From: Flavobacterium psychrophilum
GTDB taxonomy: Bacteria > Bacteroidota > Bacteroidia > Flavobacteriales > Flavobacteriaceae
Assembly: GCA_945890865.1 (NCBI GenBank)
Contig: CAMDDB010000011.1
Span: 1 to 64,000 of the forward strand
DNA: 64,000 nucleotides
Direction of reading: 5' to 3'
Below, one piece after another: positions 1 to 64,000 of the stretch. Every line of letters begins with the position of its first letter. The stretch's first letter is position 1. The notes under the pieces were generated by a model. It had not been told where the DNA came from, did not search any database, and saw only the letters and a list, made by a program, of their open reading frames with translations. Both the position numbers and the translations under genes were made by a program.

Positions 1-178
1 AAACCGGTTGTTCTGTAATTTTTTCGTTAAGTCCAAAAATAACATGTAAGGTTTGAATCATAGAAACCATCATTAATGTTGAAAAAAAAGCGTAAAAAAT
101 ATTGTAAAAAATATTCATTACAATGTCTTTTCTGTAATTCAGAGTTAACGGAATTATTTTTTTTAAATTTTCGTCCAT
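1..178 (-). CDS. ABC transporter, N-terminal fragment (runs off the left edge)
   Basis: An open frame starts with ATG at 178 on the minus strand and runs off the window after 59 codons. It begins MDENLKKIIPLTLNYRKDIV and continues into a hydrophobic stretch (about residues 19-45) that could be a first transmembrane helix. This pattern of a basic amphipathic start followed by TM1 is what MsbA-like lipid/peptide exporters of flavobacteria look like. The ATPase domain would lie outside the window, so the assignment rests only on the N-terminus. The start codon abuts the stop codon of the phospho-sugar mutase gene (stop at 179-181), so the two are almost certainly co-transcribed. Confidence 0.5.
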   Translation of the reverse strand, partial: MDENLKKIIPLTLNYRKDIVMNIFYNIFYAFFSTLMMVSMIQTLHVIFGLNEKITEQPV

Positions 179-1906
179 TTAGTTTAATTTCATTGAGGAT
201 ATGATTCCAGCAATTTTGTTGTCTAGTTCTTTTTCTATAGCAACAGCGTTTTCAATGGTATCTAAAGCACCATTTACGCTGAAATAGAATTTAATTTTTG
301 GCTCAGTACCACTGGGTCTAGCGCAAATTTTACTACCATCTTCCAAATAGTAAATCAATACGTTTGATTTGGGGATATTAATTTCAAATTCTTCAGCATT
401 CATAATATCTTTTCCTTTAGAAGATTGATAGTCTTCTATACAGATCACGCGTTGACCGTTAATTGTTGTCATAGGATTTTCACGTAAATCTAGCATAATC
501 TGTTTGATTTCGTTGGCTCCTTCTATCCCTTTTTTAGTTATGGAAATTAAGTGTTCTTTATAAAAACCAAAATCTATATATAAATTCAGTAGTTCTTGAT
601 ATAAGGAACTTCCTGATGCCTTTGCTTGCGCGGCAATTTCACTTAGTAATAATACGGCGCCAACAGCATCTTTATCGCGAACGGCATCACCTACCATGAA
701 TCCAAAACTTTCTTCACCACCCCCAATAAATTGCTGATTTGGGAAGTCTTTAATGAATTTAGCTATCCATTTAAAGCCTGTTAAACCCACTTTACATTCC
801 ACATCATAAGCGGCGGCTAGTTCTAACATCATGGGTGTAGAAACAATAGTAGAACCAATAAATTCATTTCCTTTGTATAGATCATTCCGTTTCCATTGTT
901 CCAATAAGAATGCGGTCATGATAACCATGGTTTGATTTCCGTTTAATAATTTTATGTTGCCCTCTAAATCACGAACGGCAACTCCCAAACGATCCGAATC
1001 TGGGTCGGTTCCCACGACGATATCGGCACCAATTTTATTTGCTAAAGCTATAGCCATTGACAAAGCTTCTGGTTCTTCAGGATTCGGCGATTTTACAGTT
1101 GGAAAATCTCCATCAGGTTCTGCTTGTTCAGGAACGATATTCACATCGTTATATCCTGCTTTTGCTAATACATTTGGTATCGATTTAATCGATGTACCGT
1201 GCAAAGAAGTATAAACGATTTTTAAATTTTCTTTCGCTTGTGTGGGCGTTGTAAAGCTTGCATTTTCGATTGTAGATTGGATAAAAGCAGCATCAACCTT
1301 TGAATCGATATATTCAATTAATTGGTTGTTGGCTTCAAAATGGATTTCGTTGTAGTTTAACGCTTCAATCAGTTTGATAATTTCGGCGTCTTGCGGCGGA
1401 ACCAATTGGCCGCCATCTTGCCAATAAACCTTATAGCCGTTATATTCGGGCGGGTTGTGAGAAGCTGTTAGTACAATGCCAGCATGACAGTTTAAATAAC
1501 GAACTGCAAACGATAGTTCTGGCGTTGGGCGCATATCTGAAAACAAATATACATGAATTCCGTTAGCCGAAAATACATCCGCCACCACTTTTGCTAAGGT
1601 GTCGCTGTTGTGTCGGCAATCATAGGCAATAGCTACTTTTAGTGCTTCGTTTGGAAAAGTTTGATGCAAGTAATTGGATAATCCTTGTGTGTTTTTTCCA
1701 AGGGTATATTTATTAATGCGATTGGTGCCTACGCCCATTACTCCCCGCATGCCACCGGTTCCAAATTCTAAGTTTTTATAAAAACTTTCTTCCAACTCTT
1801 TTGGTGCTGAAGTCATCATTTCATGGATGGCTTTTTGTGTGGCCTCATCAAATGTGTGGGTCAACCATTCGTTTACTTTGTTTAATATACTTTGTTCAAT
1901 ATGCAT
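179..1906 (-). CDS. phospho-sugar mutase (phosphoglucomutase/phosphomannomutase family)
   Basis: This 575-residue alpha-D-phosphohexomutase interconverts hexose 1- and 6-phosphates in the cytoplasm, feeding glycan and nucleotide-sugar synthesis. The active-site serine loop TASHNPPEYNGYK lies near residue 149, the metal-binding loop GTDPDSDRLG near residue 300, the sugar-specificity loop GGGEESFGF in the third domain, and the phosphate-binding RPSGTEPK near the C-terminus. Length is usual for the long phosphoglucomutase-2-like branch. I take ATG 1906 (MHIEQ...) as the start. A TTG start eight codons upstream would overlap the preceding gene. It sits 4 nt after the ORF6N remnant and directly before an ABC exporter gene, in an operon with a GT2 glycosyltransferase, which points to envelope glycan synthesis. 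The exact sugar cannot be read from the sequence. Confidence 0.92.
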   Translation of the reverse strand: MHIEQSILNKVNEWLTHTFDEATQKAIHEMMTSAPKELEESFYKNLEFGTGGMRGVMGVGTNRINKYTLGKNTQGLSNYLHQTFPNEALKVAIAYDCRHNSDTLAKVVADVFSANGIHVYLFSDMRPTPELSFAVRYLNCHAGIVLTASHNPPEYNGYKVYWQDGGQLVPPQDAEIIKLIEALNYNEIHFEANNQLIEYIDSKVDAAFIQSTIENASFTTPTQAKENLKIVYTSLHGTSIKSIPNVLAKAGYNDVNIVPEQAEPDGDFPTVKSPNPEEPEALSMAIALANKIGADIVVGTDPDSDRLGVAVRDLEGNIKLLNGNQTMVIMTAFLLEQWKRNDLYKGNEFIGSTIVSTPMMLELAAAYDVECKVGLTGFKWIAKFIKDFPNQQFIGGGEESFGFMVGDAVRDKDAVGAVLLLSEIAAQAKASGSSLYQELLNLYIDFGFYKEHLISITKKGIEGANEIKQIMLDLRENPMTTINGQRVICIEDYQSSKGKDIMNAEEFEINIPKSNVLIYYLEDGSKICARPSGTEPKIKFYFSVNGALDTIENAVAIEKELDNKIAGIISSMKLN

Positions 1907-1910
1907 ATTC

Positions 1911-2409
1911 TTATTTCTTTTTGAAGCCAATTTTGCTTCTTTCTTTTTGTTCTATATTTTTCTGATTATTGTCCATCAGATAGTTTAAAGCTTTGTATAT
2001 TTCTGGAAATTGTTGTTCAATTTCTGATACTCTATTTGTGATTTCTTCCAAAGATAAAATTGAATTTCTTATCACAACAAAAGTTCTCATAATTGCAATA
2101 TTTACTTCAATCGCTTTCTTTGAATTTAATACAGAAGATAACATGGCAACGCCTTGCTCTGTAAAAGCAAAAGGCATATATCTTGTTCCACCGTAACTTG
2201 AGGTCACAAATTGTGACCTCAAGTTGTCAAATTCTTCTTTTTGTAAGTTCAAACATAAAATCATCAGGAAATCGTTCTACATTTCTTCTTACAGCTTGTT
2301 TTAAAACTTTAGTTTCAATTTGATAAAGAAATGCTAAATCAAAATCTAGCATAACTTTCTGATTTCTAATTATATAAATTTTGTTGTTGATAATCTCTAA
2401 TTTTTGCAT
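1911..2409 (-). pseudogene. ORF6N-domain protein, broken by a +1 frameshift
   Basis: Two overlapping minus-strand frames together make one ORF6N-domain protein. The first (ATG 2409, MQKLEIINNKIYIIRNQKVM...) ends at a TGA near 2228 after FPDDFMFELTKRRI. The second frame resumes with ...EEFDNLRSQ and runs to 1911 with the family's RYMPFAFTEQGVAMLSSVL motif. Removing one A from the run of five A's (about 2240-2246, reading ACAAAAAGAAGAA) restores FELTKEEFDNLRSQ, so a single-base insertion explains the break. ORF6N domains are DNA-binding-associated modules common in phages and scattered in Bacteroidota chromosomes. The gene lies in a sugar operon between a glycosyltransferase and a phospho-sugar mutase. 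It could be a real pseudogene, a phase-variable allele or a sequencing error in the homopolymer. Confidence 0.8.
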
Positions 2410-2447
2410 GGCGTATATAATTAAAAGTTTAAAATTCTCTTTTACTC

Positions 2448-3401
2448 TCAACTCTGAACTCCTAACTCCTCACTAATCTTATAACGCTCTTCATTGTTTT
2501 TGGTTCGTAAGATGATTTCGCCTAAAAACCCAGCTAAGAATAATTGAGTTCCAATTAGCATGGCAGTTAACGACAAATAAAATTGTGGTCTTTCGGTGAT
2601 TAATCTTCCTGAGGTATTGATGAATAATTTGTCGATTCCTAAATAGAACGCGAATAAAAATCCAATTACAAACATGATTGAACCTAATAATCCGAAAAGA
2701 TGCATAGGTCGTTTTCCAAAAGTAGAAATGAACCAAATCGTAATCAAATCTAAGAAGCCATTGATGAAACGGCTCATCCCAAATTTTGAATTACCGTATT
2801 TTCTAGCTTGGTGAATTACAATCTTTTCTCCAATTTTTGAAAACCCAGCATTTTTAGCTAAAACAGGGATGTAGCGGTGCATTTCTCCCGATACTTCAAT
2901 GTTTTTAACAACAATATTTTTATAGGCTTTTAATCCACAATTAAAATCGTTCAAAGTAACACCCGAAGTTTTTCGTGCTGCCCAATTGAATAATTTTGAG
3001 GGAATATTTTTTGCCACTACAGAATCGTAACGTTTTTTCTTCCAACCCGAGACCAAGTCATAATTATCCTCTGTAATTAAACGGAATAATTCTGGAATTT
3101 CATCGGGACTGTCTTGTAAATCGGCATCCATTGTGATAATTACATCACCTTGCGCTTTGGCAAAACCCGCGTGTAGCGCTTGTGATTTTCCATAGTTTCT
3201 TAAAAAGCGAATCCCTTTTACATTTGGATTTTCTTTGGAAAGTTTAGAAATAGTTTGCCAAGAATCATCAGTACTGCCATCATCGATAAACAGAATTTCA
3301 TAAGTAAAGTTATGCGCCTGCATCACTTTTACGATCCAATGGTGTAATTCGGGTAACGATTCTTGTTCGTTTAATAAAGGGATAACAAGGGTTAAATTCA
3401 T
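2448..3401 (-). CDS. glycosyltransferase family 2 (DPM1/GtrB-like, membrane-anchored)
   Basis: This is a 317-residue GT-A glycosyltransferase. It starts MNLTLVIPLLNEQESLPEL and has the DDGSTDDSW nucleotide-binding motif near residue 42 and the DADLQDSP metal-binding motif near residue 95. Two C-terminal transmembrane helices (about residues 218-245 and 258-285) end in a short basic tail. This architecture matches polyprenyl-phosphate glycosyltransferases of the dolichol-phosphate-mannose synthase/GtrB/ArnC type, which load a sugar onto undecaprenyl phosphate on the inner face of the membrane. ATG 3401 is chosen over upstream in-frame codons that would overlap DUF4199. The donor sugar is not determinable. 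It follows a DUF4199 gene by 4 nt, and this pairing recurs in Flavobacteriaceae as far as I recall. Confidence 0.9.
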   Translation of the reverse strand: MNLTLVIPLLNEQESLPELHHWIVKVMQAHNFTYEILFIDDGSTDDSWQTISKLSKENPNVKGIRFLRNYGKSQALHAGFAKAQGDVIITMDADLQDSPDEIPELFRLITEDNYDLVSGWKKKRYDSVVAKNIPSKLFNWAARKTSGVTLNDFNCGLKAYKNIVVKNIEVSGEMHRYIPVLAKNAGFSKIGEKIVIHQARKYGNSKFGMSRFINGFLDLITIWFISTFGKRPMHLFGLLGSIMFVIGFLFAFYLGIDKLFINTSGRLITERPQFYLSLTAMLIGTQLFLAGFLGEIILRTKNNEERYKISEELGVQS

Positions 3402-3405
3402 GGAT

Positions 3406-3933
3406 TTAGAATACAGGTTTATTTTTTTTGAAAATAGCGGCAAGTATTAATCCAAATACAATTGAGCCTAAAAGCGATTTTAAAATACCATATAAAAGTC
3501 CAATAGTAGAAAACTGAGGAGTTTCTTTCATGCCGTCAATTGCTTTTTTGATTTCAGCTGCAGGTACGTTCCATTTTTGTAAATTTTCAACTTGGAATGT
3601 AATTAACGCCTCATGAATTAAGTCTCTGGTAGCGGTATCAATAAGGTTAAATAAAACGATGGAAAAAGAAGTGGAGATAAAGATCCCTATTAATGCTGAA
3701 ATAAAATAACCGGTAAATCCTTCTTTAAAAGTCATAAATTCCCCTAAATTTTTTCTTAATTCGAGCAACTGAAAAATGCCAATCACAAGAAAAACAAGCA
3801 ATACAATCAAACCTAACCACATATTGATAAATAGCTTGTAATCTACTACATACAATGCAATTATGTAAAATACACTGAATAATCCGCTGATTACTCCGTA
3901 TTTAATTCCGTTTTTTTTGATAATTTCGTTCAT
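3406..3933 (-). CDS. DUF4199 family membrane protein
   Basis: This 175-residue integral membrane protein is predicted to have four transmembrane helices (about residues 9-28, 33-54, 71-93 and 143-166). It has a soluble loop between helices 3 and 4 carrying the family-like motif AEIKKAIDGMKETPQFS. The topology and the conserved FKEGFTGYFISALIG segment match DUF4199, a Bacteroidota family of unknown function that is commonly encoded next to a GT2 glycosyltransferase and a dihydroorotase. The start is ATG 3933 (MNEIIKKNGIKYGV). It is first in the operon, downstream of a clear TATATTTG element, and its stop lies 4 nt before the glycosyltransferase start. Function unknown. Confidence 0.85.
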   Translation of the reverse strand: MNEIIKKNGIKYGVISGLFSVFYIIALYVVDYKLFINMWLGLIVLLVFLVIGIFQLLELRKNLGEFMTFKEGFTGYFISALIGIFISTSFSIVLFNLIDTATRDLIHEALITFQVENLQKWNVPAAEIKKAIDGMKETPQFSTIGLLYGILKSLLGSIVFGLILAAIFKKNKPVF

Positions 3934-3958
3934 AGTTTTTTTTGGTTTAATTAATTTA

Positions 3959-3966
3959 CAAATATA
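3959..3966 (-). promoter_or_regulatory. Bacteroidota -7 element, DUF4199-glycosyltransferase operon
   Basis: Read on the minus strand this is TATATTTG, a perfect match to the TAnnTTTG -7 consensus. It lies 25 nt upstream of ATG 3933. Confidence 0.7.
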
Positions 3967-4044
3967 AGAATTCTTCTCGTTACTCAATTAGAGATAAAAA
4001 ATAAAAAAAAGTTACAGAAACATTGCTATATTAAAAATAAAATG

Positions 4045-4052
4045 TAGTTTTG
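4045..4052 (+). promoter_or_regulatory. Bacteroidota -7 element for rpmE2
   Basis: TAGTTTTG followed by GC fits TAnnTTTG. It would give a transcript start near 4058 and a roughly 100-nt leader before L31. Confidence 0.6.
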
Positions 4053-4159
4053 CACCCTAATTAAAAAGTTTATAAACCAAAAGGTTGTACTTTGTTTACA
4101 CCTCCACTTCGGTAGAGCCGCGAAATAAGATACGATCGTCAAATAAAAAGATTTGCAAA

Positions 4160-4411
4160 ATGAGAAAAGGTATTCACCCAGAAAATTACAGATTAGTAGC
4201 TTTTAAAGACATGTCAAATGAAGATGTTTTTATTACTAAATCTACAGTAGATACAAAAGAAACAATTACTCACGAAGGTGTTGAGTATCCTGTTTTTAAA
4301 ATGGAAATTTCTAGAACGTCTCACCCTTTTTACACTGGTAAATCTAAACTTATTGATACCGCAGGACGTATTGATAAATTCAACAGCAAATACGCTAAAA
4401 AAGCTAAATAA
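4160..4411 (+). CDS. rpmE2: 50S ribosomal protein L31 type B
   Basis: This 83-residue ribosomal protein is recognised by its start [17 protein letters not shown] and by the [20 protein letters not shown] segment. It lacks the CxxC zinc-ribbon cysteines of type-A L31 and carries the insertion typical of the zinc-independent type B, so ribosome assembly here does not need zinc at this protein. The start is ATG 4160. The frame is open 25 codons upstream, but that extension is not conserved-looking and begins inside the leader. It has its own promoter and is followed by a strong terminator, so it appears monocistronic. The roughly 100-nt 5' leader may be structured (see findings). Confidence 0.96.
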
Positions 4412-4436
4412 TTTTTTGCTTTTTCAAAATATTAAG

Positions 4437-4464
4437 AAAGCTTCACTCAGGTGGAGCTTTTTTT
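4437..4464 (+). terminator. rho-independent terminator of rpmE2
   Basis: A 10-bp stem AAAGCTTCAC / GTGGAGCTTT (one T-G wobble) with a TCAG loop is followed by a T tract, 25 nt after the L31 stop. Confidence 0.85.
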
Positions 4465-4510
4465 ATGGAATAAATTGTATTTTTGATCTTTAGAATTAAT
4501 AAAATTACAA

Positions 4511-5686
4511 ATGAACTATATACTTTTTGACGGCACTGTTCGCAATGCATTATTGCCATTTACGTTTACTCGTCCTGTTGCAGATATTCGAATTGGAATA
4601 GTAACGATTCGCGAAAAATGGGAAAAATACTTGGGGTACACTACAACTACTTTAACAGAAGAGTATTTGATGGATAAATTTCCTATGGTAGAAATGGAAG
4701 ATAATGTTATGATTAATGCTTCTTTTTTGCCTAATCCTATTCTAGTTGAAATGATTCAAAATTTGAAACCCAATCAAGCAGTTGTTTTTACTGAAGAAAT
4801 AGTTGCTTTTTATACTAATAATACACAAGATGAATTTGATTTTGAACAATTTGAGTTGTTGCCTTTTGAAGGCGAATTATTTCGCATAGAACATACCTGG
4901 GACATCTTTGCAAAAAATGATCGTGCTATTAGAGAAGATTTTGAGTTGCTTACTGTTGATCGAACTTCGCAACCCATTCCTGAATCGGTGAATGTAATTG
5001 CGCCTGAAAATATTTTTATTGAAGAAGGGGCAAAATTAGAATTTGTAACTCTAAATGCGTCATCCGGACCCATTTACATTGGTAAGAATAGTGAAATCAT
5101 GGAAGGTTCTGTTATTCGTGGACCCTTTGCCTTATGTGAATCGGGTAGGGTAAAGCTGGCTACAAAAGTATACGGTGCAACTACCGTGGGGCCTCACGCT
5201 GTAATTGGGGGAGAAGTCAATAATTCGGTTCTTTTTGGATATTCAAACAAGGGCCATGATGGATTCTTAGGGAATTCAGTTTTAGGAGAATGGTGTAACT
5301 TAGGTGCCGATTCAAACAATTCAAATCTTAAAAATAATTACGAAGAGGTTCGTTTATGGAGTTATGAAACCGAAGGTTTTGCCAAAACAGGATTACAATT
5401 TTGTGGATTAATGATGGGAGACCATAGTAAATGTGGTATAAATACCATGTTTAATACGGGTACAGTAGTGGGTGTTTCAGCTAATATTTTTGGCGCCGGA
5501 TTTCCTAGAAATTTTGTACCTAGTTTTTCCTGGGGTGGAGCAGCGGGGTTTTCTACCTATCTAACTGAAAAAGCTTTTCAAACAGCAAAAATTGTAATGG
5601 CAAGAAGAAATGTCGAATTTACGGATCAGGAAGCGGCAATCTTATTGCATGTATTTGAAGAAACAAAAAAATTCAGAAAAGAATAG
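4511..5686 (+). CDS. GlmU-like putative sugar nucleotidyltransferase with left-handed beta-helix
   Basis: This 391-residue protein belongs to a Bacteroidota family annotated as GlmU-like. The N-terminal half starts MNYILFDGTVRNALLPFTFT, followed by the RPVADIRIGI motif. It resembles a degenerate nucleotidyltransferase fold but lacks the canonical GxGTRM glycine-rich loop of true GlmU/RmlA. The C-terminal half (about residues 165-360) has hexapeptide-repeat character, for example EGSVIRGPFALCE and VGPHAVIGGEV, indicating a left-handed beta-helix acyltransferase-like domain that usually trimerises. It may therefore not make UDP-GlcNAc itself. No promoter element is obvious directly upstream. 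Its role is inferred as nucleotide-sugar metabolism only by fold. Confidence 0.82.
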   Translation: MNYILFDGTVRNALLPFTFTRPVADIRIGIVTIREKWEKYLGYTTTTLTEEYLMDKFPMVEMEDNVMINASFLPNPILVEMIQNLKPNQAVVFTEEIVAFYTNNTQDEFDFEQFELLPFEGELFRIEHTWDIFAKNDRAIREDFELLTVDRTSQPIPESVNVIAPENIFIEEGAKLEFVTLNASSGPIYIGKNSEIMEGSVIRGPFALCESGRVKLATKVYGATTVGPHAVIGGEVNNSVLFGYSNKGHDGFLGNSVLGEWCNLGADSNNSNLKNNYEEVRLWSYETEGFAKTGLQFCGLMMGDHSKCGINTMFNTGTVVGVSANIFGAGFPRNFVPSFSWGGAAGFSTYLTEKAFQTAKIVMARRNVEFTDQEAAILLHVFEETKKFRKE

Positions 5687-5817
5687 TAATAATATGTACG
5701 ATTATACCAAAAAAGAATACGATTATTAATTAACTATTATCGTTTGGTGCTAATTTATTAAGTTTGTATTATTAAAATAAGATTTTTAGTTCTGTAGGGG
5801 GAATTTAAGAATTTTTT

Positions 5818-5849
5818 AAAAGGCTTGGCTTCGGTTGAGCCTTTTTTTT
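5818..5849 (+). terminator. terminator with UUCG tetraloop
   Basis: An AAAAGGCT / AGCCTTTT stem is extended by wobble pairs to a closing C(TTCG)G tetraloop, then T8. It lies 130 nt after the GlmU-like gene and just upstream of the mtaB promoter, separating the two transcripts. Confidence 0.85.
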
Positions 5850-5851
5850 AT

Positions 5852-5881
5852 TTTGGTACTATTAATTTTTCCTTAAATTTG
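5852..5881 (+). promoter_or_regulatory. promoter of mtaB
   Basis: The -33 TTTG at 5852-5855 and -7 TAAATTTG at 5874-5881 are separated by 18 nt, matching the Bacteroidota promoter pattern. The ATG follows 42 nt later. Confidence 0.75.
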
Positions 5882-5923
5882 CAGTTCAATTTTTTGACAA
5901 CGATTTCAAGAATTGAAATTAAT

Positions 5924-7243
5924 ATGGAAAACAAAAAAAAGGTTGCATTCTATACGTTAGGATGCAAATTAAACTTCTCAGAAACTTCTACTATTGCCCG
6001 TGATTTTCAAAACGAAGGTTTTGAACGGGTTGATTTTGAAGAAACCGCCGATATATATGTAATAAATACTTGTTCAGTTACGGATAATGCCGATAAACAA
6101 TTCAAACAAATTGTCAAAAAAGCAATGAAGTTGAATGATAAAGCATTTGTTGCTGCAGTGGGTTGTTATGCACAGTTAAAACCAGAAGAATTAGCTGCTG
6201 TAGATGGTGTTGATTTGGTTTTAGGAGCTACAGAAAAATTCAAAATTACCGATTATATTACAGATTTATCAAAAAACGATAGGGGTGAAGTACACTCGTG
6301 TGAAATTGAAGAAGCTGATTTTTACGTAGGTAGTTATTCGATTGGTGATCGAACGCGCGCTTTCTTAAAAGTTCAAGATGGATGTGATTATAAGTGTACT
6401 TATTGTACGATTCCATTAGCAAGAGGAATCTCTCGTAGTGATGCGCTTGAGAGTGTTTTGAAAAATGCACAAGAAATTTCGGAACAAGGTATCAAAGAAA
6501 TTGTATTGACCGGTGTAAATATTGGCGATTATGGAAAAGGAGAGTTTGGAAATAAAAAACACGAACACACCTTTCTAGATTTAGTCAAAGCTTTGGATGA
6601 GGTTGGAGGTATTGAACGCTTGCGAATTTCGTCGATTGAACCCAATCTTTTAAAAAATGAAACTATTAATTTTGTAGCCAATAGCCGAACATTCGTTCCT
6701 CATTTTCATATTCCACTTCAATCGGGTTCCAATGAAATATTAAAAAAAATGAAACGCCGCTATTTGCGTGAAGTTTACACAGATCGTGTAGCAAATATTC
6801 GCAAGGTAATGCCGCATGCCTGTATTGGTGTAGATGTTATTGTAGGTTTTCCAGGGGAAAGCGATGAGCATTTCTTAGAAACGTATCATTTTTTGAATGA
6901 ATTAGATATTTCGTATTTACATGTTTTTACTTATTCGGAACGAGATAATACAGAAGCCGCTGAAATGGATGGCGTCGTGCCGGCTAATGTTCGTTCAAAA
7001 AGAAGTAAAATGTTACGCGGACTTTCGGTAAAGAAACGACGCGCCTTTTATGAAAGTCAAATTGGGAGCAACCGAACGGTTTTATTTGAAAGCGAAAACA
7101 AAGAAGGCTACATCCACGGATTTACCGAAAATTATGTAAAAATAAAGACACCATGGGATCCTGCTCTTGTGAATACGCTTCAAAATGTTCAATTGACAAG
7201 AATTGATGAAGATGGAAGTGTACGAATTCAATTTATGCACTAA
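5924..7243 (+). CDS. mtaB: tRNA N6-threonylcarbamoyladenosine methylthiotransferase MtaB
   Basis: This 439-residue radical-SAM methylthiotransferase converts t6A37 to ms2t6A37 in tRNAs reading ANN codons. The N-terminal UPF0004 domain has three cluster-binding cysteines in TLGCKLN, NTCSVTD and VGCYAQ. The radical-SAM domain carries CDYKCTYC (CxxxCxxC, about residues 150-157), and a TRAM-like domain forms the C-terminus. The GCKLN start and the VTDNAD motif separate MtaB from MiaB and RimO. ATG 5924 (MENKKKVAFYTLGCK) is the start. A longer frame from 5825 would begin inside the terminator hairpin and ahead of the promoter. It is monocistronic by context. Confidence 0.95.
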   Translation: MENKKKVAFYTLGCKLNFSETSTIARDFQNEGFERVDFEETADIYVINTCSVTDNADKQFKQIVKKAMKLNDKAFVAAVGCYAQLKPEELAAVDGVDLVLGATEKFKITDYITDLSKNDRGEVHSCEIEEADFYVGSYSIGDRTRAFLKVQDGCDYKCTYCTIPLARGISRSDALESVLKNAQEISEQGIKEIVLTGVNIGDYGKGEFGNKKHEHTFLDLVKALDEVGGIERLRISSIEPNLLKNETINFVANSRTFVPHFHIPLQSGSNEILKKMKRRYLREVYTDRVANIRKVMPHACIGVDVIVGFPGESDEHFLETYHFLNELDISYLHVFTYSERDNTEAAEMDGVVPANVRSKRSKMLRGLSVKKRRAFYESQIGSNRTVLFESENKEGYIHGFTENYVKIKTPWDPALVNTLQNVQLTRIDEDGSVRIQFMH

Positions 7244-7284
7244 AGATTATTGGAACAAATCTAGTTAAAATGGCGCTATTTTTA

Positions 7285-7569
7285 TTAAATCATAAGTCCC
7301 GGTGGTAAAAGGGATCTATATTTTCTGTTTTTTCTAAAAAAACTAATAAATTTTGCATGAGTGGGAACTACTTTTAATTTTCGATCTTCTGCAATTTGAA
7401 GTACTTGAATGATAAATTCGAGGTGCAAGACTTCATCTTCATTTTTATTTGAACAAAACTTAGTTAAGAATAATTTTCGTTCTTGAATGGAATATTCAAT
7501 CGCTACTAAACCGGTTGAGGTAATTATTTCAAATTGTCTTAAAAGTTCATTATCTTTGATTTCCATCAT
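7285..7569 (-). CDS. small GNAT-like N-acetyltransferase (YjdJ type)
   Basis: This is a 94-residue protein. The segment after residue 50 (LHLEFIIQVLQIAEDRKLKV followed by VPTHAKFISFFRKNRKYRSL) resembles the tail of small GCN5-like acetyltransferases, where a lysine/valine/proline strand is followed by a helix holding FxRRH-type residues. The acetyl-CoA loop (GxGxG/A) expected in the middle is not recognisable, and the protein looks divergent or degenerate. Its TAAATTTG promoter is 17 nt upstream of the start. Two ATGs (7569 and 7566) are adjacent and cannot be distinguished. Its substrate is unknown. Confidence 0.6.
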   Translation of the reverse strand: MMEIKDNELLRQFEIITSTGLVAIEYSIQERKLFLTKFCSNKNEDEVLHLEFIIQVLQIAEDRKLKVVPTHAKFISFFRKNRKYRSLLPPGLMI

Positions 7570-7585
7570 TACAGCAATTATACTT

Positions 7586-7593
7586 CAAATTTA
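7586..7593 (-). promoter_or_regulatory. -7 element for the small GNAT-like gene
   Basis: TAAATTTG on the minus strand, 17 nt upstream of the gene's first ATG. Confidence 0.6.
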
Positions 7594-7617
7594 CGAATCT
7601 TTTTCCATATGGTCACC

Positions 7618-8286
7618 ATGAATAAAATTCCGGTTTATTTTATGCCCGGTTTAGCGGCAAGTTCTAAAATTTTTGAAAACATAATTTTGCCTGAATCTGA
7701 ATTTGAGATGCATTTTTTGGAGTGGATTTTGCCACAGGAAGGAGAGTGTATAGAAAGTTATGCTTTTAGGATGACACAAAAAATTCAACATGAAAATCCA
7801 GTATTAATTGGGGTTTCTTTCGGAGGGATATTAGTTCAAGAAATGGCTAAAATTATACCCACCCAAAAAGTAATCATAATTTCCAGTGTAAAGTCTCAGG
7901 CAGAGTTTCCAACGCATTTTAAAATCGCTCGAAGCACAAAAGCATATAAGTTAATTCCAACTCAACTGTTAGCAGATATTGAAAAATTGATTAAATATGC
8001 ATTTGGAGATAATATTGTAGCCAAGCGCATAAAGTTGTATGAAAAATATTTATCTGTGCGTGATAAAGGATATTTGGATTGGGCTATAGAAACAATTTTA
8101 TGTTGGAATCAAAAGGAAGCAGTTGCATCAATTATTCATATCCAAGGCGATAAAGATGAGGTATTTCCACTCAAACATATTCAAAATTGCATTGTTGTGA
8201 AAGGAGGAACACACATTATGATTCTCAATAAATTCAAATGGTTGAATGAAAATTTACCCAAATTAATTGTACAGCAAACGCAATAG
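7618..8286 (+). CDS. alpha/beta hydrolase
   Basis: This is a 222-residue cytoplasmic alpha/beta-hydrolase-fold protein. The oxyanion region MPGLAASS is near the N-terminus, the nucleophile elbow GVSFGG lies near residue 67 with Ser as nucleophile, and GGTHIM near residue 197 supplies the catalytic His. IHIQGDKDEVFP before it supplies the probable acid. It lacks a signal peptide and is shorter than typical lipases, suggesting a minimal lid. I prefer ATG 7618 (MNKIPVYFMPG), though an ATG three codons earlier at 7609 is possible. The gene faces a terminator shared with the convergent gene at 8348. Its substrate is unknown. Confidence 0.82.
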   Translation: MNKIPVYFMPGLAASSKIFENIILPESEFEMHFLEWILPQEGECIESYAFRMTQKIQHENPVLIGVSFGGILVQEMAKIIPTQKVIIISSVKSQAEFPTHFKIARSTKAYKLIPTQLLADIEKLIKYAFGDNIVAKRIKLYEKYLSVRDKGYLDWAIETILCWNQKEAVASIIHIQGDKDEVFPLKHIQNCIVVKGGTHIMILNKFKWLNENLPKLIVQQTQ

Positions 8287-8306
8287 ATAAAAAGTTACAG
8301 TCAAAA

Positions 8307-8332
8307 AAAAACACCCATACGGGTGTTTTTTT
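8307..8332. terminator. bidirectional terminator
   Basis: A perfect 10-bp stem AAAAACACCC / GGGTGTTTTT with an ATAC loop has A and T tracts on either side. It lies between convergent genes ending at 8286 and 8348. Confidence 0.88.
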
Positions 8333-8347
8333 GTATAATTTGAAAAG

Positions 8348-8863
8348 TTACATTTTCTTCATTTGATCTTTCATCATTTTAATTTGATCTTTAAGCATGT
8401 TTTGCTTGTCCAATTTTTTGGCTTCATTGAGTAAGTTTGTAGCTTCAATTTTTCTTCGTTTAGTCATCGAAATTCCTGCTAATTGTAATTTTGCCAACGC
8501 TAAATCTTGATCCATAGACAATCCTAAGGCAATGGCTTTTTTGAAATAACGTTCCGCTTCATTTAAATTGGTTTGTGAAACCAGTAAACCATGTAAATAA
8601 TTAAAATAGCCTTGTTGTTTTTTTACCAAAGCCCCTTCAGGATTTTTTATGTGAGACAGCCATTTTTGTGCACCTGGAAAATCTTGTTTTCTTAGTTTTA
8701 AAAAGGCCAATAGAATAAATTCATTTTTAAAGTATAAGAAAATAAAGATTGTAGACAACAATATAAAGAAGAAGCCATTTCCAATTTCATTTTCGGTAAA
8801 CTGATAAATTCCTAAACCAATAAGTAAAGCCGCTAAAACTAATTTGATATTTTTGTGAAACAT
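8348..8863 (-). CDS. membrane protein with TPR-like C-terminal domain (DUF2892-like)
   Basis: This is a 171-residue protein. Two transmembrane helices at about residues 8-22 and 28-46 are followed by a cytosolic helical region with tetratricopeptide character (residues 55-150, for example the AERYFKKAIALGLSMDQDLA segment). A very basic, methionine-rich tail (IKMMKDQMKKM) closes it. It resembles small membrane-anchored TPR proteins of flavobacteria that databases label DUF2892. The function is unknown, and a scaffold or assembly role is only a guess. It has its own TACCTTTG promoter, divergent from rpmH. Confidence 0.72.
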   Translation of the reverse strand: MFHKNIKLVLAALLIGLGIYQFTENEIGNGFFFILLSTIFIFLYFKNEFILLAFLKLRKQDFPGAQKWLSHIKNPEGALVKKQQGYFNYLHGLLVSQTNLNEAERYFKKAIALGLSMDQDLALAKLQLAGISMTKRRKIEATNLLNEAKKLDKQNMLKDQIKMMKDQMKKM

Positions 8864-8884
8864 AGTATTATTTTTAATTGGTTA

Positions 8885-8892
8885 CAAAGGTA
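8885..8892 (-). promoter_or_regulatory. -7 element for the gene at 8348-8863
   Basis: TACCTTTG on the minus strand, 21 nt upstream of ATG 8863. Confidence 0.65.
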
Positions 8893-8926
8893 ATAAAATC
8901 TATTAAAAATATTTTTAAAAAAGTTC

Positions 8927-8956
8927 TTGCGAATGAAAAAAGTCTTTGTATATTTG
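8927..8956 (+). promoter_or_regulatory. promoter of rpmH
   Basis: The -33 TTG at 8927-8929, a 19-nt spacer and -7 TATATTTG at 8949-8956 are a near-ideal Bacteroidota housekeeping promoter. A leader of about 70 nt precedes the ATG at 9031. Confidence 0.85.
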
Positions 8957-9030
8957 CACTCGGTTTTCAGGCCAGGGAGCTTGACCTATTTAAAGAAGAT
9001 TTTTATACATAGAATTTAAAATATACTACA

Positions 9031-9192
9031 ATGAGTAAGAGAACGTTTCAACCATCAAAAAGAAAAAGAAGAAATAAGCACGGTTTCATGGATAGAATGG
9101 CTTCTGCTAATGGAAGAAAAGTGCTTGCTCGTAGAAGAGCTAAAGGAAGACATAAATTGACTGTTTCTTGCGAACCAAGACACAAAAAATAA
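9031..9192 (+). CDS. rpmH: 50S ribosomal protein L34
   Basis: This 53-residue, strongly basic ribosomal protein begins [19 protein letters not shown] and continues with [20 protein letters not shown], the family signature. The C-terminus [13 protein letters not shown] is a short extension typical of Bacteroidota L34. It is flanked by a strong promoter and a terminator. The usual bacterial neighbours (rnpA, yidC, dnaA) are absent, as is common in this phylum. Confidence 0.97.
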
Positions 9193-9216
9193 TGTTTTAG
9201 TTTAAAGCAATATAGA

Positions 9217-9248
9217 GCCGTTACTTTTATTAGTAGCGGCTTTTTTTT
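9217..9248 (+). terminator. terminator of rpmH
   Basis: An 8-bp stem GCCGTTAC / GTAGCGGC (one T-G wobble) with an 8-nt loop is followed by T8, 24 nt after the L34 stop. Confidence 0.85.
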
Positions 9249-9346
9249 AAAGTGTTTATAAAAATTGAATAAGTTTTTTCAGCACTATTTTAATAAAAAT
9301 TGGAATCCTATTACTTTTACATAATATTCTACAAAACAGCTACACA

Positions 9347-12202
9347 ATGCCAAAAGACAATTCAATCAAATCGGTTTTAATTATTGGATCAGGGCCTATC
9401 GTTATTGGACAAGCCTGCGAATTTGACTATGCTGGTTCGCAATCAGCTCGCTCGTTAAGAGAGGAAGGAATTGAAGTTATCTTAATCAATTCCAATCCGG
9501 CAACCATCATGACCGACCCCTCCATGGCCGATCATGTGTATTTAAAACCACTAACTACAAAGTCAATTATTGAAATCCTAAAAGCACATCCACAAATTGA
9601 TGCTGTGTTACCTACAATGGGAGGGCAAACGGCATTGAATTTATGTATTGAAGCAGATGAAAAAGGAATATGGAAAGATTTTGACGTACGTTTAATTGGT
9701 GTTGACATCAATGCAATTAATATAACCGAAGATAGAGAACAATTCAAAAATTTATTAAATAAAATTGGAATCCCTCAAGCACCTGCAAAAACAGCCAATT
9801 CATTCTTGAAAGGTAAAGAAATTGAGCAAGAGTTTGGTTTTCCATTAGTAATTCGTCCCTCGTTTACGTTAGGTGGAACTGGAGCTGCAATTGTTTATAA
9901 AAAAGAAGATTTTGATGGGGCTTTAACCTATGGATTAGAAGCTTCACCCATCCACGAAGTATTGATCGATAAGGCTTTAATGGGTTGGAAAGAATATGAG
10001 TTAGAATTATTACGAGATAGCAATGACAACGTAGTGATTATTTGTACTATTGAAAATATGGATCCTATGGGAATCCATACCGGAGATTCGATTACGGTAG
10101 CTCCTGCTATGACGCTATCAGATAGGACATTTCAAAGAATGCGCGACATGGCCATTTTAATGATGCGCTCTATCGGTAATTTTGCTGGAGGTTGTAATGT
10201 ACAGTTTGCGGTTTCGCCTGATGATAAAGAAGATATAGTAGCCATCGAAATCAATCCAAGAGTATCGCGTTCTTCGGCTTTAGCTTCTAAAGCTACGGGT
10301 TATCCAATCGCTAAGATTGCTTCCAAACTTGCTCTAGGTTATAATTTAGATGAACTTCAAAACCAAATTACAAAATCGACTTCGGCCTTGTTTGAACCCA
10401 CATTAGATTATGTAATTGTAAAAATACCCCGTTGGAACTTCGATAAATTTGAGGGTGCAGATCGCACGTTAGGACTTCAAATGAAATCGGTAGGGGAAGT
10501 AATGGGAATTGGTCGTTCGTTCCAGGAGGCGCTTCATAAAGCGACACAATCGTTAGAAATTAAACGAAATGGGTTAGGAGCTGACGGGAAAGGCTATAAG
10601 AACTACGAACAAATTATTGAGAAATTAACTTTTGCGAGTTGGGATCGAGTTTTTGTAATCTATGATGCCATCGCGATGGGAATTCCGCTTTCAAGAATTC
10701 ATGAAATTACAAAAATTGACATGTGGTTTTTAAAGCAATATGAAGAATTGTTTCATTTGGAGCGCGAAATTTCAACCTATAAAGTTGATACTTTACCAAG
10801 AGAATTGCTTTTAGAAGCCAAACAAAAAGGGTATGGTGACCGACAAATTGCGCACATGATGGGTTGTTTAGAAAGTCAAGTTCACAAATTACGTGACGAG
10901 CAAAATATCAAACGAGTTTATAAATTGGTAGATACCTGTGCGGCTGAATTTAAAGCGGTAACGCCTTATTTCTATTCTACGTTTGAAGCCGAAATTGAAA
11001 AAGTAGACGGCACCAAATACGTGCACAACGAAAGTATTGTTACGGATAAGAAGAAAGTAGTGGTTTTAGGCTCAGGGCCCAACCGAATTGGACAAGGAAT
11101 TGAATTTGATTACTCCTGTGTGCATGGCGTATTAGCCGCTAAAGAGTGTGGCTATGAAACCATCATGATCAACTGTAATCCAGAAACGGTTTCTACCGAT
11201 TTTGATACCGCTGATAAATTGTATTTTGAACCTGTTTTCTGGGAACATATTTATGATATCATACAACATGAAAAACCAGAAGGAGTTATTGTACAATTAG
11301 GAGGCCAAACCGCATTAAAACTAGCTGAAAAATTAGCTAAATACGGAATCAAAATTTTAGGAACTTCGTTTGATGCTTTGGATTTAGCCGAAGATAGAGG
11401 GCGTTTTTCTGATTTATTAACGGATTTGAAGATTCCGTTTCCTCAATTTGGAATTGCAGAAAGCGCAGAAGAAGCTACAGTATTAGCAGACACTTTAGAT
11501 TTTCCTTTATTAGTGCGTCCTTCATATGTGTTGGGTGGACAAGGCATGAAGATTGTCATCAACAAACAAGAATTAGAAGAACACGTTATTGACTTATTAA
11601 AATCAATTCCTGGAAATAAATTATTGTTAGACCATTATTTAGATGGCGCTATTGAAGCCGAAGCCGATGCAATTTGTGATGCTGATGGAAATGTGTACAT
11701 CATTGGAATAATGGAGCATATTGAACCTTGTGGTGTGCATTCGGGCGATAGTAATGCAACGTTGCCTCCGTTTAACTTGGGGCAGTTTGTCATGCAGCAA
11801 ATTAAAGACCATACTAAGAAAATTGCGCGTGCGTTGCAAACAGTAGGATTAATTAATATACAATTTGCAATTAAAGATGACATTGTATACATTATTGAAG
11901 CCAACCCGCGTGCTTCACGAACGGTTCCTTTTATTGCAAAGGCATACGGAGAACCTTATGTCAACTATGCCACAAAAGTAATGTTAGGTCACAATAAAGT
12001 AACTGATTTTACATTCAATCCGAAATTGAAAGGCTATGCGATTAAGCAACCAGTTTTCTCTTTCAGTAAGTTTCCAAATGTTAACAAAGCATTAGGGCCA
12101 GAAATGAAATCAACGGGAGAAAGTATCTTATTTATTGACGATTTAAAAGACGATCAATTCTATGATTTGTATGCCCGAAGAAAAATGTATTTGACGAAGT
12201 AA
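9347..12202 (+). CDS. carB: carbamoyl-phosphate synthase large subunit, lacking the MGS allosteric domain
   Basis: This 951-residue ATP-grasp duplication makes carbamoyl phosphate for pyrimidine and arginine synthesis from bicarbonate, ATP and ammonia delivered by CarA. The first half begins IIGSGPIVIGQACEFDYAGS and carries RPSFTLGGTGAA. The second half (from about residue 570) begins VLGSGPNRIGQGIEFDYSC and carries RPSYVLGGQGMK. An oligomerisation domain lies between them. The protein stops soon after GPEMKSTGES, exactly where E. coli CarB (1073 residues) begins its C-terminal methylglyoxal-synthase-like domain for UMP/ornithine/IMP control. The missing domain is not encoded downstream, because a terminator follows within 5 nt. 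The small subunit gene is not adjacent. This short form is, from memory, usual in Flavobacteriaceae. Confidence 0.95.
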   Translation: MPKDNSIKSVLIIGSGPIVIGQACEFDYAGSQSARSLREEGIEVILINSNPATIMTDPSMADHVYLKPLTTKSIIEILKAHPQIDAVLPTMGGQTALNLCIEADEKGIWKDFDVRLIGVDINAINITEDREQFKNLLNKIGIPQAPAKTANSFLKGKEIEQEFGFPLVIRPSFTLGGTGAAIVYKKEDFDGALTYGLEASPIHEVLIDKALMGWKEYELELLRDSNDNVVIICTIENMDPMGIHTGDSITVAPAMTLSDRTFQRMRDMAILMMRSIGNFAGGCNVQFAVSPDDKEDIVAIEINPRVSRSSALASKATGYPIAKIASKLALGYNLDELQNQITKSTSALFEPTLDYVIVKIPRWNFDKFEGADRTLGLQMKSVGEVMGIGRSFQEALHKATQSLEIKRNGLGADGKGYKNYEQIIEKLTFASWDRVFVIYDAIAMGIPLSRIHEITKIDMWFLKQYEELFHLEREISTYKVDTLPRELLLEAKQKGYGDRQIAHMMGCLESQVHKLRDEQNIKRVYKLVDTCAAEFKAVTPYFYSTFEAEIEKVDGTKYVHNESIVTDKKKVVVLGSGPNRIGQGIEFDYSCVHGVLAAKECGYETIMINCNPETVSTDFDTADKLYFEPVFWEHIYDIIQHEKPEGVIVQLGGQTALKLAEKLAKYGIKILGTSFDALDLAEDRGRFSDLLTDLKIPFPQFGIAESAEEATVLADTLDFPLLVRPSYVLGGQGMKIVINKQELEEHVIDLLKSIPGNKLLLDHYLDGAIEAEADAICDADGNVYIIGIMEHIEPCGVHSGDSNATLPPFNLGQFVMQQIKDHTKKIARALQTVGLINIQFAIKDDIVYIIEANPRASRTVPFIAKAYGEPYVNYATKVMLGHNKVTDFTFNPKLKGYAIKQPVFSFSKFPNVNKALGPEMKSTGESILFIDDLKDDQFYDLYARRKMYLTK

Positions 12203-12204
12203 AT

Positions 12205-12236
12205 AAAAAATCCCAATTGAAAAATTGGGATTTTTT
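12205..12236. terminator. bidirectional terminator after carB
   Basis: A 14-bp perfect stem AAAAAATCCCAATT / AATTGGGATTTTTT with a GAAA tetraloop, between convergent carB and the lipoprotein gene. Confidence 0.92.
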
Positions 12237-12255
12237 ATAATTAAACTTTTAGTTC

Positions 12256-12630
12256 TTATTGTCTAATTAAGGTATACTTATCACCATTGGATTTGAACAA
12301 AATTAATTCGGATCGATTTCTACTAAAGGTCCATTCTTCATTTAATATAAGCGACCAATCAAAATCGGCTGTCCAAATGCAATTATTTGTAAATACGATT
12401 CGGTTCTCCTCTGTCGAATAAACACCATTACAAATGGCAGGAAATCGATCAACGGAACTTTCTCCAATGAAAGTGCCATCAATAAACCTAATTTCAACCG
12501 TTGAAGTTTCACCATTTCTTTCAAAAACGCCAAGGTAATTTCCAGAAACATAATCAGGAGTAAATTCACTATTTGTGGTGCAATTGGTCAATGTTATTAA
12601 TGCAATAACAAGGAAAAGTTTTACTTTCAT
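12256..12630 (-). CDS. small lipoprotein of unknown function
   Basis: This is a 124-residue predicted lipoprotein: a hydrophobic leader ends in LTNC (lipobox, Cys17), followed by a polar mature region. The body is beta-rich, with repeated short strands such as VEIRFIDGTF and KYTLIRQ at the end, like the small lipocalin-like lipoproteins of flavobacteria. Two further cysteines (near residues 67 and 83) could form a disulfide in the periplasm. The start overlaps the stop of the upstream DUF6048 gene by 4 nt (ATGA), so the two are translationally coupled. I do not recognise a specific family. Confidence 0.7.
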   Translation of the reverse strand: MKVKLFLVIALITLTNCTTNSEFTPDYVSGNYLGVFERNGETSTVEIRFIDGTFIGESSVDRFPAICNGVYSTEENRIVFTNNCIWTADFDWSLILNEEWTFSRNRSELILFKSNGDKYTLIRQ

Positions 12631-13349
12631 AATTTTTCAGATTTTGAATGAGACTTGTTTTTCTTATATATTGGTATGAAATAACTCAAAGTGTAATTTA
12701 AACCTGTTCCAAATTTACCATCATAAGTGCGGTTAAATCCAGGGATATATAAATTATCAAAGTTGCTTGGTTTTTTATTTGATACTAAATAATTTAATCG
12801 CAATGAAAACCCTAAATAAAGATTGCTAAATAATTCGGCTTTTACACCTCCGATAATTTCAATCCAACTTGCTGTTAATCCATTGTATTTTACGCCAGAA
12901 ATTACGGTATTTTCGCCATAAAAATTGTTGGGCTCATATATTTTATAGCTGTTTAATGTTTGGCTAAAACTACTCACGCCATACCGCATTCCTACATAAA
13001 TCATATTTTCCATATCGAGCCAATTTTCAAATGAATTGAAATCAAAACCCGCCTTAAAATAGGTGCCATTTGTGGTGAAATTCAATCGATCATCATCAAC
13101 AGTTTTATCCTCGTTTCCTAATTCACCAGCGAGATAGAAACGTTGCGTTAAACGATAATCTCCTATGATTTCTAATCCTTTGTACTCTTTTTCATAGAAA
13201 CTTTTAGACAATCGATGTAAGTCAACTCCCACTCGCAAACCATAGCGCTCGGGATAACTTATTGCTGTAGTATCTTTTTCTTGAGCGTTTCCAAGTATCG
13301 AAATCGCTAGTAAAGCACTACTAAAAATATATTTTAACATGGACTTCAT
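12627..13349 (-). CDS. DUF6048-type outer membrane protein
   Basis: This 240-residue protein has a cleavable signal peptide ending ISILGNAQ. Alternating amphipathic strands rich in Tyr, Phe and Gly follow (RYGLRVGVDLHRL, GTYFKAGFDF, IYVGMRYGVSSFSQTL), as expected of a small outer-membrane beta-barrel. It matches what is annotated as DUF6048 downstream of a DUF6452 gene in flavobacteria (from memory). The C-terminus is basic and non-barrel (YKKNKSHSKSEKL). Its start overlaps the DUF6452 gene by 29 nt and its stop overlaps the next lipoprotein gene, so all are one operon behind rlmD. Function unknown. Confidence 0.72.
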   Translation of the reverse strand: MKSMLKYIFSSALLAISILGNAQEKDTTAISYPERYGLRVGVDLHRLSKSFYEKEYKGLEIIGDYRLTQRFYLAGELGNEDKTVDDDRLNFTTNGTYFKAGFDFNSFENWLDMENMIYVGMRYGVSSFSQTLNSYKIYEPNNFYGENTVISGVKYNGLTASWIEIIGGVKAELFSNLYLGFSLRLNYLVSNKKPSNFDNLYIPGFNRTYDGKFGTGLNYTLSYFIPIYKKNKSHSKSEKL

Positions 13350-13818
13350 TTTCGTTTTCGATATTTATTTGTTGCACTTGTATATTTTGAATCCAATTAT
13401 TGCTATCAGCTGTAAGAGTTATTGGATTGGTTTCGTTTAAATAAAATAGCGTTTTAAATCCACAAGCACGAGAAACATATTCATCTACCCGTTGATAATT
13501 AAACGTAAGAATATCTATATTATCATTTGAAGCATTGGTATCGCTTCCATTTTGGATAAAGCGTAAAATAGTACTATTTTGATTCGTTTTTAAGGGTACT
13601 TGTATTTTTGAAACTCCCGTAAATGCTAAACCAGAAGTAAGATTGGGTTCTATAACACCCAGTTGGATTACATTTTTCACAACTGTAGGTTGGGCAGCAT
13701 CATAAAACTCAATAATGATTCGAGGGGTCACCGGGGTTCCCTTGGCACAAATATCATCTTTTTCGCAACTTGAAAACGATACAAGTAAAAGTATAAATAA
13801 AAATAATTTATGATTCAT
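13321..13818 (-). CDS. DUF6452-type lipoprotein
   Basis: This is a 165-residue lipoprotein with leader MNHKLFLFILLLVSFSSC (lipobox FSSC, Cys18), then EKDDICAKGTPVTPRIIIEF. A second cysteine at about residue 24 and one in SRACGFKTLF are probably disulfide-linked. The mature part is beta-rich. The Asp/Glu-rich N-terminus after the lipobox is typical of surface-sorted Bacteroidota lipoproteins, though I cannot prove surface exposure. It overlaps rlmD by 11 nt and the DUF6048 gene by 29 nt. The rlmD-DUF6452-DUF6048 order appears conserved in flavobacteria as far as I recall. Function unknown. Confidence 0.72.
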   Translation of the reverse strand: MNHKLFLFILLLVSFSSCEKDDICAKGTPVTPRIIIEFYDAAQPTVVKNVIQLGVIEPNLTSGLAFTGVSKIQVPLKTNQNSTILRFIQNGSDTNASNDNIDILTFNYQRVDEYVSRACGFKTLFYLNETNPITLTADSNNWIQNIQVQQINIENENEVHVKIYF

Positions 13819-15238
13819 CAGTGTTAATTTTTAATTCTAAAAGTACCACATTTTCTACATGATGTGTTTGTGGAAACATATCTACTGGACGCACCCTAAC
13901 TACTCTATATTTTTCATCCATAATTGCCAAATCTCTTGCCTGAGTTGCCGAATTACAACTTACATATACCACACGTTTTGGTGCAATTTTCAAAATTTGA
14001 TCGACTACATCTTTGTGCATGCCATCTCTCGGAGGGTCGGTAATGATAACATCAGGATGTCCATGTTTTGTTATGAATTCTTCATTGAATACGTTCTTCA
14101 TATCCCCCACAAAAAACGTACAATTGGAAATCGAATTGCGTTCGGCGTTGGCTTTTGCATCAATAATGGCTTCTGGTACGGCTTCTACACCTATAACTTT
14201 TTTGGCTTTTTTTGATACAAACTGAGCAATAGTTCCCGTTCCGGTATACAAATCGTAAACAATTTCATTTCCGGTCAAACCGGCAAATTCTCGAGTTATT
14301 TTATACAATTCATACGCTTGGTCAGAATTGGTTTGGTAAAAAGATTTGGCATTAATGCTAAAATGCAAGCCTTCCATTTCTACTAATATATAATTTCGCC
14401 CTTTAAATAAAATAATGTCTTGGTCATATAAGGTGTCATTTAATTTTTGATTGATGACATATTGTAATGAAGTGATTTGTGGAAAACGATCCGATAAAAA
14501 GTTCATCAGCAATTGAATGTTTTTTTCATCCCTTTCAAAAAATTGAATCAATACCATAATTTCCCCCGTTGAAGCCGTGCGAATCATTAACGTACGCAAA
14601 AATCCTTCAACAGCTCTTGCATTGAAAAATGTTAGGTTATTTTCATTGGCAAATCGTTTGATTTCGTTACGAATTTCATTCGAAGGATCTTCTTGCAAGT
14701 GACAGTTTGTAATGTCTAAAATTTTATCCCACATTCTAGGAATATGAAATCCTAAAGCATTTTTATTGTCAAATTCGGCTCCTGATTGAATTTCAGCATC
14801 GGTCATCCAACGCGCATTAGAGAAGCCAAATTCCATCTTATTGCGGTAAAAAAATTGCTTTTTTGAACCTAAAATAGGTTCAAAATCGGGTAAATCTATT
14901 TTACCAATACGCTTTAAATTGTTATAAACTTCTTGATTTTTGTAAAAAAGTTGTTGGCTGTACTTCATGTTTTGCCATTTACAACCACCACAAGCCCCAA
15001 AATGTTCACAAACAGGTTCGATTCGGTGTTCAGAAAATTCATGAATTTTAATCGCTTTGCCTTCATAGTAGGCTTTTCTTTTTTTCAAGGTTTGTACATC
15101 GACCACATCACCGGGTACCACATTTGGAAGAAATATTACTTTGCCATCGGGTGCTTTTGCCACCGATACGCCTTTTGCACCAGCATCAAGAATTTTTACG
15201 TTTTCAAAAACGGTTTTTTCTGTTGACTTTTTTCCCAT
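13808..15238 (-). CDS. rlmD: 23S rRNA (uracil-1939-C5)-methyltransferase RlmD
   Basis: This 476-residue SAM-dependent RNA m5U methyltransferase of the RumA/TrmA superfamily has an N-terminal TRAM domain (about residues 5-65). A [4Fe-4S] cysteine set in CEHFGACGGCKWQ is near residues 78-90. The Rossmann SAM site DLYTGTGTIAQF lies near residue 330, followed by TDPPRDGMH. The nucleophile loop VVYVSCNSATQARD has the catalytic Cys near residue 429. All catalytic motifs are intact. The first ATG at 15238 lies only 5 nt from the predicted -7 element, so the mRNA may be leaderless. Two DUF genes follow in overlapping frames. Confidence 0.94.
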   Translation of the reverse strand: MGKKSTEKTVFENVKILDAGAKGVSVAKAPDGKVIFLPNVVPGDVVDVQTLKKRKAYYEGKAIKIHEFSEHRIEPVCEHFGACGGCKWQNMKYSQQLFYKNQEVYNNLKRIGKIDLPDFEPILGSKKQFFYRNKMEFGFSNARWMTDAEIQSGAEFDNKNALGFHIPRMWDKILDITNCHLQEDPSNEIRNEIKRFANENNLTFFNARAVEGFLRTLMIRTASTGEIMVLIQFFERDEKNIQLLMNFLSDRFPQITSLQYVINQKLNDTLYDQDIILFKGRNYILVEMEGLHFSINAKSFYQTNSDQAYELYKITREFAGLTGNEIVYDLYTGTGTIAQFVSKKAKKVIGVEAVPEAIIDAKANAERNSISNCTFFVGDMKNVFNEEFITKHGHPDVIITDPPRDGMHKDVVDQILKIAPKRVVYVSCNSATQARDLAIMDEKYRVVRVRPVDMFPQTHHVENVVLLELKINTDES

Positions 15239-15242
15239 GAAG

Positions 15243-15250
15243 CAAAAATA
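15243..15250 (-). promoter_or_regulatory. -7 element of the rlmD operon
   Basis: TATTTTTG on the minus strand ends 4 nt before the ATG at 15238, implying a leaderless transcript. Confidence 0.55.
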
Positions 15251-15308
15251 AGAATTGTTGGGTGTATTTGATACTATTTTTTACATTTATAGCAAATTTC
15301 AATAAATT

Positions 15309-15848
15309 ATGAAAACGCATTTGGCCTTATTACGTGGAATCAATGTTTCTGGACACAACATGATTAAAATGGATACGTTGAAAAACCTATTAGAAAATGC
15401 TGGATTTCAAAATGTTCGCACCTATATTCAAACGGGAAATGTTTTTATAGATTCGGAAGAGGACCAGGCTGCCAGTGTGGGTTTCAAAATCAAACAAGAA
15501 ATTTTTAAAGTATTAGGATTGGACGTTCCGGTGGTAATGATTAGTAAATCCGATTTGCAAGCCTGCTTTATTAACAATTCATTTGTAATGGAAAAGGAAT
15601 GTGATTTTAAAAAATTATATGTTGCATTTGTGTCTAAAGAATTACAAGGAAGTGCCATTAATGATTTAAAAATTAGCCAATTTAAACCCGATGAAGCCCT
15701 AATTGATGGCAATCGAATTTATATAAAATATGCTATTGGTGCAGGGAATACTCGTTTGGATCAAAAGTATATCGAAAAAAAATTAAATGTCATAGCTACG
15801 ATTAGAAATTGGAATACGGTTATCAATTTATTAGCATTGTATGGATAG
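15309..15848 (+). CDS. DUF1697 family protein
   Basis: This is a 179-residue cytoplasmic protein with the family's diagnostic N-terminus HLALLRGINVSGHNMIKM and the QTGNVFIDS strand. The C-terminus ATIRNWNTVINLLAL is also typical. DUF1697 is a widespread small alpha/beta family without an established biochemical role. Length is normal, and no signal peptide or membrane segment is visible. It is divergently placed from rlmD and separated from rocD by about 120 nt, so it is probably transcribed alone. Confidence 0.9.
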   Translation: MKTHLALLRGINVSGHNMIKMDTLKNLLENAGFQNVRTYIQTGNVFIDSEEDQAASVGFKIKQEIFKVLGLDVPVVMISKSDLQACFINNSFVMEKECDFKKLYVAFVSKELQGSAINDLKISQFKPDEALIDGNRIYIKYAIGAGNTRLDQKYIEKKLNVIATIRNWNTVINLLALYG

Positions 15849-15903
15849 TTTTTTTGTGCAGCGTTATTTTTAAATGCATTCGCTATCTTTCAAGATAATT
15901 TAC

Positions 15904-15911
15904 TATTTTTG
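15904..15911 (+). promoter_or_regulatory. possible -7 element of rocD
   Basis: TATTTTTG at 15904-15911, 61 nt upstream of the rocD start. No clear -33 TTG is seen at the usual spacing. Confidence 0.45.
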
Positions 15912-15972
15912 TTAGGGTTGATTTCTCGCCTAAAGAAGGAATAATTGGGTTGAAATTTATTCAAAATGGATT

Positions 15973-17253
15973 ATGTTCGTGTTAGAAAAAACAAATTCAG
16001 CGGAGGCCATAGCGTTAGAAGAACAATATGGTGCGCACAATTATCATCCACTACCTATTGTCTTAAGTAGGGGCGAGGGTGTTTATGTTTGGGATGTAGC
16101 AGGTAAAAAATATTTTGATTTTCTTTCGGCCTATTCAGCGGTTAATCAAGGGCATTGTCATCCCAAAATAGTTAACGCCTTGGTACAACAAGCACAAACG
16201 TTAACCCTTACTTCGAGAGCGTTTTATAACGATAAATTAGGAGTATATGAAGCCTATATAACAAATTATTTTGGGTTTGATAAAGTACTTCCTATGAATA
16301 CGGGTGCCGAAGCAGTAGAAACGGCAATAAAATTGTGTAGAAAATGGGCCTATGAAAAAAAGGGAATTCATGAAAATGACGCGCAAATTATTGTCTGTGA
16401 TGGTAATTTTCATGGTCGAACTACCACAATTATTTCATTTTCTAATGACGAAAATGCACGTAAAAATTTTGGCCCCTATACCGCTGGTTTTATAAACATC
16501 CCCTATGACGATATTGCGGCTTTAGAAAAAGCCGTTTCTTCTTCCAAAAATATCGCTGGTTTTTTAGTTGAGCCCATACAAGGAGAAGCAGGAGTATATA
16601 CTCCTTCCGATGATTTTATGCAGCAAGCAAAAGCGATTTGTGAAGCAAATGACATATTGTTTATTGCCGATGAGGTACAGACAGGAATAGCAAGAACAGG
16701 TTCATTACTGGCTGTTTGTGGTAATTGTACTTGTGCCTCTACATGTGAAAAACAAGCTACTTATGTACAACCCGATATTTTGATCTTAGGAAAGGCCTTG
16801 TCGGGTGGAGCGTATCCCGTTTCAGCAGTTTTAGCAAATGATCACATTATGAATGTGATTCAACCCGGTCAACACGGATCTACTTTTGGAGGCAACCCCG
16901 TTGCAGCTGCTGTAGCTATGGCTGCTTTAGAAGTAGTCTCTGAAGAAAAATTAGCACAAAATGCTAGAACATTAGGTAAAATTTTTAGGGACGAATTGAG
17001 TGTATTCATTGCTTCATCTCAAGTGGCTTCCTTAGTTAGAGGAAAAGGATTACTCAATGCAGTTGTTATTAACGACTCAGAAGAAAGCGATACCGCTTGG
17101 AATATTTGTATGCGATTGGCTGAAAAAGGGCTATTGGCAAAACCTACTCATGGAAATATTATTCGATTTGCACCACCCTTAGTGATTACTGAAGTACAAG
17201 TAAGAACTTGTGTTGCAATAATTATTGATACGTTAAAAGAATTTGAAAAATAG
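15973..17253 (+). CDS. rocD: ornithine--oxo-acid transaminase with a cysteine-rich insertion
   Basis: This 426-residue class-III PLP aminotransferase converts ornithine plus 2-oxoglutarate to glutamate semialdehyde and glutamate. Visible features are the PLP phosphate loop [11 protein letters not shown] (about residue 112), the GNFHGRTTT motif, the FIADEVQTG aspartate, and Lys274 in LGKALSGG as the Schiff-base lysine. Between the ADEVQTG helix and the catalytic lysine there is an inserted cysteine cluster, C249-x2-C252-x-C254-x3-C258, absent from eukaryotic and Bacillus RocD as I recall them. It could bind a metal or act as a redox switch. ATG 15973 fits the family start. Confidence 0.93.
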
Positions 17254-17267
17254 GCCAGTTTTTTGGT

Positions 17268-18041
17268 TTATAATCGGGCCAATGCCGACTCATATTTATC
17301 ATTCACTACTTTCCAATCAATCACATTAAAAATCGCGGTCAAGTACTCGTTGCGTTTGTTTTGGTAGCTCAAATAATAAGCATGTTCCCATACGTCAATT
17401 GCTAAAATGGGAGTTCCTCTTACTTCTGCATTTGGCATCAAAGGATTGTCTTGATTGAAAGTACTGGTTACGGCTAATTTGCCGTCACTTTTAACCACTA
17501 GCCAAACCCAACCACTTCCAAACAAACTATTTCCTGCATCGGTTAATTGCGTTTGTAACGCATCAAATGAGCCCAATTCGGCAGCGATAGCTTCTGCTAA
17601 TGCGCCACTCGGTGTTCCTCCCGCTTTTGGTCCAAGTATTTCAAAAAATAAATTATGATTGTAGTAGCCCCCAGCATTGTTTCTAAGGGATTTGTTGTTT
17701 GTATTTAAATTGCGTAAAATTTCTTCAATAGATTGAGAAGCTAAATTAGTGGTATCAACTTCTTTATTTAATCTATTGGCATAATTCAAATGGTGTTTTG
17801 CATAATGCAACTGCATGGTGCGACCATCTATATGTGGTTGTAACGCATCGTAGGCATATTTTAATCCTTTCATTTTAAAAGTACCCCCTTCGTTTACTTT
17901 TACTTCCGAAGGATTGCCATAAGCTGTTTGAGTGGTTTCGACTTCTGGATCTGGAATTTGAACTTCTTCTAAATCATTTCCCCCTCTGCAACTTAGCAAC
18001 AGTATGAATAGAAATGATAAGGATACTAATGCATTTTTCAT
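17268..18041 (-). CDS. lipoprotein superoxide dismutase (Fe/Mn family)
   Basis: This 257-residue Fe/Mn superoxide dismutase carries an N-terminal lipoprotein signal, LFILLLSC (lipobox, Cys18). An acidic linker of about 45 residues comes before the SOD fold, so the enzyme is exported and membrane-anchored instead of cytoplasmic. Metal ligands are visible in order: His in LQPHIDGR, His in LHYAKHH, then Asp and His in DVWEHAYY. GGYYNHNLFF and FGSGWVWL complete the active site. Whether Fe or Mn is used cannot be read with confidence. It ends a lipid-synthesis operon, starting 2 nt after the acyl-CoA-binding protein gene. It would detoxify superoxide in the periplasm. Confidence 0.93.
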   Translation of the reverse strand: MKNALVSLSFLFILLLSCRGGNDLEEVQIPDPEVETTQTAYGNPSEVKVNEGGTFKMKGLKYAYDALQPHIDGRTMQLHYAKHHLNYANRLNKEVDTTNLASQSIEEILRNLNTNNKSLRNNAGGYYNHNLFFEILGPKAGGTPSGALAEAIAAELGSFDALQTQLTDAGNSLFGSGWVWLVVKSDGKLAVTSTFNQDNPLMPNAEVRGTPILAIDVWEHAYYLSYQNKRNEYLTAIFNVIDWKVVNDKYESALARL

Positions 18042-18042
18042 G

Positions 18043-18324
18043 TTATAGATTTCGTTCTTTTAATAGAGAATTGATGATTTCAATGTATTTTTCTTTGGCT
18101 TCATCGGCCGTTAAATGCTTTACTTGCATCCAAGCATTCAATTTGAATGCATTGATTAAATCTTGTGGATTTTGATAGTGGATCCGATTGGTACTTTCTG
18201 AACTTGCTTGTTTGTACAAGCCATATAAAACGAGTTGCACGTCTTGGGGCACAGATTCCTGAGGAACGAGTTGCGCGTTTGCAAATGCTTCGTCAAATAA
18301 TGTATTTAAGTCCTTAGTACTCAT
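18043..18324 (-). CDS. acyl-CoA-binding protein
   Basis: This 93-residue four-helix ACBP-fold protein has the family core LYGLYKQA, followed by the AFKLNAWMQVKHLTADEAKE segment, which corresponds to the canonical KWDAWNxLKGxSKExA helix. It binds long-chain acyl-CoA esters in the cytosol. ACBPs are mainly eukaryotic but occur in Bacteroidota. The gene lies 4 nt after psd and 1 nt before the SOD gene, downstream of cdsA, which suggests it buffers acyl-CoA for phospholipid synthesis or turnover. The start ATG 18324 is the first in frame. Confidence 0.88.
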   Translation of the reverse strand: MSTKDLNTLFDEAFANAQLVPQESVPQDVQLVLYGLYKQASSESTNRIHYQNPQDLINAFKLNAWMQVKHLTADEAKEKYIEIINSLLKERNL

Positions 18325-18328
18325 GGAT

Positions 18329-18985
18329 TTATTCCTTTTTGCAAATAACTGTTTTGTTTCCTATGGCTTTATCTCCAATTTTTACATTGATTTCGGTGCC
18401 CAGAGGTAAATATAAATCGACTCTAGATCCAAACTTGATGAAACCAGCATCTTTTCCTTGAACGACACGCATGCCTTCTTTTGCATAGTTTACAATTCGA
18501 CGTGCTAGAGCACCGGCAATTTGGCGATAGAGTACTTCACCAAAAATGCGATTATTGATTACAACTGTTGTTCTTTCATTTTCTTCACTTGCTTTAGGAT
18601 GCCAAGCAACTAAATATTTTCCAGGGTGGTATTTACTGTATTTTACCACACCATTTAACGCATAACGCGTAACATGCACATTAATAGGCGACATAAATAT
18701 AGACACCATTATGCGTTTGTCTTTGAAATACTCAGGTTCAAATACCTCTTCAATCACTACCACTTTTCCATCAACAGGGGCTAGTATATGATGATCACTG
18801 TTGTCAGCTACTCGAATTGGATTTCTGAAAAATTGTAAGATGAGTAAAATAAAAATGAGCACACCTATTTGAATCGATTTCAACAACCATAAATTATCTT
18901 TTACTAGGACATCTGCCAAAAAAATAAGTCCGACTGAAACGAGTAGGGTTATGAAAATTATTTTTGAACCTTCTTTATGAAACAT
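18329..18985 (-). CDS. psd: phosphatidylserine decarboxylase (short, membrane type)
   Basis: This 218-residue proenzyme decarboxylates phosphatidylserine to phosphatidylethanolamine. Two N-terminal transmembrane helices (about residues 9-26 and 33-51) precede the catalytic domain, which contains APVDGKVVV, MSPINVHVTRYAL and VAWHPKASEENERT. Near the C-terminus the self-cleavage site FGS in KFGSRVDLYLP (about residues 184-194) would yield the pyruvoyl group on the new N-terminal Ser. It is the short archaeal/Bacteroidota-type Psd, lacking the longer N-terminus of E. coli Psd. It overlaps cdsA by 11 nt. Confidence 0.94.
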   Translation of the reverse strand: MFHKEGSKIIFITLLVSVGLIFLADVLVKDNLWLLKSIQIGVLIFILLILQFFRNPIRVADNSDHHILAPVDGKVVVIEEVFEPEYFKDKRIMVSIFMSPINVHVTRYALNGVVKYSKYHPGKYLVAWHPKASEENERTTVVINNRIFGEVLYRQIAGALARRIVNYAKEGMRVVQGKDAGFIKFGSRVDLYLPLGTEINVKIGDKAIGNKTVICKKE

Positions 18986-19781
18986 AATATAAAATTAAAT
19001 AAAATAAATTAATAAATGGAACTACAAATATAATACTATCTAACCGATCCAGAACGCCTCCATGACCAGGCATGATTTTGCCGCTGTCTTTTACTCCGGC
19101 TATACGTTTAAATTTGGATTGAATTAAATCGCCTAAAGTGCTAAAAATACTTACAATAAAGCCAATAACCACCCAAATATACAAAATAGTAGATTCGATA
19201 TAAAATTTAGACAATACTACGCTAGCAATACTGGTAAAAATAACACCTCCAATAAACCCTTCAATTGTTTTTTTGGGAGAAACACTAGGAAATAATTTGA
19301 TTTTCCCAAAATTTTTCCCGACTAAATAGGCAAACGTGTCATTGGCCCAAATTAGAACTATAATAGAGATTAATATCTTTGGATTGTATCCTTTTTTACC
19401 GAGGGCTACATAATTGGTTAGTATAAATGGAATAATAATGTATCCCACTAATAATATATAGCGAGATGCAATTTTAAACGTTGTTTTTTGAATAGAAAAT
19501 AAATAAAACAGCAGTTTAATTGAAATGAGAATCGAAACAGCAACAATTATAGTTTTTAATAAGATATCGTTACTTTTATCCCATAAAAAAAAATAAGCTA
19601 TTCCGGAAAAGGGGATTGAAATGTAATAATTTATTTGGGTTATTTTACAAAATTCGTATACAGCTATGAGTAGGAAAAAACCAAAAAGCAGGGCTAAACT
19701 CTCTTTAGAATGAGAAATGCAGCCCAGCAATACTATAACATAAACGGCTCCAGATAATGCTCTTTTCAGCGTTTCATTCAT
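18975..19781 (-). CDS. cdsA: phosphatidate cytidylyltransferase
   Basis: This 268-residue polytopic membrane enzyme makes CDP-diacylglycerol from phosphatidic acid and CTP. Roughly eight transmembrane helices are visible. The C-terminal signature is SKFKRIAGVKDSGKIMPGHG followed by GVLDRLDS (about residues 220-247), matching the CDS family consensus. Length is normal. It is the second gene after a LUD-domain gene (1-nt gap) and overlaps psd, an arrangement that places successive steps of phospholipid synthesis in one operon. Confidence 0.95.
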   Translation of the reverse strand: MNETLKRALSGAVYVIVLLGCISHSKESLALLFGFFLLIAVYEFCKITQINYYISIPFSGIAYFFLWDKSNDILLKTIIVAVSILISIKLLFYLFSIQKTTFKIASRYILLVGYIIIPFILTNYVALGKKGYNPKILISIIVLIWANDTFAYLVGKNFGKIKLFPSVSPKKTIEGFIGGVIFTSIASVVLSKFYIESTILYIWVVIGFIVSIFSTLGDLIQSKFKRIAGVKDSGKIMPGHGGVLDRLDSIIFVVPFINLFYLILYYVS

Positions 19782-19782
19782 G

Positions 19783-20388
19783 TTATAAATCTTCTAAAAG
19801 AAGCAGATATAGATTTTTATGGCAACTTCCATAATGTAAAAAGTCTTGTTCTTTTACTTCTTCAAAGTATTTAATTGTAGTTATGTTGGTGGGATAATCT
19901 TTTACATGTTTGTTTTTGATTACCCGTAAGCCATCTCCTTTAGAAATTACTAGTTGACTCGTTGTGGCAAAAACAATCATGTTAGTGGGCAATTCGTTTG
20001 GTTTAAAATGTTTTAATTGCAAAGAGGAGAACAAAATTGAACCTTCATCGGCAATTAAATTTTCACAAAACGAAAAGAAAAATTTAGGATTTTTGGTATT
20101 GGAATACTGTAGTTTATTTTCATCTAATAAATGAAATAATCTCGAATCAAAACACTGTGCCTCAGATTCAAACCAATCATTTTCGGCTAAAATATTTTCA
20201 AAGTTTTCAGAAATTTCGACTAAATTTTCACAATAAATAAATTTACCTCCATTTGCCTTAAAATTGAAAGTAAATAGTTCGTCTATCGGTAAATTATCGT
20301 CGGGTGTATACGGACTTTTATCGTCAGATTTTTCCTTAGGGTCTGTTTCTTCACCAGAAGTTTTAAAAAATTTTCTAAAAAGACTCAT
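19783..20388 (-). CDS. LUD-domain protein (LutC/YkgG-like)
   Basis: This is a 201-residue cytoplasmic protein with an acidic, lysine-rich N-terminal tail (residues 10-35) followed by a LUD fold. The DEGSILFSS strand, the NMIVFATTSQLVISKGDG segment and the final FLHYGSCHKNLYLLLLEDL are recognisable of the LutC family found in lactate-utilisation clusters. No lutA or lutB is adjacent. Here it heads a phospholipid operon, so its role is likely different from lactate oxidation. I cannot assign one. Its own TATCTTTG promoter sits right behind the ftsH terminator. Confidence 0.8.
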   Translation of the reverse strand: MSLFRKFFKTSGEETDPKEKSDDKSPYTPDDNLPIDELFTFNFKANGGKFIYCENLVEISENFENILAENDWFESEAQCFDSRLFHLLDENKLQYSNTKNPKFFFSFCENLIADEGSILFSSLQLKHFKPNELPTNMIVFATTSQLVISKGDGLRVIKNKHVKDYPTNITTIKYFEEVKEQDFLHYGSCHKNLYLLLLEDL

Positions 20389-20421
20389 CTATCGTCGTCA
20401 GGTATTATAGTCAGTAAAAAT

Positions 20422-20429
20422 CAAAGATA
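20422..20429 (-). promoter_or_regulatory. -7 element of the LUD-cdsA-psd-ACBP-SOD operon
   Basis: TATCTTTG on the minus strand, 33 nt upstream of the LUD gene start and immediately downstream of the ftsH terminator. Confidence 0.7.
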
Positions 20430-20431
20430 AA

Positions 20432-20469
20432 AAAAAACTTAATTCATTTATGCTGGAATTAAGTTTTTT
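20432..20469 (-). terminator. terminator of the rsfS-ftsH transcript
   Basis: A 14-bp stem AAAAAACTTAATTC / GAATTAAGTTTTTT with a 10-nt loop, 7 nt after the ftsH stop on the minus strand. Confidence 0.85.
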
Positions 20470-20476
20470 ATTAATA

Positions 20477-22423
20477 TTAATTTGTTGATAAGTCTTCGGT
20501 TGGTTTTGGTATTTCAGGAGCAACTTCAGTGTCAAATGGCCTTTTTCCAAAAATGTTTTCCAAATCATCTTTAAAAATAACTTCTTTCTCTATAAGAATA
20601 TCTGCAAGTTCTACCAATTTATCTTTATGGTGTGTTAAAATGGAAATAGCTCTTTGGTATTGCTCTTCAATCAATTTTGAGATTTCACTATCAATAATTC
20701 GCGCAGTATCTTCCGAGTAGGGTTTAGAAAAACTATAATCGGATTGACCTGATGAGTCATAGTAAGTAATGTTTCCTAATTTTTCATTTAATCCATAAAT
20801 GGTAACCATGGCTCTAGCCTGACGGGTAACTTTTTCTAAATCGCTCAACGCACCGGTAGAAATTTTATCAAAAATAACTCGCTCAGCAGCTCTTCCACCC
20901 ATAGTAGCACACATTTCATCGAGCATTTGATTAGGACGCACAATCAATCGTTCTTCTGGTAAATACCATGCTGCACCCAAGCTTTGTCCACGAGGTACAA
21001 TAGTAACTTTAACAAGCGGCGCTGCATGTTCTAGCATCCAACTCACAGTAGCATGACCCGCTTCGTGAGTGGCAATAGCGCGTTTTTCATCGGGAGTAAC
21101 AATTTTATTTTTCTTTTCTAAACCTCCCACGATACGATCGACAGCATCTAGAAAATCTTGTTTGTCAACAGCTTTTTTATCCTTACGTGCAGCAATTAAT
21201 GCCGCTTCATTGCATACATTAGCGATGTCGGCACCTGAAAATCCGGGTGTTTGTTTTGCTAAAAATTCGGTATCCAATTCCTCTGATTTTTTAAGTGGTG
21301 CAAGGTGTACTTCAAATATAGCAGCACGCTCTCTAATATCTGGTAAATCAACATAAATTTGTCGGTCAAAACGTCCCGCCCGAAGGAGGGCTTTATCTAA
21401 TACATCAGCTCGATTGGTAGCGGCTAATACAATTACATTTGAATTGGTGCCAAAACCATCCATTTCGGTTAGCAATTGATTGAGGGTATTTTCTCTTTCA
21501 TCATTTGCACCCGTCATATTGTTTTTGCCACGAGCTCTACCTACAGCATCTATCTCATCAATAAAAATAATAGCAGGCGCTTTTTCTTTGGCTTGTTTAA
21601 ATAAATCACGTACTCGAGAAGCTCCAACACCCACAAACATTTCTACAAAATCAGAACCTGATAATGAGAAGAAAGGAACGTTTGCTTCACCAGCAACGGC
21701 TTTTGCTAATAATGTTTTACCTGTTCCTGGAGGGCCTACTAGCAAAGCTCCTTTTGGAATTTTTCCGCCAATTGAAGTATATTTTTCAGGATTCTTTAAG
21801 AACTCAACAATTTCTTGAATTTCTTCTTTTGCACCTTCTAAGCCAGCAACATTTTCAAAAGTGATTCGGGTATCATTTTTTTCATCAAACAATTTCGCTT
21901 TGGATTTACCAATACTAAAAATTTGTCCGCCACCTCCAGAACCACCAGACATTCTTCGCATCATAAAAATCCATAAACCTCCTAATAAAATAACAGGAAG
22001 TAACAATGAAATAATGTCGCCCCACATGCTTTCGGGTTCTTTCTCATATTCTGCTATTTTTCCGGCAGCTTTTGCTTTGGTGATATTGTCTTGAAATGCT
22101 TTTGTATCCCCAATTTCAGTTGTATAATGGGGTCCTTTTACATTTAATTTTCCGGTAACATCGTTTTTAACTTCGGCATGAATTTTATTTGTTAATGCCG
22201 ATTTTTTCAAATAAATAGTTGCATTCGTATTGTTGAATGTTACTTTTTCTACTTGTCCCGCTTCGATGAAATCATTAAATTTTGATAAACTGGTCTTGCC
22301 AGGATTGCTTAGATTTAATCCTTTCGTTAATAAACTAATTGTAAAAAAAATAACAAGGACAAGCACAATACTCATCCAAGGACTAAATTTAAAACCAGAA
22401 TTATTGTTTGTGTTTTGTGCCAT
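20477..22423 (-). CDS. ftsH: ATP-dependent zinc metalloprotease FtsH
   Basis: This 648-residue membrane-anchored AAA+ protease degrades membrane and short-lived cytosolic proteins as a hexamer. The N-terminal helix (about residues 17-36), a periplasmic domain and a second helix (about 137-154) precede the AAA module. Visible motifs are Walker A GPPGTGKT at 230-237, the FVG pore motif in EMFVGVGAS, Walker [10 protein letters not shown] near 286 and the second region of homology [20 protein letters not shown]. The zinc-protease motif HEAGH is at 453-457 with the third-ligand region near DLEKVT. It is the second gene after rsfS (8-nt gap). Confidence 0.97.
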
Positions 22424-22431
22424 ATAAATTT

Positions 22432-22803
22432 TTAATATTTTGTTTCGATGGTTGTAATTTTTGCATCACCCCATAAACTTTCAATTCGGTAATATTCGCG
22501 GATGTGTTTTTGGAACACATGAACTACAATGTTTACATAATCCATTAAAACCCATTCTCCATTTTCTGCTCCTTCTACGTGCCAAGGTTTGTCTTTTAAT
22601 TCTTTGGAAACCACCTTTTGAATGGATCCTACAATGGCATTGACTTGTGTATTTGAATTTCCATTACAAATTATAAAATAATCACAAACGGTATTGTCAA
22701 TTTCTCTTAAATCAAGAATGTCTATATTTTCTCCCTTTACGTCTTCTATGCCTTTGATGATGTTTGCTAATAGATCATCATTATTAATCTGCTTCTTCGC
22801 CAT
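22432..22803 (-). CDS. rsfS: ribosomal silencing factor RsfS
   Basis: This 123-residue RsfS/Iojap protein binds ribosomal protein L14 and blocks 30S-50S joining in starvation. The core motif NTVCDYFIICNGNSNTQVNA is followed by GEWVLMDYVNIVVHVF and REYYRIESLWGDA, all diagnostic. Normal length. It precedes ftsH by 8 nt, a pairing widespread in Bacteroidota, and has its own TACCTTTG promoter facing birA. Confidence 0.95.
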   Translation of the reverse strand: MAKKQINNDDLLANIIKGIEDVKGENIDILDLREIDNTVCDYFIICNGNSNTQVNAIVGSIQKVVSKELKDKPWHVEGAENGEWVLMDYVNIVVHVFQKHIREYYRIESLWGDAKITTIETKY

Positions 22804-22823
22804 TTATTATTTTTGAATTTATG

Positions 22824-22831
22824 CAAAGGTA
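22824..22831 (-). promoter_or_regulatory. -7 element of rsfS-ftsH
   Basis: TACCTTTG on the minus strand, 20 nt upstream of the rsfS ATG. Confidence 0.7.
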
Positions 22832-22887
22832 TCAAATTTTGTCATTAATTTTGAACCTTTACACAAGATTAAAACTTATTCTACGAA

Positions 22888-23619
22888 ATGAAGATAATCA
22901 AACTCAGTGCCATTGATTCTACCAATCGTTTTTTGAAGCAATTGGCAAAGGAAACAACGACTGAAAATTTTACTATAGTGGTAGCTGATCGGCAAACTGA
23001 AGGTAAGGGACAACGCGGGGCTACTTGGCTTTCAGAAAGTGATAAAGGCTTAACATTTAGTTGTTTATATCATTATCCAAAGGAGGTTTTACCAGATTTA
23101 TTTGTACTTAACTGCGTTGTTGCTTTAAGTGTTGTTGAAACTTTGCAATTCTTAAGTTCGAAAATTTTTTATATAAAATGGCCGAACGACATTATGGCAG
23201 AGAACAAGAAAATAGGCGGTATATTGATCGAAAACAGGATTAAAAGTGAAACCGAATTTCAATCCATCATTGGAATAGGTATAAATATAAATCAAACAGC
23301 ATTTGATCAACTCCCTCAAGCAACCTCTCTAGCGCTTATTGAAAATAGGACTTTTGACAAAGAAATACTTATGTTGAAAATTGCGGAACTATTGAAAAAT
23401 AATTTAGAAAAAGTACCTCAACTTGGTGTTGATTATTTTTGGGATCGCTATCACGATAAATTATATAAACGTGGGGTAGTTTCGGCATTTGAAGATGCTC
23501 AAGGCAATCGATTTGTGGGAAAAATTGTATTGGTAACCAAGGAGGGCAAATTACAAGTTATGGTAGACCCTGATCAACAAGCTTTTTTTGATATTAAAGA
23601 AATAAAAATGTTATACTAA
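22888..23619 (+). CDS. birA: biotin--[acetyl-CoA-carboxylase] ligase
   Basis: This 243-residue biotin-protein ligase activates biotin to biotinyl-AMP and attaches it to the carboxyl-carrier lysine of acetyl-CoA carboxylase. Motifs are QTEGKGQRGATW (the adenylate-binding GRGRxG equivalent, about residue 38), LTFSCLYH, IKWPNDIMAENKKIGGILIE (about residue 99) and GIGININQ. There is no N-terminal helix-turn-helix, so it is a group-I ligase without the repressor function of E. coli BirA. The gene is divergent from rsfS with an 84-nt gap. Confidence 0.94.
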   Translation: MKIIKLSAIDSTNRFLKQLAKETTTENFTIVVADRQTEGKGQRGATWLSESDKGLTFSCLYHYPKEVLPDLFVLNCVVALSVVETLQFLSSKIFYIKWPNDIMAENKKIGGILIENRIKSETEFQSIIGIGININQTAFDQLPQATSLALIENRTFDKEILMLKIAELLKNNLEKVPQLGVDYFWDRYHDKLYKRGVVSAFEDAQGNRFVGKIVLVTKEGKLQVMVDPDQQAFFDIKEIKMLY

Positions 23620-23682
23620 ATTAAATCCCACTTAAAATAGTGAATCCTTTGTTAAACTTTTCAATAAACTATTCCTTTTAAG

Positions 23683-23690
23683 TACATTTG
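23683..23690 (+). promoter_or_regulatory. -7 element of the ccs-gpx operon
   Basis: TACATTTG followed by TG, 32 nt upstream of the ATG at 23723. Confidence 0.6.
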
Positions 23691-23722
23691 TGCCAATTTA
23701 TTAAAAAGCATTCCGAAATCTC

Positions 23723-26700
23723 ATGGAAAAAAAAATAGCCTCCTTTTTGTTTTCAACTCGTTTAATGGCAGTTTTGTTTATTGGTTTTGCAGCCGCAATG
23801 GCAGCAGGAACTTTTATTGAAGATGCCTACAATACAGATACAGCCAGAGTTATCATTTATAACGCTTGGTGGTTTGAATCCATAATGGTCTTTTTTGCCA
23901 TTAATTTTATCGGAAATATCAAGCGCTATCAATTGCATAAAAAAGAAAATTGGGCTACCCTTTTATTACACCTTTCTTTTATCCTGATCATTTTGGGAGC
24001 TTTTGTAACGCGTTACATTAGTTACGAAGGAATGATGCCCATAAGAGAAGGCGAAACGGCAAATATAATTTATTCGGACAAGCCTTATTTAACTGTTTTT
24101 GTTGATGGAGAATACCAAGGTGAAACCAAACGTAAGACTTTTGAAAGAGACCTTATTTTTGCCCCAGAAGTTAAAGATGATGCTTTTTTAAACCTATTTG
24201 CCAGCAATGATTTTTCATTAGGAGGTGAATTCAATACTATACCTTTTGAAGTCGTACATCAAGCATTCATTTTGAATGGAAAAGAAACGGTTAAGCCCTC
24301 TGAAAACGGAAAATTAATGCTTAAAATGGTTGAATCGAGTGGGGGAACACGCCACGAACATTATTTGAATGCAGGAGAAGTTCAAAATATTCATAATATT
24401 TTGTTTGCCTTTAACAAGTTTACCGAAGGAGCAATTAATATTACAAGTGTAGACGATGGATACACTATTCAATCGCCTTTTGATGGAAACTTCATGCGAA
24501 TGGCTGATAAATTTCAAGGCCAAGTAACAAAAAATGTTTCTCAAAAACTACTGTTACGTTCTTTATATAACATGGGAGGTGCTCAATTTGTATTTCCAGA
24601 GCCTGCTCTGAAAGGCGAATTAGTTCTAGAATCAAATAACGATTTCAAAGATAAAAAAACCGATGATGCCTTAGTGGTTACGATCAAAAGTCAAGGCAAA
24701 GCAGAAACCGTTACATTGGTTGGTTCCAAGGGAAAACAAGGGGTTCCACAAAGTGTAAAAATTGGTAAATTGGAATTTACTTTATTTTTTGGAAGTAAAA
24801 TTTACAACACTCCTTTCAATATTAAATTGGACGATTTTATTGCAGACAAATATCCAGGAACGGATAAAAGTTATTCTGCTTTTAAAAGTAAAGTAGAAGT
24901 CATTGATTCCGGAAATAAGAAAACCTTTAAAGACAGTATTTTTATGAATAATGTTCTCGATTATGAGGGCTATCGCTTTTTTCAATCAGGGTTTGATCCC
25001 GATGAAAAAGGAACGCAGTTATCGGTAAGTCATGATTTTTTGGGTACTTGGATTACCTACATTGGTTATTTTTTACTTTATTTTGGAATGATGGCTATTT
25101 TATTCAATAAGTACACCCGTTTTGCCAGTTTGAAAGAGAAATTAGAAAAAGTGAAAGCCAAGAAAAAAGCATTTTTAAGCGTTTTTTTAATGCTATGTGC
25201 CCCAGTTTTTTCTCAAAACAATACGCCACCTTCAAAAGAAGAATCGCTCAAGTTACTCAAAGAACATTTGGTTTCTGAGGCGCATGCAGCCGAGTTTGGA
25301 AAATTAGTAATACAAGATGCGGGCCGTATGAAGCCGCTCAATACGTTTTCATCGGAATTGCTGCGAAAAGTTTCTAAAAGTGATACCTATGAAGGTATAA
25401 ATTCGGATCAAGCCATGATTTCGATGACGCAATTTCCAGAATATTGGTATAATTTGCCCATCATCTATTTGAAACGCGGCAATGATAGCATTCGTAAGAT
25501 CATTGGAATTGAAAAAGAGGCAAAATATGCTCCATTAGTTTCCTTTTTTGATGAAAAAGGCGAATATAAATTGGCTAATTATTTAGACGCCGCTTATAAA
25601 GAACCCGTACCCAATCAATTCCAAAAAGATTTTATTGAAGCGGATAAAAAAGTAAATTTATTTTATTCGGCCTTAAGCGGACAAATATTAAAGGTATTTC
25701 CGGTTCCGGGAGATGCCTCTAACAAATGGTTGTCTTATCTCGAAATAAGTCACCCAACAGGTACAGCTTTAGATTCTATTAAGAACATTGTACCCTTTTA
25801 TTTGAATGCCGTTGATCGTGCAACTGCAAGCGGCGATTATAAACTACCTAATAGTTTACTCAAAGGATTAAATGCCTATCAAAAGAAATATGGAAAATCA
25901 GTAATGCTTTCAGATCGTAAAATTACATCTGAAATTATGTATAATAAATACGATATTTTCAAACGACTATTTTATTTGTATATGTTGGCCGGCATCTTCA
26001 TGCTTACTTTTTGTATTGTGCAAATCTTCAAGGATACTCGGTTTATTCGAACCGTTATCACAGCATTTCATGGATTGATTGGTTTATTTTTTGTGTTGCA
26101 CACCTTGGGATTAGCTGTCCGATGGTACATATCGGGTCATGCTCCTTGGAGTGATGCCTATGAAAGTATGATTTATGTGGCTTGGGCTACTATGTTTTTC
26201 GGACTAGCTTTTGGAAGAAAATCTAAATTAACAGTAGCTTCTACCACCTTCGTAGTTTCCATAATCTTAATGGTAGCGCATTGGCAATGGATGGACCCCT
26301 CTATTGGTAACTTACAGCCTGTTTTAAATTCCTATTGGTTAATGATACACGTAGCAGTTATTGTAGCGAGTTATGGACCGTTTACCTTAGCCATGGTATT
26401 AGGTTTAGTGGCTTTGTTTTTAATGATTTTTACCACTGCCAAAAACAAAGAAAAAATCAAATTAAGCATCGACGAAATCACCTATATAAACGAAATGGCC
26501 TTGACTGTTGGATTGGTAATGTTAACCATAGGTAACTTCCTTGGGGGTCAATGGGCCAATGAGAGTTGGGGACGATACTGGGGTTGGGATCCCAAAGAAA
26601 CATGGGCGTTAATTAGTATTATGGTGTATGCTTTTGTAATTCACGCGCGTTTTGTTCCGGCTTTGCGGGGTCGTTGGATATATAATGTAATGAGTGTTTT

Positions 26701-26875
26701 AGCGTTTGCTTCCATATTGATGACCTATTTTGGTGTGAATTTTCACTTGAGCGGATTGCACAGCTATGCTTCAGGAGAAAAACAAAATGTAACGTATTAT
26801 TTTATCATTCTCGCAGTTGTAATAGTACTAGCTGCTATTGCATATATTCCGTATAAAAAGCATTTAAAAAAATAA
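23723..26875 (+). CDS. cytochrome c biogenesis fusion protein (ResB/CcsB-CcsA)
   Basis: This 1050-residue membrane protein performs system-II cytochrome c maturation, exporting heme and ligating it to CxxCH motifs outside the membrane. The N-terminal ResB/Ccs1-like part (residues 1 to about 475) has helices near 10-30, 50-68, 78-96 and 430-450 around a large periplasmic domain. A second hydrophobic segment ending CAPVFSQNN (about residues 485-497) looks like an internal signal sequence before another exoplasmic region. The C-terminal CcsA part (about 755-1050) contains the WWD heme motif within WGRYWGWDPKETW, and His residues in LHTLGLAVRW and FHLSGLHSY that could ligate heme. The downstream gene starts 4 nt later. 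Confidence 0.93.
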   Translation: MEKKIASFLFSTRLMAVLFIGFAAAMAAGTFIEDAYNTDTARVIIYNAWWFESIMVFFAINFIGNIKRYQLHKKENWATLLLHLSFILIILGAFVTRYISYEGMMPIREGETANIIYSDKPYLTVFVDGEYQGETKRKTFERDLIFAPEVKDDAFLNLFASNDFSLGGEFNTIPFEVVHQAFILNGKETVKPSENGKLMLKMVESSGGTRHEHYLNAGEVQNIHNILFAFNKFTEGAINITSVDDGYTIQSPFDGNFMRMADKFQGQVTKNVSQKLLLRSLYNMGGAQFVFPEPALKGELVLESNNDFKDKKTDDALVVTIKSQGKAETVTLVGSKGKQGVPQSVKIGKLEFTLFFGSKIYNTPFNIKLDDFIADKYPGTDKSYSAFKSKVEVIDSGNKKTFKDSIFMNNVLDYEGYRFFQSGFDPDEKGTQLSVSHDFLGTWITYIGYFLLYFGMMAILFNKYTRFASLKEKLEKVKAKKKAFLSVFLMLCAPVFSQNNTPPSKEESLKLLKEHLVSEAHAAEFGKLVIQDAGRMKPLNTFSSELLRKVSKSDTYEGINSDQAMISMTQFPEYWYNLPIIYLKRGNDSIRKIIGIEKEAKYAPLVSFFDEKGEYKLANYLDAAYKEPVPNQFQKDFIEADKKVNLFYSALSGQILKVFPVPGDASNKWLSYLEISHPTGTALDSIKNIVPFYLNAVDRATASGDYKLPNSLLKGLNAYQKKYGKSVMLSDRKITSEIMYNKYDIFKRLFYLYMLAGIFMLTFCIVQIFKDTRFIRTVITAFHGLIGLFFVLHTLGLAVRWYISGHAPWSDAYESMIYVAWATMFFGLAFGRKSKLTVASTTFVVSIILMVAHWQWMDPSIGNLQPVLNSYWLMIHVAVIVASYGPFTLAMVLGLVALFLMIFTTAKNKEKIKLSIDEITYINEMALTVGLVMLTIGNFLGGQWANESWGRYWGWDPKETWALISIMVYAFVIHARFVPALRGRWIYNVMSVLAFASILMTYFGVNFHLSGLHSYASGEKQNVTYYFIILAVVIVLAAIAYIPYKKHLKK

Positions 26876-26879
26876 CCGT

Positions 26880-27464
26880 ATGAAAAAATCATTTGCACTT
26901 TTTATTGCTGTAACTACTTTGTGGAGTTGTCAAAATCAGGCACAGCAAACAAAATCAAATCCAATCGAAATTCCAATGAAAAAAGAAACCATCTATCAAT
27001 TTAATGTGCAAGACTTATCGGGTAATGCATTCGATTTTACAAGCTTAAAAGGAAAGAAAATTATGATTGTAAACACTGCTTCTGAATGCGGGTTGACGCC
27101 GCAATATGAACAATTACAAGCAGTTTATGAAAAATATAAAGAGCAAAATTTGGTAATTGTAGGATTTCCAGCTAATAATTTTGGTTCGCAAGAACCGGGA
27201 AGTAATGCGCAAATAGCTACCTTTTGCCAAAAAAATTATGGGGTTACTTTTCCAATGATGGCTAAAATTTCGGTTGAAGGAAGCGATCAACATCCCGTAT
27301 ATCAATTTTTAACACAAAAAGCTAAAAACGGTTTGGAAGATAGCGATGTGCAATGGAATTTTCAAAAATATCTAATCAATGAAAGTGGTGAATTAGTCAA
27401 AGTTGTGTCGCCTAGAACGTTACCAACTGATGCCGAAATCATCAATTGGATTGAAGGGAAATAA
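26880..27464 (+). CDS. glutathione peroxidase-family lipoprotein peroxidase
   Basis: This 194-residue thioredoxin-fold peroxidase has an apparent lipoprotein signal TTLWSC (Cys17), so it acts outside the cytoplasm. The peroxidatic Cys70 lies in NTASECGLTPQY, and Gln104 in GSQEPG, Trp159 and Asn160 in VQWNFQKYLI complete the tetrad. Cys116 in ATFCQKNYGVTFP is at the place of the resolving cysteine of thioredoxin-dependent members, so it probably uses a thioredoxin-like donor instead of glutathione. The usual CNQFG motif is ANNFG here. The gene follows the Ccs fusion by 4 nt, linking peroxide defence to the exported thiol/heme machinery. Confidence 0.9.
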   Translation: MKKSFALFIAVTTLWSCQNQAQQTKSNPIEIPMKKETIYQFNVQDLSGNAFDFTSLKGKKIMIVNTASECGLTPQYEQLQAVYEKYKEQNLVIVGFPANNFGSQEPGSNAQIATFCQKNYGVTFPMMAKISVEGSDQHPVYQFLTQKAKNGLEDSDVQWNFQKYLINESGELVKVVSPRTLPTDAEIINWIEGK

Positions 27465-27484
27465 ACTAAAAACAATCAATTTTT

Positions 27485-27538
27485 AAATTCCAAATTCCAA
27501 TTTATCACCTTTTTGGAATTTGGAATTTGGATTTTTTT
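27485..27538. terminator. long hairpin between convergent genes (terminator or repeat element)
   Basis: A perfect 16-bp stem, AAATTCCAAATTCCAA at 27485-27500 and its complement at 27513-27528, encloses a 12-nt loop and is followed by GGA and T7. The stem is itself made of a tandem ATTCCAA unit. It lies between gpx and a convergent GNAT gene and probably terminates both. Confidence 0.75.
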
Positions 27539-27550
27539 ATTGTAATTTTC

Positions 27551-28045
27551 CTAAAGCATCTTCTGTAAAATAACCGAATGCAACCAGCGGTCAAATTTGA
27601 AGCCTGATTCTTTGATGAAGCCTACTTCTTCAAATCCAAATTTTTTGTGGAATTCAATGCTATTTGTGTTTTCAGAATCAATCACACCAATTAGAGTATG
27701 AAGTTTTTGTTGAGTAGCTCGAGCGATCAATTCGGTCAATAATAATTTTCCAATGCCTTTTCCGATGTGTGCCTTGTGTGCATAAACGGAATGTTCAGCC
27801 GTAAACTTATAGGCTTCTCTGAATCGAAATTCACTATAATATCCAAATCCAACGATGGTTGCATTTTGTTCTGCTACCAATACTGGAAAACCTTTCTGAA
27901 GTTTTTCATCAAAAATAGCTTCTTGTGAAACTAGTCTGCGCACGTTGTAATCGTATAAGGCCGTTGAATTTAGAATCGCATCGTTAATGATATCTAAAAT
28001 AGCACTACAATCTTTTATTTGATAGTCTCTAATTATTATCTGCAT
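27551..28045 (-). CDS. GNAT family N-acetyltransferase (phosphinothricin acetyltransferase-like)
   Basis: This 164-residue acetyltransferase starts MQIIIRDYQIKDCSAILDII. It has GFGYYSEFRFREAYKFTAEH, typical of the Pat/Bar branch, and the acetyl-CoA loop HKAHIGKGIGKLLLTELI (about residues 93-110). IGVIDSENTNSIEFHKKFGF matches the C-terminal signature. Family members N-acetylate phosphinothricin, methionine derivatives or other amines, and the substrate here is unknown. The start overlaps the upstream region of menD on the other strand, leaving 78 nt between the two start codons. Confidence 0.88.
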   Translation of the reverse strand: MQIIIRDYQIKDCSAILDIINDAILNSTALYDYNVRRLVSQEAIFDEKLQKGFPVLVAEQNATIVGFGYYSEFRFREAYKFTAEHSVYAHKAHIGKGIGKLLLTELIARATQQKLHTLIGVIDSENTNSIEFHKKFGFEEVGFIKESGFKFDRWLHSVILQKML

Positions 28046-28094
28046 TTCGTAAAGAAATTATGGCGTAAAAGTACTAAAAACCTTTTCAACTTCG

Positions 28095-28102
28095 TAACTT
28101 TG
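28095..28102 (+). promoter_or_regulatory. -7 element of menD
   Basis: TAACTTTG, 21 nt upstream of the menD ATG at 28124. Confidence 0.65.
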
Positions 28103-28123
28103 TCCTTCAGTTATTTATTAAAA

Positions 28124-29776
28124 ATGAGGTACCCAAAAATTCCTTTGGCGCAAAGCATCCTTGAAATTTGCCAACACAAAGGAGTGAAACATATCGTAAT
28201 TTCTCCGGGCTCTAGAAATGCACCACTGACTATTGGGTTTACAAATAATCCCTATTTTACCTGTTATAGTATAGCCGATGAGCGATCAGCTGCATTTTTT
28301 GCACTGGGTATTGCCCAACAGCTGCAGCAGCCAGTTATAGTGCTTTGTACATCAGGTTCGGCGGTATTGAATTACTACCCAGCATTTGCCGAAGCTTTTT
28401 ACAGTCAAATTCCTTTAGTAGTGCTTTCGGCAGATCGACCCCAACATAAAATTGATATCGGCGACGGACAAACCATTCGGCAAGAAAATGTATTTGCAAA
28501 CCACAGTTTGTTTAACGCTAATTTAAACGAATGGGCTTCGGAAGCCAATGATGCCATGATTCAAGAAGCGTTATTCGTTGCGGTTAAGCAAAGAGGACCG
28601 GTACATATTAACGTGCCTTTTGAAGAACCTTTATACGAAACAGTTGCTGAACCAACTTATACTGTTCAATGGATTGATTCACCAATTGTTAGTACTGCGT
28701 TTGCGCTGGAAGAGTCTTTTGTGGATTGTTGGAATACCGCAACGAAAAAGTTGGTTTTAGTGGGTGAGTTAGCGCCCAATACTATTGATCAAAAATATTT
28801 AGATTCTTTAGCTAATGACCCTAGTGTAGTGGTGTTGACCGAAAAAACATCTAATTTGCACCATGATTCCTTTATGGATCAAATTGACACACTAATTACT
28901 CCTTTTTCAGAGGAGGACTTTAGCGCATTTCGGCCTGATATTTTACTCACCTTTGGCGGTATGGTCGTGTCTAAACGGATCAAATCTTTTTTGCGAAACT
29001 ACAAACCAACGCATCATTGGCATGTAGATACAATTCGCGCCTATGATACTTACGGAGCGCTAACAAAGCATTTTAAAACGGATAGTACTACTTTTTTGAG
29101 TGCCGTTTTGAAACATAAAACCATAGAAAGTAATTATAAAGTATCCCTAGCGGCCCTTTGGAAAGATCGATTAACAAAAAAGGAACAATATACGCAATCG
29201 GCTCCTTTTTCCGATTTTAAAGTGTTTGATTTTATTTGTAAAAATCTGCCAAAAAATAGTCAATTGCAAGTAAGTAATAGTTCGGCAATCCGTTATATTC
29301 AACTTTTTTCAATGCATCCATCCCTAACGGTATTTTGTAATAGAGGTACCAGTGGTATCGACGGCAGTACATCTACGGCAATTGGAGCTTCGGTAGTGAA
29401 TGGATTACCTACCTTTTTAGTTACAGGCGATATTGGATTTTTATACGACAGCAATGCGTTGTGGAATAATTATATACCAGCAAATTTTAAAATTATCCTT
29501 TTGAACAATAGAGGAGGAGGTATTTTTAGAATATTAACCGGTCATGAAGAAACCCCAACATTTAATACCTTTTTTGAAACTTCACACCAACTGAATGCTT
29601 CACATTTAGCAGAAATGTATGGATTGGCCTATTTTGAAGCTCAGAATGAGAATTCATTAGCACAACAATATGCAGCTTTTTTGAACCAAAACGAAAAGCC
29701 AAGTATTCTCGAAATTTTTACACCTGAAAAATTGAATGATCAAGTAGTATTAGATTTTTTCAGGAAATTAGTCTAA
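28124..29776 (+). CDS. menD: SEPHCHC synthase MenD (menaquinone synthesis)
   Basis: This 550-residue ThDP enzyme condenses isochorismate with 2-oxoglutarate-derived succinic semialdehyde to SEPHCHC, the first committed step of menaquinone synthesis. Diagnostic features are HIVISPGSRNAPLTIGF near residue 19, DERSAAFFALGIAQ (catalytic Glu of the DER motif), VLCTSGSAVLNYYPA, and the ThDP/metal site TGDIGFLYDSNALW near residue 434 with NNRGGGIFR after it. ATG 28124 (MRYPKIPLAQ) is the start. An in-frame extension to 28019 would begin upstream of the promoter. The other men genes are not in the window. Confidence 0.96.
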   Translation: MRYPKIPLAQSILEICQHKGVKHIVISPGSRNAPLTIGFTNNPYFTCYSIADERSAAFFALGIAQQLQQPVIVLCTSGSAVLNYYPAFAEAFYSQIPLVVLSADRPQHKIDIGDGQTIRQENVFANHSLFNANLNEWASEANDAMIQEALFVAVKQRGPVHINVPFEEPLYETVAEPTYTVQWIDSPIVSTAFALEESFVDCWNTATKKLVLVGELAPNTIDQKYLDSLANDPSVVVLTEKTSNLHHDSFMDQIDTLITPFSEEDFSAFRPDILLTFGGMVVSKRIKSFLRNYKPTHHWHVDTIRAYDTYGALTKHFKTDSTTFLSAVLKHKTIESNYKVSLAALWKDRLTKKEQYTQSAPFSDFKVFDFICKNLPKNSQLQVSNSSAIRYIQLFSMHPSLTVFCNRGTSGIDGSTSTAIGASVVNGLPTFLVTGDIGFLYDSNALWNNYIPANFKIILLNNRGGGIFRILTGHEETPTFNTFFETSHQLNASHLAEMYGLAYFEAQNENSLAQQYAAFLNQNEKPSILEIFTPEKLNDQVVLDFFRKLV

Positions 29777-29781
29777 CGGAA

Positions 29782-30180
29782 TTATTCTACTTTAACATAC
29801 TTAGCTTTAGCTGCCTCAATATAAGGGTAGATGATGATTAACTCATCCGCTGTAATTTCGTAAGTCAACTGTAATTGATTGCAATTGGATGTTATAATTC
29901 TTCTGTTACTGCTTGAATATGTTCCTGTTGTTTGGGTAGAAGCGGCTATGGATAGATTGCATAAATTTCCCGAGCAGCTTACAGTGCCATTTGTTTCAAA
30001 TCTAACTGTTTTAGAGCTTACAACCGGTTGAAAAGTACCACTTCCATCTCCAGGATCTGCCAGTACTTCAATGAGACGCCAAGTGCCAATTTCATTTTGG
30101 TCTAAACTAACTTCCTCATTAGCAGAAGTACATGAAACTAGAGTGAAGGCAAAAATTAGAACTATAAATATTTTATTCAT
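29782..30180 (-). CDS. lipocalin-like lipoprotein
   Basis: This is a 132-residue lipoprotein with signal IFAFTLVSC (lipobox, Cys17), a polar linker, and a beta-rich body beginning NEIGTWRLIEVLADPG. That GTWxL strand is the hallmark of small lipocalin-like lipoproteins common in flavobacteria. Four cysteines in the body (SCSGNLC and SNCNQ regions) suggest one or two disulfides. It ends 5 nt from the convergent menD stop, with no hairpin between them. Function unknown. Confidence 0.75.
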   Translation of the reverse strand: MNKIFIVLIFAFTLVSCTSANEEVSLDQNEIGTWRLIEVLADPGDGSGTFQPVVSSKTVRFETNGTVSCSGNLCNLSIAASTQTTGTYSSSNRRIITSNCNQLQLTYEITADELIIIYPYIEAAKAKYVKVE

Positions 30181-30221
30181 AAGGGAAATATTGCAGTTTG
30201 TTTAATTGGTTTTAAACCAAA

Positions 30222-30229
30222 CAAAGTTA
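30222..30229 (-). promoter_or_regulatory. -7 element of the lipoprotein gene 29782-30180
   Basis: TAACTTTG on the minus strand, 41 nt upstream of ATG 30180. Confidence 0.6.
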
Positions 30230-30270
30230 ATGAATAATTCATTATAGTTATTTTTATTTATCTATTGTAA

Positions 30271-30300
30271 CAAAAAAAAGCACCTGTTGATTAGTGCTTT
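30271..30300 (-). terminator. terminator of the gene at 30325-30996
   Basis: On the minus strand an AAAGCAC / GTGCTTT stem with a 10-nt loop is followed by a T tract, 24 nt after the stop. Confidence 0.75.
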
Positions 30301-30324
30301 AATATTTTGAAAATGTATGAAAAT

Positions 30325-30996
30325 TTACATCCCACCCATTTGTTGTTTGAATTCTTCCATGGTTACTTTAGTGAAGCCTTCTCCCGAAATAATAAAACAA
30401 TCTTTAGGCAACTCTTTTCCAAATGAGGTAGCTGTCATGATCATTTCTCCTTCTGGAGTCTTGGTGATAATTTCTAAAGGATAACCTGCAAGTTTAATTT
30501 TGGTTTCTTTTATGGGGGTTTGAGGCGCAATGGCTTCGGTTATATAAAATGCATTAGAAGTTCCATCTGTCATCTTTACATTAGCTTTGTAACATTTGAA
30601 GCCAGCAATCTCTTTTACATCATTTTTATCATAAGTAACTTCGGTTGCATTTTCTAAATTTCCAATACCATTATTATTATTTAATGCTTCTTCACCAGCT
30701 TCTATGATTTCATATTTCATGCCCATAACTTCAACGGCCATTTTTGTATCTTTAATGTTTCCAAAGGGAGTGATCGTTTTCATTAACATCATACCGCTCA
30801 TCATATTCATTTCGGTAGCTTGATTTTTCTCATCAAAATGAATTGTTAGTGTGCTTTCTCCCATCATTGCTGCCGCTTCGTCGTTTCCTGTTAATACTAT
30901 TTTATAAGTAACAGATCCTTTTTTTAAGGCTTGAGCATTCATAAAAACTCCAGCTAGAAGTAAGAAAGTAAATGCAATTTTTGTAAGGTTTTTCAT
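30325..30996 (-). CDS. DUF4412-like exported protein, methionine-rich
   Basis: This is a 223-residue exported protein with a signal peptide ending LLAGVFMNAQA. The body resembles DUF4412/GLPGLI-type Bacteroidota proteins: a strand KGSVTYKIVL followed by a core with IAGFKCYKANVKMTDG and AFYITEAI. Methionines are strikingly dense (for example EMNMMSGMMLMKT near residues 67-79, VMGMKYE near 99, and the C-terminus FKQQMGGM), which could coordinate copper(I) or simply reflect composition. No enzymatic motif is seen. The start ATG 30996 is well supported. It is downstream of a T9SS-related gene but probably independently transcribed. Confidence 0.7.
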   Translation of the reverse strand: MKNLTKIAFTFLLLAGVFMNAQALKKGSVTYKIVLTGNDEAAAMMGESTLTIHFDEKNQATEMNMMSGMMLMKTITPFGNIKDTKMAVEVMGMKYEIIEAGEEALNNNNGIGNLENATEVTYDKNDVKEIAGFKCYKANVKMTDGTSNAFYITEAIAPQTPIKETKIKLAGYPLEIITKTPEGEMIMTATSFGKELPKDCFIISGEGFTKVTMEEFKQQMGGM

Positions 30997-31026
30997 TTGA
31001 ATAAGTTTTAAAAGGTATAAATAATA

Positions 31027-33495
31027 TTAATTTTTCTTTATGAATCGCTCTGTGTATTTTTTTCCATCGGTAGTAACTAATGAAAGCATATAAACTCCTT
31101 CTGTTAAATGTCCGATGTTGACCGTATTGTTAGACAAAGCAATATTATTGATGACTTTTCCTAGTGGAGTTATAATGCTAATTGATTTAATGGAAGCCAA
31201 ATCAATATTTAATAACGTTAGTTGATCGCTAGCCGGATTAGGATAAATGACCAATTTTGATGCTGTGAACCCATCTTGATGCAACGGACTTGAGCCTTCT
31301 ACAATGTGTATTTTTTGATTGATGTTTGGGTTGTTGATAACATCTACTGTTCCAGATGGCCATCGAATGATTGCTCGTGTTATGGCTGTTGCTGTACCAA
31401 TTCCAAAATACGCATTGAGTGAGCTCATGTGTTTAAATCCTTCGCCACTTCTTATGTCTCTAATTTGTTTTCCCCAAGCACCATAAATTTCGATTCGGGC
31501 TCCAATACCATTTCGATTACTTTGTCCTCCTTGCAATGAAAATTTTATCCAATTATTTCCATTGGGTACCGCATAACGAATCGTAGTTCCATTTTGAATA
31601 TCAAGGAATCCATCATTATTTAAATCACCTACAGCACCAACACTTATTCCGGTATAGCTTACCGGTGAAAAGGTGCTATTGCCTCTATTGTACATGATTT
31701 TACCTCCTCCACCTAAAACATCTACAAATCCATTGTTGTCGAAATCATATGCGATGTTATCAATATTGGTAGAAAGGTTGGTATCCCATCCGGAACCCAC
31801 AGTAATGTCTGTAAACGTCTCTTCAGTAGTATTGGTTGTGTCTAGATTATTTCTAAAATATTTATGTAAACTTGCACTTGCGGTTATGATAATATCCATA
31901 TCTCCATCATTATCAAAATCAGCAATTGCCGATGACCAGGTTTGAATAGGTGTTACGTTTATTCCTGCAATTGCAGAAATATTGGTATAGGTGTTATTTC
32001 CATCATAGCGATACAATTCACAAGGAGGTCCCGAACATTTAGAAACAAACACATCGCTATCGCCATCATTGTCAAAATCGGTAAACAAAGTGGCGTAATT
32101 GCCTGTAGTAGTGGCAATATTCATTGATCCTGGAGTAACAGTCGATTGGTAATACGTTAAATTACCATTACCGTTATTCAAATAATAACAACTGGCAGCA
32201 ATATCATGGCAAACAAAAATGTCTAAATTTCCATCGTTATTTAAATCGGTGAAATTAGTACGTTGTGAAAAAATGTATTGACCTGGAACAGTAGCTGTAT
32301 AATTAGTACCTGTATTATTTGAGGTAATTATAGAAGCGCCATTTCCATTTCCGAGCACTAAATCATTATAACCATCATCATTATAATCTCCTGCAGCCAT
32401 ACTCCAGTTTGGTAGAAGGACTGCCGAAGTTGATCCAGTAAATGCAAAATTAAGATCGGTCATTGTAAAATTACCAGCGGTAGTTCCTTGATAATGAATG
32501 CGCATAGAATTTGCATTAATTCCAACAATATCGTCTTTGTAATCTCCATTCATATCGACTACACAAATGTTGTAAGCATTGTTAATGGTAGCAATGTTTT
32601 GAGTGGTGAATGTAATGGGGATTATTATTGGAACTTCAGTAAGTGTAAAATCAAAACCCACGGCACTCCATCGATTGTCCCATACAATATAGTAGGTAAC
32701 TCCCGCCGTTACATTAAACGATTTTACAGATAAATTGGAATTTGTATTTCCCGAATTACAAGCTATAATTCCAGAGTTGTCATCACTAGTAATACAACTT
32801 AATCCGGTTAAGCAATTTCCAGTATACACACTAAAATTAGTATCTTTACAGATGTTTACGGCAAGATCAGATGAAACGGTTACGGTTGCATTAATTGTGG
32901 GGGTATAGGAATACCATCTGGATAAAGTTGCAGAAGAACAAGACGTAGTAATGTTATTTTGATTGATAGCATTGACAACAGTAGTTCCTGGCACAATTGC
33001 CGTTGCTGTTGAGCAAGGATTGTAGCCTGCCGGAATTTCAGTAAGCTGAAAAGTAAAGCCAGTTGCACTCCATCGGTTGTCCCAAATAATATAATAGGTG
33101 GTTCCAGCCGTCGCGTTAAAGGAAGCTCTAGAAAGATACGATAATCCTGTGGCGTCACAATTAATGGTGCCGGAATCATCATCTGAAGTTACACAAGTTA
33201 AGGCGGCACAGGAGCCAGAATAAATTCGTAATCGGGTATCTTTACAACTATTTTCTATTAAATCAGAACTAACAGTTACTGTAAAATTAGCAGTAGGTGT
33301 ATAAGCATACCACTCTGCAGTTGTTGTTGATTCATTCGTCAAGGTGCAATTGACTTGAGGAAGTTGTGTTCCATTGATGGTACCCACTGTGTAAGTTCCT
33401 GCTGTAGTAATGGCAGCGGCAGTTGCACAATTGTCTTGTGCAAGTACTATACCTGACCAAAATATAAAAACAGTTAAGATGTAATTTTTTTTCAT
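31027..33495 (-). CDS. T9SS-exported FG-GAP/VCBS and ASPIC/UnbV repeat protein
   Basis: This is an 822-residue secreted protein. A signal peptide (MKKNYILTVFIFWSGIVLAQ) is followed by two copies of a roughly 140-residue beta-domain (residues 20-290) with the repeated pattern CKDTRLRIYSGSC and CKDTNFSVYTGNC. Five or more FG-GAP/VCBS repeats follow with Asp-rich calcium loops such as DYNDDGYNDLVLG, DLNNDGNLDIFV and DFDNDGDSDVFV. Next come an ASPIC/UnbV segment (GIGARIEIYGAWGKQ) and a C-terminal type-A T9SS sorting domain (LVIYPNPASDQLTLLN ... ERFIKKN). ATG 33495 is chosen. It lies 10 nt after a diheme cytochrome gene and was likely co-transcribed. It is likely surface-exposed or adhesive; the ligand is unknown. 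Confidence 0.92.
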   Translation of the reverse strand: MKKNYILTVFIFWSGIVLAQDNCATAAAITTAGTYTVGTINGTQLPQVNCTLTNESTTTAEWYAYTPTANFTVTVSSDLIENSCKDTRLRIYSGSCAALTCVTSDDDSGTINCDATGLSYLSRASFNATAGTTYYIIWDNRWSATGFTFQLTEIPAGYNPCSTATAIVPGTTVVNAINQNNITTSCSSATLSRWYSYTPTINATVTVSSDLAVNICKDTNFSVYTGNCLTGLSCITSDDNSGIIACNSGNTNSNLSVKSFNVTAGVTYYIVWDNRWSAVGFDFTLTEVPIIIPITFTTQNIATINNAYNICVVDMNGDYKDDIVGINANSMRIHYQGTTAGNFTMTDLNFAFTGSTSAVLLPNWSMAAGDYNDDGYNDLVLGNGNGASIITSNNTGTNYTATVPGQYIFSQRTNFTDLNNDGNLDIFVCHDIAASCYYLNNGNGNLTYYQSTVTPGSMNIATTTGNYATLFTDFDNDGDSDVFVSKCSGPPCELYRYDGNNTYTNISAIAGINVTPIQTWSSAIADFDNDGDMDIIITASASLHKYFRNNLDTTNTTEETFTDITVGSGWDTNLSTNIDNIAYDFDNNGFVDVLGGGGKIMYNRGNSTFSPVSYTGISVGAVGDLNNDGFLDIQNGTTIRYAVPNGNNWIKFSLQGGQSNRNGIGARIEIYGAWGKQIRDIRSGEGFKHMSSLNAYFGIGTATAITRAIIRWPSGTVDVINNPNINQKIHIVEGSSPLHQDGFTASKLVIYPNPASDQLTLLNIDLASIKSISIITPLGKVINNIALSNNTVNIGHLTEGVYMLSLVTTDGKKYTERFIKKN

Positions 33496-33505
33496 GTATA
33501 TATTT

Positions 33506-34627
33506 TTATCTACAATCTTGTAGTGAGTTAATCCAAGCTTCAATTAGTGCTACGCCTTCGGTGTGAATAATGGTTCTCCCGTGTATAGGCATTCTGTAGG
33601 TTTCATCAACCGTGTTAACTCGATGGAATAACATGGATTGATCAGTTCTTCTTGGGGTTACAATTTTACTTAATTCGGGGCTAAAATCTTGCATGTCTTG
33701 TGTATTCACGCAAACACCCATATTGGTTAAATTGTTATTGGTTTCTGAAAAGCCCAAGCGCATAGGCCTGTAATCGCAATGACCGTTCTCGGTATGACAA
33801 TGAGCGCAGTTGATGTCAAAATAAGAGCGTACTCTTTTTTCTAAGGGTTGGCTAGCGTCGTTATAATTTACCGAAGTATTTGCTGCTGTTGGCAAATTAA
33901 AATTATTTTCTAGTATTCCTAAATCAATCCACTTCCTTAATTGGTTAACGGATTTATTGCCATAGGAGTACATTCGGTTTAGATTTTGAGGTTTTATCCC
34001 AATTGGAATATTTTTTTGGCTATATACACCATTGATATTTTGTTTGGTTTTGTGACACACAACACATTGTGCTTCATTTGGAATTCTATATTCGATAGTT
34101 CTTGTGGTATTGTTTTCATCTTGCCAAGAGATGTTTTTTAAACTGCCATTTAAATCGAGATAAGCTTCTGTTTGTTCATCGTTCCATACATAATCAGCAA
34201 AAATCCAACCGTCGGCTTTGCGAATCATAATTCTCGTTTCAATTATTTTTGTAGTATTTGATGGAAGTACGTGATCATAATAAAAAGTTTTTATGATAGC
34301 TGATCCCAAAGGAAGCTCTAGTATAGCATCATCACCGTTGTAGGTTGCTTTAACACCTTTAGGAACCCATACAAATCTTTTTTTGTGGGCATAATCTGTA
34401 AATAATGAGGAATTTGGCTCGTAGGGAATAACATCCTTGGCTGGAACTTGTTCGCTTAAAGCTCCCGAAAAAAAGTGATAGTCTGATAATTTTTCATATG
34501 GAACAGTTGTTAAATCAACCATCACCGGCATAATAGTAGCATATTCATCATCGTCTTGATCGGTACATGAAAAATAGAGTGATAAGGAAGTAGCAAAAAA
34601 TAAAAGAATTGCGTATTTTTTTATCAT
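33506..34627 (-). CDS. diheme cytochrome c lipoprotein (SO_2930-like family)
   Basis: This is a 373-residue lipoprotein. The leader LFFATSLSLYFSC (lipobox FSC) is followed by a polar Asp-rich linker and two heme c motifs: CVVCH (about residues 190-194) and CAHCH (about 276-280). The region before the first heme (DYHFFSGALSEQVPAKDVIP, then a FVWVPKG strand) matches a family annotated TIGR03806/SO_2930, of unknown function. The C-terminus has RMPIHGRTIIHTEGVALIEAW, typical of terminal cytochrome c domains. The start is ATG 34627. Heme attachment would need the CcsB-CcsA fusion encoded at 23723. It precedes the FG-GAP protein in the same operon. Confidence 0.88.
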   Translation of the reverse strand: MIKKYAILLFFATSLSLYFSCTDQDDDEYATIMPVMVDLTTVPYEKLSDYHFFSGALSEQVPAKDVIPYEPNSSLFTDYAHKKRFVWVPKGVKATYNGDDAILELPLGSAIIKTFYYDHVLPSNTTKIIETRIMIRKADGWIFADYVWNDEQTEAYLDLNGSLKNISWQDENNTTRTIEYRIPNEAQCVVCHKTKQNINGVYSQKNIPIGIKPQNLNRMYSYGNKSVNQLRKWIDLGILENNFNLPTAANTSVNYNDASQPLEKRVRSYFDINCAHCHTENGHCDYRPMRLGFSETNNNLTNMGVCVNTQDMQDFSPELSKIVTPRRTDQSMLFHRVNTVDETYRMPIHGRTIIHTEGVALIEAWINSLQDCR

Positions 34628-34657
34628 ATTATAATAGTTTCTTGTTTTTTGATTTAA

Positions 34658-34665
34658 CAAATATA
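34658..34665 (-). promoter_or_regulatory. -7 element of the cytochrome/FG-GAP operon
   Basis: TATATTTG on the minus strand, 30 nt upstream of the cytochrome ATG 34627. Confidence 0.7.
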
Positions 34666-34768
34666 ACTTTTTTTTAAAAAAATTGTAAATTTTATTTATC
34701 TATGGTTTGTAGAAGCTGTTAGAACGATTAATTTTTGAAGCTGTTACTGTGTTGGCTGCTTGTATTGG

Positions 34769-36115
34769 TTATTCGTTGAATTCTAGAGGTTCAGTACTTT
34801 CGTTTTCAGCTCTTTTTAAAACCGCTTCTGGAAGCGATTTTTTGGCTTTAGCCCCCATTTTTTTTAATTTCTCTACACTGGTGATTAAATTGCCCTTGCC
34901 TTCTGTAAGTTTGTTCATGGCGGCGCCATATTCTGTTTTGGCTTCGTCCATTTTTTTACCAATTTTAATTAAATCGCCAACAAATCCTTCAAATTTATCG
35001 TACAATGCTCCCGCTTGACGGGCTATTTCTATAGCATTTTCTTGTTGCTTTTGATTGGTCCACATACTATCAATAGTGCGTAATGTTGCCAAAAGCGTTG
35101 AAGGGGTAACAATCACAATATTTTTTTCAAAAGCCTTGTTGTATAGTGTTGTATCCTCGTTTAACGCCACAGCAAAAGCCGATTCAATAGGAATAAATAA
35201 CAGCACAAAGTCTGGACTTTCCATTTGATATAAATCTTGATAATTTTTATTGCCCAATTGCTCCACATGGCGATGAACAGAATTTACATGTTCTTTTAAA
35301 TGCTGGTTTTTATGTGTTTCATCTTCTTCATTGATGTAGCGTTCATAGGCCGTTAGGGTAACTTTTGAATCGATAATCATTTTCTTTCCATCAGGTAAAT
35401 TGATGATCACATCTGGAAAAACCCGAGTACCATCTTCTTTTGTGTGACTTTGTTGCACAAAATATTCGCGATCTTTTTCCAATCCTGATTTTTCTAAAAC
35501 GCGTTCTAAAACTAATTCTCCCCAATTTCCTTGCATTTTGCTGTCACCTTTTAATGCTTTTGTTAAATTAAGGGTTTCCTTACTCATTTGCTCGTTCATT
35601 TCACGAAGGCCCAAGATTTGTTGACGCAAGGCAGCATGATAATCGATACTTTCTTTGTGAGTATCTTCCACTTTTTTTTCAAAAAGTTGAATACGATCTT
35701 GTAAAGGGGTGAGTATGTTTTTTAGATTTTCTTTGTTCTGTTCGGTAAATTTTACGGTTTTCTCTTCTAAAATTTTATTGGCTAAATTTTCAAATTCTAA
35801 GGTAAATTTTTCTTGAAGCTGTTCTACTTCTTGTTTTTGTTCTTTGTTGCGCTCCCAAAGGTTTTCAAAATCATTTTCTTTTTTTGCCAAATGAATTGCC
35901 AAACTTTCTTTCTCTTTTTGAAGATTCTCCTTTTCTAATGATTGTTGGCGAGTTTGATTTTTAAATTGCTCAATTTGTTCTAAAAGCCCATTAATACGTT
36001 CTTCTAATCCTGATTTATCAGATTGTGAGCGGGCATTAAATAACAATTTACCGAGGAATACTCCAATGGCAAGTGCAAAACTAAAAGTCACTAAAATGAG
36101 GATAGGATAGGTCAT
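34769..36115 (-). CDS. rmuC: DNA recombination protein RmuC
   Basis: This 448-residue protein has an N-terminal transmembrane helix (about residues 3-25) and a long coiled coil (about residues 36-185, rich in Glu, Lys and Gln). The RmuC nuclease-like core contains GNWGELVLERVLEKSGL, DVIINLPDGKKMIIDSKV and LFIPIESAFAVAL. The DSK motif is the conserved PD-(D/E)xK-like active site. RmuC limits inversion of short repeats in E. coli, and its biochemical activity is unproven here. It is divergent from the pseudouridine synthase gene with an 83-nt gap. Confidence 0.94.
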   Translation of the reverse strand: MTYPILILVTFSFALAIGVFLGKLLFNARSQSDKSGLEERINGLLEQIEQFKNQTRQQSLEKENLQKEKESLAIHLAKKENDFENLWERNKEQKQEVEQLQEKFTLEFENLANKILEEKTVKFTEQNKENLKNILTPLQDRIQLFEKKVEDTHKESIDYHAALRQQILGLREMNEQMSKETLNLTKALKGDSKMQGNWGELVLERVLEKSGLEKDREYFVQQSHTKEDGTRVFPDVIINLPDGKKMIIDSKVTLTAYERYINEEDETHKNQHLKEHVNSVHRHVEQLGNKNYQDLYQMESPDFVLLFIPIESAFAVALNEDTTLYNKAFEKNIVIVTPSTLLATLRTIDSMWTNQKQQENAIEIARQAGALYDKFEGFVGDLIKIGKKMDEAKTEYGAAMNKLTEGKGNLITSVEKLKKMGAKAKKSLPEAVLKRAENESTEPLEFNE

Positions 36116-36174
36116 AGAAATGGATATAAAATGTAAAAATACGGAATTAAATCAAACTTCAAATTTGAAAAATG

Positions 36175-36182
36175 TATTTTTG
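36175..36182 (+). promoter_or_regulatory. -7 element of the pseudouridine synthase gene
   Basis: TATTTTTG followed by CA, 16 nt upstream of ATG 36199. Confidence 0.65.
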
Positions 36183-36198
36183 CAGCAAATAGATTAGC

Positions 36199-36765
36199 AT
36201 GCACCACCATTTTCTGATTCACAAGCCTTATGGTTATTTGTCGCAGTTTGTTTACCAACTCAAACGTACTAAAAAATTATTAGGTGAATTATATAAATTT
36301 CCACCAAATACTATGGCAATTGGTCGCTTGGATGAAGACTCTGAGGGATTACTCTTATTGACTACCGATGGAATGATGAGTGAATTAGTACGCAGTAAGA
36401 AAGTTGAAAAAGAATACTATGCGCAAGTAGACGGACTCATTACCGATGCAGCAGTTGATCAATTGAGCGGTGGGGTTGAAATAGGGTTGCATGGAAAAAA
36501 ATACAAAACAAAAAAATGCATCGCGATCCGATTGGAATCAATACCTAAACTTGGGGAACGCGCTAAGAAAATTAGAGACGATCGTCACGGACCTACCTCT
36601 TGGGTTTCTATAACCTTAACGGAAGGGAAATTTCGGCAAGTTCGTAAAATGACTTCTGCAGTTGGTTTTCCTACTTTACGATTGGTTCGTGTGCGGATAG
36701 GTAATATTCATTTGAAAGATTTAAAATCAGGCGATGTAATCGAAGTACCTAATTTTGATGTTTAA
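36199..36765 (+). CDS. RluE/RsuA-family pseudouridine synthase
   Basis: This 188-residue enzyme isomerises uridine in rRNA. It begins HHHFLIHKPYGYLSQF, then carries the catalytic motif GRLDEDSEGLLLLTTDG (Asp near residue 48) and the RsuA-family loop TEGKFRQVRKMTSAVGFPT. There is no N-terminal S4 domain, so it resembles RluE (23S U2457) more than RsuA or RluB. The target position is inferred by similarity only. It ends 1 nt from a convergent ABC ATPase gene with no hairpin between them, an unusually tight convergence. Confidence 0.92.
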   Translation: MHHHFLIHKPYGYLSQFVYQLKRTKKLLGELYKFPPNTMAIGRLDEDSEGLLLLTTDGMMSELVRSKKVEKEYYAQVDGLITDAAVDQLSGGVEIGLHGKKYKTKKCIAIRLESIPKLGERAKKIRDDRHGPTSWVSITLTEGKFRQVRKMTSAVGFPTLRLVRVRIGNIHLKDLKSGDVIEVPNFDV

Positions 36766-36766
36766 T

Positions 36767-37552
36767 CTATTGGATTTTAAATTTTCCTATAGTTGCATCA
36801 AAGGTTAAATGTTTGGAATCAAACAAGGTATTAAAAATTCCAATTTGAATTAAATTGCAGGGTTGGTCTTGTAAAATTTCATTAGAAGTAATCACAATCA
36901 TTTCATCGGCCATTTGAATAGCAAGGTCAATATCGTGTGTGGAATACACAATTGTTTTGCCGGTTTCGTGGGCTAATTTTTGTAATAATTTCAACAAAGC
37001 TGCTTTATGAACAAGATCCAAATGGGTGGTAGGTTCGTCTAAAGCAATTATTGAAGTGTTTTGAGATAATGACCTGGTAATTAATGCTATTTGTAGTTGA
37101 CCATCACTAATTTCATCGTGCTTTTTTTCTATCAAATTTGAAATATCTGTGAGCGCAATCGCTTCTTCAATTTTTTCTTTGTCTTCTTTAGTAAGGGTGC
37201 CTAACCAATTGGTGTAAGGTTGTCTTCCTAATGCAATAATTTCATAGACCGATAAATTACTCGGAGGTAATTTGTCGGTCAATACGATGCTTAATTCTTG
37301 AGCTAATGCTAAAGGTTTATAACTTTGAAGGGGTTTATTGAGTAGCGTGATTTCACCGTGTAATGGAGGAATAATTCCAGTTATTGTTTTTAACAACGTA
37401 GATTTACCGATACCATTTTCTCCCACCAAAGCGATTAATTTACCCTTTGAAAGTGCTAAATTAATGTCTTGGGCAATAACTTTTGTCCCCGATTTGGTTT
37501 TGTAGCCAATGGAAAGTGCCTTTGTTTGTATGGTATAAATTGGATGGCTCAT
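36767..37552 (-). CDS. ABC transporter ATPase (iron-siderophore/cobalamin type, BtuD/FecE)
   Basis: This 261-residue ATPase drives an FecCD/BtuC importer. Walker A is GENGIGKST (about residue 43), the Q-loop lies in LSIVLTDKLP, the ABC signature is ISDGQLQIALITRSL (IS in place of LSGGQ's LS), Walker B is IIALDEPTTHLD, and STHDID carries the switch His. It sits directly 4 nt after the permease, and the binding protein is upstream, so the three form a complete importer. Together with a riboswitch-controlled TonB receptor on the opposite strand it is most likely a cobalamin importer, but iron-siderophore transport is an alternative. Confidence 0.9.
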   Translation of the reverse strand: MSHPIYTIQTKALSIGYKTKSGTKVIAQDINLALSKGKLIALVGENGIGKSTLLKTITGIIPPLHGEITLLNKPLQSYKPLALAQELSIVLTDKLPPSNLSVYEIIALGRQPYTNWLGTLTKEDKEKIEEAIALTDISNLIEKKHDEISDGQLQIALITRSLSQNTSIIALDEPTTHLDLVHKAALLKLLQKLAHETGKTIVYSTHDIDLAIQMADEMIVITSNEILQDQPCNLIQIGIFNTLFDSKHLTFDATIGKFKIQ

Positions 37553-37556
37553 GAGA

Positions 37557-38582
37557 TTAATATCGTTTCTTTCTAACTAACAACCAGATAACTACTGGTG
37601 CTCCCATAACAGAAGTAATAGCGTTTATTGGCAAGGTAATGTCATTACCAGGAACTTGTGCTATGGTATCACAGCACAACATAACAATTGCTCCCATTAG
37701 TAGAGTGCTCCAAAATAGCACAAAATGATTACTGGTTTGAAACAATAATTTTGCGATGTGTGGAACCGCTAGGCCAATAAAAGCTATTGGTCCGGCAAAA
37801 GCAGTAATGCTACCCGCTAAAATGCTAGTGGCAATGATTATGATAAAGCGTGTTTTTTTATAATTAATTCCAATACTTTGTGCATATTTTTCTCCTAGTA
37901 ATAAAGCATTTAAGGGTTTGATAACCATAAAACTAATTCCAATTCCAATTCCAACAAATAGAGTTAATAGCGAGATTTCATTCCAAGATAAATTTGAAAT
38001 GCTTCCCATAGACCAAAAGGTAAATTTTTGTAATTTTTCGGCCGAAGTAAAATAAGATAACACGGAAACAATGGCACTCGTAAAACTACCAAACATGAGT
38101 CCAACAATTAATATTGCCATAGTGTCTTTTAATTGTTGTGATACCAATAAAACAGCTAGTAAAACAAAAAAACTACCTAAACTGGAGGCAATTACGAGGC
38201 CATAATTAGATAAAAAGAATGTAGCTATAGAGCTTGGTAAAAAACCCGTTCCTAAAATAATGAACGCCACTCCTAAGCTTGCCCCTGAACTTAAGCCCAA
38301 AACATAGGGACCTGCCAAAGGATTTCGAAATAAAGTTTGCATCAATAAACCACTAATCGATAGTCCGATACCTACTAATACTGCCGTAATCGCTTTTGGA
38401 ATTCTAAAATTCCAAAGGATAATTTCCCAGCTTTCCTTGATCATGGGTTTAGCAAACAAACCATTTGCAATTTCTTTCAATGGAATAGCGACCGAACCCA
38501 AACTTACGTTAACCAAAAACAGAAATACCATTGCAATAAGCAACAGTAAAAAAAGAAAGGTTTGTTTTTTAGTAAACGACAT
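37557..38582 (-). CDS. ABC transporter permease (FecCD/BtuC family)
   Basis: This 341-residue integral membrane protein of the FecCD family has the usual ten helices. Key motifs are FRIPKAITAVLVGIGLSISG near residue 51, NPLAGPYVLGLSSGASLG near 87, and AFAGPIAFIGLAVPHIAKLL near 265, the last being the coupling helix contacting the ATPase. Length is standard. It is 4 nt upstream of the ATPase and 38 nt downstream of the binding-protein gene. The homodimeric permease imports a metal chelate or cobalamin from the periplasm. Confidence 0.93.
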   Translation of the reverse strand: MSFTKKQTFLFLLLLIAMVFLFLVNVSLGSVAIPLKEIANGLFAKPMIKESWEIILWNFRIPKAITAVLVGIGLSISGLLMQTLFRNPLAGPYVLGLSSGASLGVAFIILGTGFLPSSIATFFLSNYGLVIASSLGSFFVLLAVLLVSQQLKDTMAILIVGLMFGSFTSAIVSVLSYFTSAEKLQKFTFWSMGSISNLSWNEISLLTLFVGIGIGISFMVIKPLNALLLGEKYAQSIGINYKKTRFIIIIATSILAGSITAFAGPIAFIGLAVPHIAKLLFQTSNHFVLFWSTLLMGAIVMLCCDTIAQVPGNDITLPINAITSVMGAPVVIWLLVRKKRY

Positions 38583-38620
38583 GAATATAAATTTTGGCTA
38601 AATTACATTTTTTGTTTCAT

Positions 38621-39751
38621 TTATTTTAACCGCTCAAAAAACACCAATTGATGATTCGGTAGTGCTTCGGGATGTAAAATCTTAACAATATCTTTCAAAA
38701 CTAAATCGGGTCTGTTTTGTGCTTGTTCATAATAAATTATACCGCCTGTTTTTCCTTTTTTGGTACTAAAAGAGTACACATTTTTACGTTGAACGGCAGT
38801 AAAATGTATGTAATTCTTATTGTTATCCAAAATTTCCTGAATCGAAGTAAATTGCCCGGGTCCGATCCAAAAATCGGCATTTTGAGCAGTCTCTAGTACG
38901 CTTTCAAAGGATAAGGCTAAGCTGCCGGTTCCTTTATAATCTTTCCATAAATAATTGCCATTAGCTTCTTTTAAAAAATAGGCAGCCCAACTATCGCCTT
39001 GAGGTAGAAACCATTGGTCCTCATAGATAGCGCCTGCAAAAATAGTGGGTTGCAATTTTGTGGTTTTTGCTAAGTCTAACACCAAATTATATTCTTTTTC
39101 AATTGAATTGAAGAGTTCGTCGGCTTTTTCATCTAAATCATATAGCGCGCCAAAAAATTTAAGCCATTCGGCTTTTCCCAAAGGTGTTTTTTCCGTCCAA
39201 TCGCCGTTAAAGATGATTTTTTGCCCGTTTTTTTCTAAATTTTTATATGTTTTTAATTCACCATCTACACTAAATCCTACAATAACATCGGGTTGAATGT
39301 CTAGTATAACTTCGGTATTTAAACTTTGATTTGCTCCTAAATCTCTAACTTTTCCAGCATCGATTAGTGCTCTTGTTTTTTCTGATGAAATGTATTGTGT
39401 GCTTGGAAAACCAATTAATGTATTTTCTACACCTAATGATTCTAAAGCTGGAATATGGGTGGTTGAGGTTACAATTACTTTCTTAATGGGCACTTCAATT
39501 GCAGTAAATTGTTGTAGACTATCTGGAATTTGAACACCTTTTTTGTGAAGTACATAGGTGTAATTTTCTGTGGCACTAGGATAAGTATTGGTAACTTTAA
39601 CAACCGAATAATCATCATATTTTTTAAGACTAAATCCTTTTGCGTAATGGATGCTATTTTTAATAGTTGCAGTTAAACTTTCAGAATTTTCTATATTTCT
39701 ACATTGGGTTAAACCCAAAAAAAATAAGACTAAAATGGAATATTGACGCAT
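38621..39751 (-). CDS. ABC transporter substrate-binding lipoprotein (BtuF-like)
   Basis: This 376-residue lipoprotein has leader ILVLFFLGLTQC (lipobox, Cys17). The periplasmic-binding fold of the helical-backbone type has VIVTSTTHIPALESLGVENT near residue 100 and VILDIQPDVIVGF. The body is longer than E. coli BtuF (266 residues) by an N-terminal part of about 80 residues with several Tyr-rich strands. It is chosen to start at ATG 39751 (MRQYSIL), 15 nt from a TACTTTTG element. As first gene of the importer operon it would capture substrate delivered by the TonB receptor encoded divergently at 40311. Confidence 0.9.
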   Translation of the reverse strand: MRQYSILVLFFLGLTQCRNIENSESLTATIKNSIHYAKGFSLKKYDDYSVVKVTNTYPSATENYTYVLHKKGVQIPDSLQQFTAIEVPIKKVIVTSTTHIPALESLGVENTLIGFPSTQYISSEKTRALIDAGKVRDLGANQSLNTEVILDIQPDVIVGFSVDGELKTYKNLEKNGQKIIFNGDWTEKTPLGKAEWLKFFGALYDLDEKADELFNSIEKEYNLVLDLAKTTKLQPTIFAGAIYEDQWFLPQGDSWAAYFLKEANGNYLWKDYKGTGSLALSFESVLETAQNADFWIGPGQFTSIQEILDNNKNYIHFTAVQRKNVYSFSTKKGKTGGIIYYEQAQNRPDLVLKDIVKILHPEALPNHQLVFFERLK

Positions 39752-39766
39752 GAAAGATAATTTTAG

Positions 39767-39774
39767 CAAAAGTA
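39767..39774 (-). promoter_or_regulatory. -7 element of the btuF-C-D-like operon
   Basis: TACTTTTG on the minus strand, 15 nt upstream of ATG 39751. No riboswitch is visible on this side. Confidence 0.6.
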
Positions 39775-39872
39775 ATCTTTTATTTTTTTTGTCATCGATT
39801 ATAAAGATAAAATTGGATTTTCGTTGTGAAATTTTATACTCTAAATAAGCCAAATAGATTGCGCTAATCTTT

Positions 39873-39880
39873 TATATTTG
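39873..39880 (+). promoter_or_regulatory. -7 element of the 35-residue ORF
   Basis: TATATTTG, ending 10 nt before the ATG at 39891. The transcript could also read into the riboswitch. Confidence 0.65.
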
Positions 39881-39890
39881 TCAAAAAAAA

Positions 39891-39998
39891 ATGAGAACAG
39901 ATTCAAATGAGTTCATTTATGCCGTGGCCACAATCATAATTGCACATTTTGTAATTGGATTTATATGGTTATGGCGAAAAATGAATAAGAAGAAATAA
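39891..39998 (+). CDS. small single-pass membrane protein (35 residues)
   Basis: The frame encodes 35 residues, starting MRTDSNEFIYAVATIII. One predicted helix (about residues 9-28, ending in IGFIWLWRKM) is followed by a lysine tail (RKMNKKK), a plausible N-out topology. A TATATTTG promoter is only 10 nt upstream. It is the only sequence between the importer operon and the cobalamin riboswitch. Small size and hydrophobicity make it easy to miss in annotation. Function unknown; possibly an accessory of the importer, but that is a guess from position. Confidence 0.5.
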   Translation: MRTDSNEFIYAVATIIIAHFVIGFIWLWRKMNKKK

Positions 39999-40082
39999 TT
40001 ATTTGGCTATAAAGTATAAAAAAATAGCTACTTTTGTCGTTGAATTTTGGTTGTTGTTTCTGATTTTTTCAAAACACCATTA

Positions 40083-40216
40083 AAAGGGAATTAGGTGTAA
40101 GACCTAAGCTGTACCCGCAACTGTAAGCTACAAAGCTTGTTATTATCTACATTACCATTGTTCGCCCTAGCGAATGAGAAGGTTGATAACAAGACGCAAG
40201 CCAGGAGACCTGCCTA
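40083..40216 (+). promoter_or_regulatory. cobalamin riboswitch
   Basis: A classical cobalamin aptamer is readable. AGGGAA opens it at about 40085-40090. The hairpin TAGGTGTAAGACCTA follows, then the conserved core CTGTACCCGCAACTGTAAGC, a variable arm, and the B12 box AAGCCAGGAGACCTGCC at 40198-40214. Downstream, an 8-bp hairpin CAAACTTT/AAAGTTTG (40230-40253) and ATGGG/CCCAT pairs (40257-40283) could form the expression platform. High cobalamin is expected to switch off the TonB receptor gene at 40311. Confidence 0.95.
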
Positions 40217-40310
40217 ATTCATTGAGTAACAAACTTTCGGGAAAAAAAGTTTGAGTATGGGTAATTCTGTGCTTTTCTCCCATTTATATTAAATTTTACT
40301 AACCTTAAAA

Positions 40311-42245
40311 ATGAACAAAAAGTTTATTGGTATAAGTGTATGTGCATTGGCTACTGCTTTTGCATATGCTCAAGAATCTGATACGTTAAAAGTAAATAAT
40401 TTAAAAGAAATGGTTGTGTCCGACACAAAATTTGCTCAAAGTAGAGAAAAATCGGGAAAAATTATTGAAGTGATTGCGGCTCAAGATTTAGAACAAAAAA
40501 AAGGGCAAAATTTGGCAAACGTTTTAAGTCAGATTGCAGGGGTAGAGATTAATGGAAACCAATCGTTTGCAGGAAAAAATTTAGGATATTATATACGTGG
40601 AGGACGAAATCGTCAGACGGCTATCTACATTGATGGAGTGCCTGTCACCGATGCGTCAGGTATAAATTTAGAATATGACTTACGACTCATTTCAATTGAT
40701 CAAATAGAAAAAATTGAGGTGATGAAAGGTGCTTCGAGCACGCTTTACGGTTCGGGAGCAGCTACAGGGGTAATCAATATTACTTTAAAGAAATCAGCAA
40801 AATCTGCCTTTGCTGGATCTGCCTATACAATATTGGGGACACAAAATACAGCTACTACTTCAAAAACGAGTGCACAAGATTTGAGTCAAGGTTTTATCCT
40901 TAATGGAACAGTTGATAAAGTATCCTATATGACGTCGTTAAATAGCAATAACACAAATGGAATGTCTGAGGCCGCCGGTGAAAACTTCGAAGAAGACTAT
41001 TTTTCAAGGGTCAACGTATTGCAGAAAATTGGAATTAAAGCCAATGAAAATTTAAGTTTTGAAATTTTCGGGAATTATGACCGCATTAAGAACACTTTTG
41101 ATAATTCTTTTGATGGTAGTATTGCCAATTCAGATGATGTGAACAATACAAGTCTTTCAGAACAATATAGAATAGGTTTTTTGCCAAAGTATTGCTATAG
41201 GAATGGCGAATTTGCCATAAATGCCGGAGCTTCAACCATAGATAGAAAACTGAAAATGACAAACACATGGGCCAATACAATAGATGCCTATAATTATTCA
41301 GGACGAACCATTTCTATGGACGCTTTTAATAAGTATACTTTTACCAATTATTTATTTATTGTCGTAGGTACACAGTATCAATATTTTGATATGACACAAA
41401 AAGATGCCTTTACGAATGTATCCAAAAAAGGGGCAAAGTTTAATTTAATGGATCCCTATGCAACGGTAGTTTATAATTCAGCATTTGGTTTGAATCTCAA
41501 TTTAGGTGCTCGATTTAATATTCATAGCGAATATGGTAATCAAGTGGTTTATAATTTCAATCCAAGTTATTCTTTTGCAAATACACCATTAAAAGTAATG
41601 GCTTCTTACAGTACCGCTTTTATTACTCCAAGTTTATACCAATTGTATGGTCCCTATGGGAATTTGGCTTTAACTCCAGAGAAAAATGCAACGGCAGAAA
41701 TTGGTTTTGAAACACAATTTTTAGATAAGCAAATACGGATAAATGCAGTTGGTTTTTACAGAGGAGAAGAAAATACGTTTGGTTTTTTCTTTGATGAAGC
41801 GACTTTTGAATCGTATTATGTTAATAATGGTTTTAATACTAACAAAGGGATAGAGACTACTGTTCGTTATCAATTATCTAAAAAAATAAATTGTGTTGGA
41901 AATTACACTTTTACCCAAGTTGAAAAATCACTAAACCGATTAATTCCAAAGCACAAAGTGAACCTAGAGGCAAATTATAAATTCAAAAAAGGTACTTTAG
42001 GATGGCAATATCAGTTTGTTGACCAAAGAAAAGATGCCTATTATGATGCTATTGTTTGGACCACTCAAGTTAAAAATTTATCAGCTTACCAGCTCATGAA
42101 TACCACTTTTACGTTTGAGTTACTCCCTAAACGGTTAAATATTTTTGGGGCGATTAGTAATGTTTTGAACGAATCGTTTCAAGAAGTAACAGGATACAAC
42201 TCGCGCGGTAGAAATTATAGATTAGGAATTAACTTTCTATTTTAA
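40311..42245 (+). CDS. btuB: TonB-dependent cobalamin receptor (BtuB-like)
   Basis: This 644-residue outer-membrane receptor has a signal peptide (about residues 1-20, ending AYAQ), a short TonB-box region (KEMVVSD), and a plug domain. The plug holds QKKGQNLANVLSQIAGVEI and the YIRGGRNRQTAIYIDGVPVT motif. The rest is a 22-strand barrel with aromatic-alternating strands, ending GINFLF with a terminal Phe. It is smaller than SusC-type receptors and similar in length to BtuB. Its position directly under a cobalamin riboswitch identifies the substrate as cobalamin or another corrinoid. It is divergent from the importer operon. Confidence 0.93.
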   Translation: MNKKFIGISVCALATAFAYAQESDTLKVNNLKEMVVSDTKFAQSREKSGKIIEVIAAQDLEQKKGQNLANVLSQIAGVEINGNQSFAGKNLGYYIRGGRNRQTAIYIDGVPVTDASGINLEYDLRLISIDQIEKIEVMKGASSTLYGSGAATGVINITLKKSAKSAFAGSAYTILGTQNTATTSKTSAQDLSQGFILNGTVDKVSYMTSLNSNNTNGMSEAAGENFEEDYFSRVNVLQKIGIKANENLSFEIFGNYDRIKNTFDNSFDGSIANSDDVNNTSLSEQYRIGFLPKYCYRNGEFAINAGASTIDRKLKMTNTWANTIDAYNYSGRTISMDAFNKYTFTNYLFIVVGTQYQYFDMTQKDAFTNVSKKGAKFNLMDPYATVVYNSAFGLNLNLGARFNIHSEYGNQVVYNFNPSYSFANTPLKVMASYSTAFITPSLYQLYGPYGNLALTPEKNATAEIGFETQFLDKQIRINAVGFYRGEENTFGFFFDEATFESYYVNNGFNTNKGIETTVRYQLSKKINCVGNYTFTQVEKSLNRLIPKHKVNLEANYKFKKGTLGWQYQFVDQRKDAYYDAIVWTTQVKNLSAYQLMNTTFTFELLPKRLNIFGAISNVLNESFQEVTGYNSRGRNYRLGINFLF

Positions 42246-42267
42246 GGAGCCCTTAATTATTCAATAT

Positions 42268-42303
42268 AAAAAGGTTTTGGTTTATAAATATCAAAACCTT
42301 TTT
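42268..42303 (+). terminator. terminator after btuB
   Basis: A 12-bp stem AAAAAGGTTTTG / CAAAACCTTTTT with a 12-nt loop, 22 nt after the stop. Confidence 0.85.
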
Positions 42304-42439
42304 CATTATTTGTAACAAAATTGATTTAAATTCGTCTCTACATATATCAGTTGGTTACTTTGAGAGGCATAAAAGCGCAATTTGATCAAAAACGTCCGTT
42401 ACAAACAACATAAAATAATAATATTTAAATATTAAAATC

Positions 42440-42967
42440 ATGAAAAAAATAGTAGTCGTTATCGCATTTTTATTAGCATCAACCTTTTCATTTGCCCAAA
42501 GTGCTTTTGATAAATTTGAAGATAAAGAAGGAGTAGCATCGGTAGTTGTCAACAAAAAGATGTTTGAGATGATGAGTAAAGTAAAAGCAGATTCCAAAGA
42601 CAAGGATACACAACTCTATTTAAATTTATTGAAAAAATTAGAAAATTTAAAAGTTTTTACTACTTCAAGCCCAAAAGTAGGAGCAGATATGAAAACAACA
42701 GTAAATGGTTACTTATTGTCCAATCCATTAGTTGAATTGATGCGTATGAACAATGAAGGTAAAAATGTTAAAATTTATATTAAAACAGGGGCTAACGAAA
42801 AAATAGTTAATGAATTATTGATGTTTGTTGAGGGAGCAAACTTGAAAGATGCCAACACAATTTTATTATCGATAACAGGGAATTTTAGTTTAGATGAAAT
42901 TGCGGTATTGACAGAAAAGATGAATTTGCCTGGAGGCGATGATTTAAAAAAGGCTTCAAAAAAATAA
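42440..42967 (+). CDS. DUF4252 protein, exported
   Basis: This 175-residue protein has a signal peptide ending STFSFAQ, then AFDKFEDKEGVASVVVNKKM, the DUF4252 opening. The LFTTSSPKV-like strand and the closing helical pair follow. It is without a lipobox Cys. The next gene, 3 nt downstream, is a second DUF4252 member as lipoprotein. In other flavobacteria such a pair commonly follows a sigma-70-type gene (recalled, not seen here). Function unknown. Confidence 0.82.
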   Translation: MKKIVVVIAFLLASTFSFAQSAFDKFEDKEGVASVVVNKKMFEMMSKVKADSKDKDTQLYLNLLKKLENLKVFTTSSPKVGADMKTTVNGYLLSNPLVELMRMNNEGKNVKIYIKTGANEKIVNELLMFVEGANLKDANTILLSITGNFSLDEIAVLTEKMNLPGGDDLKKASKK

Positions 42968-42970
42968 AAA

Positions 42971-43504
42971 ATGAACAAATCGATAGTCCTTTTTATGAGT
43001 ATCATTTTTGTATGTAGTTGTGAAACCAAGCCAACGTTACAAAAATATTTTGTAAAAAATACAGAATCGGCTGATTTTGTAGCAGTAGATATTGCGCCAA
43101 GTGTAATTAATATTGATAAAGCAAAATTGACCCTTGACGAAAAAGCCGCCTTAGCTTCTTTTGATAAAATGAATATTTTAGCTTATAAAACCGATTCAAC
43201 ACATATTGAGAAATATGATCAGGAAATAAAAGAAGTAAAATTGTTATTGAAAAATCAAAACTACCAACAATTAATGAAAGTAGGATCTGGATCTGATGGT
43301 GCTGTGATCTATTTTTTAGGAGATGCTACACATATCGATGAATTTGTAGTTTTGGCTAGTAAAAAAGAAAATGGTTTTGCGGTAGTTCGAGTCCTTGGAG
43401 ATAACATGAGTCCAACCCATATAATGAACATGATGCAATTGCTTAGGAAAACGGATATGAAATTAGACCAACTGAAGCCTTTGCAGGAATTAATGAAAAA
43501 ATAA
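42971..43504 (+). CDS. DUF4252 lipoprotein
   Basis: This is a 177-residue lipoprotein with leader SIVLFMSIIFVCSC (lipobox, Cys17). The body has FDKMNILAYKTDSTHIEKYD and FLGDATHIDEFVVLASKKEN, matching the fold of its neighbour (DUF4252). Both genes are in one transcript with a 3-nt gap. It ends at the bidirectional terminator shared with crtZ. Function unknown; surface or periplasmic location is inferred from the lipobox. Confidence 0.8.
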   Translation: MNKSIVLFMSIIFVCSCETKPTLQKYFVKNTESADFVAVDIAPSVINIDKAKLTLDEKAALASFDKMNILAYKTDSTHIEKYDQEIKEVKLLLKNQNYQQLMKVGSGSDGAVIYFLGDATHIDEFVVLASKKENGFAVVRVLGDNMSPTHIMNMMQLLRKTDMKLDQLKPLQELMKK

Positions 43505-43526
43505 AAATCCCTAAAAGGGATTTTTA
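43501..43526. terminator. bidirectional terminator between DUF4252 and crtZ
   Basis: ATAAAAATCCCT / AGGGATTTTTAT is a perfect 12-bp stem with a minimal AA loop (43513-43514), overlapping the stop codons of both convergent genes. Confidence 0.85.
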
Positions 43527-43973
43527 TTTTTTATAGTATTTTAAAGGAACAAGTAGCATTCCAAAACATTCGCCATGTTGTTTTCCTACATGTTTGTGAT
43601 GCATTTTATGAGCTCTTCTTACTGCTTTAGCATAACGATTATTGGCATTTCTAAATAATTTAAATCGTTGGTGTATAAAAATATCATGAACAAAGAAATA
43701 CGCAATTCCATAGGCTAATATTCCGAGTCCTATTGCCAATCCAAATTCAAATAGGTCATAGTTCCAAAGCAAGAAACACCCAATGCTCACTACGGCATAA
43801 AAAATAAAAAAGGCATCATTGCGCTCAAACCAAGAATCATGATCTTTTTTGTGATGATCGGCATGTAAAACCCACAAAAAACCATGCATAATATATTTAT
43901 GGCTAAACCATGCCATAAATTCCATAATGAAAAATGTTGTAAAGAAAATCAATATTTGTAACCACATAGTCAT
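43524..43973 (-). CDS. crtZ: beta-carotene hydroxylase CrtZ
   Basis: This 149-residue membrane di-iron hydroxylase of the fatty-acid hydroxylase superfamily adds 3-hydroxyls to beta-carotene rings, giving zeaxanthin. Histidine boxes are visible: HKYIMH, HADHH, HDIFIHQRF and HKMHHKH, the usual four clusters. Three to four helices anchor it in the inner membrane. I place the start at ATG 43973 (MTMWLQILIFF), though an ATG two codons later at 43967 is possible. It is the last gene of the crt operon, 8 nt after crtB. A lycopene cyclase is needed for its substrate but is not in the window. Confidence 0.92.
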   Translation of the reverse strand: MTMWLQILIFFTTFFIMEFMAWFSHKYIMHGFLWVLHADHHKKDHDSWFERNDAFFIFYAVVSIGCFLLWNYDLFEFGLAIGLGILAYGIAYFFVHDIFIHQRFKLFRNANNRYAKAVRRAHKMHHKHVGKQHGECFGMLLVPLKYYKK

Positions 43974-43981
43974 AATCTTTT

Positions 43982-44821
43982 TTAAATGATATTCAATTTG
44001 TAATTCACGTAGCATTTTGCTAGTAGGCCTACTTTTTCATGATCGGGAACACGAATTCGAGTGTTTTTAATTTCTAAAGAAGGTGTTTTTTGTAGTTTAC
44101 TCAATAATTTCTTATAATATATGTATGCGGTATATACGCCAAATTTTGCTTCTATAGGAAGTTTTTGAATTCCTTCAAAACCTGCATCAAAATCGGCTTG
44201 AATTTCTGCAATGATTTGTTGTTTAGACGCTTCGTCTAAACGAGATAGATCAGTATTGGGAAAATAAGTTCTACTTAAGTCTTCGAAATCTGCTTTTAAA
44301 TCTCTTAAGAAATTGACTTTTTGAAATGCCGATCCTAAACGCATAGCGCTATTTTTTAAGGAATCATATTTTGCAACATCGCCATTTACAAAAACTTTCA
44401 AACACATTAGACCTACCACATCGGCAGAACCATATATGTATTCGTTATATTCTTCTACAGTAGTATATTTTGTTTTCACCAAATCTAACCTCATGCTTTT
44501 CATGAATGCACCAATCAATTCGTTTGGGATGTTGTATTTGTGAACGGTGTGCTGAAACGAGTTCAAAATTGGGTTCAGACTAATTTTTTGCGATAGGGCT
44601 AAAGCCAAATCATTCTCAAATTGAGAAAACAAATTTTCTTTGTCATAGTCGTGAAAGGTATCTACAATTTCATCGGCAAAGCGAACAAAACCATAAATAT
44701 TATAAATGTCCTGACGAATGGTAGGGGCTAACATCTTTACAGCTGTTGAAAAAGAAGTGCTGTAGGCCTTCGTAACTTTTACGCTGCAATCAAAGGAAAC
44801 ATGATCAAAAATCGACTTCAT
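43982..44821 (-). CDS. crtB: phytoene synthase
   Basis: This 279-residue isoprenoid synthase condenses two geranylgeranyl diphosphates into phytoene. The trans-prenyl head motif IYGFVRFADEIVDTF holds the first Asp-rich site (DEIVD near residue 51). YIYGSADVVGLM and AFQKVNFLRDLKADFEDLSR (about residues 166-186) hold the second Asp motif. Length is normal for the family. It starts 1 nt after crtI's stop, clearly co-transcribed, and precedes crtZ. Confidence 0.95.
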   Translation of the reverse strand: MKSIFDHVSFDCSVKVTKAYSTSFSTAVKMLAPTIRQDIYNIYGFVRFADEIVDTFHDYDKENLFSQFENDLALALSQKISLNPILNSFQHTVHKYNIPNELIGAFMKSMRLDLVKTKYTTVEEYNEYIYGSADVVGLMCLKVFVNGDVAKYDSLKNSAMRLGSAFQKVNFLRDLKADFEDLSRTYFPNTDLSRLDEASKQQIIAEIQADFDAGFEGIQKLPIEAKFGVYTAYIYYKKLLSKLQKTPSLEIKNTRIRVPDHEKVGLLAKCYVNYKLNII

Positions 44822-44822
44822 A

Positions 44823-46283
44823 CTATTGATACTTTTCTATTAAATCGGAAACTAATTTTCCTGAAATTAATGCGGGAGGAACACCTGGCCCCGGAACAGT
44901 TAATTGACCAGTAAAAAATAAATTACTTACCTTTTTACTTCTCAATTTAGGTCTTAAAAAAGCAGTTTGCAACAATGTGTTAGCCATACCGTATGCATTC
45001 CCTTTGTACGAATTATAATCCTTAACAAAATCATTTACACAAAATGAGTCTTTAAAGATAATATTATTTTTTATATTTTGATTGGTTAACCGTTCAAAAC
45101 GGGCAATTATTTTTTCAAAATAGGCTTCTCTTAACGCGGGAGTATCTTCTAAACCCGGAGCAATCGGAATCAAAAATATTCCAGCCTCTTTTCCTGCAGG
45201 TGCCGAATTTTCATCGGTTTTAGAAGGAAAACTTGCATAGAATAACGGTTCGTCTGGCCATTTTGGAGTATCATAAATAGCACGGGCATGTACGTCAAAA
45301 TCCACATCAAAAAATAATGAATGATGTTCTACATTTTCTAATTTTTTATCAAAGCCAACATAAAATAAAAGCGAAGAGGGGGCAAATGTTTTGGTGCTCC
45401 AATATTTTTCTGAATATTGACGGTATTTTGAATCGAGTAAGGTTTCGGTGTGGTGATAGTCTGCACCACTTACTACTACATCGGCCATAATGGTTTCATT
45501 GTTTACCAATAAGCCGGTGGTTTTGCCATTGACTATGTTTATTTTTTCAATAGATGCTTTTGTGTGGATGGTTACTCCTAATTCTTTGGCCAAAGCTTCC
45601 ATGGCTAATATTACTGAATACATACCATTTTTTGGATGCCAAGTACCCAATCCAAAATCGGCAAAATTCATAAAACTATAAAAGGAGGGAGTATCGCTAG
45701 GCTTAGCGCCAAGAAATAATACCGGAAACTCTAAAATTTGTATAAGTTTAGTGTTTTTAAATTTTTTTCGAACGTCTCTTGATATGGTACTGAAAAATTG
45801 GTTGACTTTTTTTGCAGTTTCAAGTGTTACCAATTCTAAGGGCGATTCTCCAGGACGGTATACTAAATCTTTAATGGCAATGTTATAATTGCTTTGTGCC
45901 TCGGTCATAAATTGCTCCAACTTTTTACCACTTCCTTTTTCAATGGATTCAAAAGTAGTAATGATTTCGGGTAAATTATCGGCTATGGTTACAAAATCTA
46001 ATGGGCCATAATATACTTGATAGGCCGGACTCAACTTAATTAATTCGAAGTAATCTGAAGGTTTTTTGTTGAAATCGCCAAAAAAACGTTCAAATACATC
46101 GGGCATCCAATACCAAGTTGGGCCGATATCAAATGTGAATCCCTCTTTCTTGAGTTGACGGGCTCTACCACCTATGGTCTCATTTTTTTCATATATTACA
46201 ACTTCATTGCCTGCTTTTGCTAAATAACAAGCTGCCGCCAATGAAGAAAATCCAGATCCTATAATTGCTACTTTTTTTTGCAC
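44823..46283 (-). CDS. crtI: phytoene desaturase
   Basis: This 486-residue FAD enzyme of the CrtI family dehydrogenates phytoene to lycopene. The Rossmann dinucleotide motif GSGFSSLAAACYLAKAG lies near residue 9. The family motif GRARQLKKEGFTFDIGPTWY follows (about residues 43-62), and the C-terminal flavin-binding NLFFTGQLTVPGPGVPPALI lies near residue 450. All are intact. It lies 42 nt after the MerR/CarH-like gene with no promoter motif in the gap, so the regulator and crtI-crtB-crtZ probably share one transcript. Confidence 0.95.
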   Translation of the reverse strand: MQKKVAIIGSGFSSLAAACYLAKAGNEVVIYEKNETIGGRARQLKKEGFTFDIGPTWYWMPDVFERFFGDFNKKPSDYFELIKLSPAYQVYYGPLDFVTIADNLPEIITTFESIEKGSGKKLEQFMTEAQSNYNIAIKDLVYRPGESPLELVTLETAKKVNQFFSTISRDVRKKFKNTKLIQILEFPVLFLGAKPSDTPSFYSFMNFADFGLGTWHPKNGMYSVILAMEALAKELGVTIHTKASIEKINIVNGKTTGLLVNNETIMADVVVSGADYHHTETLLDSKYRQYSEKYWSTKTFAPSSLLFYVGFDKKLENVEHHSLFFDVDFDVHARAIYDTPKWPDEPLFYASFPSKTDENSAPAGKEAGIFLIPIAPGLEDTPALREAYFEKIIARFERLTNQNIKNNIIFKDSFCVNDFVKDYNSYKGNAYGMANTLLQTAFLRPKLRSKKVSNLFFTGQLTVPGPGVPPALISGKLVSDLIEKYQ

Positions 46284-46325
46284 TTTTGGGTATTTTTTAT
46301 AGAGGTTGTAAATAATCGATTTTAA

Positions 46326-47228
46326 TTACAAATAAGAAGAAGTTAGCTCTTCAATACTATTGTATATGTGTATGTTTTGGTACTTATTTTTTTCGGAAAT
46401 ATGCGAAGTCATTCTTCCTAAAATAAGCATTTCGTTGTCGGTGTTTTTTAATAATTTATTATACAGCTCATCTATATAATCAACAATTATTTCTTGGTTG
46501 GGTTCTACTGTGAAATAACTCACGAAAGTTATTTTTTCAAAAGCACTTTTGAGGTCTAACAAACTTTCAATTGGAATGCTCTCTCCTAAATAAATCGTTT
46601 GATAGCCATTCAATAGGATTTCATAATTCAAATACATGATTCCCAATTCGTGAATTTCGTTAGAAGGTAAAAACAAAACAAAAACCCTATCGTCTTTTGT
46701 TGGGGTGAGTGTTTGAACTTTTTCTGTATTTATTAATAGCTTTTGTTTGATGAGGTAGGTGATAAAATGTTCGTGGGCAGGAGAAATGGTATCGGTTTGC
46801 CACAAATAGCCTAATTCTTGCATCAACGGAATAAAAACCGAGTAAAAAACTTCTTTGAAGGTTTTTTCGCTTAACAACTTATTGTATGTGTTAAAAAAAA
46901 GCGTTTGGTCAAAGTTCATCATTGCTATTTTAAAAGTACTAATCGCATGATTTTTTGCACTTTTTTCAGAAATAATATCGTTGGCCAATTGGTTAAATTC
47001 AATAGAATTTAGGGTTGAAATTTTAGAAATTTTATATCCATAATTATGAAGAAGTACTATACTTAATAGCTTTTGTAAGCTTTTGATGTCATAGTAGCGG
47101 ATATTGGTTTCAGAACGCATAGGTTCTAAAACATTGTATCTTTTTTCCCAAATACGTATCGTATGTGCTTTTATACCCGATAAATTTTCCAGGTCTTTTA
47201 TACTAAACACATTTTTTACATTGTTCAT
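46326..47228 (-). CDS. CarH-like MerR regulator with cobalamin-binding domain
   Basis: This 300-residue regulator has an N-terminal MerR helix-turn-helix (residues 6-75, FSIKDLENLSGIKAHTIRIWEK ending at the winged LEPMRSETNIRYYD). A helical B12-cap domain (about 90-165) and a Rossmann cobalamin-binding domain (about 182-300) follow. The CarH photoreceptor hallmark W-x9-EH is exact: Trp143, Glu153, His154. The cobalamin motif ExHxxG is present as E191-I-H193-E-L-G196. The later SxT and GG positions are only partly kept (S237-Y-F and G271-R). It probably represses the downstream crt genes until light breaks an adenosylcobalamin-bound tetramer. That mechanism is inferred from CarH, not shown here. 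Confidence 0.9.
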   Translation of the reverse strand: MNNVKNVFSIKDLENLSGIKAHTIRIWEKRYNVLEPMRSETNIRYYDIKSLQKLLSIVLLHNYGYKISKISTLNSIEFNQLANDIISEKSAKNHAISTFKIAMMNFDQTLFFNTYNKLLSEKTFKEVFYSVFIPLMQELGYLWQTDTISPAHEHFITYLIKQKLLINTEKVQTLTPTKDDRVFVLFLPSNEIHELGIMYLNYEILLNGYQTIYLGESIPIESLLDLKSAFEKITFVSYFTVEPNQEIIVDYIDELYNKLLKNTDNEMLILGRMTSHISEKNKYQNIHIYNSIEELTSSYL

Positions 47229-47229
47229 C

Positions 47230-47255
47230 GTTGATTTTTTTGTTCAACAAATATA
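47230..47255 (-). promoter_or_regulatory. promoter and possible operator of the carH-crt operon
   Basis: TATATTTG on the minus strand (47248-47255) is the -7 element. A perfect inverted repeat TTGTTCAACAA (47240-47250) overlaps it and the predicted start site. A second pair, GTTGA (47230-47234) and TCAAC (47244-47248), lies in the same stretch. The position suits an autoregulatory operator. Confidence 0.5.
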
Positions 47256-47333
47256 GTAAAAAAATAAACAAAAAAAAAGATGAAGTAAAAATCAATGAAA
47301 TTATTTGAAAAAAACAACAAATAACAGTAAAAG

Positions 47334-47416
47334 TGACCATGGAGGGATTTGAACCCTCACGCCCTTAAGAGCACCACCCCCTCAAGATGGCGAGTCTACC
47401 GTTTCTCCACATGGCC
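47334..47416 (-). tRNA. tRNA-Leu (anticodon GAG)
   Basis: This is an 83-nt class-II tRNA with a long variable arm. The acceptor stem is GGCCATG / CATGGTC with discriminator A. The anticodon loop reads C-T-T-G-A-G-G, giving anticodon GAG for CUC/CUU codons. TTCAAAT closes the T loop. The CCA is not encoded. It is the last of three tRNA genes on the minus strand. Confidence 0.95.
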
Positions 47417-47424
47417 AAAAAATA

Positions 47425-47450
47425 AAGACGTTGCGGTGCAACGTCTTAAA
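47425..47450 (-). terminator. hairpin between tRNA-Asn and tRNA-Leu
   Basis: A perfect 10-bp stem AAGACGTTGC / GCAACGTCTT with a 3-nt loop. On the minus strand it is followed by TTATTTTTT, so it may end the Lys-Asn transcript partially before tRNA-Leu. Confidence 0.6.
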
Positions 47451-47456
47451 ATTTTG

Positions 47457-47529
47457 TGACCTGGCTGGGATTCGAACCCAGGACCCCATCATTAACAGTG
47501 ATGTGCTCTACCAGCTGAGCTACCAAGTC
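47457..47529 (-). tRNA. tRNA-Asn (anticodon GTT), tRNA-Lys-like body
   Basis: This 73-nt gene folds as a standard cloverleaf. The acceptor stem is GACTTGG / CCAGGTC with discriminator A, the D stem GCTC/GAGC, the anticodon stem CATCA/TGATG with loop CTGTTAA, and the T stem CTGGG/CCCAG. The anticodon GTT would read AAC/AAU. It differs from the tRNA-Lys gene at 47558-47630 only at 47496 (the wobble base, G against T). tRNA-Asn usually carries a G discriminator in bacteria, so this gene may be a switched tRNA-Lys. Confidence 0.9.
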
Positions 47530-47557
47530 TAAGCGTTCAAGAAATGTATTTTTGTAG

Positions 47558-47630
47558 TGACCTGGCTGGGATTCGAACCCAGGACCCCATCATTAAAAGT
47601 GATGTGCTCTACCAGCTGAGCTACCAAGTC
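47558..47630 (-). tRNA. tRNA-Lys (anticodon TTT)
   Basis: This 73-nt gene has the same stems as the adjacent GTT gene, with anticodon loop CTTTTAA and discriminator A, as expected of bacterial tRNA-Lys. It is first in the cluster, 22 nt downstream of a TATATTTG promoter. Confidence 0.95.
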
Positions 47631-47652
47631 ATTATTTTCTTGAATGCGGGTG

Positions 47653-47660
47653 CAAATATA
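47653..47660 (-). promoter_or_regulatory. -7 element of the tRNA cluster
   Basis: TATATTTG followed by GC on the minus strand, 22 nt before the first base of tRNA-Lys. Confidence 0.75.
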
Positions 47661-47696
47661 GTAACATAAATTCGGTTTTCAATAGGTTTTTTATTA

Positions 47697-47704
47697 TAAA
47701 TTTG
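47697..47704 (+). promoter_or_regulatory. -7 element of aroK
   Basis: TAAATTTG, 52 nt upstream of ATG 47757. Confidence 0.5.
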
Positions 47705-47756
47705 TCTTTTTTAATAATTAATTTATTAACTCCTTAATTTATAGGGGATTATTCAT

Positions 47757-48272
47757 ATGAAGAAAGTAATTTTGGTAGGATATATGGGCAGTGGAAAGTC
47801 ATCAGTAGGTGCTCTATTGGCTTCAAAATTAGGCATTTCATATTATGATTTAGATGCTATAATTGAAGAAATTGAGCAGCTTTCGGTCAGTGAATTATTT
47901 ACTAAAAAGGGAGAAATTTATTTCAGAAAAATAGAACACACAGCCTTACAAAAAACAGTAGAAATAAATGAGCCTTTTGTGCTTAGTTTAGGCGGTGGAA
48001 CACCCTGTTATTTTAATAATCACGAGTTGATTTTGCAAGACAATATTGTTTCTTTTTATTTAAAAGGTACTGCTGCAACTCTATCTAATCGATTGCTTGC
48101 CGAAAAAGAAAAGCGTCCATTGCTCTCTTCAATTAATGCCGAAGAATTGCCCGATTTTATAAATAAACATTTATTTGATCGTTCCTATTATTACCATCAA
48201 GTGAGTCATGTAATTACAATCGAATCAAAATCTGTTGAGGCAGTGGCTTCTGAAATATACCAATACCTATGA
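47757..48272 (+). CDS. aroK: shikimate kinase
   Basis: This 171-residue kinase phosphorylates shikimate with ATP in aromatic amino acid synthesis. The P-loop GYMGSGKSS (about residues 8-16), Asp in YYDLD, the shikimate-binding LGGGTPCY near residue 79 and the LID RPLLSS near 118 are visible. Length fits AroK. It converges on a phosphoribosyltransferase gene with a 6-nt overlap at the stop codons. Confidence 0.95.
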   Translation: MKKVILVGYMGSGKSSVGALLASKLGISYYDLDAIIEEIEQLSVSELFTKKGEIYFRKIEHTALQKTVEINEPFVLSLGGGTPCYFNNHELILQDNIVSFYLKGTAATLSNRLLAEKEKRPLLSSINAEELPDFINKHLFDRSYYYHQVSHVITIESKSVEAVASEIYQYL

Positions 48273-48761
48273 TAAATAGGCATAAGATCCCTTTTCTTCA
48301 AAAACAACATGAATGTGTTCTTGTAAAGAAGTGGAAAGCGAAATTCCTTTGAAATCGGCTTTGACGGGGTATTTTTTATGATTGCGATCGACCAATACGG
48401 CAGTTTTAAATTTACTTAGCGTAACTTCTAAGAAATGTTTAACACCATAAATTAATGTTGTTCCCGAGTTTAATACATCGTCAATCAAAACCAAGCCTTT
48501 ATTTTCATATAATTCTCTAGCTATCGAAGTAGTAATGGGTGCTTTTGGATCAAGTTTATTGATTTTAACTTCACACAGGGTCACTTTCAGATCAGAAATT
48601 TGACTTAGTTCAAAGGCTATCTTTTGAGCAAAAACATACCCGTTTGAAGCAATACCCGCAAGAATTACTTCATTCTCCGCGCTGAATGTTTCGTAAATTT
48701 GATAGGCAATTCTTTTGGTTTTATGACGAATTTCGGTGTCGGTTAAAATAATATTTTTCAT
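48267..48761 (-). CDS. phosphoribosyltransferase (PyrR-like fold)
   Basis: This is a 164-residue type-I PRTase with the PRPP signature LVLIDDVLNSGTTLIYG near residue 90. A flexible-loop region lies near TLCEVKINKLDPKAPI and a DRNHKKYPVKADFKG hood comes before the end. It resembles the PyrR/xanthine-guanine type in length. It lacks evidence for RNA binding, so a salvage role is as likely as regulation. Its promoter TATCTTTG is 20 nt upstream. It overlaps the aroK 3' end by 6 nt. Confidence 0.85.
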   Translation of the reverse strand: MKNIILTDTEIRHKTKRIAYQIYETFSAENEVILAGIASNGYVFAQKIAFELSQISDLKVTLCEVKINKLDPKAPITTSIARELYENKGLVLIDDVLNSGTTLIYGVKHFLEVTLSKFKTAVLVDRNHKKYPVKADFKGISLSTSLQEHIHVVFEEKGSYAYLS

Positions 48762-48781
48762 TAGGCTGTGTTATTTTTTTT

Positions 48782-48789
48782 CAAAGATA
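48782..48789 (-). promoter_or_regulatory. -7 element of the PRTase gene
   Basis: TATCTTTG on the minus strand, 20 nt upstream of ATG 48761. Confidence 0.65.
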
Positions 48790-48797
48790 AAAAAGAG

Positions 48798-48899
48798 TTA
48801 CTTATTTTGTCTTGGTTTTATAGAATTATGTGCTCTTTCCAATGTTTTATTCTTAATTTTTGAAATGCGTTTCAAAAAACTTTCTTCCCAGTAATTCAT
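48798..48899 (-). CDS. possible 33-residue basic peptide
   Basis: The frame begins MNYWEESFLKRISKIKNK, ends IKPRQNK, and stands 2 nt after the S4-protein stop on the same strand. It is lysine/arginine-rich with one likely amphipathic helix. The tight spacing behind the S4 gene argues for translation, but there is no homology evidence I can state. It may be spurious. Confidence 0.35.
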   Translation of the reverse strand: MNYWEESFLKRISKIKNKTLERAHNSIKPRQNK

Positions 48900-48901
48900 T
48901 G

Positions 48902-49294
48902 TTATTCTTCATTTCCAATAAAAGAATCGTCATCTGAAATAAAATCATCTATTTCTCTACGTTCTTTTTTCGTAGGCCTTCCAGTTCCATTGGCTCTATA
49001 ATGTTCTTTTGATAATTTCATCAAGGCTAAGTGTTCAAAAGCTTCAGCGGGAGTTTCGTCTTTACGATATAAATCTACTAGTTTGGTACCAAGTCTATTT
49101 AGAGGAATGTCTAAGACGGTTAATTTATAATTAATTTGATCTTTTCGAAGCGTAATATTATCTGTTGGGAATACGTCTCTAGATGGTTTTGCTGCTTGCC
49201 CATTTACAGAAATGTGTCCTTTTTTAGCAGCTTCTGTTGCCATGCTTCTAGTTTTGTAATAACGCACACACCATAAATATTTGTCAATTCTCAT
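48902..49294 (-). CDS. S4-domain RNA-binding protein (Hsp15-like)
   Basis: This 130-residue protein starts RIDKYLWCVRYYKTRSMATE, an S4 RNA-binding alpha-L motif. GHISVNGQAAKPSRDV follows. The C-terminal tail GRPTKKERREIDDF ends in an acidic DDD/EE segment. It resembles E. coli Hsp15 (HslR), which recognises stalled 50S subunits with attached nascent chain. Length and domain order match. Its TATTTTTG promoter faces the FKBP gene. Confidence 0.9.
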   Translation of the reverse strand: MRIDKYLWCVRYYKTRSMATEAAKKGHISVNGQAAKPSRDVFPTDNITLRKDQINYKLTVLDIPLNRLGTKLVDLYRKDETPAEAFEHLALMKLSKEHYRANGTGRPTKKERREIDDFISDDDSFIGNEE

Positions 49295-49325
49295 AGTAAA
49301 TCAAAAATCCGTGTTAATATTTCTA

Positions 49326-49333
49326 CAAAAATA
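49326..49333 (-). promoter_or_regulatory. -7 element of the S4-protein gene
   Basis: TATTTTTG on the minus strand, 31 nt upstream of ATG 49294. Confidence 0.6.
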
Positions 49334-49373
49334 AATGAAAATTGTATCTTGCGCCCTATAAAAATTTAGAATA

Positions 49374-50384
49374 ATGAAAACCCTTGTTAAAATAGTATTG
49401 GTAACCCTTTTTACATCCAGTATTTTTTCATGTCAGAATAATGATGATTCAACTACTCTAGAAAAACCAAGACCCTATGCAGAAGTCTATGTCGAAGATA
49501 CTTTGAAGATTAGAGAATTTATGGAATCTCATTATGTAACTGTTGATGCTGATTATAATACAACTTTTACTCAAATTCCAGTAGGAGGTTCCCAAACACC
49601 CATTTCAGAATTACCTAATTTAGAGCACATCGAAAGAGATATCCATGATATTACTTATAAAATATATTATTTAAAGTTGCGTGAGGGCACTGGAGAAGCA
49701 ACAACTCCCGTTGATTCTACCTTTGTTTCCTATAAAGGAAATACATTTACAAAGACAACAACAAATAACGTGGACACTTATACACAAAGTGTATTTGATC
49801 AATCGCAAACACCAGTTTGGTTTACTTTAGAAGATGTAATTCGTGGTTGGGGAGAAGTAATTCCTCAATTTAAAACAGGTACTTATTCTGCAAATCCTGA
49901 TGGTACTGTCTCTTTTCAAAATTATGGTGTAGGAGTAATGTTTTTACCTTCAGGTTTAGGATATTATAATTCATCAACAACGAGTATATCTGCTTATTCG
50001 CCCTTGATTTTTAACTTTAAATTATACAATCAAAGATCCCGTGATCATGATCGCGATGGAATCCTTTCAAGAATTGAATATGGGCCTGATTTTAATGCCG
50101 ATGCATTAGATACCGACGGTGACAAATTGCGCGATTATAGAGATGTTGATGATGATGGGGATGGTGTGCTAACCATTGTTGAAACTAAAAAACCACTACC
50201 TTTATCCTCTGGTCAAGGTACTAGTCTTTATTATCCTTATAATCCAATTCTCGATAATCCATCAACTCCGATTAACGAGTCAGAACCCAAAGGGATTCCT
50301 TCAGCATCTGGCGATGGAGTTACTCCATCACGTTTAAGAAGACATCTTGATAAAAATAGCAAACCACCTTTCATAGTGTATTAA
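49374..50384 (+). CDS. FKBP-type peptidyl-prolyl isomerase lipoprotein with calcium-loop insert
   Basis: This is a 336-residue lipoprotein with leader LFTSSIFSC (lipobox, Cys20). The FKBP fold (about residues 105-222) shows DSTFVSYKGNTF, the LEDVIRGWGEVIPQFKTGT helix and the FLPSGLGYY active-site strand. Behind it is a run of Asp-rich loops (DHDRDGIL, ALDTDGDKL, VDDDGDGVL) of thrombospondin-3/EF-hand-like type, then a Ser/Pro-rich C-terminus. Several Bacteroidota gliding or outer-membrane-associated FKBPs look like this. The surface location is inferred from the lipobox. The start is ATG 49374. Confidence 0.88.
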   Translation: MKTLVKIVLVTLFTSSIFSCQNNDDSTTLEKPRPYAEVYVEDTLKIREFMESHYVTVDADYNTTFTQIPVGGSQTPISELPNLEHIERDIHDITYKIYYLKLREGTGEATTPVDSTFVSYKGNTFTKTTTNNVDTYTQSVFDQSQTPVWFTLEDVIRGWGEVIPQFKTGTYSANPDGTVSFQNYGVGVMFLPSGLGYYNSSTTSISAYSPLIFNFKLYNQRSRDHDRDGILSRIEYGPDFNADALDTDGDKLRDYRDVDDDGDGVLTIVETKKPLPLSSGQGTSLYYPYNPILDNPSTPINESEPKGIPSASGDGVTPSRLRRHLDKNSKPPFIVY

Positions 50385-50418
50385 AAAAAAGTCCGAGTTA
50401 CTACTCGGACTTTTTTTT
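50383..50418 (+). terminator. terminator of the FKBP gene
   Basis: A 16-bp stem AAAAAAAAGTCCGAGT / ACTCGGACTTTTTTTT with a 4-nt loop, starting at the stop codon. Confidence 0.9.
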
Positions 50419-50433
50419 ATTGGGTTACAAAAC

Positions 50434-50460
50434 AAAAACTCCGATTATTATAATCGGAGT
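50434..50460 (-). terminator. terminator of the DUF4197 gene
   Basis: A 10-bp stem ACTCCGATTA / TAATCGGAGT with a 3-nt loop. On the minus strand it is followed by a T-rich tract. It serves the convergent gene ending at 50580. Confidence 0.7.
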
Positions 50461-50579
50461 AATTTATTAACTAACGTAATCAAACAAGAAAACTCATTTA
50501 TTATCCTACAAATATCGGTTGTTATTTTGGATGAAGATGTTAAGGATATGTTATACTTATGTTATTGATTATTAAATTT

Positions 50580-51296
50580 TTACAATTTAATTTTGTCTTG
50601 AAGTTCAAATACTTTTTTTAATACCCCAGAGTTTCTAGCTGTTAATTTTGTGCGTATTTCTTTTTCTTCAACGGCAATCATTTTAAATATGCCTTCCATC
50701 GCTTTTTTTGTAGTGTAATCGGTCAAGTCGGGGGTTATTTTTTTAACAAATGGAATGCGATTGTATTGGCTGATTATTTCGTTCCATACAGTATTTGCAC
50801 CAACTTTTGCAAATGATTTTTTAATTACCGGATTAAATTTGGTATATAAGGCTGAGGAGGTATTGGTTTGTAAATAAGTGGTGGCAGCACTTTCGTTCCC
50901 AAATAAAATGTTTTTTGCATTCGTAAATGTCATTTCTTTTACTGCATCTATAAAGATAGGTGTAGCTTCTTTTACCGCATCTTCTGCTGCTCGATTCAGA
51001 AGTTCAAGTCCTTTATCAGCGAGTTTTTCCATGCCTAATTGCCGCAATTGCTTGTCTACTTTTTTTAGTTCTCCAGGCAATGTAATTTTGACTACCTCGT
51101 TTTTTAAAAATCCGTCTTTTGCAGATATTAGCATTACCTGTTTGCTGATACCATTGTTAAGGGCCTCCTTAAGGCCTTTGCTAATTTCGATTTCACTTAT
51201 TGGAATATTAAAATTGGGTGTTTGTGCAAATACTGTAGGAATTCCAATGCAACTCATAGCGAGCAAGATTGTAAATTGGTAGACTATTTTTTTCAT
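50580..51296 (-). CDS. DUF4197 protein, exported
   Basis: This 238-residue protein has a signal peptide ending GIPTVFAQ. The body is mostly helical and contains EISKGLKEALNNGISKQV, KITLPGELKKVDKQLRQLGM and LNRAAEDAVKEATPIF, the DUF4197 core. The closing LTDYTTKKAMEGIFKMIA segment is also typical. DUF4197 is a proteobacterial and Bacteroidota periplasmic family without known function. Its TATATTTG promoter is 28 nt upstream. Confidence 0.87.
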   Translation of the reverse strand: MKKIVYQFTILLAMSCIGIPTVFAQTPNFNIPISEIEISKGLKEALNNGISKQVMLISAKDGFLKNEVVKITLPGELKKVDKQLRQLGMEKLADKGLELLNRAAEDAVKEATPIFIDAVKEMTFTNAKNILFGNESAATTYLQTNTSSALYTKFNPVIKKSFAKVGANTVWNEIISQYNRIPFVKKITPDLTDYTTKKAMEGIFKMIAVEEKEIRTKLTARNSGVLKKVFELQDKIKL

Positions 51297-51324
51297 TTGT
51301 AATTATTTTATTAGAATTGGTTTA

Positions 51325-51332
51325 CAAATATA
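51325..51332 (-). promoter_or_regulatory. -7 element of the DUF4197 gene
   Basis: TATATTTG on the minus strand, 28 nt upstream of ATG 51296. Confidence 0.7.
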
Positions 51333-51426
51333 ATGCCTTTTTTTGAGCTGAATTATTTTACTATTTTAAAAGGAAAAAATTATTAAATTCGTAAATTGCA
51401 CCCTTAGAAACGAATAAAAATTACAG

Positions 51427-54400
51427 ATGGAACTACAAACTCCTTATATTCCTAAAAATAAAGTAAGAATTGTTACCGCTGCGTCCTTGTTTGACGGTCA
51501 TGATGCTGCGATCAACATAATGCGAAGAATTATTCAAGCCACTGGGGTAGAAGTCATACATCTTGGACATGATAGAAGTGTAGAGGAAGTTGTAAATACT
51601 GCTATTCAGGAAGATGCAAATGCCATTGCGATGACCTCATATCAAGGGGGACACAATGAATATTTCAAATACATGTATGATTTATTAAAGGAAAAAGGAG
51701 CAGGACATATAAAAATATTTGGTGGCGGTGGCGGTGTTATTTTGCCAAGTGAAATTTCAGAATTACACAACTATGGTATTGAAAGAATTTATTCTCCCGA
51801 CGATGGACGTGCCATGGGATTGCAAGGAATGATAAACGACTTGGTTCAACGTTCTGATTATCCAATTGGAGATAAATTGACCGGAGAATTAATACATATT
51901 GAAGAGAAAAACCCAACAGCTATTGCCCGATTAATTTCAGCAGCTGAAAATTATCCTGAAATTGCAAAATCGGTTTTTGAAGAAATTCACCAAAAAAATA
52001 AAACATCAAAAATTCCAGTTTTAGGAATTACCGGAACGGGTGGTGCAGGAAAATCTTCTTTAGTAGACGAATTAGTGCGTCGTTTTTTAATTGACTTTCC
52101 AGAAAAAACAATCGGATTAATTTCGGTAGATCCATCAAAACGTAAAACAGGAGGTGCCTTGTTAGGTGATAGAATTCGAATGAACTCGATAAATAATTCA
52201 CGAGTTTATATGCGTTCTTTGGCAACGCGTCAATCCAATTTAGCTTTGTCAAAATATGTGGCTGAAGCTATTGAAGTATTGAAAGTTGCTAAATACGACA
52301 TCATTATTTTAGAAACCTCTGGAATTGGTCAATCAGATACAGAAATTATAGAACACTCAGATGTTTCGTTATACGTAATGACTCCTGAGTTTGGAGCTGC
52401 AACGCAATTGGAAAAAATCGATATGTTGGATTTTGCGGATTTAGTAGCCTTGAATAAATTCGACAAACGTGGGGCTTTAGACGCCATTCGCGATGTAAAA
52501 AAGCAATACCAACGAAATCACAATTTATGGGAAGTTGATACCGATTCGATGCCCATTTTCGGAACGATTGCTTCGCAATTCAATGATCCAGGGATGAACA
52601 CGCTCTACAAATCTATAATGGATAAAATTGTAGAAAAAACGGGAGCCGAATTACAATCGACTTTTGAAATTACGCGTGAAATGAGTGAGAAAATTTTTGT
52701 AATTCCACCACACAGAACGCGTTATTTATCTGAAATTGCAGAAAACAATAGAAAATATGATGAAACGGCGCTTTCTCAAGTTGAAGTAGCTCAAAAACTT
52801 TACGGAATTTTCAAAACGGTTGAATCCGTTACAACGGCTATTCCGCAATTAGATAAAGCAGGAATTGTAGAAAGTTCTTTGAAGATAACTTCCGATAACA
52901 AAGAATTTGTTTCTTTATTAACGAAAGAATTCGATCGCGTAAAAATGAACATTGATCCTTATAATTGGGAAATCCTTTTAACTTGGCATGAAAAAGTAAT
53001 TAACTACAAAAATCCGTTTTATAGTTTTAAAGTGCGTGACAAAGAAATTAAAATTGCCACACATACCGAATCGTTATCGCATTCTCAGATACCAAAAGTG
53101 TCCTTACCTAAATACCAAGCTTGGGGCGATATCTTAAAATGGAATTTACAAGAAAATGTTCCAGGAGAATTTCCTTACGCATCCGGTTTATATCCTTTCA
53201 AGCGAGAAGGAGAAGATCCAAGTCGCATGTTTGCTGGCGAAGGCGGTCCAGAACGCACTAATAAGCGTTTCCATTATGTGTCTGCTGGATTACCTGCAAA
53301 ACGGTTGTCAACGGCTTTTGACTCGGTAACTTTATACGGAAATGACCCACACATTCGTCCTGATATTTATGGAAAAATTGGAAATGCTGGAGTATCTATT
53401 TGTTGTTTAGATGATGCTAAAAAATTGTATTCAGGATTCGATTTGAGTCATCCAATGACATCGGTTTCCATGACAATTAATGGTCCAGCACCCATGTTAT
53501 TAGGATTTTTTATGAATGCTGCCATTGATCAAAATTGCGAAAAATATATTATTGAAAAGGGTTTAGAGTCAGAAGTAGAAGCTAAAATCAAAGCTATTTA
53601 TTCAAAAAAAGGCGTAGTTCGTCCAAGTTACCAAGGTTCTTTACCAGAAGGTAACAATGGTTTGGGATTGATGTTGTTAGGGGTAACAGGAGATCAAGTT
53701 TTGCCTTTGGAAGTGTATAATTCAATTAAAAATGATACCTTAACCCAAGTTCGAGGTACAGTACAAGCCGATATCTTAAAAGAAGATCAAGCGCAAAACA
53801 CGTGTATTTTCTCGACTGAATTTGCCTTGCGATTGATGGGTGATGTGCAAGACTATTTTATCAAGCAAAATGTGCGTAATTTTTATTCGGTTTCTATTTC
53901 AGGATATCATATTGCAGAAGCAGGAGCAAACCCGATTACCCAATTAGCATTTACGTTGGCGAATGGTTTTACCTATGTAGAATACTATTTGAGCAGAGGA
54001 ATGGATATCAATGATTTCGGTCCGAATTTATCGTTCTTTTTCTCTAATGGAGTAGATCCAGAATATGCGGTTATTGGTCGCGTGGCTCGAAAAATTTGGG
54101 CGAAAGCCATGAAAAACAAATACGGAGCCAACGAAAGAGCGCAAATGTTGAAATACCACATTCAAACTTCGGGACGCTCGTTGCATGCGCAAGAAATTGA
54201 TTTCAACGATATTCGTACCACTTTACAAGCGTTATATGCGATTTACGACAACTGTAACTCGTTACATACCAATGCGTATGACGAAGCGATTACTACACCA
54301 ACAGAAGAATCCGTGCGAAGAGCTATGGCGATTCAATTGATTATTAATAAAGAATTAGGGTTAGCGAAAAACGAAAATCCAATTCAAGGTTCGTTTATTA

Positions 54401-54852
54401 TAGAAGAATTAACCGATTTAGTGGAAGATGCCGTGTTACAAGAATTTGACCGAATTACAGAACGTGGAGGCGTTTTAGGTGCGATGGAAACCATGTACCA
54501 ACGCTCTAAAATTCAGGAAGAAAGTTTGTATTATGAAACCTTGAAACATTCGGGCGAATTTCCAATTGTTGGAGTCAATACCTTCTTGAGTTCAAAAGGA
54601 TCTCCAACGGTTATTCCAGCTGAGGTTATTCGCGCTACGGAAGAAGAGAAGCAATATCAAATTGATATGTTGCATAATTTACATCAATCGGGTGCTGAAA
54701 AAGTAGCCGAACAAGTGAATGCAATTCAAGATGCCGCCATTAACAATCAAAACCTATTTGAACGATTGATGGAAGCTACAAAAGTATGTTCGTTAGGCCA
54801 AATTACAAGTGCTTTATTTCAAGTTGGAGGACAATACCGACGCAATATGTAA
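51427..54852 (+). CDS. icmF: fused isobutyryl-CoA mutase IcmF (B12-dependent, GTPase chaperone included)
   Basis: This is an 1141-residue fusion in the order B12-binding domain, MeaI-type G3E GTPase, mutase TIM-barrel. The B12 domain (residues 10-150) has [19 protein letters not shown], where His is the lower axial ligand. The GTPase has P-loop GTGGAGKSS near residue 202, a Walker B near ETSGIGQSD and the NKFDKRG specificity motif. The mutase has [13 protein letters not shown] near residue 603 and the [17 protein letters not shown] segment. Phe602 and Gln790 occupy the positions where methylmalonyl-CoA mutase has Tyr and Arg, pointing to isobutyryl-/n-butyryl-CoA. About 44 extra residues lie before Gln790. 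Confidence 0.93.
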
Positions 54853-54940
54853 TACAATTTTTCAAAATTGGATTCAATAAGTAAAACCATTTCTCGCTTG
54901 CTATCTAAATAATAGAAAGTTAAAATATACGGCTGCTATA

Positions 54941-55087
54941 TTATTGAGTAAAATTTGATTCGTTAAACTTTCGTTGAATTTCTTTTAATTTTTCGGCCCG
55001 AGCATTTTTTTTAGCTTTCGCTTTTGCTTGCTCTTTGTGCAATTTATCGTTATGTGTTTTGATATTTTTCGGATTGTTGCGTCCCAT
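54941..55087 (-). CDS. small basic protein of unknown function (48 residues)
   Basis: The frame from ATG 55087 encodes a Lys/Ala/Asn-rich protein starting MGRNNPKNIKTHNDKLHKEQ and continuing AKAKAKKNARAEKLKE, a single charged helix. Its TATCTTTG promoter is 23 nt upstream. An upstream in-frame extension to 55147 would start before the promoter and is less likely. Similar short proteins occur in flavobacteria, but I do not recognise a function. Confidence 0.6.
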   Translation of the reverse strand: MGRNNPKNIKTHNDKLHKEQAKAKAKKNARAEKLKEIQRKFNESNFTQ

Positions 55088-55110
55088 TGTGTGAAATTTT
55101 TTGCAGTTTT

Positions 55111-55118
55111 CAAAGATA
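55111..55118 (-). promoter_or_regulatory. -7 element of the small basic protein gene
   Basis: TATCTTTG on the minus strand, 23 nt upstream of ATG 55087. Confidence 0.6.
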
Positions 55119-55193
55119 CAAATTAATAGTGAATAAATTTTTGGCACAACAATTGTTTACAGTTGCCTCAGTATTAATTTAATTTGAACAGCT

Positions 55194-55709
55194 ATGAAAA
55201 AAATTACTTTATGTTTGGCTTTAATGGGATTATTGGCATTACAAAGCTGCACCATTAATGAGGTTAATGATCAAAACGATAACGATACAATTAGTGAAGT
55301 TTTTGAATATCAAAACGTAGATCTAATGGCTACTAATGGATACCGTCAAGTACTTACTTTTCCACATGCAATTTATGCTTCTGATATGGTATTAGTTTAT
55401 CGATTAGCTTCAACTGGACCGGCAGGTGATGTATGGAAATTAGTTCCAGAGACTTATTATTTCAACAATGGCACGCTAGATTTTGGTTATCGAAATGATT
55501 TTACCCGTTATGATGCCGAAGTATCACTTTTTGGATTTGATTTGTTGGGATTGAATACCTCATTTAAATTAGATCAGATATTTCGAGTGGTGATTATCCC
55601 GGGTTATTTCGGAAATAAAAATGTAGCTGATATTGATTTTTCAAGTTATTTGGTAGTTCAAAACTACTTCCATCTCAACAAACAAAAAAAGACAATCATT
55701 CACTTGTAA
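55194..55709 (+). CDS. lipoprotein of unknown function
   Basis: This is a 171-residue lipoprotein with signal LMGLLALQSC (lipobox, Cys19) and an Asn/Asp-rich linker (NDQNDNDT). The beta-rich body includes SDMVLVYRLASTGPAGDVWK and IFRVVIIPGYFGNKN. It ends with a basic patch (LNKQKKTIIHL). It lies upstream of a strong terminator, apparently monocistronic. I do not recognise a named family. Surface or periplasmic location is inferred from the lipobox. Confidence 0.72.
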   Translation: MKKITLCLALMGLLALQSCTINEVNDQNDNDTISEVFEYQNVDLMATNGYRQVLTFPHAIYASDMVLVYRLASTGPAGDVWKLVPETYYFNNGTLDFGYRNDFTRYDAEVSLFGFDLLGLNTSFKLDQIFRVVIIPGYFGNKNVADIDFSSYLVVQNYFHLNKQKKTIIHL

Positions 55710-55718
55710 ATATTTTAA

Positions 55719-55752
55719 AAAAAAAAGGCCATCCGCTGGGATGGCCTTTTTT
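55719..55752 (+). terminator. terminator after the lipoprotein gene
   Basis: A 15-bp stem AAAAAAAGGCCATCC / GGATGGCCTTTTTTT with a GCTG loop, 10 nt after the stop. Confidence 0.92.
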
Positions 55753-55824
55753 TATGCTTTATAAAATATTTTTGATTAACCCTAAAAAAAATAGGGTATT
55801 TATATGTTTAAATTGAAAAATTAG

Positions 55825-55832
55825 TATATTTG
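55825..55832 (+). promoter_or_regulatory. -7 element of the glutamine synthetase gene
   Basis: TATATTTG followed by CA, 41 nt upstream of ATG 55874. Confidence 0.7.
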
Positions 55833-55873
55833 CATAACTTTTCAAGGGGGTATAAAATTAAAAAACACAAATT

Positions 55874-58060
55874 ATGTCAACATTTCGTTTTCAAGCTTTA
55901 AACAAAGCAACCGACAGAAAACCAGTTCATGTAGAAGAATTGGATCGAAAATCAGTTATTTTTGGTAGTAATGTCTTTGGTGACAAAACCATGCGCCAAT
56001 TTTTAACGTCTGAAGCATACAAAGCAGTAAAAGCAGCAGCAGATGGCGTAAAAATCGATCGTAAAATTGCCGATTACATTGCTTTAGGCATGAAAGAATG
56101 GGCATTATCAAAAGGAGTAACTCATTATACACACTGGTTTCAACCATTAACAGGAACCACAGCAGAAAAACACGATGCTTTTTTTGAAACCTTTCCTGAT
56201 GGAAGTGATCCAGTAGAAAAATTTGGTGGAAGCCAATTAGTACAACAAGAACCAGATGCCTCTTCTTTTCCAAATGGAGGAATTAGAAATACTTTTGAAG
56301 CAAGAGGTTACACCGCTTGGGATCCAACTTCGCCCGCTTTTATTTTTGGAACAACATTATGTATACCAACAGTTTTCGTTTCCTACACAGGCGAAGCTTT
56401 AGATAATAAAACACCTTTATTAAGAGCTTTGAATGCTATTGATGCAGCAGCTATTGATGTGGCTAAATATTTTGATAAAAATGTAAAAAGAGTTACGCCT
56501 ACTTTAGGATGGGAACAAGAATATTTCTTAGTTGATGTTGCATTAGCAAATTCAAGACCAGATTTATTGGCTACAGGACGTACCTTGTTAGGACACACTG
56601 CCGCTAAAGGGCAACAATTGGACGATCATTATTTTGGTTCTATTCCAACACGTGTGTTAACGTACATGCGCGACTTAGAAAACGAGTGTATGTTATTGGG
56701 TATTCCTGTAAAAACGCGTCACAATGAAGTTGCACCAAACCAATTTGAGTTGGCACCAATTTTTGAGGAAATCAACTTAGCAGTAGATCACAACTCTTTA
56801 TTAATGGATGTGATGCAAAAAGTAGGTGAGCGTCATGATTTTAAAGTATTATTCCACGAAAAACCATTCAAAGGAGTTAATGGTTCAGGGAAACACAACA
56901 ACTGGTCATTAGCTACAGATACTGGGATTAATTTATTAAGTCCTGGTAAAACGCCTATGAGTAACTTACAATTCTTAACCTTTTTCATCAATACAATTAA
57001 AGCGGTTCATGATTATGAAGAATTGTTAAGAGCTTCAATCGCGTCGGCAAGTAACGATCACCGTTTAGGAGCTAACGAAGCCCCACCTGCTATTATTTCA
57101 GTTTTCATTGGACAACAATTAACAAAAGTATTGGCTGAATTAGAAGGGGTTTCAAATGGAAAATTATCACCAGAAGAAAAAACTGATTTAAAATTGAATG
57201 TTGTAGGTAAATTACCAGACGTTTTATTAGATAATACGGATAGAAATAGAACATCGCCTTTTGCATTTACTGGAAATAAATTTGAATTTAGAGCAGTAGG
57301 GTCTTCAGCAAACTGTGCGGTTTCTATGACCACTTTAAATACTATTGTTGCTAAACAATTAAAAGATTTCAAAAAAGAAGTAGATGCTTTAATTGAGAAA
57401 AAAGATTTGAAGAAAGATGAAGCAATTTTTAATGTATTGCGTGAATACATCAAACAAACCAAAGCTATTCTTTTTGAAGGTGACGGATATAGTGAGGCTT
57501 GGGAAAAAGAAGCTAAAACGCGAGGATTAAGTAATCATAAAACGACTCCTCAAGCGTTAAAAGCAAAAGTGTCTAAAAAAGCCATTGAATTATTTAGCGA
57601 AATGGGCGTAATGAATCATGTAGAAGTAGAATCTCGTTACGAGATAGAATTGGAAGAATACGTGAAAAAAATCCAAATTGAAGGTAGAATATTGGGTGAT
57701 ATAGCTCGAAATCATGTTGTTCCTACAGCCATTCGTTACCAAAATATTTTGATTGAAAATGTAAAAGGTTTGAAAGAAATCTTTGGAACTTCATTTGAAA
57801 AAATTGCCAAAGACCAAATTGCTTTGATCAAAGAAATTTCTGAACATATTGAAGGAATCAACACCAAAGTGGAAGCCATGACCGAAGAACGTAAAAGCGC
57901 CAATGCTTTAACAAATACAGAAAAAATGGCAGCTGCCTACTGTGATAAAGTGAAACCGTACTTTGAAGAAATTCGTTACCATGCTGACAAATTAGAATTG
58001 TTAGTTGATGATGAATTGTGGACCTTGACAAAATACAGAGAATTGTTATTCACGAAGTAA
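55874..58060 (+). CDS. glnN: glutamine synthetase type III
   Basis: This 728-residue GlnN-type enzyme makes glutamine from glutamate, ammonia and ATP. Diagnostic features are the N-terminal extension with RPSNVFGDKTM-like FGSNVFGDKTMRQFL, HYTHWFQPLTGTTAEKHDAF, PTLGWEQEYFLVD (catalytic Glu), TRHNEVAPNQFELAPIFEE, and GVNGSGKHNNWSLATD (ATP/glutamate site). Length exceeds GSI (about 470) by the GSIII insertions and C-terminal helical region. It stands alone between a promoter and a terminator. GSIII is the typical GS of Bacteroidota. Confidence 0.96.
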   Translation: MSTFRFQALNKATDRKPVHVEELDRKSVIFGSNVFGDKTMRQFLTSEAYKAVKAAADGVKIDRKIADYIALGMKEWALSKGVTHYTHWFQPLTGTTAEKHDAFFETFPDGSDPVEKFGGSQLVQQEPDASSFPNGGIRNTFEARGYTAWDPTSPAFIFGTTLCIPTVFVSYTGEALDNKTPLLRALNAIDAAAIDVAKYFDKNVKRVTPTLGWEQEYFLVDVALANSRPDLLATGRTLLGHTAAKGQQLDDHYFGSIPTRVLTYMRDLENECMLLGIPVKTRHNEVAPNQFELAPIFEEINLAVDHNSLLMDVMQKVGERHDFKVLFHEKPFKGVNGSGKHNNWSLATDTGINLLSPGKTPMSNLQFLTFFINTIKAVHDYEELLRASIASASNDHRLGANEAPPAIISVFIGQQLTKVLAELEGVSNGKLSPEEKTDLKLNVVGKLPDVLLDNTDRNRTSPFAFTGNKFEFRAVGSSANCAVSMTTLNTIVAKQLKDFKKEVDALIEKKDLKKDEAIFNVLREYIKQTKAILFEGDGYSEAWEKEAKTRGLSNHKTTPQALKAKVSKKAIELFSEMGVMNHVEVESRYEIELEEYVKKIQIEGRILGDIARNHVVPTAIRYQNILIENVKGLKEIFGTSFEKIAKDQIALIKEISEHIEGINTKVEAMTEERKSANALTNTEKMAAAYCDKVKPYFEEIRYHADKLELLVDDELWTLTKYRELLFTK

Positions 58061-58064
58061 TTTG

Positions 58065-58098
58065 AAAAAAATCCCAATCAATCGATTGGGATTTTTTT
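58065..58098 (+). terminator. terminator of the glutamine synthetase gene
   Basis: A 15-bp stem AAAAAAATCCCAATC / GATTGGGATTTTTTT with an AATC loop. Confidence 0.92.
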
Positions 58099-58162
58099 TG
58101 TTTTAATTTAGGAATTCAAAATCTTTTGAAGACTTAAATTTTCATTCTTTCAACTAAAATTG

Positions 58163-58170
58163 TAACTTTG
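58163..58170 (+). promoter_or_regulatory. -7 element of prfA
   Basis: TAACTTTG followed by CG, 23 nt upstream of ATG 58194. Confidence 0.65.
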
Positions 58171-58193
58171 CGCACTATAAATAAGGGAATACT

Positions 58194-59267
58194 ATGTTAG
58201 ATAGATTACAATATGTAAAGCAACGTTTTGACGAAATTTCAGATTTGATTATTCAACCGGATGTTATTGCAGATCAAAAGCGATATGTGCAATTGAATAA
58301 GGAATATAAGGATTTAAAAGCCTTGGTTGACAAACGTGAAGAGTACATCAATGTAGTTGGAAACATTTCTGAAGCCAACGAAATTATTGCGGATGGTTCG
58401 GATGCTGAAATGGTTGAAATGGCCAAGATGCAACTCGAAGAAGCGAAAGATCGTTTACCCTTGTTAGAAGAAGAAATCAAATTCATGTTGATTCCAAAGG
58501 ATCCGGAAGATGCTAAAAATGTGATGGTGGAAATTCGTGCCGGAACGGGTGGTGATGAAGCTTCCATTTTTGCAGGGGATTTATACCGTATGTATACCAA
58601 ATACTGCGATTCAAAAGGCTGGAGAACTTCGGTAGTAGATTTGAACGAAGGAACCTCAGGTGGATTTAAAGAAGTGATTTTTGAAGTTACCGGAGAAGAT
58701 GTTTACGGTACCTTAAAATATGAGGCAGGTGTTCACCGTGTACAACGTGTGCCTCAAACCGAAACCCAAGGTCGTGTACACACATCGGCAGCTACCGTTA
58801 TGGTTTTGCCCGAAGCCGAAGAATTTGACGTACAAATTGATATGAACGATGTTCGTGTCGATTTTTTCTGTTCGTCCGGTCCTGGTGGGCAATCGGTAAA
58901 TACTACAAAATCGGCAGTGCGTTTGACGCATATTCCAACGGGATTGGTAGCCCAATGTCAGGATCAAAAGTCACAGCATAAAAACAAAGACAAAGCGTTA
59001 GACGTATTACGTTCGCGTTTATACGAACAAGAATTGGCCAAAAAAGAAGCCGAAGATGCTACTAAAAGAACGTCTCAGGTGAGTAGTGGTGACCGTTCGG
59101 CAAAAATTAGAACCTACAATTATGCGCAAGGAAGAATTACCGATCATAGAATTGGTTTGAGTATTTTTGACTTGGACGGTTTCATGAACGGAAACTTGCA
59201 CAAAATGATCGACGAATTGCAATTGGTAGCCAACACCGAAAAGCTTAAAGAGAGCGAAGTTTTTTAA
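58194..59267 (+). CDS. prfA: peptide chain release factor 1
   Basis: This 357-residue RF1 reads UAA/UAG and hydrolyses peptidyl-tRNA. The N-terminal helical domain opens [15 protein letters not shown]. The GGQ loop, [20 protein letters not shown], lies near residue 231, and [20 protein letters not shown] follows, the RF1 signature in place of RF2's. Residue 234 after GGQ is Ser, as is common in this phylum. It precedes pyrF with its own promoter between. Confidence 0.96.
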
Positions 59268-59351
59268 TGATTAATTTCAATAAAAAAATATTAATTAATG
59301 CTATACAATAATTTGTTTAGCATTTTTTTTAAACTTTACCAACTTTGTTCA

Positions 59352-59359
59352 TAAATTTG
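59352..59359 (+). promoter_or_regulatory. -7 element of pyrF
   Basis: TAAATTTG followed by CA, 19 nt upstream of ATG 59379. Confidence 0.65.
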
Positions 59360-59378
59360 CAGTAATAGTAAACTATAC

Positions 59379-60200
59379 ATGACAACATCTCAACTCATTG
59401 CCCAGATTGCAGCCAAAAAATCATTTCTTTGTATTGGTCTCGATGTCGATTTATCTAAAATTCCGCAGCATTTAATGGCATTGGAAGATCCCATCTTTGA
59501 ATTCAACAAAGCCATTATTGATACAACGCATGACCTTTGTGTTTCTTATAAACCCAATACTGCTTTTTATGAAGCTTATGGGATAAAAGGATGGCAATCC
59601 CTACAAAAGACCATTCAATATATCAATACAAAACATCCCGAAATTTTTACAATTGCCGATGCCAAACGTGGCGATATAGGGAATACGTCATCTATGTATG
59701 CCAAAGCTTTTTTTGAAGACATGCAATTCGATTCGGTGACTGTGGCCCCGTACATGGGAAAAGATTCAGTTGAGCCGTTTTTGGCTTTTGAAAACAAACA
59801 TACCATTATGTTGGCGTTGACATCTAATGAAGGTGCTTTTGATTTTCAAACGCAAAATGTAGCAGGAAGTGAATTGTATAAAGTGGTTTTGGAAACTTCA
59901 AAATCATGGAAAAACGCCGCTAATTTAATGTACGTTGTAGGTGCTACTAAAGCCGAGTATTTTACCGAAATTAGAAAAATTGTTCCCCATAGTTTTCTAT
60001 TGGTTCCCGGAGTTGGCGCACAAGGAGGCAGCTTAGCAGAAGTATGTAAATTTGGAATGAATGAAAATGTTGGCTTGCTTATCAATTCTTCACGGAGTAT
60101 CCTCTATGCTTCCAACGGAACTGATTTTGCTGCAAAAGCTAGAGAAGAAGCGTTGAAGTTGCAACAAGAAATGGAGACACTTTTGAAAAAATCTAGTTAA
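59379..60200 (+). CDS. pyrF: orotidine-5'-phosphate decarboxylase (PyrF type 2)
   Basis: This 273-residue decarboxylase makes UMP from OMP. CIGLDVDLSKIPQHL near the N-terminus and the catalytic FTIADAKRGDIGNTSSMYAK near residue 91 (Asp-x-Lys-x-x-Asp) are intact. PGVGAQGGSLAEV near residue 209 is the type-2 phosphate-binding loop. Length and motif order mark the long type-2 branch. It lies 14 nt before a BtuF-like gene read from a TTG start, so the two may be co-transcribed. Confidence 0.96.
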   Translation: MTTSQLIAQIAAKKSFLCIGLDVDLSKIPQHLMALEDPIFEFNKAIIDTTHDLCVSYKPNTAFYEAYGIKGWQSLQKTIQYINTKHPEIFTIADAKRGDIGNTSSMYAKAFFEDMQFDSVTVAPYMGKDSVEPFLAFENKHTIMLALTSNEGAFDFQTQNVAGSELYKVVLETSKSWKNAANLMYVVGATKAEYFTEIRKIVPHSFLLVPGVGAQGGSLAEVCKFGMNENVGLLINSSRSILYASNGTDFAAKAREEALKLQQEMETLLKKSS

Positions 60201-60214
60201 GAAACGAACTTTAC

Positions 60215-61018
60215 TTGAAACCAATTCAACTTTCAGATTCCCTCGGAATAGCGCATAGTTTTGAAACCACGCCCAAACGGATCGTATCTTTGGTGCCTTC
60301 TCAAACCGAACTCTTGTATGATTTAGGTTTGGAAGATCAAATTGTAGGGATTACTAAATTTTGCGTGCATCCTGTCCACTTTAAATCTATCAAAACTATA
60401 GTAGGCGGCACAAAACAAGTGAAGTTGAAATCCATTGCTGCGCTGCAACCCGATATTATTATTTGCAACAAAGAAGAAAACACACTTGAAATGGTGGTGC
60501 AATTGCGTAAGATTTGTCCGGTTTGGGTAACGCACATACAAACAGTAGAGGATAATTTGCAAACTATACACGATTTGGGCCAACTCTTCAATAAACGCAC
60601 GGAAGCTCAAAAATGGATCGATAAAATCAATTTTGCATTGCACGATTTCAGCAAATTTATTCGGGATAAACCGTTTAAAAAAGTGGCTTATTTTATTTGG
60701 GCCAATCCCCATATGGTAGCTGGAAATTCGACTTATATCAATACATTGTTGCAATTGAATCAATTTGAGAATATTTATGCAAATAAGCCGAGTCGTTATC
60801 CTGAAGTCGAATTGAAAAAAATAAGATTAGAAGGTGATCCCGATTATGTTTTTTTGTCCTCCGAACCCTTTCCATTTAAAGATGAGCATGCTTTTGAGAT
60901 TGGGCGGTATACACATCATGCAAAAACGGTTTTTGTTGATGGCGAATTCTTTTCTTGGCACGGCACCCGATTGCTTAAAGCGTTTGAATACTTCAAGTTG
61001 CTGCACCTTAATATATAG
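60215..61018 (+). CDS. cytosolic BtuF-like binding protein (no signal peptide), TTG start
   Basis: This 267-residue protein has the helical-backbone metal/cobalamin-binding fold. It shows RIVSLVPSQTELLYDLGLED near residue 22 (the BtuF motif), SIAALQPDIIICNKEENTLE and YVFLSSEPFPFKDEH. It lacks a signal peptide or lipobox and starts with KPIQLSDSLG directly. No in-frame ATG precedes the conserved region, so TTG 60215, 14 nt after the pyrF stop, is the only sensible start. It may be a cytosolic cobalamin binder or a degraded transport protein. No permease or ATPase is adjacent, unlike the locus at 36.8-39.8 kb. Confidence 0.8.
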   Translation: MKPIQLSDSLGIAHSFETTPKRIVSLVPSQTELLYDLGLEDQIVGITKFCVHPVHFKSIKTIVGGTKQVKLKSIAALQPDIIICNKEENTLEMVVQLRKICPVWVTHIQTVEDNLQTIHDLGQLFNKRTEAQKWIDKINFALHDFSKFIRDKPFKKVAYFIWANPHMVAGNSTYINTLLQLNQFENIYANKPSRYPEVELKKIRLEGDPDYVFLSSEPFPFKDEHAFEIGRYTHHAKTVFVDGEFFSWHGTRLLKAFEYFKLLHLNI

Positions 61019-61031
61019 GTGCTTTTTTTTT
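61003..61031 (+). terminator. terminator overlapping the BtuF-like stop codon
   Basis: A GCACCT / AGGTGC stem with an 8-nt loop is followed by T9. The right arm begins within the TAG stop. Confidence 0.8.
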
Positions 61032-61045
61032 TCGTTTTAATGAGG

Positions 61046-61053
61046 TACATTTG
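61046..61053 (+). promoter_or_regulatory. -7 element of the alpha/beta hydrolase gene
   Basis: TACATTTG, 16 nt upstream of the TTG start at 61070. Confidence 0.6.
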
Positions 61054-61069
61054 AATAAAATTAAACCAA

Positions 61070-61861
61070 TTGATTTCTTATACACTTTACAAAAATGAAA
61101 CAAGTTCAGAATGGGTAACTTTTGTTCATGGAGCAGGAGGTAGTTCCTCTATTTGGTTTAAACAAATTCGCGATTTTCAAAAACATTTTAATGTATTATT
61201 ACTCGATTTGCGCGGACATGGAAATTCTAGCGAGCCTATAAAAACCGCATTCCAACAAAAATATACCTTTCAGTCGATTGCCAATGATGTCCTTGAAGTA
61301 ATCGATCATCTTAAAATAGAATGTTCGCATTTTGTAGGTATTTCTTTGGGTTCTATTGTTATTCGACAATTGGCCGAAATGTATCCAACACGTGTAAAGA
61401 GCATGATATTAGGAGGAGCCATACTAAAAATGAATTTCCGTTCGCAAATTTTAATGCGATTGGGTAATATGTTTAAATATGTATTGCCTTATCTCGTGTT
61501 GTATAAGTTTTTTGCCTTTGTGATCATGCCCAAAAAGAACCACAAAAACTCAAGGTTGTTGTTCATTAACGAAGCTAAAAAGTTGTATCAAAAAGAATTT
61601 ATCAAGTGGTTCAAACTTACTGCAGAAATAAACCCAATTTTGCGTTGGTTTCGACAAGTAGAATTGGATATTCCCACGCTGTATGTTATGGGAGAAGAAG
61701 ATTATATGTTTTTGCCATCGGTGCGAAAAGTGGTAGCAAGTCATGCCAGAACAGCCGAATTATTTGTCATTCACAACTGTGGTCATGTTGTAAATGTGGA
61801 ACAACCCGTTATTTTTAATGAAACGGTAATTGGGTATTTAAAACGAAGTGCAAGCGTTTAG
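61070..61861 (+). CDS. alpha/beta hydrolase, TTG start
   Basis: This 263-residue alpha/beta-hydrolase opens with ISYTLYKNETSSEWVTFVHG and the oxyanion motif HGAGGSSSIW. Nucleophile elbow GISLGS lies near residue 96, Asp in VMGEEDYMFLP near 213 and His in HNCGHVVN near 241. RGHGNSSEP is the typical loop of carboxylesterases and epoxide hydrolases. The only in-frame start consistent with the family start is TTG 61070, placed 16 nt after a TACATTTG element. Substrate unknown. Confidence 0.85.
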   Translation: MISYTLYKNETSSEWVTFVHGAGGSSSIWFKQIRDFQKHFNVLLLDLRGHGNSSEPIKTAFQQKYTFQSIANDVLEVIDHLKIECSHFVGISLGSIVIRQLAEMYPTRVKSMILGGAILKMNFRSQILMRLGNMFKYVLPYLVLYKFFAFVIMPKKNHKNSRLLFINEAKKLYQKEFIKWFKLTAEINPILRWFRQVELDIPTLYVMGEEDYMFLPSVRKVVASHARTAELFVIHNCGHVVNVEQPVIFNETVIGYLKRSASV

Positions 61862-61864
61862 GTT

Positions 61865-62308
61865 TTATTCAAAGTATAGCGTAAACACATCAGCAGCCGT
61901 TCCATTACTTCCTTCACCTTGATCGATGACTAAAGAACCATCTGCATTCAAGATGAAACGACCATAATCGCCATTATCATAAATTTGATGACCTTCAATT
62001 TGCAGGTAAGTTTTACCATTCGATTGCGAGGTAGTAAAATGATAGGTGCCAGATTGTAAAGGTAAATAAGCGCTTTGCGGTCCGTTATTGATAATTAAAC
62101 TGGTTACAATCAATTTGTTTTGGGCGGCGTCAAAGGCCCAAGTTACCGCCCCGTTCTCATAGTCCACATTGGCACCGGTAAATCCACCGCTTACATTGCG
62201 CAACGCATATACTTCATTGAGAGTAGCCCGAGTAGGCGTTTCTTCACTGCAACTCATCAACAGAAAGAAACAGCCCATAGAAAATAAAATAGATTTAATT
62301 TGCATCAC
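61865..62308 (-). CDS. lipoprotein of unknown function
   Basis: This is a 147-residue lipoprotein with leader MGCFFLLMSC (lipobox LMSC, Cys20). The mature part begins SEETPTRATLNEVYALRNVS and is beta-rich (GRFILNADGSLVIDQG, ADVFTLYFE). It ends 3 nt from the convergent hydrolase stop, without a hairpin. Two adjacent ATGs at 62308 and 62305 are equivalent. I do not recognise a family. Similar 15-kDa lipoproteins with beta-sheet character are common in flavobacteria. Confidence 0.7.
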   Translation of the reverse strand: MMQIKSILFSMGCFFLLMSCSEETPTRATLNEVYALRNVSGGFTGANVDYENGAVTWAFDAAQNKLIVTSLIINNGPQSAYLPLQSGTYHFTTSQSNGKTYLQIEGHQIYDNGDYGRFILNADGSLVIDQGEGSNGTAADVFTLYFE

Positions 62309-62373
62309 AATTTAAGGTAGGTATTTGGAATCAAAATTAATTAATTATTTTTATTATGCCCGATATAAGCAAA

Positions 62374-62403
62374 AAAAAATCCGAATGTAATTTCGGATTT
62401 TTT
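62374..62403 (-). terminator. terminator of the M42 peptidase gene
   Basis: A 12-bp stem AAAAAATCCGAA / TTCGGATTTTTT with a 6-nt loop, 14 nt after the peptidase stop on the minus strand. Confidence 0.88.
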
Positions 62404-62417
62404 AGATGAATTAATTA

Positions 62418-63509
62418 CTATTTAAAATAAGAAAAATCATGGTTATTTTCTAATTGTAACAAAGTTTCATAGATTAATTGAATCACGTGTTCAACGTCTT
62501 GTTTGTGTACCATTTCTACTGTGGTATGCATGTAGCGCAAGGGTAGCGAAATCAATGCCGATGCTACGCCACCATTGCTGTAGGCAAAAGCATCTGTATC
62601 GGTTCCTGTTACTCGGGAAGTTGCATGGCGTTGAAACGGAATTTGATTTGCTTCTGCAGTATCCACAATAAGCTCTCTCAATATATTTTGAGTGGCAGGA
62701 GCATAAGCAATAACTGGTCCATTCCCCATTTTTAAATCACCTTCGATTTTTTTATCAATCATGGGCGTGGTGGTATCGTGGCAAACATCGGTTACGATAG
62801 CTATATTGGGTTTAATGCTTTGTGTAATCATCTCGGCACCTCGCAAACCAATTTCTTCTTGTACCGAATTCACAATGTATAATCCAAAAGGCAATTTCTT
62901 TTTGTTTTCTTTCAATAAACGCGCTACTTCAGCTATCATAAAACCACCCATACGATTATCAATGGCTCTGCAAACAAATTTATCGTTGTTTAAAATTTCA
63001 AATTGATCGGGGTAGGTGATCACACATCCCACATGAACGCCCAGGGCTTCTACTTCAGCCTTAGTGCTGCAACCGCAATCAATGAATATGGTCTCAATCT
63101 TTGCCATTTCTTCTTTACCACTTCTGCCACGTGTATGAATAGCAGGCCATCCAAATACGCCACGTACAATCCCTTTTTTGGTATGAATATTTACGCGCTT
63201 TGAAGGAGCAATTTGATGGTCAGAACCTCCGTTTCGAATCACATAGATCAAACCATCGTCTGTTATGTAGTTCACATACCACGAAATTTCATCGGCATGA
63301 CCTTCAATAACAACCTTAAAAGGAGCTTCCGGATTAATAACGCCCACCGCACTTCCATAAGTATCTGTAATAAAGGTATCTACATAGGGTTTTAGGTATT
63401 CCATCCAAATTTTTTGTCCTTCTGCTTCATATCCTGTAGGAGAGGCATTGTTTAAATAACGTTCTAAAAAAGTCATAGATGACTTGTTTAATATCGATTT
63501 TCTGCTCAT
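62418..63509 (-). CDS. M42 family metallopeptidase
   Basis: This is a 363-residue co-catalytic metallo-aminopeptidase. VVIEGHADEISWYV provides the first His-Asp metal pair (about residue 70), RAIDNRMGGFM the bridging Asp, and NSVQEEIGLRGAEM the catalytic Glu-Glu pair. TDVCHDTTTP and SRVTGTDTDAF hold the remaining ligands. M42 enzymes form tetrahedral dodecamers and release N-terminal residues from peptides in the cytosol. The N-terminus MSRKSILNKSSMTFLERYLN fits the flavobacterial form. It is divergent from a DUF4294 gene. Confidence 0.94.
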   Translation of the reverse strand: MSRKSILNKSSMTFLERYLNNASPTGYEAEGQKIWMEYLKPYVDTFITDTYGSAVGVINPEAPFKVVIEGHADEISWYVNYITDDGLIYVIRNGGSDHQIAPSKRVNIHTKKGIVRGVFGWPAIHTRGRSGKEEMAKIETIFIDCGCSTKAEVEALGVHVGCVITYPDQFEILNNDKFVCRAIDNRMGGFMIAEVARLLKENKKKLPFGLYIVNSVQEEIGLRGAEMITQSIKPNIAIVTDVCHDTTTPMIDKKIEGDLKMGNGPVIAYAPATQNILRELIVDTAEANQIPFQRHATSRVTGTDTDAFAYSNGGVASALISLPLRYMHTTVEMVHKQDVEHVIQLIYETLLQLENNHDFSYFK

Positions 63510-63622
63510 TTTGCAATAATTTTTTGCTAAAATAGGAATAAGTCTTTAGAGTTACATATTATTTCAATAATTTTGGTTTACTTTTTGATATTTAATGAAA
63601 GTATCAAAAAATTATAATCAAG

Positions 63623-64000
63623 ATGAATAAATTATTTTTAGCACTTATACTTTTCTCTGGTTCCGTTTTTTCACAAACAGAACAAGACACGTTGAAGATG
63701 ACTTCGCTAGATTCGGCCATTGTTTTTTCGACCGAGTTAAACGAAATAACAATTAATAAAGATAAAACTTACACTCTTGGAGAAGACAAGAAAGCGTTGC
63801 TCATTCTTAAACGTAGAGTCTTTCGTGTATATCCTTTTGCAAAACTTACTGCAGATAAGTTAACACTACTCAACACAACAATGGATAAACTCAAAACCAC
63901 AAAAGAGAAGAAAAAATATTTTAAAATAGTTGAGAAATATTTGATAGAAGAATTTGAGCCCCAACTTAAAAGATTGTCTCGCAAAGACGGGCAAATTTTA
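63623..64000 (+). CDS. DUF4294 protein, exported (truncated at the right edge)
   Basis: This frame of 126 codons begins MNKLFLALILFSGSVFSQTE, a signal peptide with cleavage after FSQ. It runs off the window without a stop. The body shows ILKRRVFRVYPFAKLTADKL and KKYFKIVEKYLIEEFEPQLK, the conserved segment of DUF4294, a family of flavobacterial exported proteins of unknown function. It is divergently arranged with the M42 peptidase gene, as recalled for Flavobacterium genomes. Confidence 0.8.
   Translation, partial: MNKLFLALILFSGSVFSQTEQDTLKMTSLDSAIVFSTELNEITINKDKTYTLGEDKKALLILKRRVFRVYPFAKLTADKLTLLNTTMDKLKTTKEKKKYFKIVEKYLIEEFEPQLKRLSRKDGQIL

Follow-up and report, generated by a model that had tools for sequence, protein, structure and literature searches.

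An apparent, rare Lys-to-Asn anticodon shift in a redundant tandem tRNA gene beside aroK in a flavobacterial genome

The window, the 64,000 nt stretch of DNA analysed here, contains three tRNA genes identified by ARAGORN, all on the minus strand, which in the direction of transcription encode tRNA-Lys(UUU), tRNA-Asn(GUU) and tRNA-Leu(GAG) (Table 1). ARAGORN placed tRNA-Asn(gtt) at 47456–47529 and tRNA-Lys(ttt) at 47557–47630, and both coordinates include one added 3′ base. The two 73-nt genes differ only at tRNA position 34, where the plus strand carries C at 47496 and A at 47597, corresponding to G34 in the Asn gene and U34 in the Lys gene. This one-base difference had been reported in an earlier note on this DNA and was confirmed by ARAGORN, by inspection of the two bases, and by a 73-base pattern that left position 34 free, tolerated up to 3 mismatches and matched the window exactly and only at these two genes (0 matches expected by chance). 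The distance of 101 nt given in that note is correct as the start-to-start offset, but only 28 nt separate the two genes. The note did not include tRNA-Leu(GAG), which makes the pair part of a three-gene run.

Against the Rfam tRNA model, the Asn and Lys genes scored 71.6 and 72.1 bits, respectively (gathering score 29). Their cloverleaf folds have equal energy (−25.7 kcal/mol), which is unremarkable when compared with shuffled sequences (z −1.35 for the Asn gene, with 21 of 200 shuffles folding as well, and z −1.93 for the Lys gene), and the tRNA assignment therefore rests on ARAGORN and Rfam. A change in the variable loop of the tRNA-Leu gene was considered as a sign of poor sequence but dropped, as one other locus carries the identical stretch. 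The run is directed away from an ORF that, from its sequence, we take to be aroK.

Table 1. Features of the tRNA run and its surroundings in the window
Feature	Position	Strand	Evidence or remark
aroK (shikimate kinase), divergent anchor of the conserved tRNA run	47757..48272	+	ORF; protein matches in relatives
TATATTTG, match to TAnnTTTG, 22 nt before tRNA-Lys	47653..47660	-	
GCATTCAAGAAA, 5′ leader arm of stem bracketing tRNA-Lys	47636..47647	-	Pairs with 47533-47544
tRNA-Lys(UUU), first gene of the run	47558..47630	-	Same body as 25 Lys copies from 13 relative loci
TTTCTTGAACGC, spacer arm of the same stem, between the Lys and Asn genes	47533..47544	-	
tRNA-Asn(GUU), complete tRNA-Lys body, 73 nt, A73, G1-C72	47457..47529	-	ARAGORN, pattern, Rfam, consensus comparison
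Single differing base, tRNA position 34: G (C on plus strand)	47496	-	The adjacent copy and L075 have U
Hairpin then T-rich run between tRNA-Asn and tRNA-Leu	47425..47447	-	Fold z -6.30 for 47410-47456
tRNA-Leu(GAG), last of the three genes	47333..47416	-	ARAGORN; frequent neighbour in relatives

In all 138 loci that have a Lys gene, the window included, the TAnnTTTG motif, which we take to be a Bacteroidetes-type −7 element, lies in the 75 nt preceding the first such gene, in a count made without a shuffled control. By eye, no match to it is present in the 28-nt spacer between the Lys and Asn genes and, because of this, the Asn gene is probably co-transcribed with tRNA-Lys. The leader and the spacer are complementary. 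The leader–spacer duplex averaged −13.4 kcal/mol, compared with −4.8 kcal/mol for shuffled spacers and −9.3 kcal/mol for spacers swapped between loci, and it was stronger than the shuffled mean in 87 of 91 loci and than the swapped mean in 82. This suggests a pre-tRNA processing stem conserved in the flavobacterial run. The hairpin between tRNA-Asn and tRNA-Leu is also present in L075, one of the relative loci described below, and is predicted to be a terminator-like or processing signal. The complementary leader and spacer around the first tRNA-Lys co-vary between loci (for example L096, L103 and L104).

The AroK protein of the window was used to search the family that includes L001, a second locus of interest considered below (397 genomes), and the genus of one member of that family (398 genomes). 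Matches were found in at least 386 and at least 379 genomes, respectively. A set of 142 aroK loci was then compared. The set is not random; it consists of the 30 best family and 30 best genus AroK matches, 80 loci picked by hand from the same match lists so as to avoid contig ends, the window and L001. Among the matches listed, the top one was in genome G773 (locus L075), with identities of 65 % for AroK and of 84 % for the DNA (2,608 aligned positions). The order in L075 is Lys(TTT), Lys(TTT), Leu(GAG), both Lys bodies are identical to those in the window, and the distal Lys gene differs from the Asn gene of the window at position 34 alone. Because this locus, the closest among the matches listed, combines this body with a UUU anticodon in each copy, G34 is the derived state.

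Two or more tRNA-Lys(UUU) genes lie upstream of aroK in 100 of the 140 relative loci, and two or more Lys-type genes in 102 of all 142. Genes with a GTT anticodon were found only in the window and L001, and a CTT copy in one locus. Leaving these two loci aside, the copies differ from one another in 6 of the 100 multi-copy loci (L048, L069, L150, L179, L202 and L205), and among these six the difference affects the anticodon only in L205, which had been added to the hand-picked loci on purpose after being flagged by a position-34 scan. L200 was left out of this comparison, as its sole difference is an N. The relatives' loci strongly support an origin by duplication of tRNA-Lys followed by an anticodon shift, the route suggested in the earlier note, with the correction that the duplication is common to relatives and only G34 is new. 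Some genomes have gone further, and in L094, L100 and L150 the run on the aroK side has expanded and includes six or seven tRNA-Lys(UUU) genes. In L150, acceptor pair 2–71 is disrupted by a substitution in two of the seven copies. In L144 (genome G368), and also L205, a third, distal Lys copy carries CTT, which is an isoacceptor shift affecting the wobble base, and is also altered in its anticodon stem and T-loop.

To determine how rare the G34 form is, whole genomes were searched with a pattern for the Lys body. No Lys body with G34 was found in the 398 genus genomes, none with a base other than U at position 34 was found in a set of 120 genomes, and two with a non-U base were found in the 397 family genomes, namely G001 (G34), which is the genome of L001, and G368 (C34). 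These sets overlap and, counted by handle (G001 to G840), comprise 840 distinct genomes, so that one of 840 relatives scanned has a Lys body with G34. The sensitivity of this broad pattern is good for this locus, as its U34 form accounts for 285 of the 286 Lys copies. A gene shared across the lineage was rejected on these counts. A scan of contigs from a collection of 84,980 species for the Lys body with a GTT anticodon also recovered a single locus, L001, with a narrower pattern whose U34 form fits only 86 of the 286 Lys copies.

L001 is from a Flavobacteriaceae MAG and includes tandem tRNA-Asn(GTT) and tRNA-Lys(TTT) genes beside a divergent gene read as aroK; G001 also has a match to AroK in the family protein search. 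The contig is 3.3 kb long and terminates at the Asn gene, which departs from the adjacent Lys gene at three positions, namely 34, one in the T-loop, and 67, the last of which breaks the G6–C67 pair. Sequence at contig ends is less trustworthy, and this copy may be in decay. The anticodon stem is CTCCC in L001 and CATCA in the window, and each shifted copy matches the Lys gene of its own genome. As the stems differ despite the same arrangement beside aroK, the shift in L001 is probably independent of that in the window. A single ancestral shift common to both is less likely, given the own-genome Lys stems and the relatives with UUU, though gene conversion could imitate this pattern. L001 supports the view that such shifts arise at the redundant Lys locus on the aroK side.

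It is very unlikely that G34 is a base-call or assembly error at 47496 and the gene really a second tRNA-Lys(UUU). Only one base is involved, both copies are UUU in L075 (the closest among the matches listed), and short-read assembly can go astray when near-identical copies lie 28 nt apart. However, mixing of two copies would make them more alike rather than create a new base, and a second assembly, that of L001 (coverage 15), has G34 at the same place. Long ORFs flanking the site are uninterrupted, an argument against an indel-rich assembly but no more than that. As far as the assembly goes, the change is real: a redundant copy in the tandem has undergone a Lys-to-Asn anticodon shift that is both derived and rare.

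The Asn gene of the window was compared with the lineage consensus sequences for tRNA-Asn and tRNA-Lys. At the 18 positions that distinguish them it has the Lys state at 15, neither state at two, and the Asn state only at position 34. For canonical tRNA-Asn, 61 loci were fetched, of which 60 (all but L032) had a tRNA-Asn called by ARAGORN, giving 79 copies. All 79 have U1–A72 and G73, while all 286 Lys copies have A73, and the discriminator bases quoted for the two tRNAs in the earlier note thus hold in this lineage. The Asn gene of the window has the anticodon features of a functional bacterial tRNA-Asn, namely G34, U35 and U36 in a 7-base loop with U33, but it has A73 and G1–C72 in place of G73 and the U1–A72 of the lineage. 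Of the features of tRNA-Lys it has U35, U36 and A73, with G34 in place of U34. It also has the marks of an alloacceptor shift, as it is syntenic with a Lys gene in relatives, has the Asn anticodon GUU rather than the Lys anticodon UUU, and retains a donor-like body.

In Escherichia coli, Asn identity is set by the anticodon and G73 and can be transferred into tRNA-Lys with those bases, and Lys identity is set by U34, U35, U36 and A73 (PMC9976931). By these rules, which may not be those of the host, the gene has three of four determinants for Asn (lacking G73) and three of four for Lys (lacking U34).

Canonical tRNA-Asn was present, in one to three copies, in all 30 of the nearest genomes (the best AroK matches listed for the genus set). 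The possibility raised in the earlier note, that a Lys-like sequence might be the only tRNA-Asn of the relatives, does not hold, and an ancestral similarity of the Asn and Lys tRNAs in flavobacteria was rejected, as relatives carry a canonical tRNA-Asn of a different sequence. In the family, a general tRNA-Asn pattern that is not exhaustive matched at least 175 of 199 genomes, and the 24 without a match include incomplete genomes. The Lys-body G34 gene and a canonical tRNA-Asn (L004) occur together in G001, and we infer that the genome of the window also has a canonical tRNA-Asn. Asparaginyl-tRNA synthetase (AsnRS) was above the curated cut-off in all eight relatives tested, in a search that also exceeded this threshold in 7 of 14 control genomes, and no AsnRS-like gene was found within the 64-kb window. 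Since canonical tRNA-Asn and AsnRS are present in the relatives, Asn decoding does not depend on the switch.

The reading we prefer, with a probability of about 0.5, is that the product is a redundant hybrid tRNA that the cell transcribes and tolerates and that is charged weakly, for the most part with Asn. The weights given to this and the other readings are judgements and were not computed. The ancestral locus would have had two tRNA-Lys(UUU) genes, probably in one transcription unit directed away from aroK, and in the lineage of the window the distal copy would have undergone U34 to G34. The G34 product should form a cloverleaf and read AAC and AAU. The minimal motif for the bacterial TGT enzyme is U33G34U35 in a 7-base loop (PMC4425180), and because the gene has U33–G34–U35, it is predicted to be a plausible substrate for queuosine at position 34. 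Loss of U34, and hence of its wobble modification, should weaken lysyl-tRNA synthetase (LysRS), and A73 and the Lys acceptor stem should weaken AsnRS. The outcome would be an extra tRNA of low efficiency, mainly accepting Asn, beside the canonical tRNA-Asn, and presumably young and near neutral. Given A73 and G1–C72 rather than the canonical G73 and U1–A72, charging with Asn may be too weak to matter.

An alternative that we consider unlikely but the strongest of the competitors is that the distal gene has lost its role and is drifting, its G34 tRNA transcribed but hardly charged by either synthetase and nearing loss. The tRNA would be without one major determinant for each enzyme, and extra copies decay elsewhere, as seen in the broken G6–C67 pair of the L001 Asn copy and the broken pair in two of the seven L150 copies. 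However, the body in the window is intact except for position 34 and identical to that of the 25 Lys copies in 13 relative loci. A less probable possibility is that LysRS still charges the G34 tRNA and that some AAC and AAU codons receive Lys. The Lys state at 15 of the 18 diagnostic positions, including A73 and the acceptor end, and the retention of U35 and U36 are consistent with this. Against it, U34 is one of the three anticodon determinants for Lys in E. coli, where LysRS depends in part on tRNA modification and the unmodified tRNA-Lys transcript is 140-fold less active (PMC9976931). Efficient insertion of Lys at Asn codons should also carry a cost, which fits poorly with the intact gene body. 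Equally improbable is a fixed dual-identity tRNA, which would be charged with both Asn and Lys because one determinant of each identity has been lost, would cause a low, heritable ambiguity at AAC and AAU, and would have arisen at least twice, in the window and in L001.

The anticodon shift in the window can be compared with known cases. In the accessible text of Rogers and Griffiths-Jones (2014; PMC3923123), 30 of 31 alloacceptor shifts are eukaryotic, which leaves room for one bacterial case, and one shift is reported in 61 Enterobacteriaceae. Asn/Lys is among only two identity pairs that recur in the 30 eukaryotic shifts (3 of 30). As in the window, these Lys/Asn changes involve one substitution of the wobble base, and a Drosophila case, GTT to TTT, occurred without other mutation, but the window differs in the host being a bacterium, in the tandem run, and in the direction, from Lys to Asn. 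Wald and Margalit (2014; PMC4041420) describe, as here, duplicated tRNA genes with a mutated anticodon added to an existing set. In their 319 bacteria all five gains by anticodon mutation kept the amino acid, as far as the accessible sections go, whereas the gene in the window changes the amino acid decoded. In a 2013 survey (PMC3868979), changes fell most often on the first anticodon position (2540 of 4245 events), and 8 of 416 bacterial species had at least one switch. The change in the window is likewise at this position and rare in bacteria, but the portion of that text available names no bacterial Lys/Asn case.

Anticodon switching is one of four routes by which bacterial tRNA sets change (PMC7661048), and changes of tRNA identity through one anticodon base are reported in mitochondria (PMC4783518). 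Among the loci compared here, a similar change is that in G368 (L144/L205), where a distal Lys copy upstream of aroK is also changed at position 34, but CUU still specifies Lys and the identity is unchanged, while GUU in the window specifies Asn. Among the articles listed in searches of titles and the opening parts of abstracts (the first 25 of 67 in one case), with subscription journals mostly outside their scope, there was no bacterial Lys-to-Asn shift, which is weak evidence of absence.

The available parts of two surveys of bacteria (PMC4041420 and PMC3923123) report almost only changes that keep the amino acid, and the gene in the window changes the amino acid decoded. A one-base Lys-to-Asn switch beside its parent gene, together with a probable parallel, provides a natural test of the tolerance of AsnRS and LysRS. 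The survival of new tRNA identities through a mischarged intermediate becomes directly testable, as does the effect of a natural G34 switch on protein accuracy.

Next to the tRNA run, the ORFs in 43524–47228 presumably encode carotenoid-like functions (a hydroxylase, a phytoene synthase and a desaturase) and a MerR-type regulator. Elsewhere in the window, a cobalamin riboswitch (40030–40231, 97.3 bits) was found upstream of an ORF (40311–42245) that we take to encode a TonB-type receptor.
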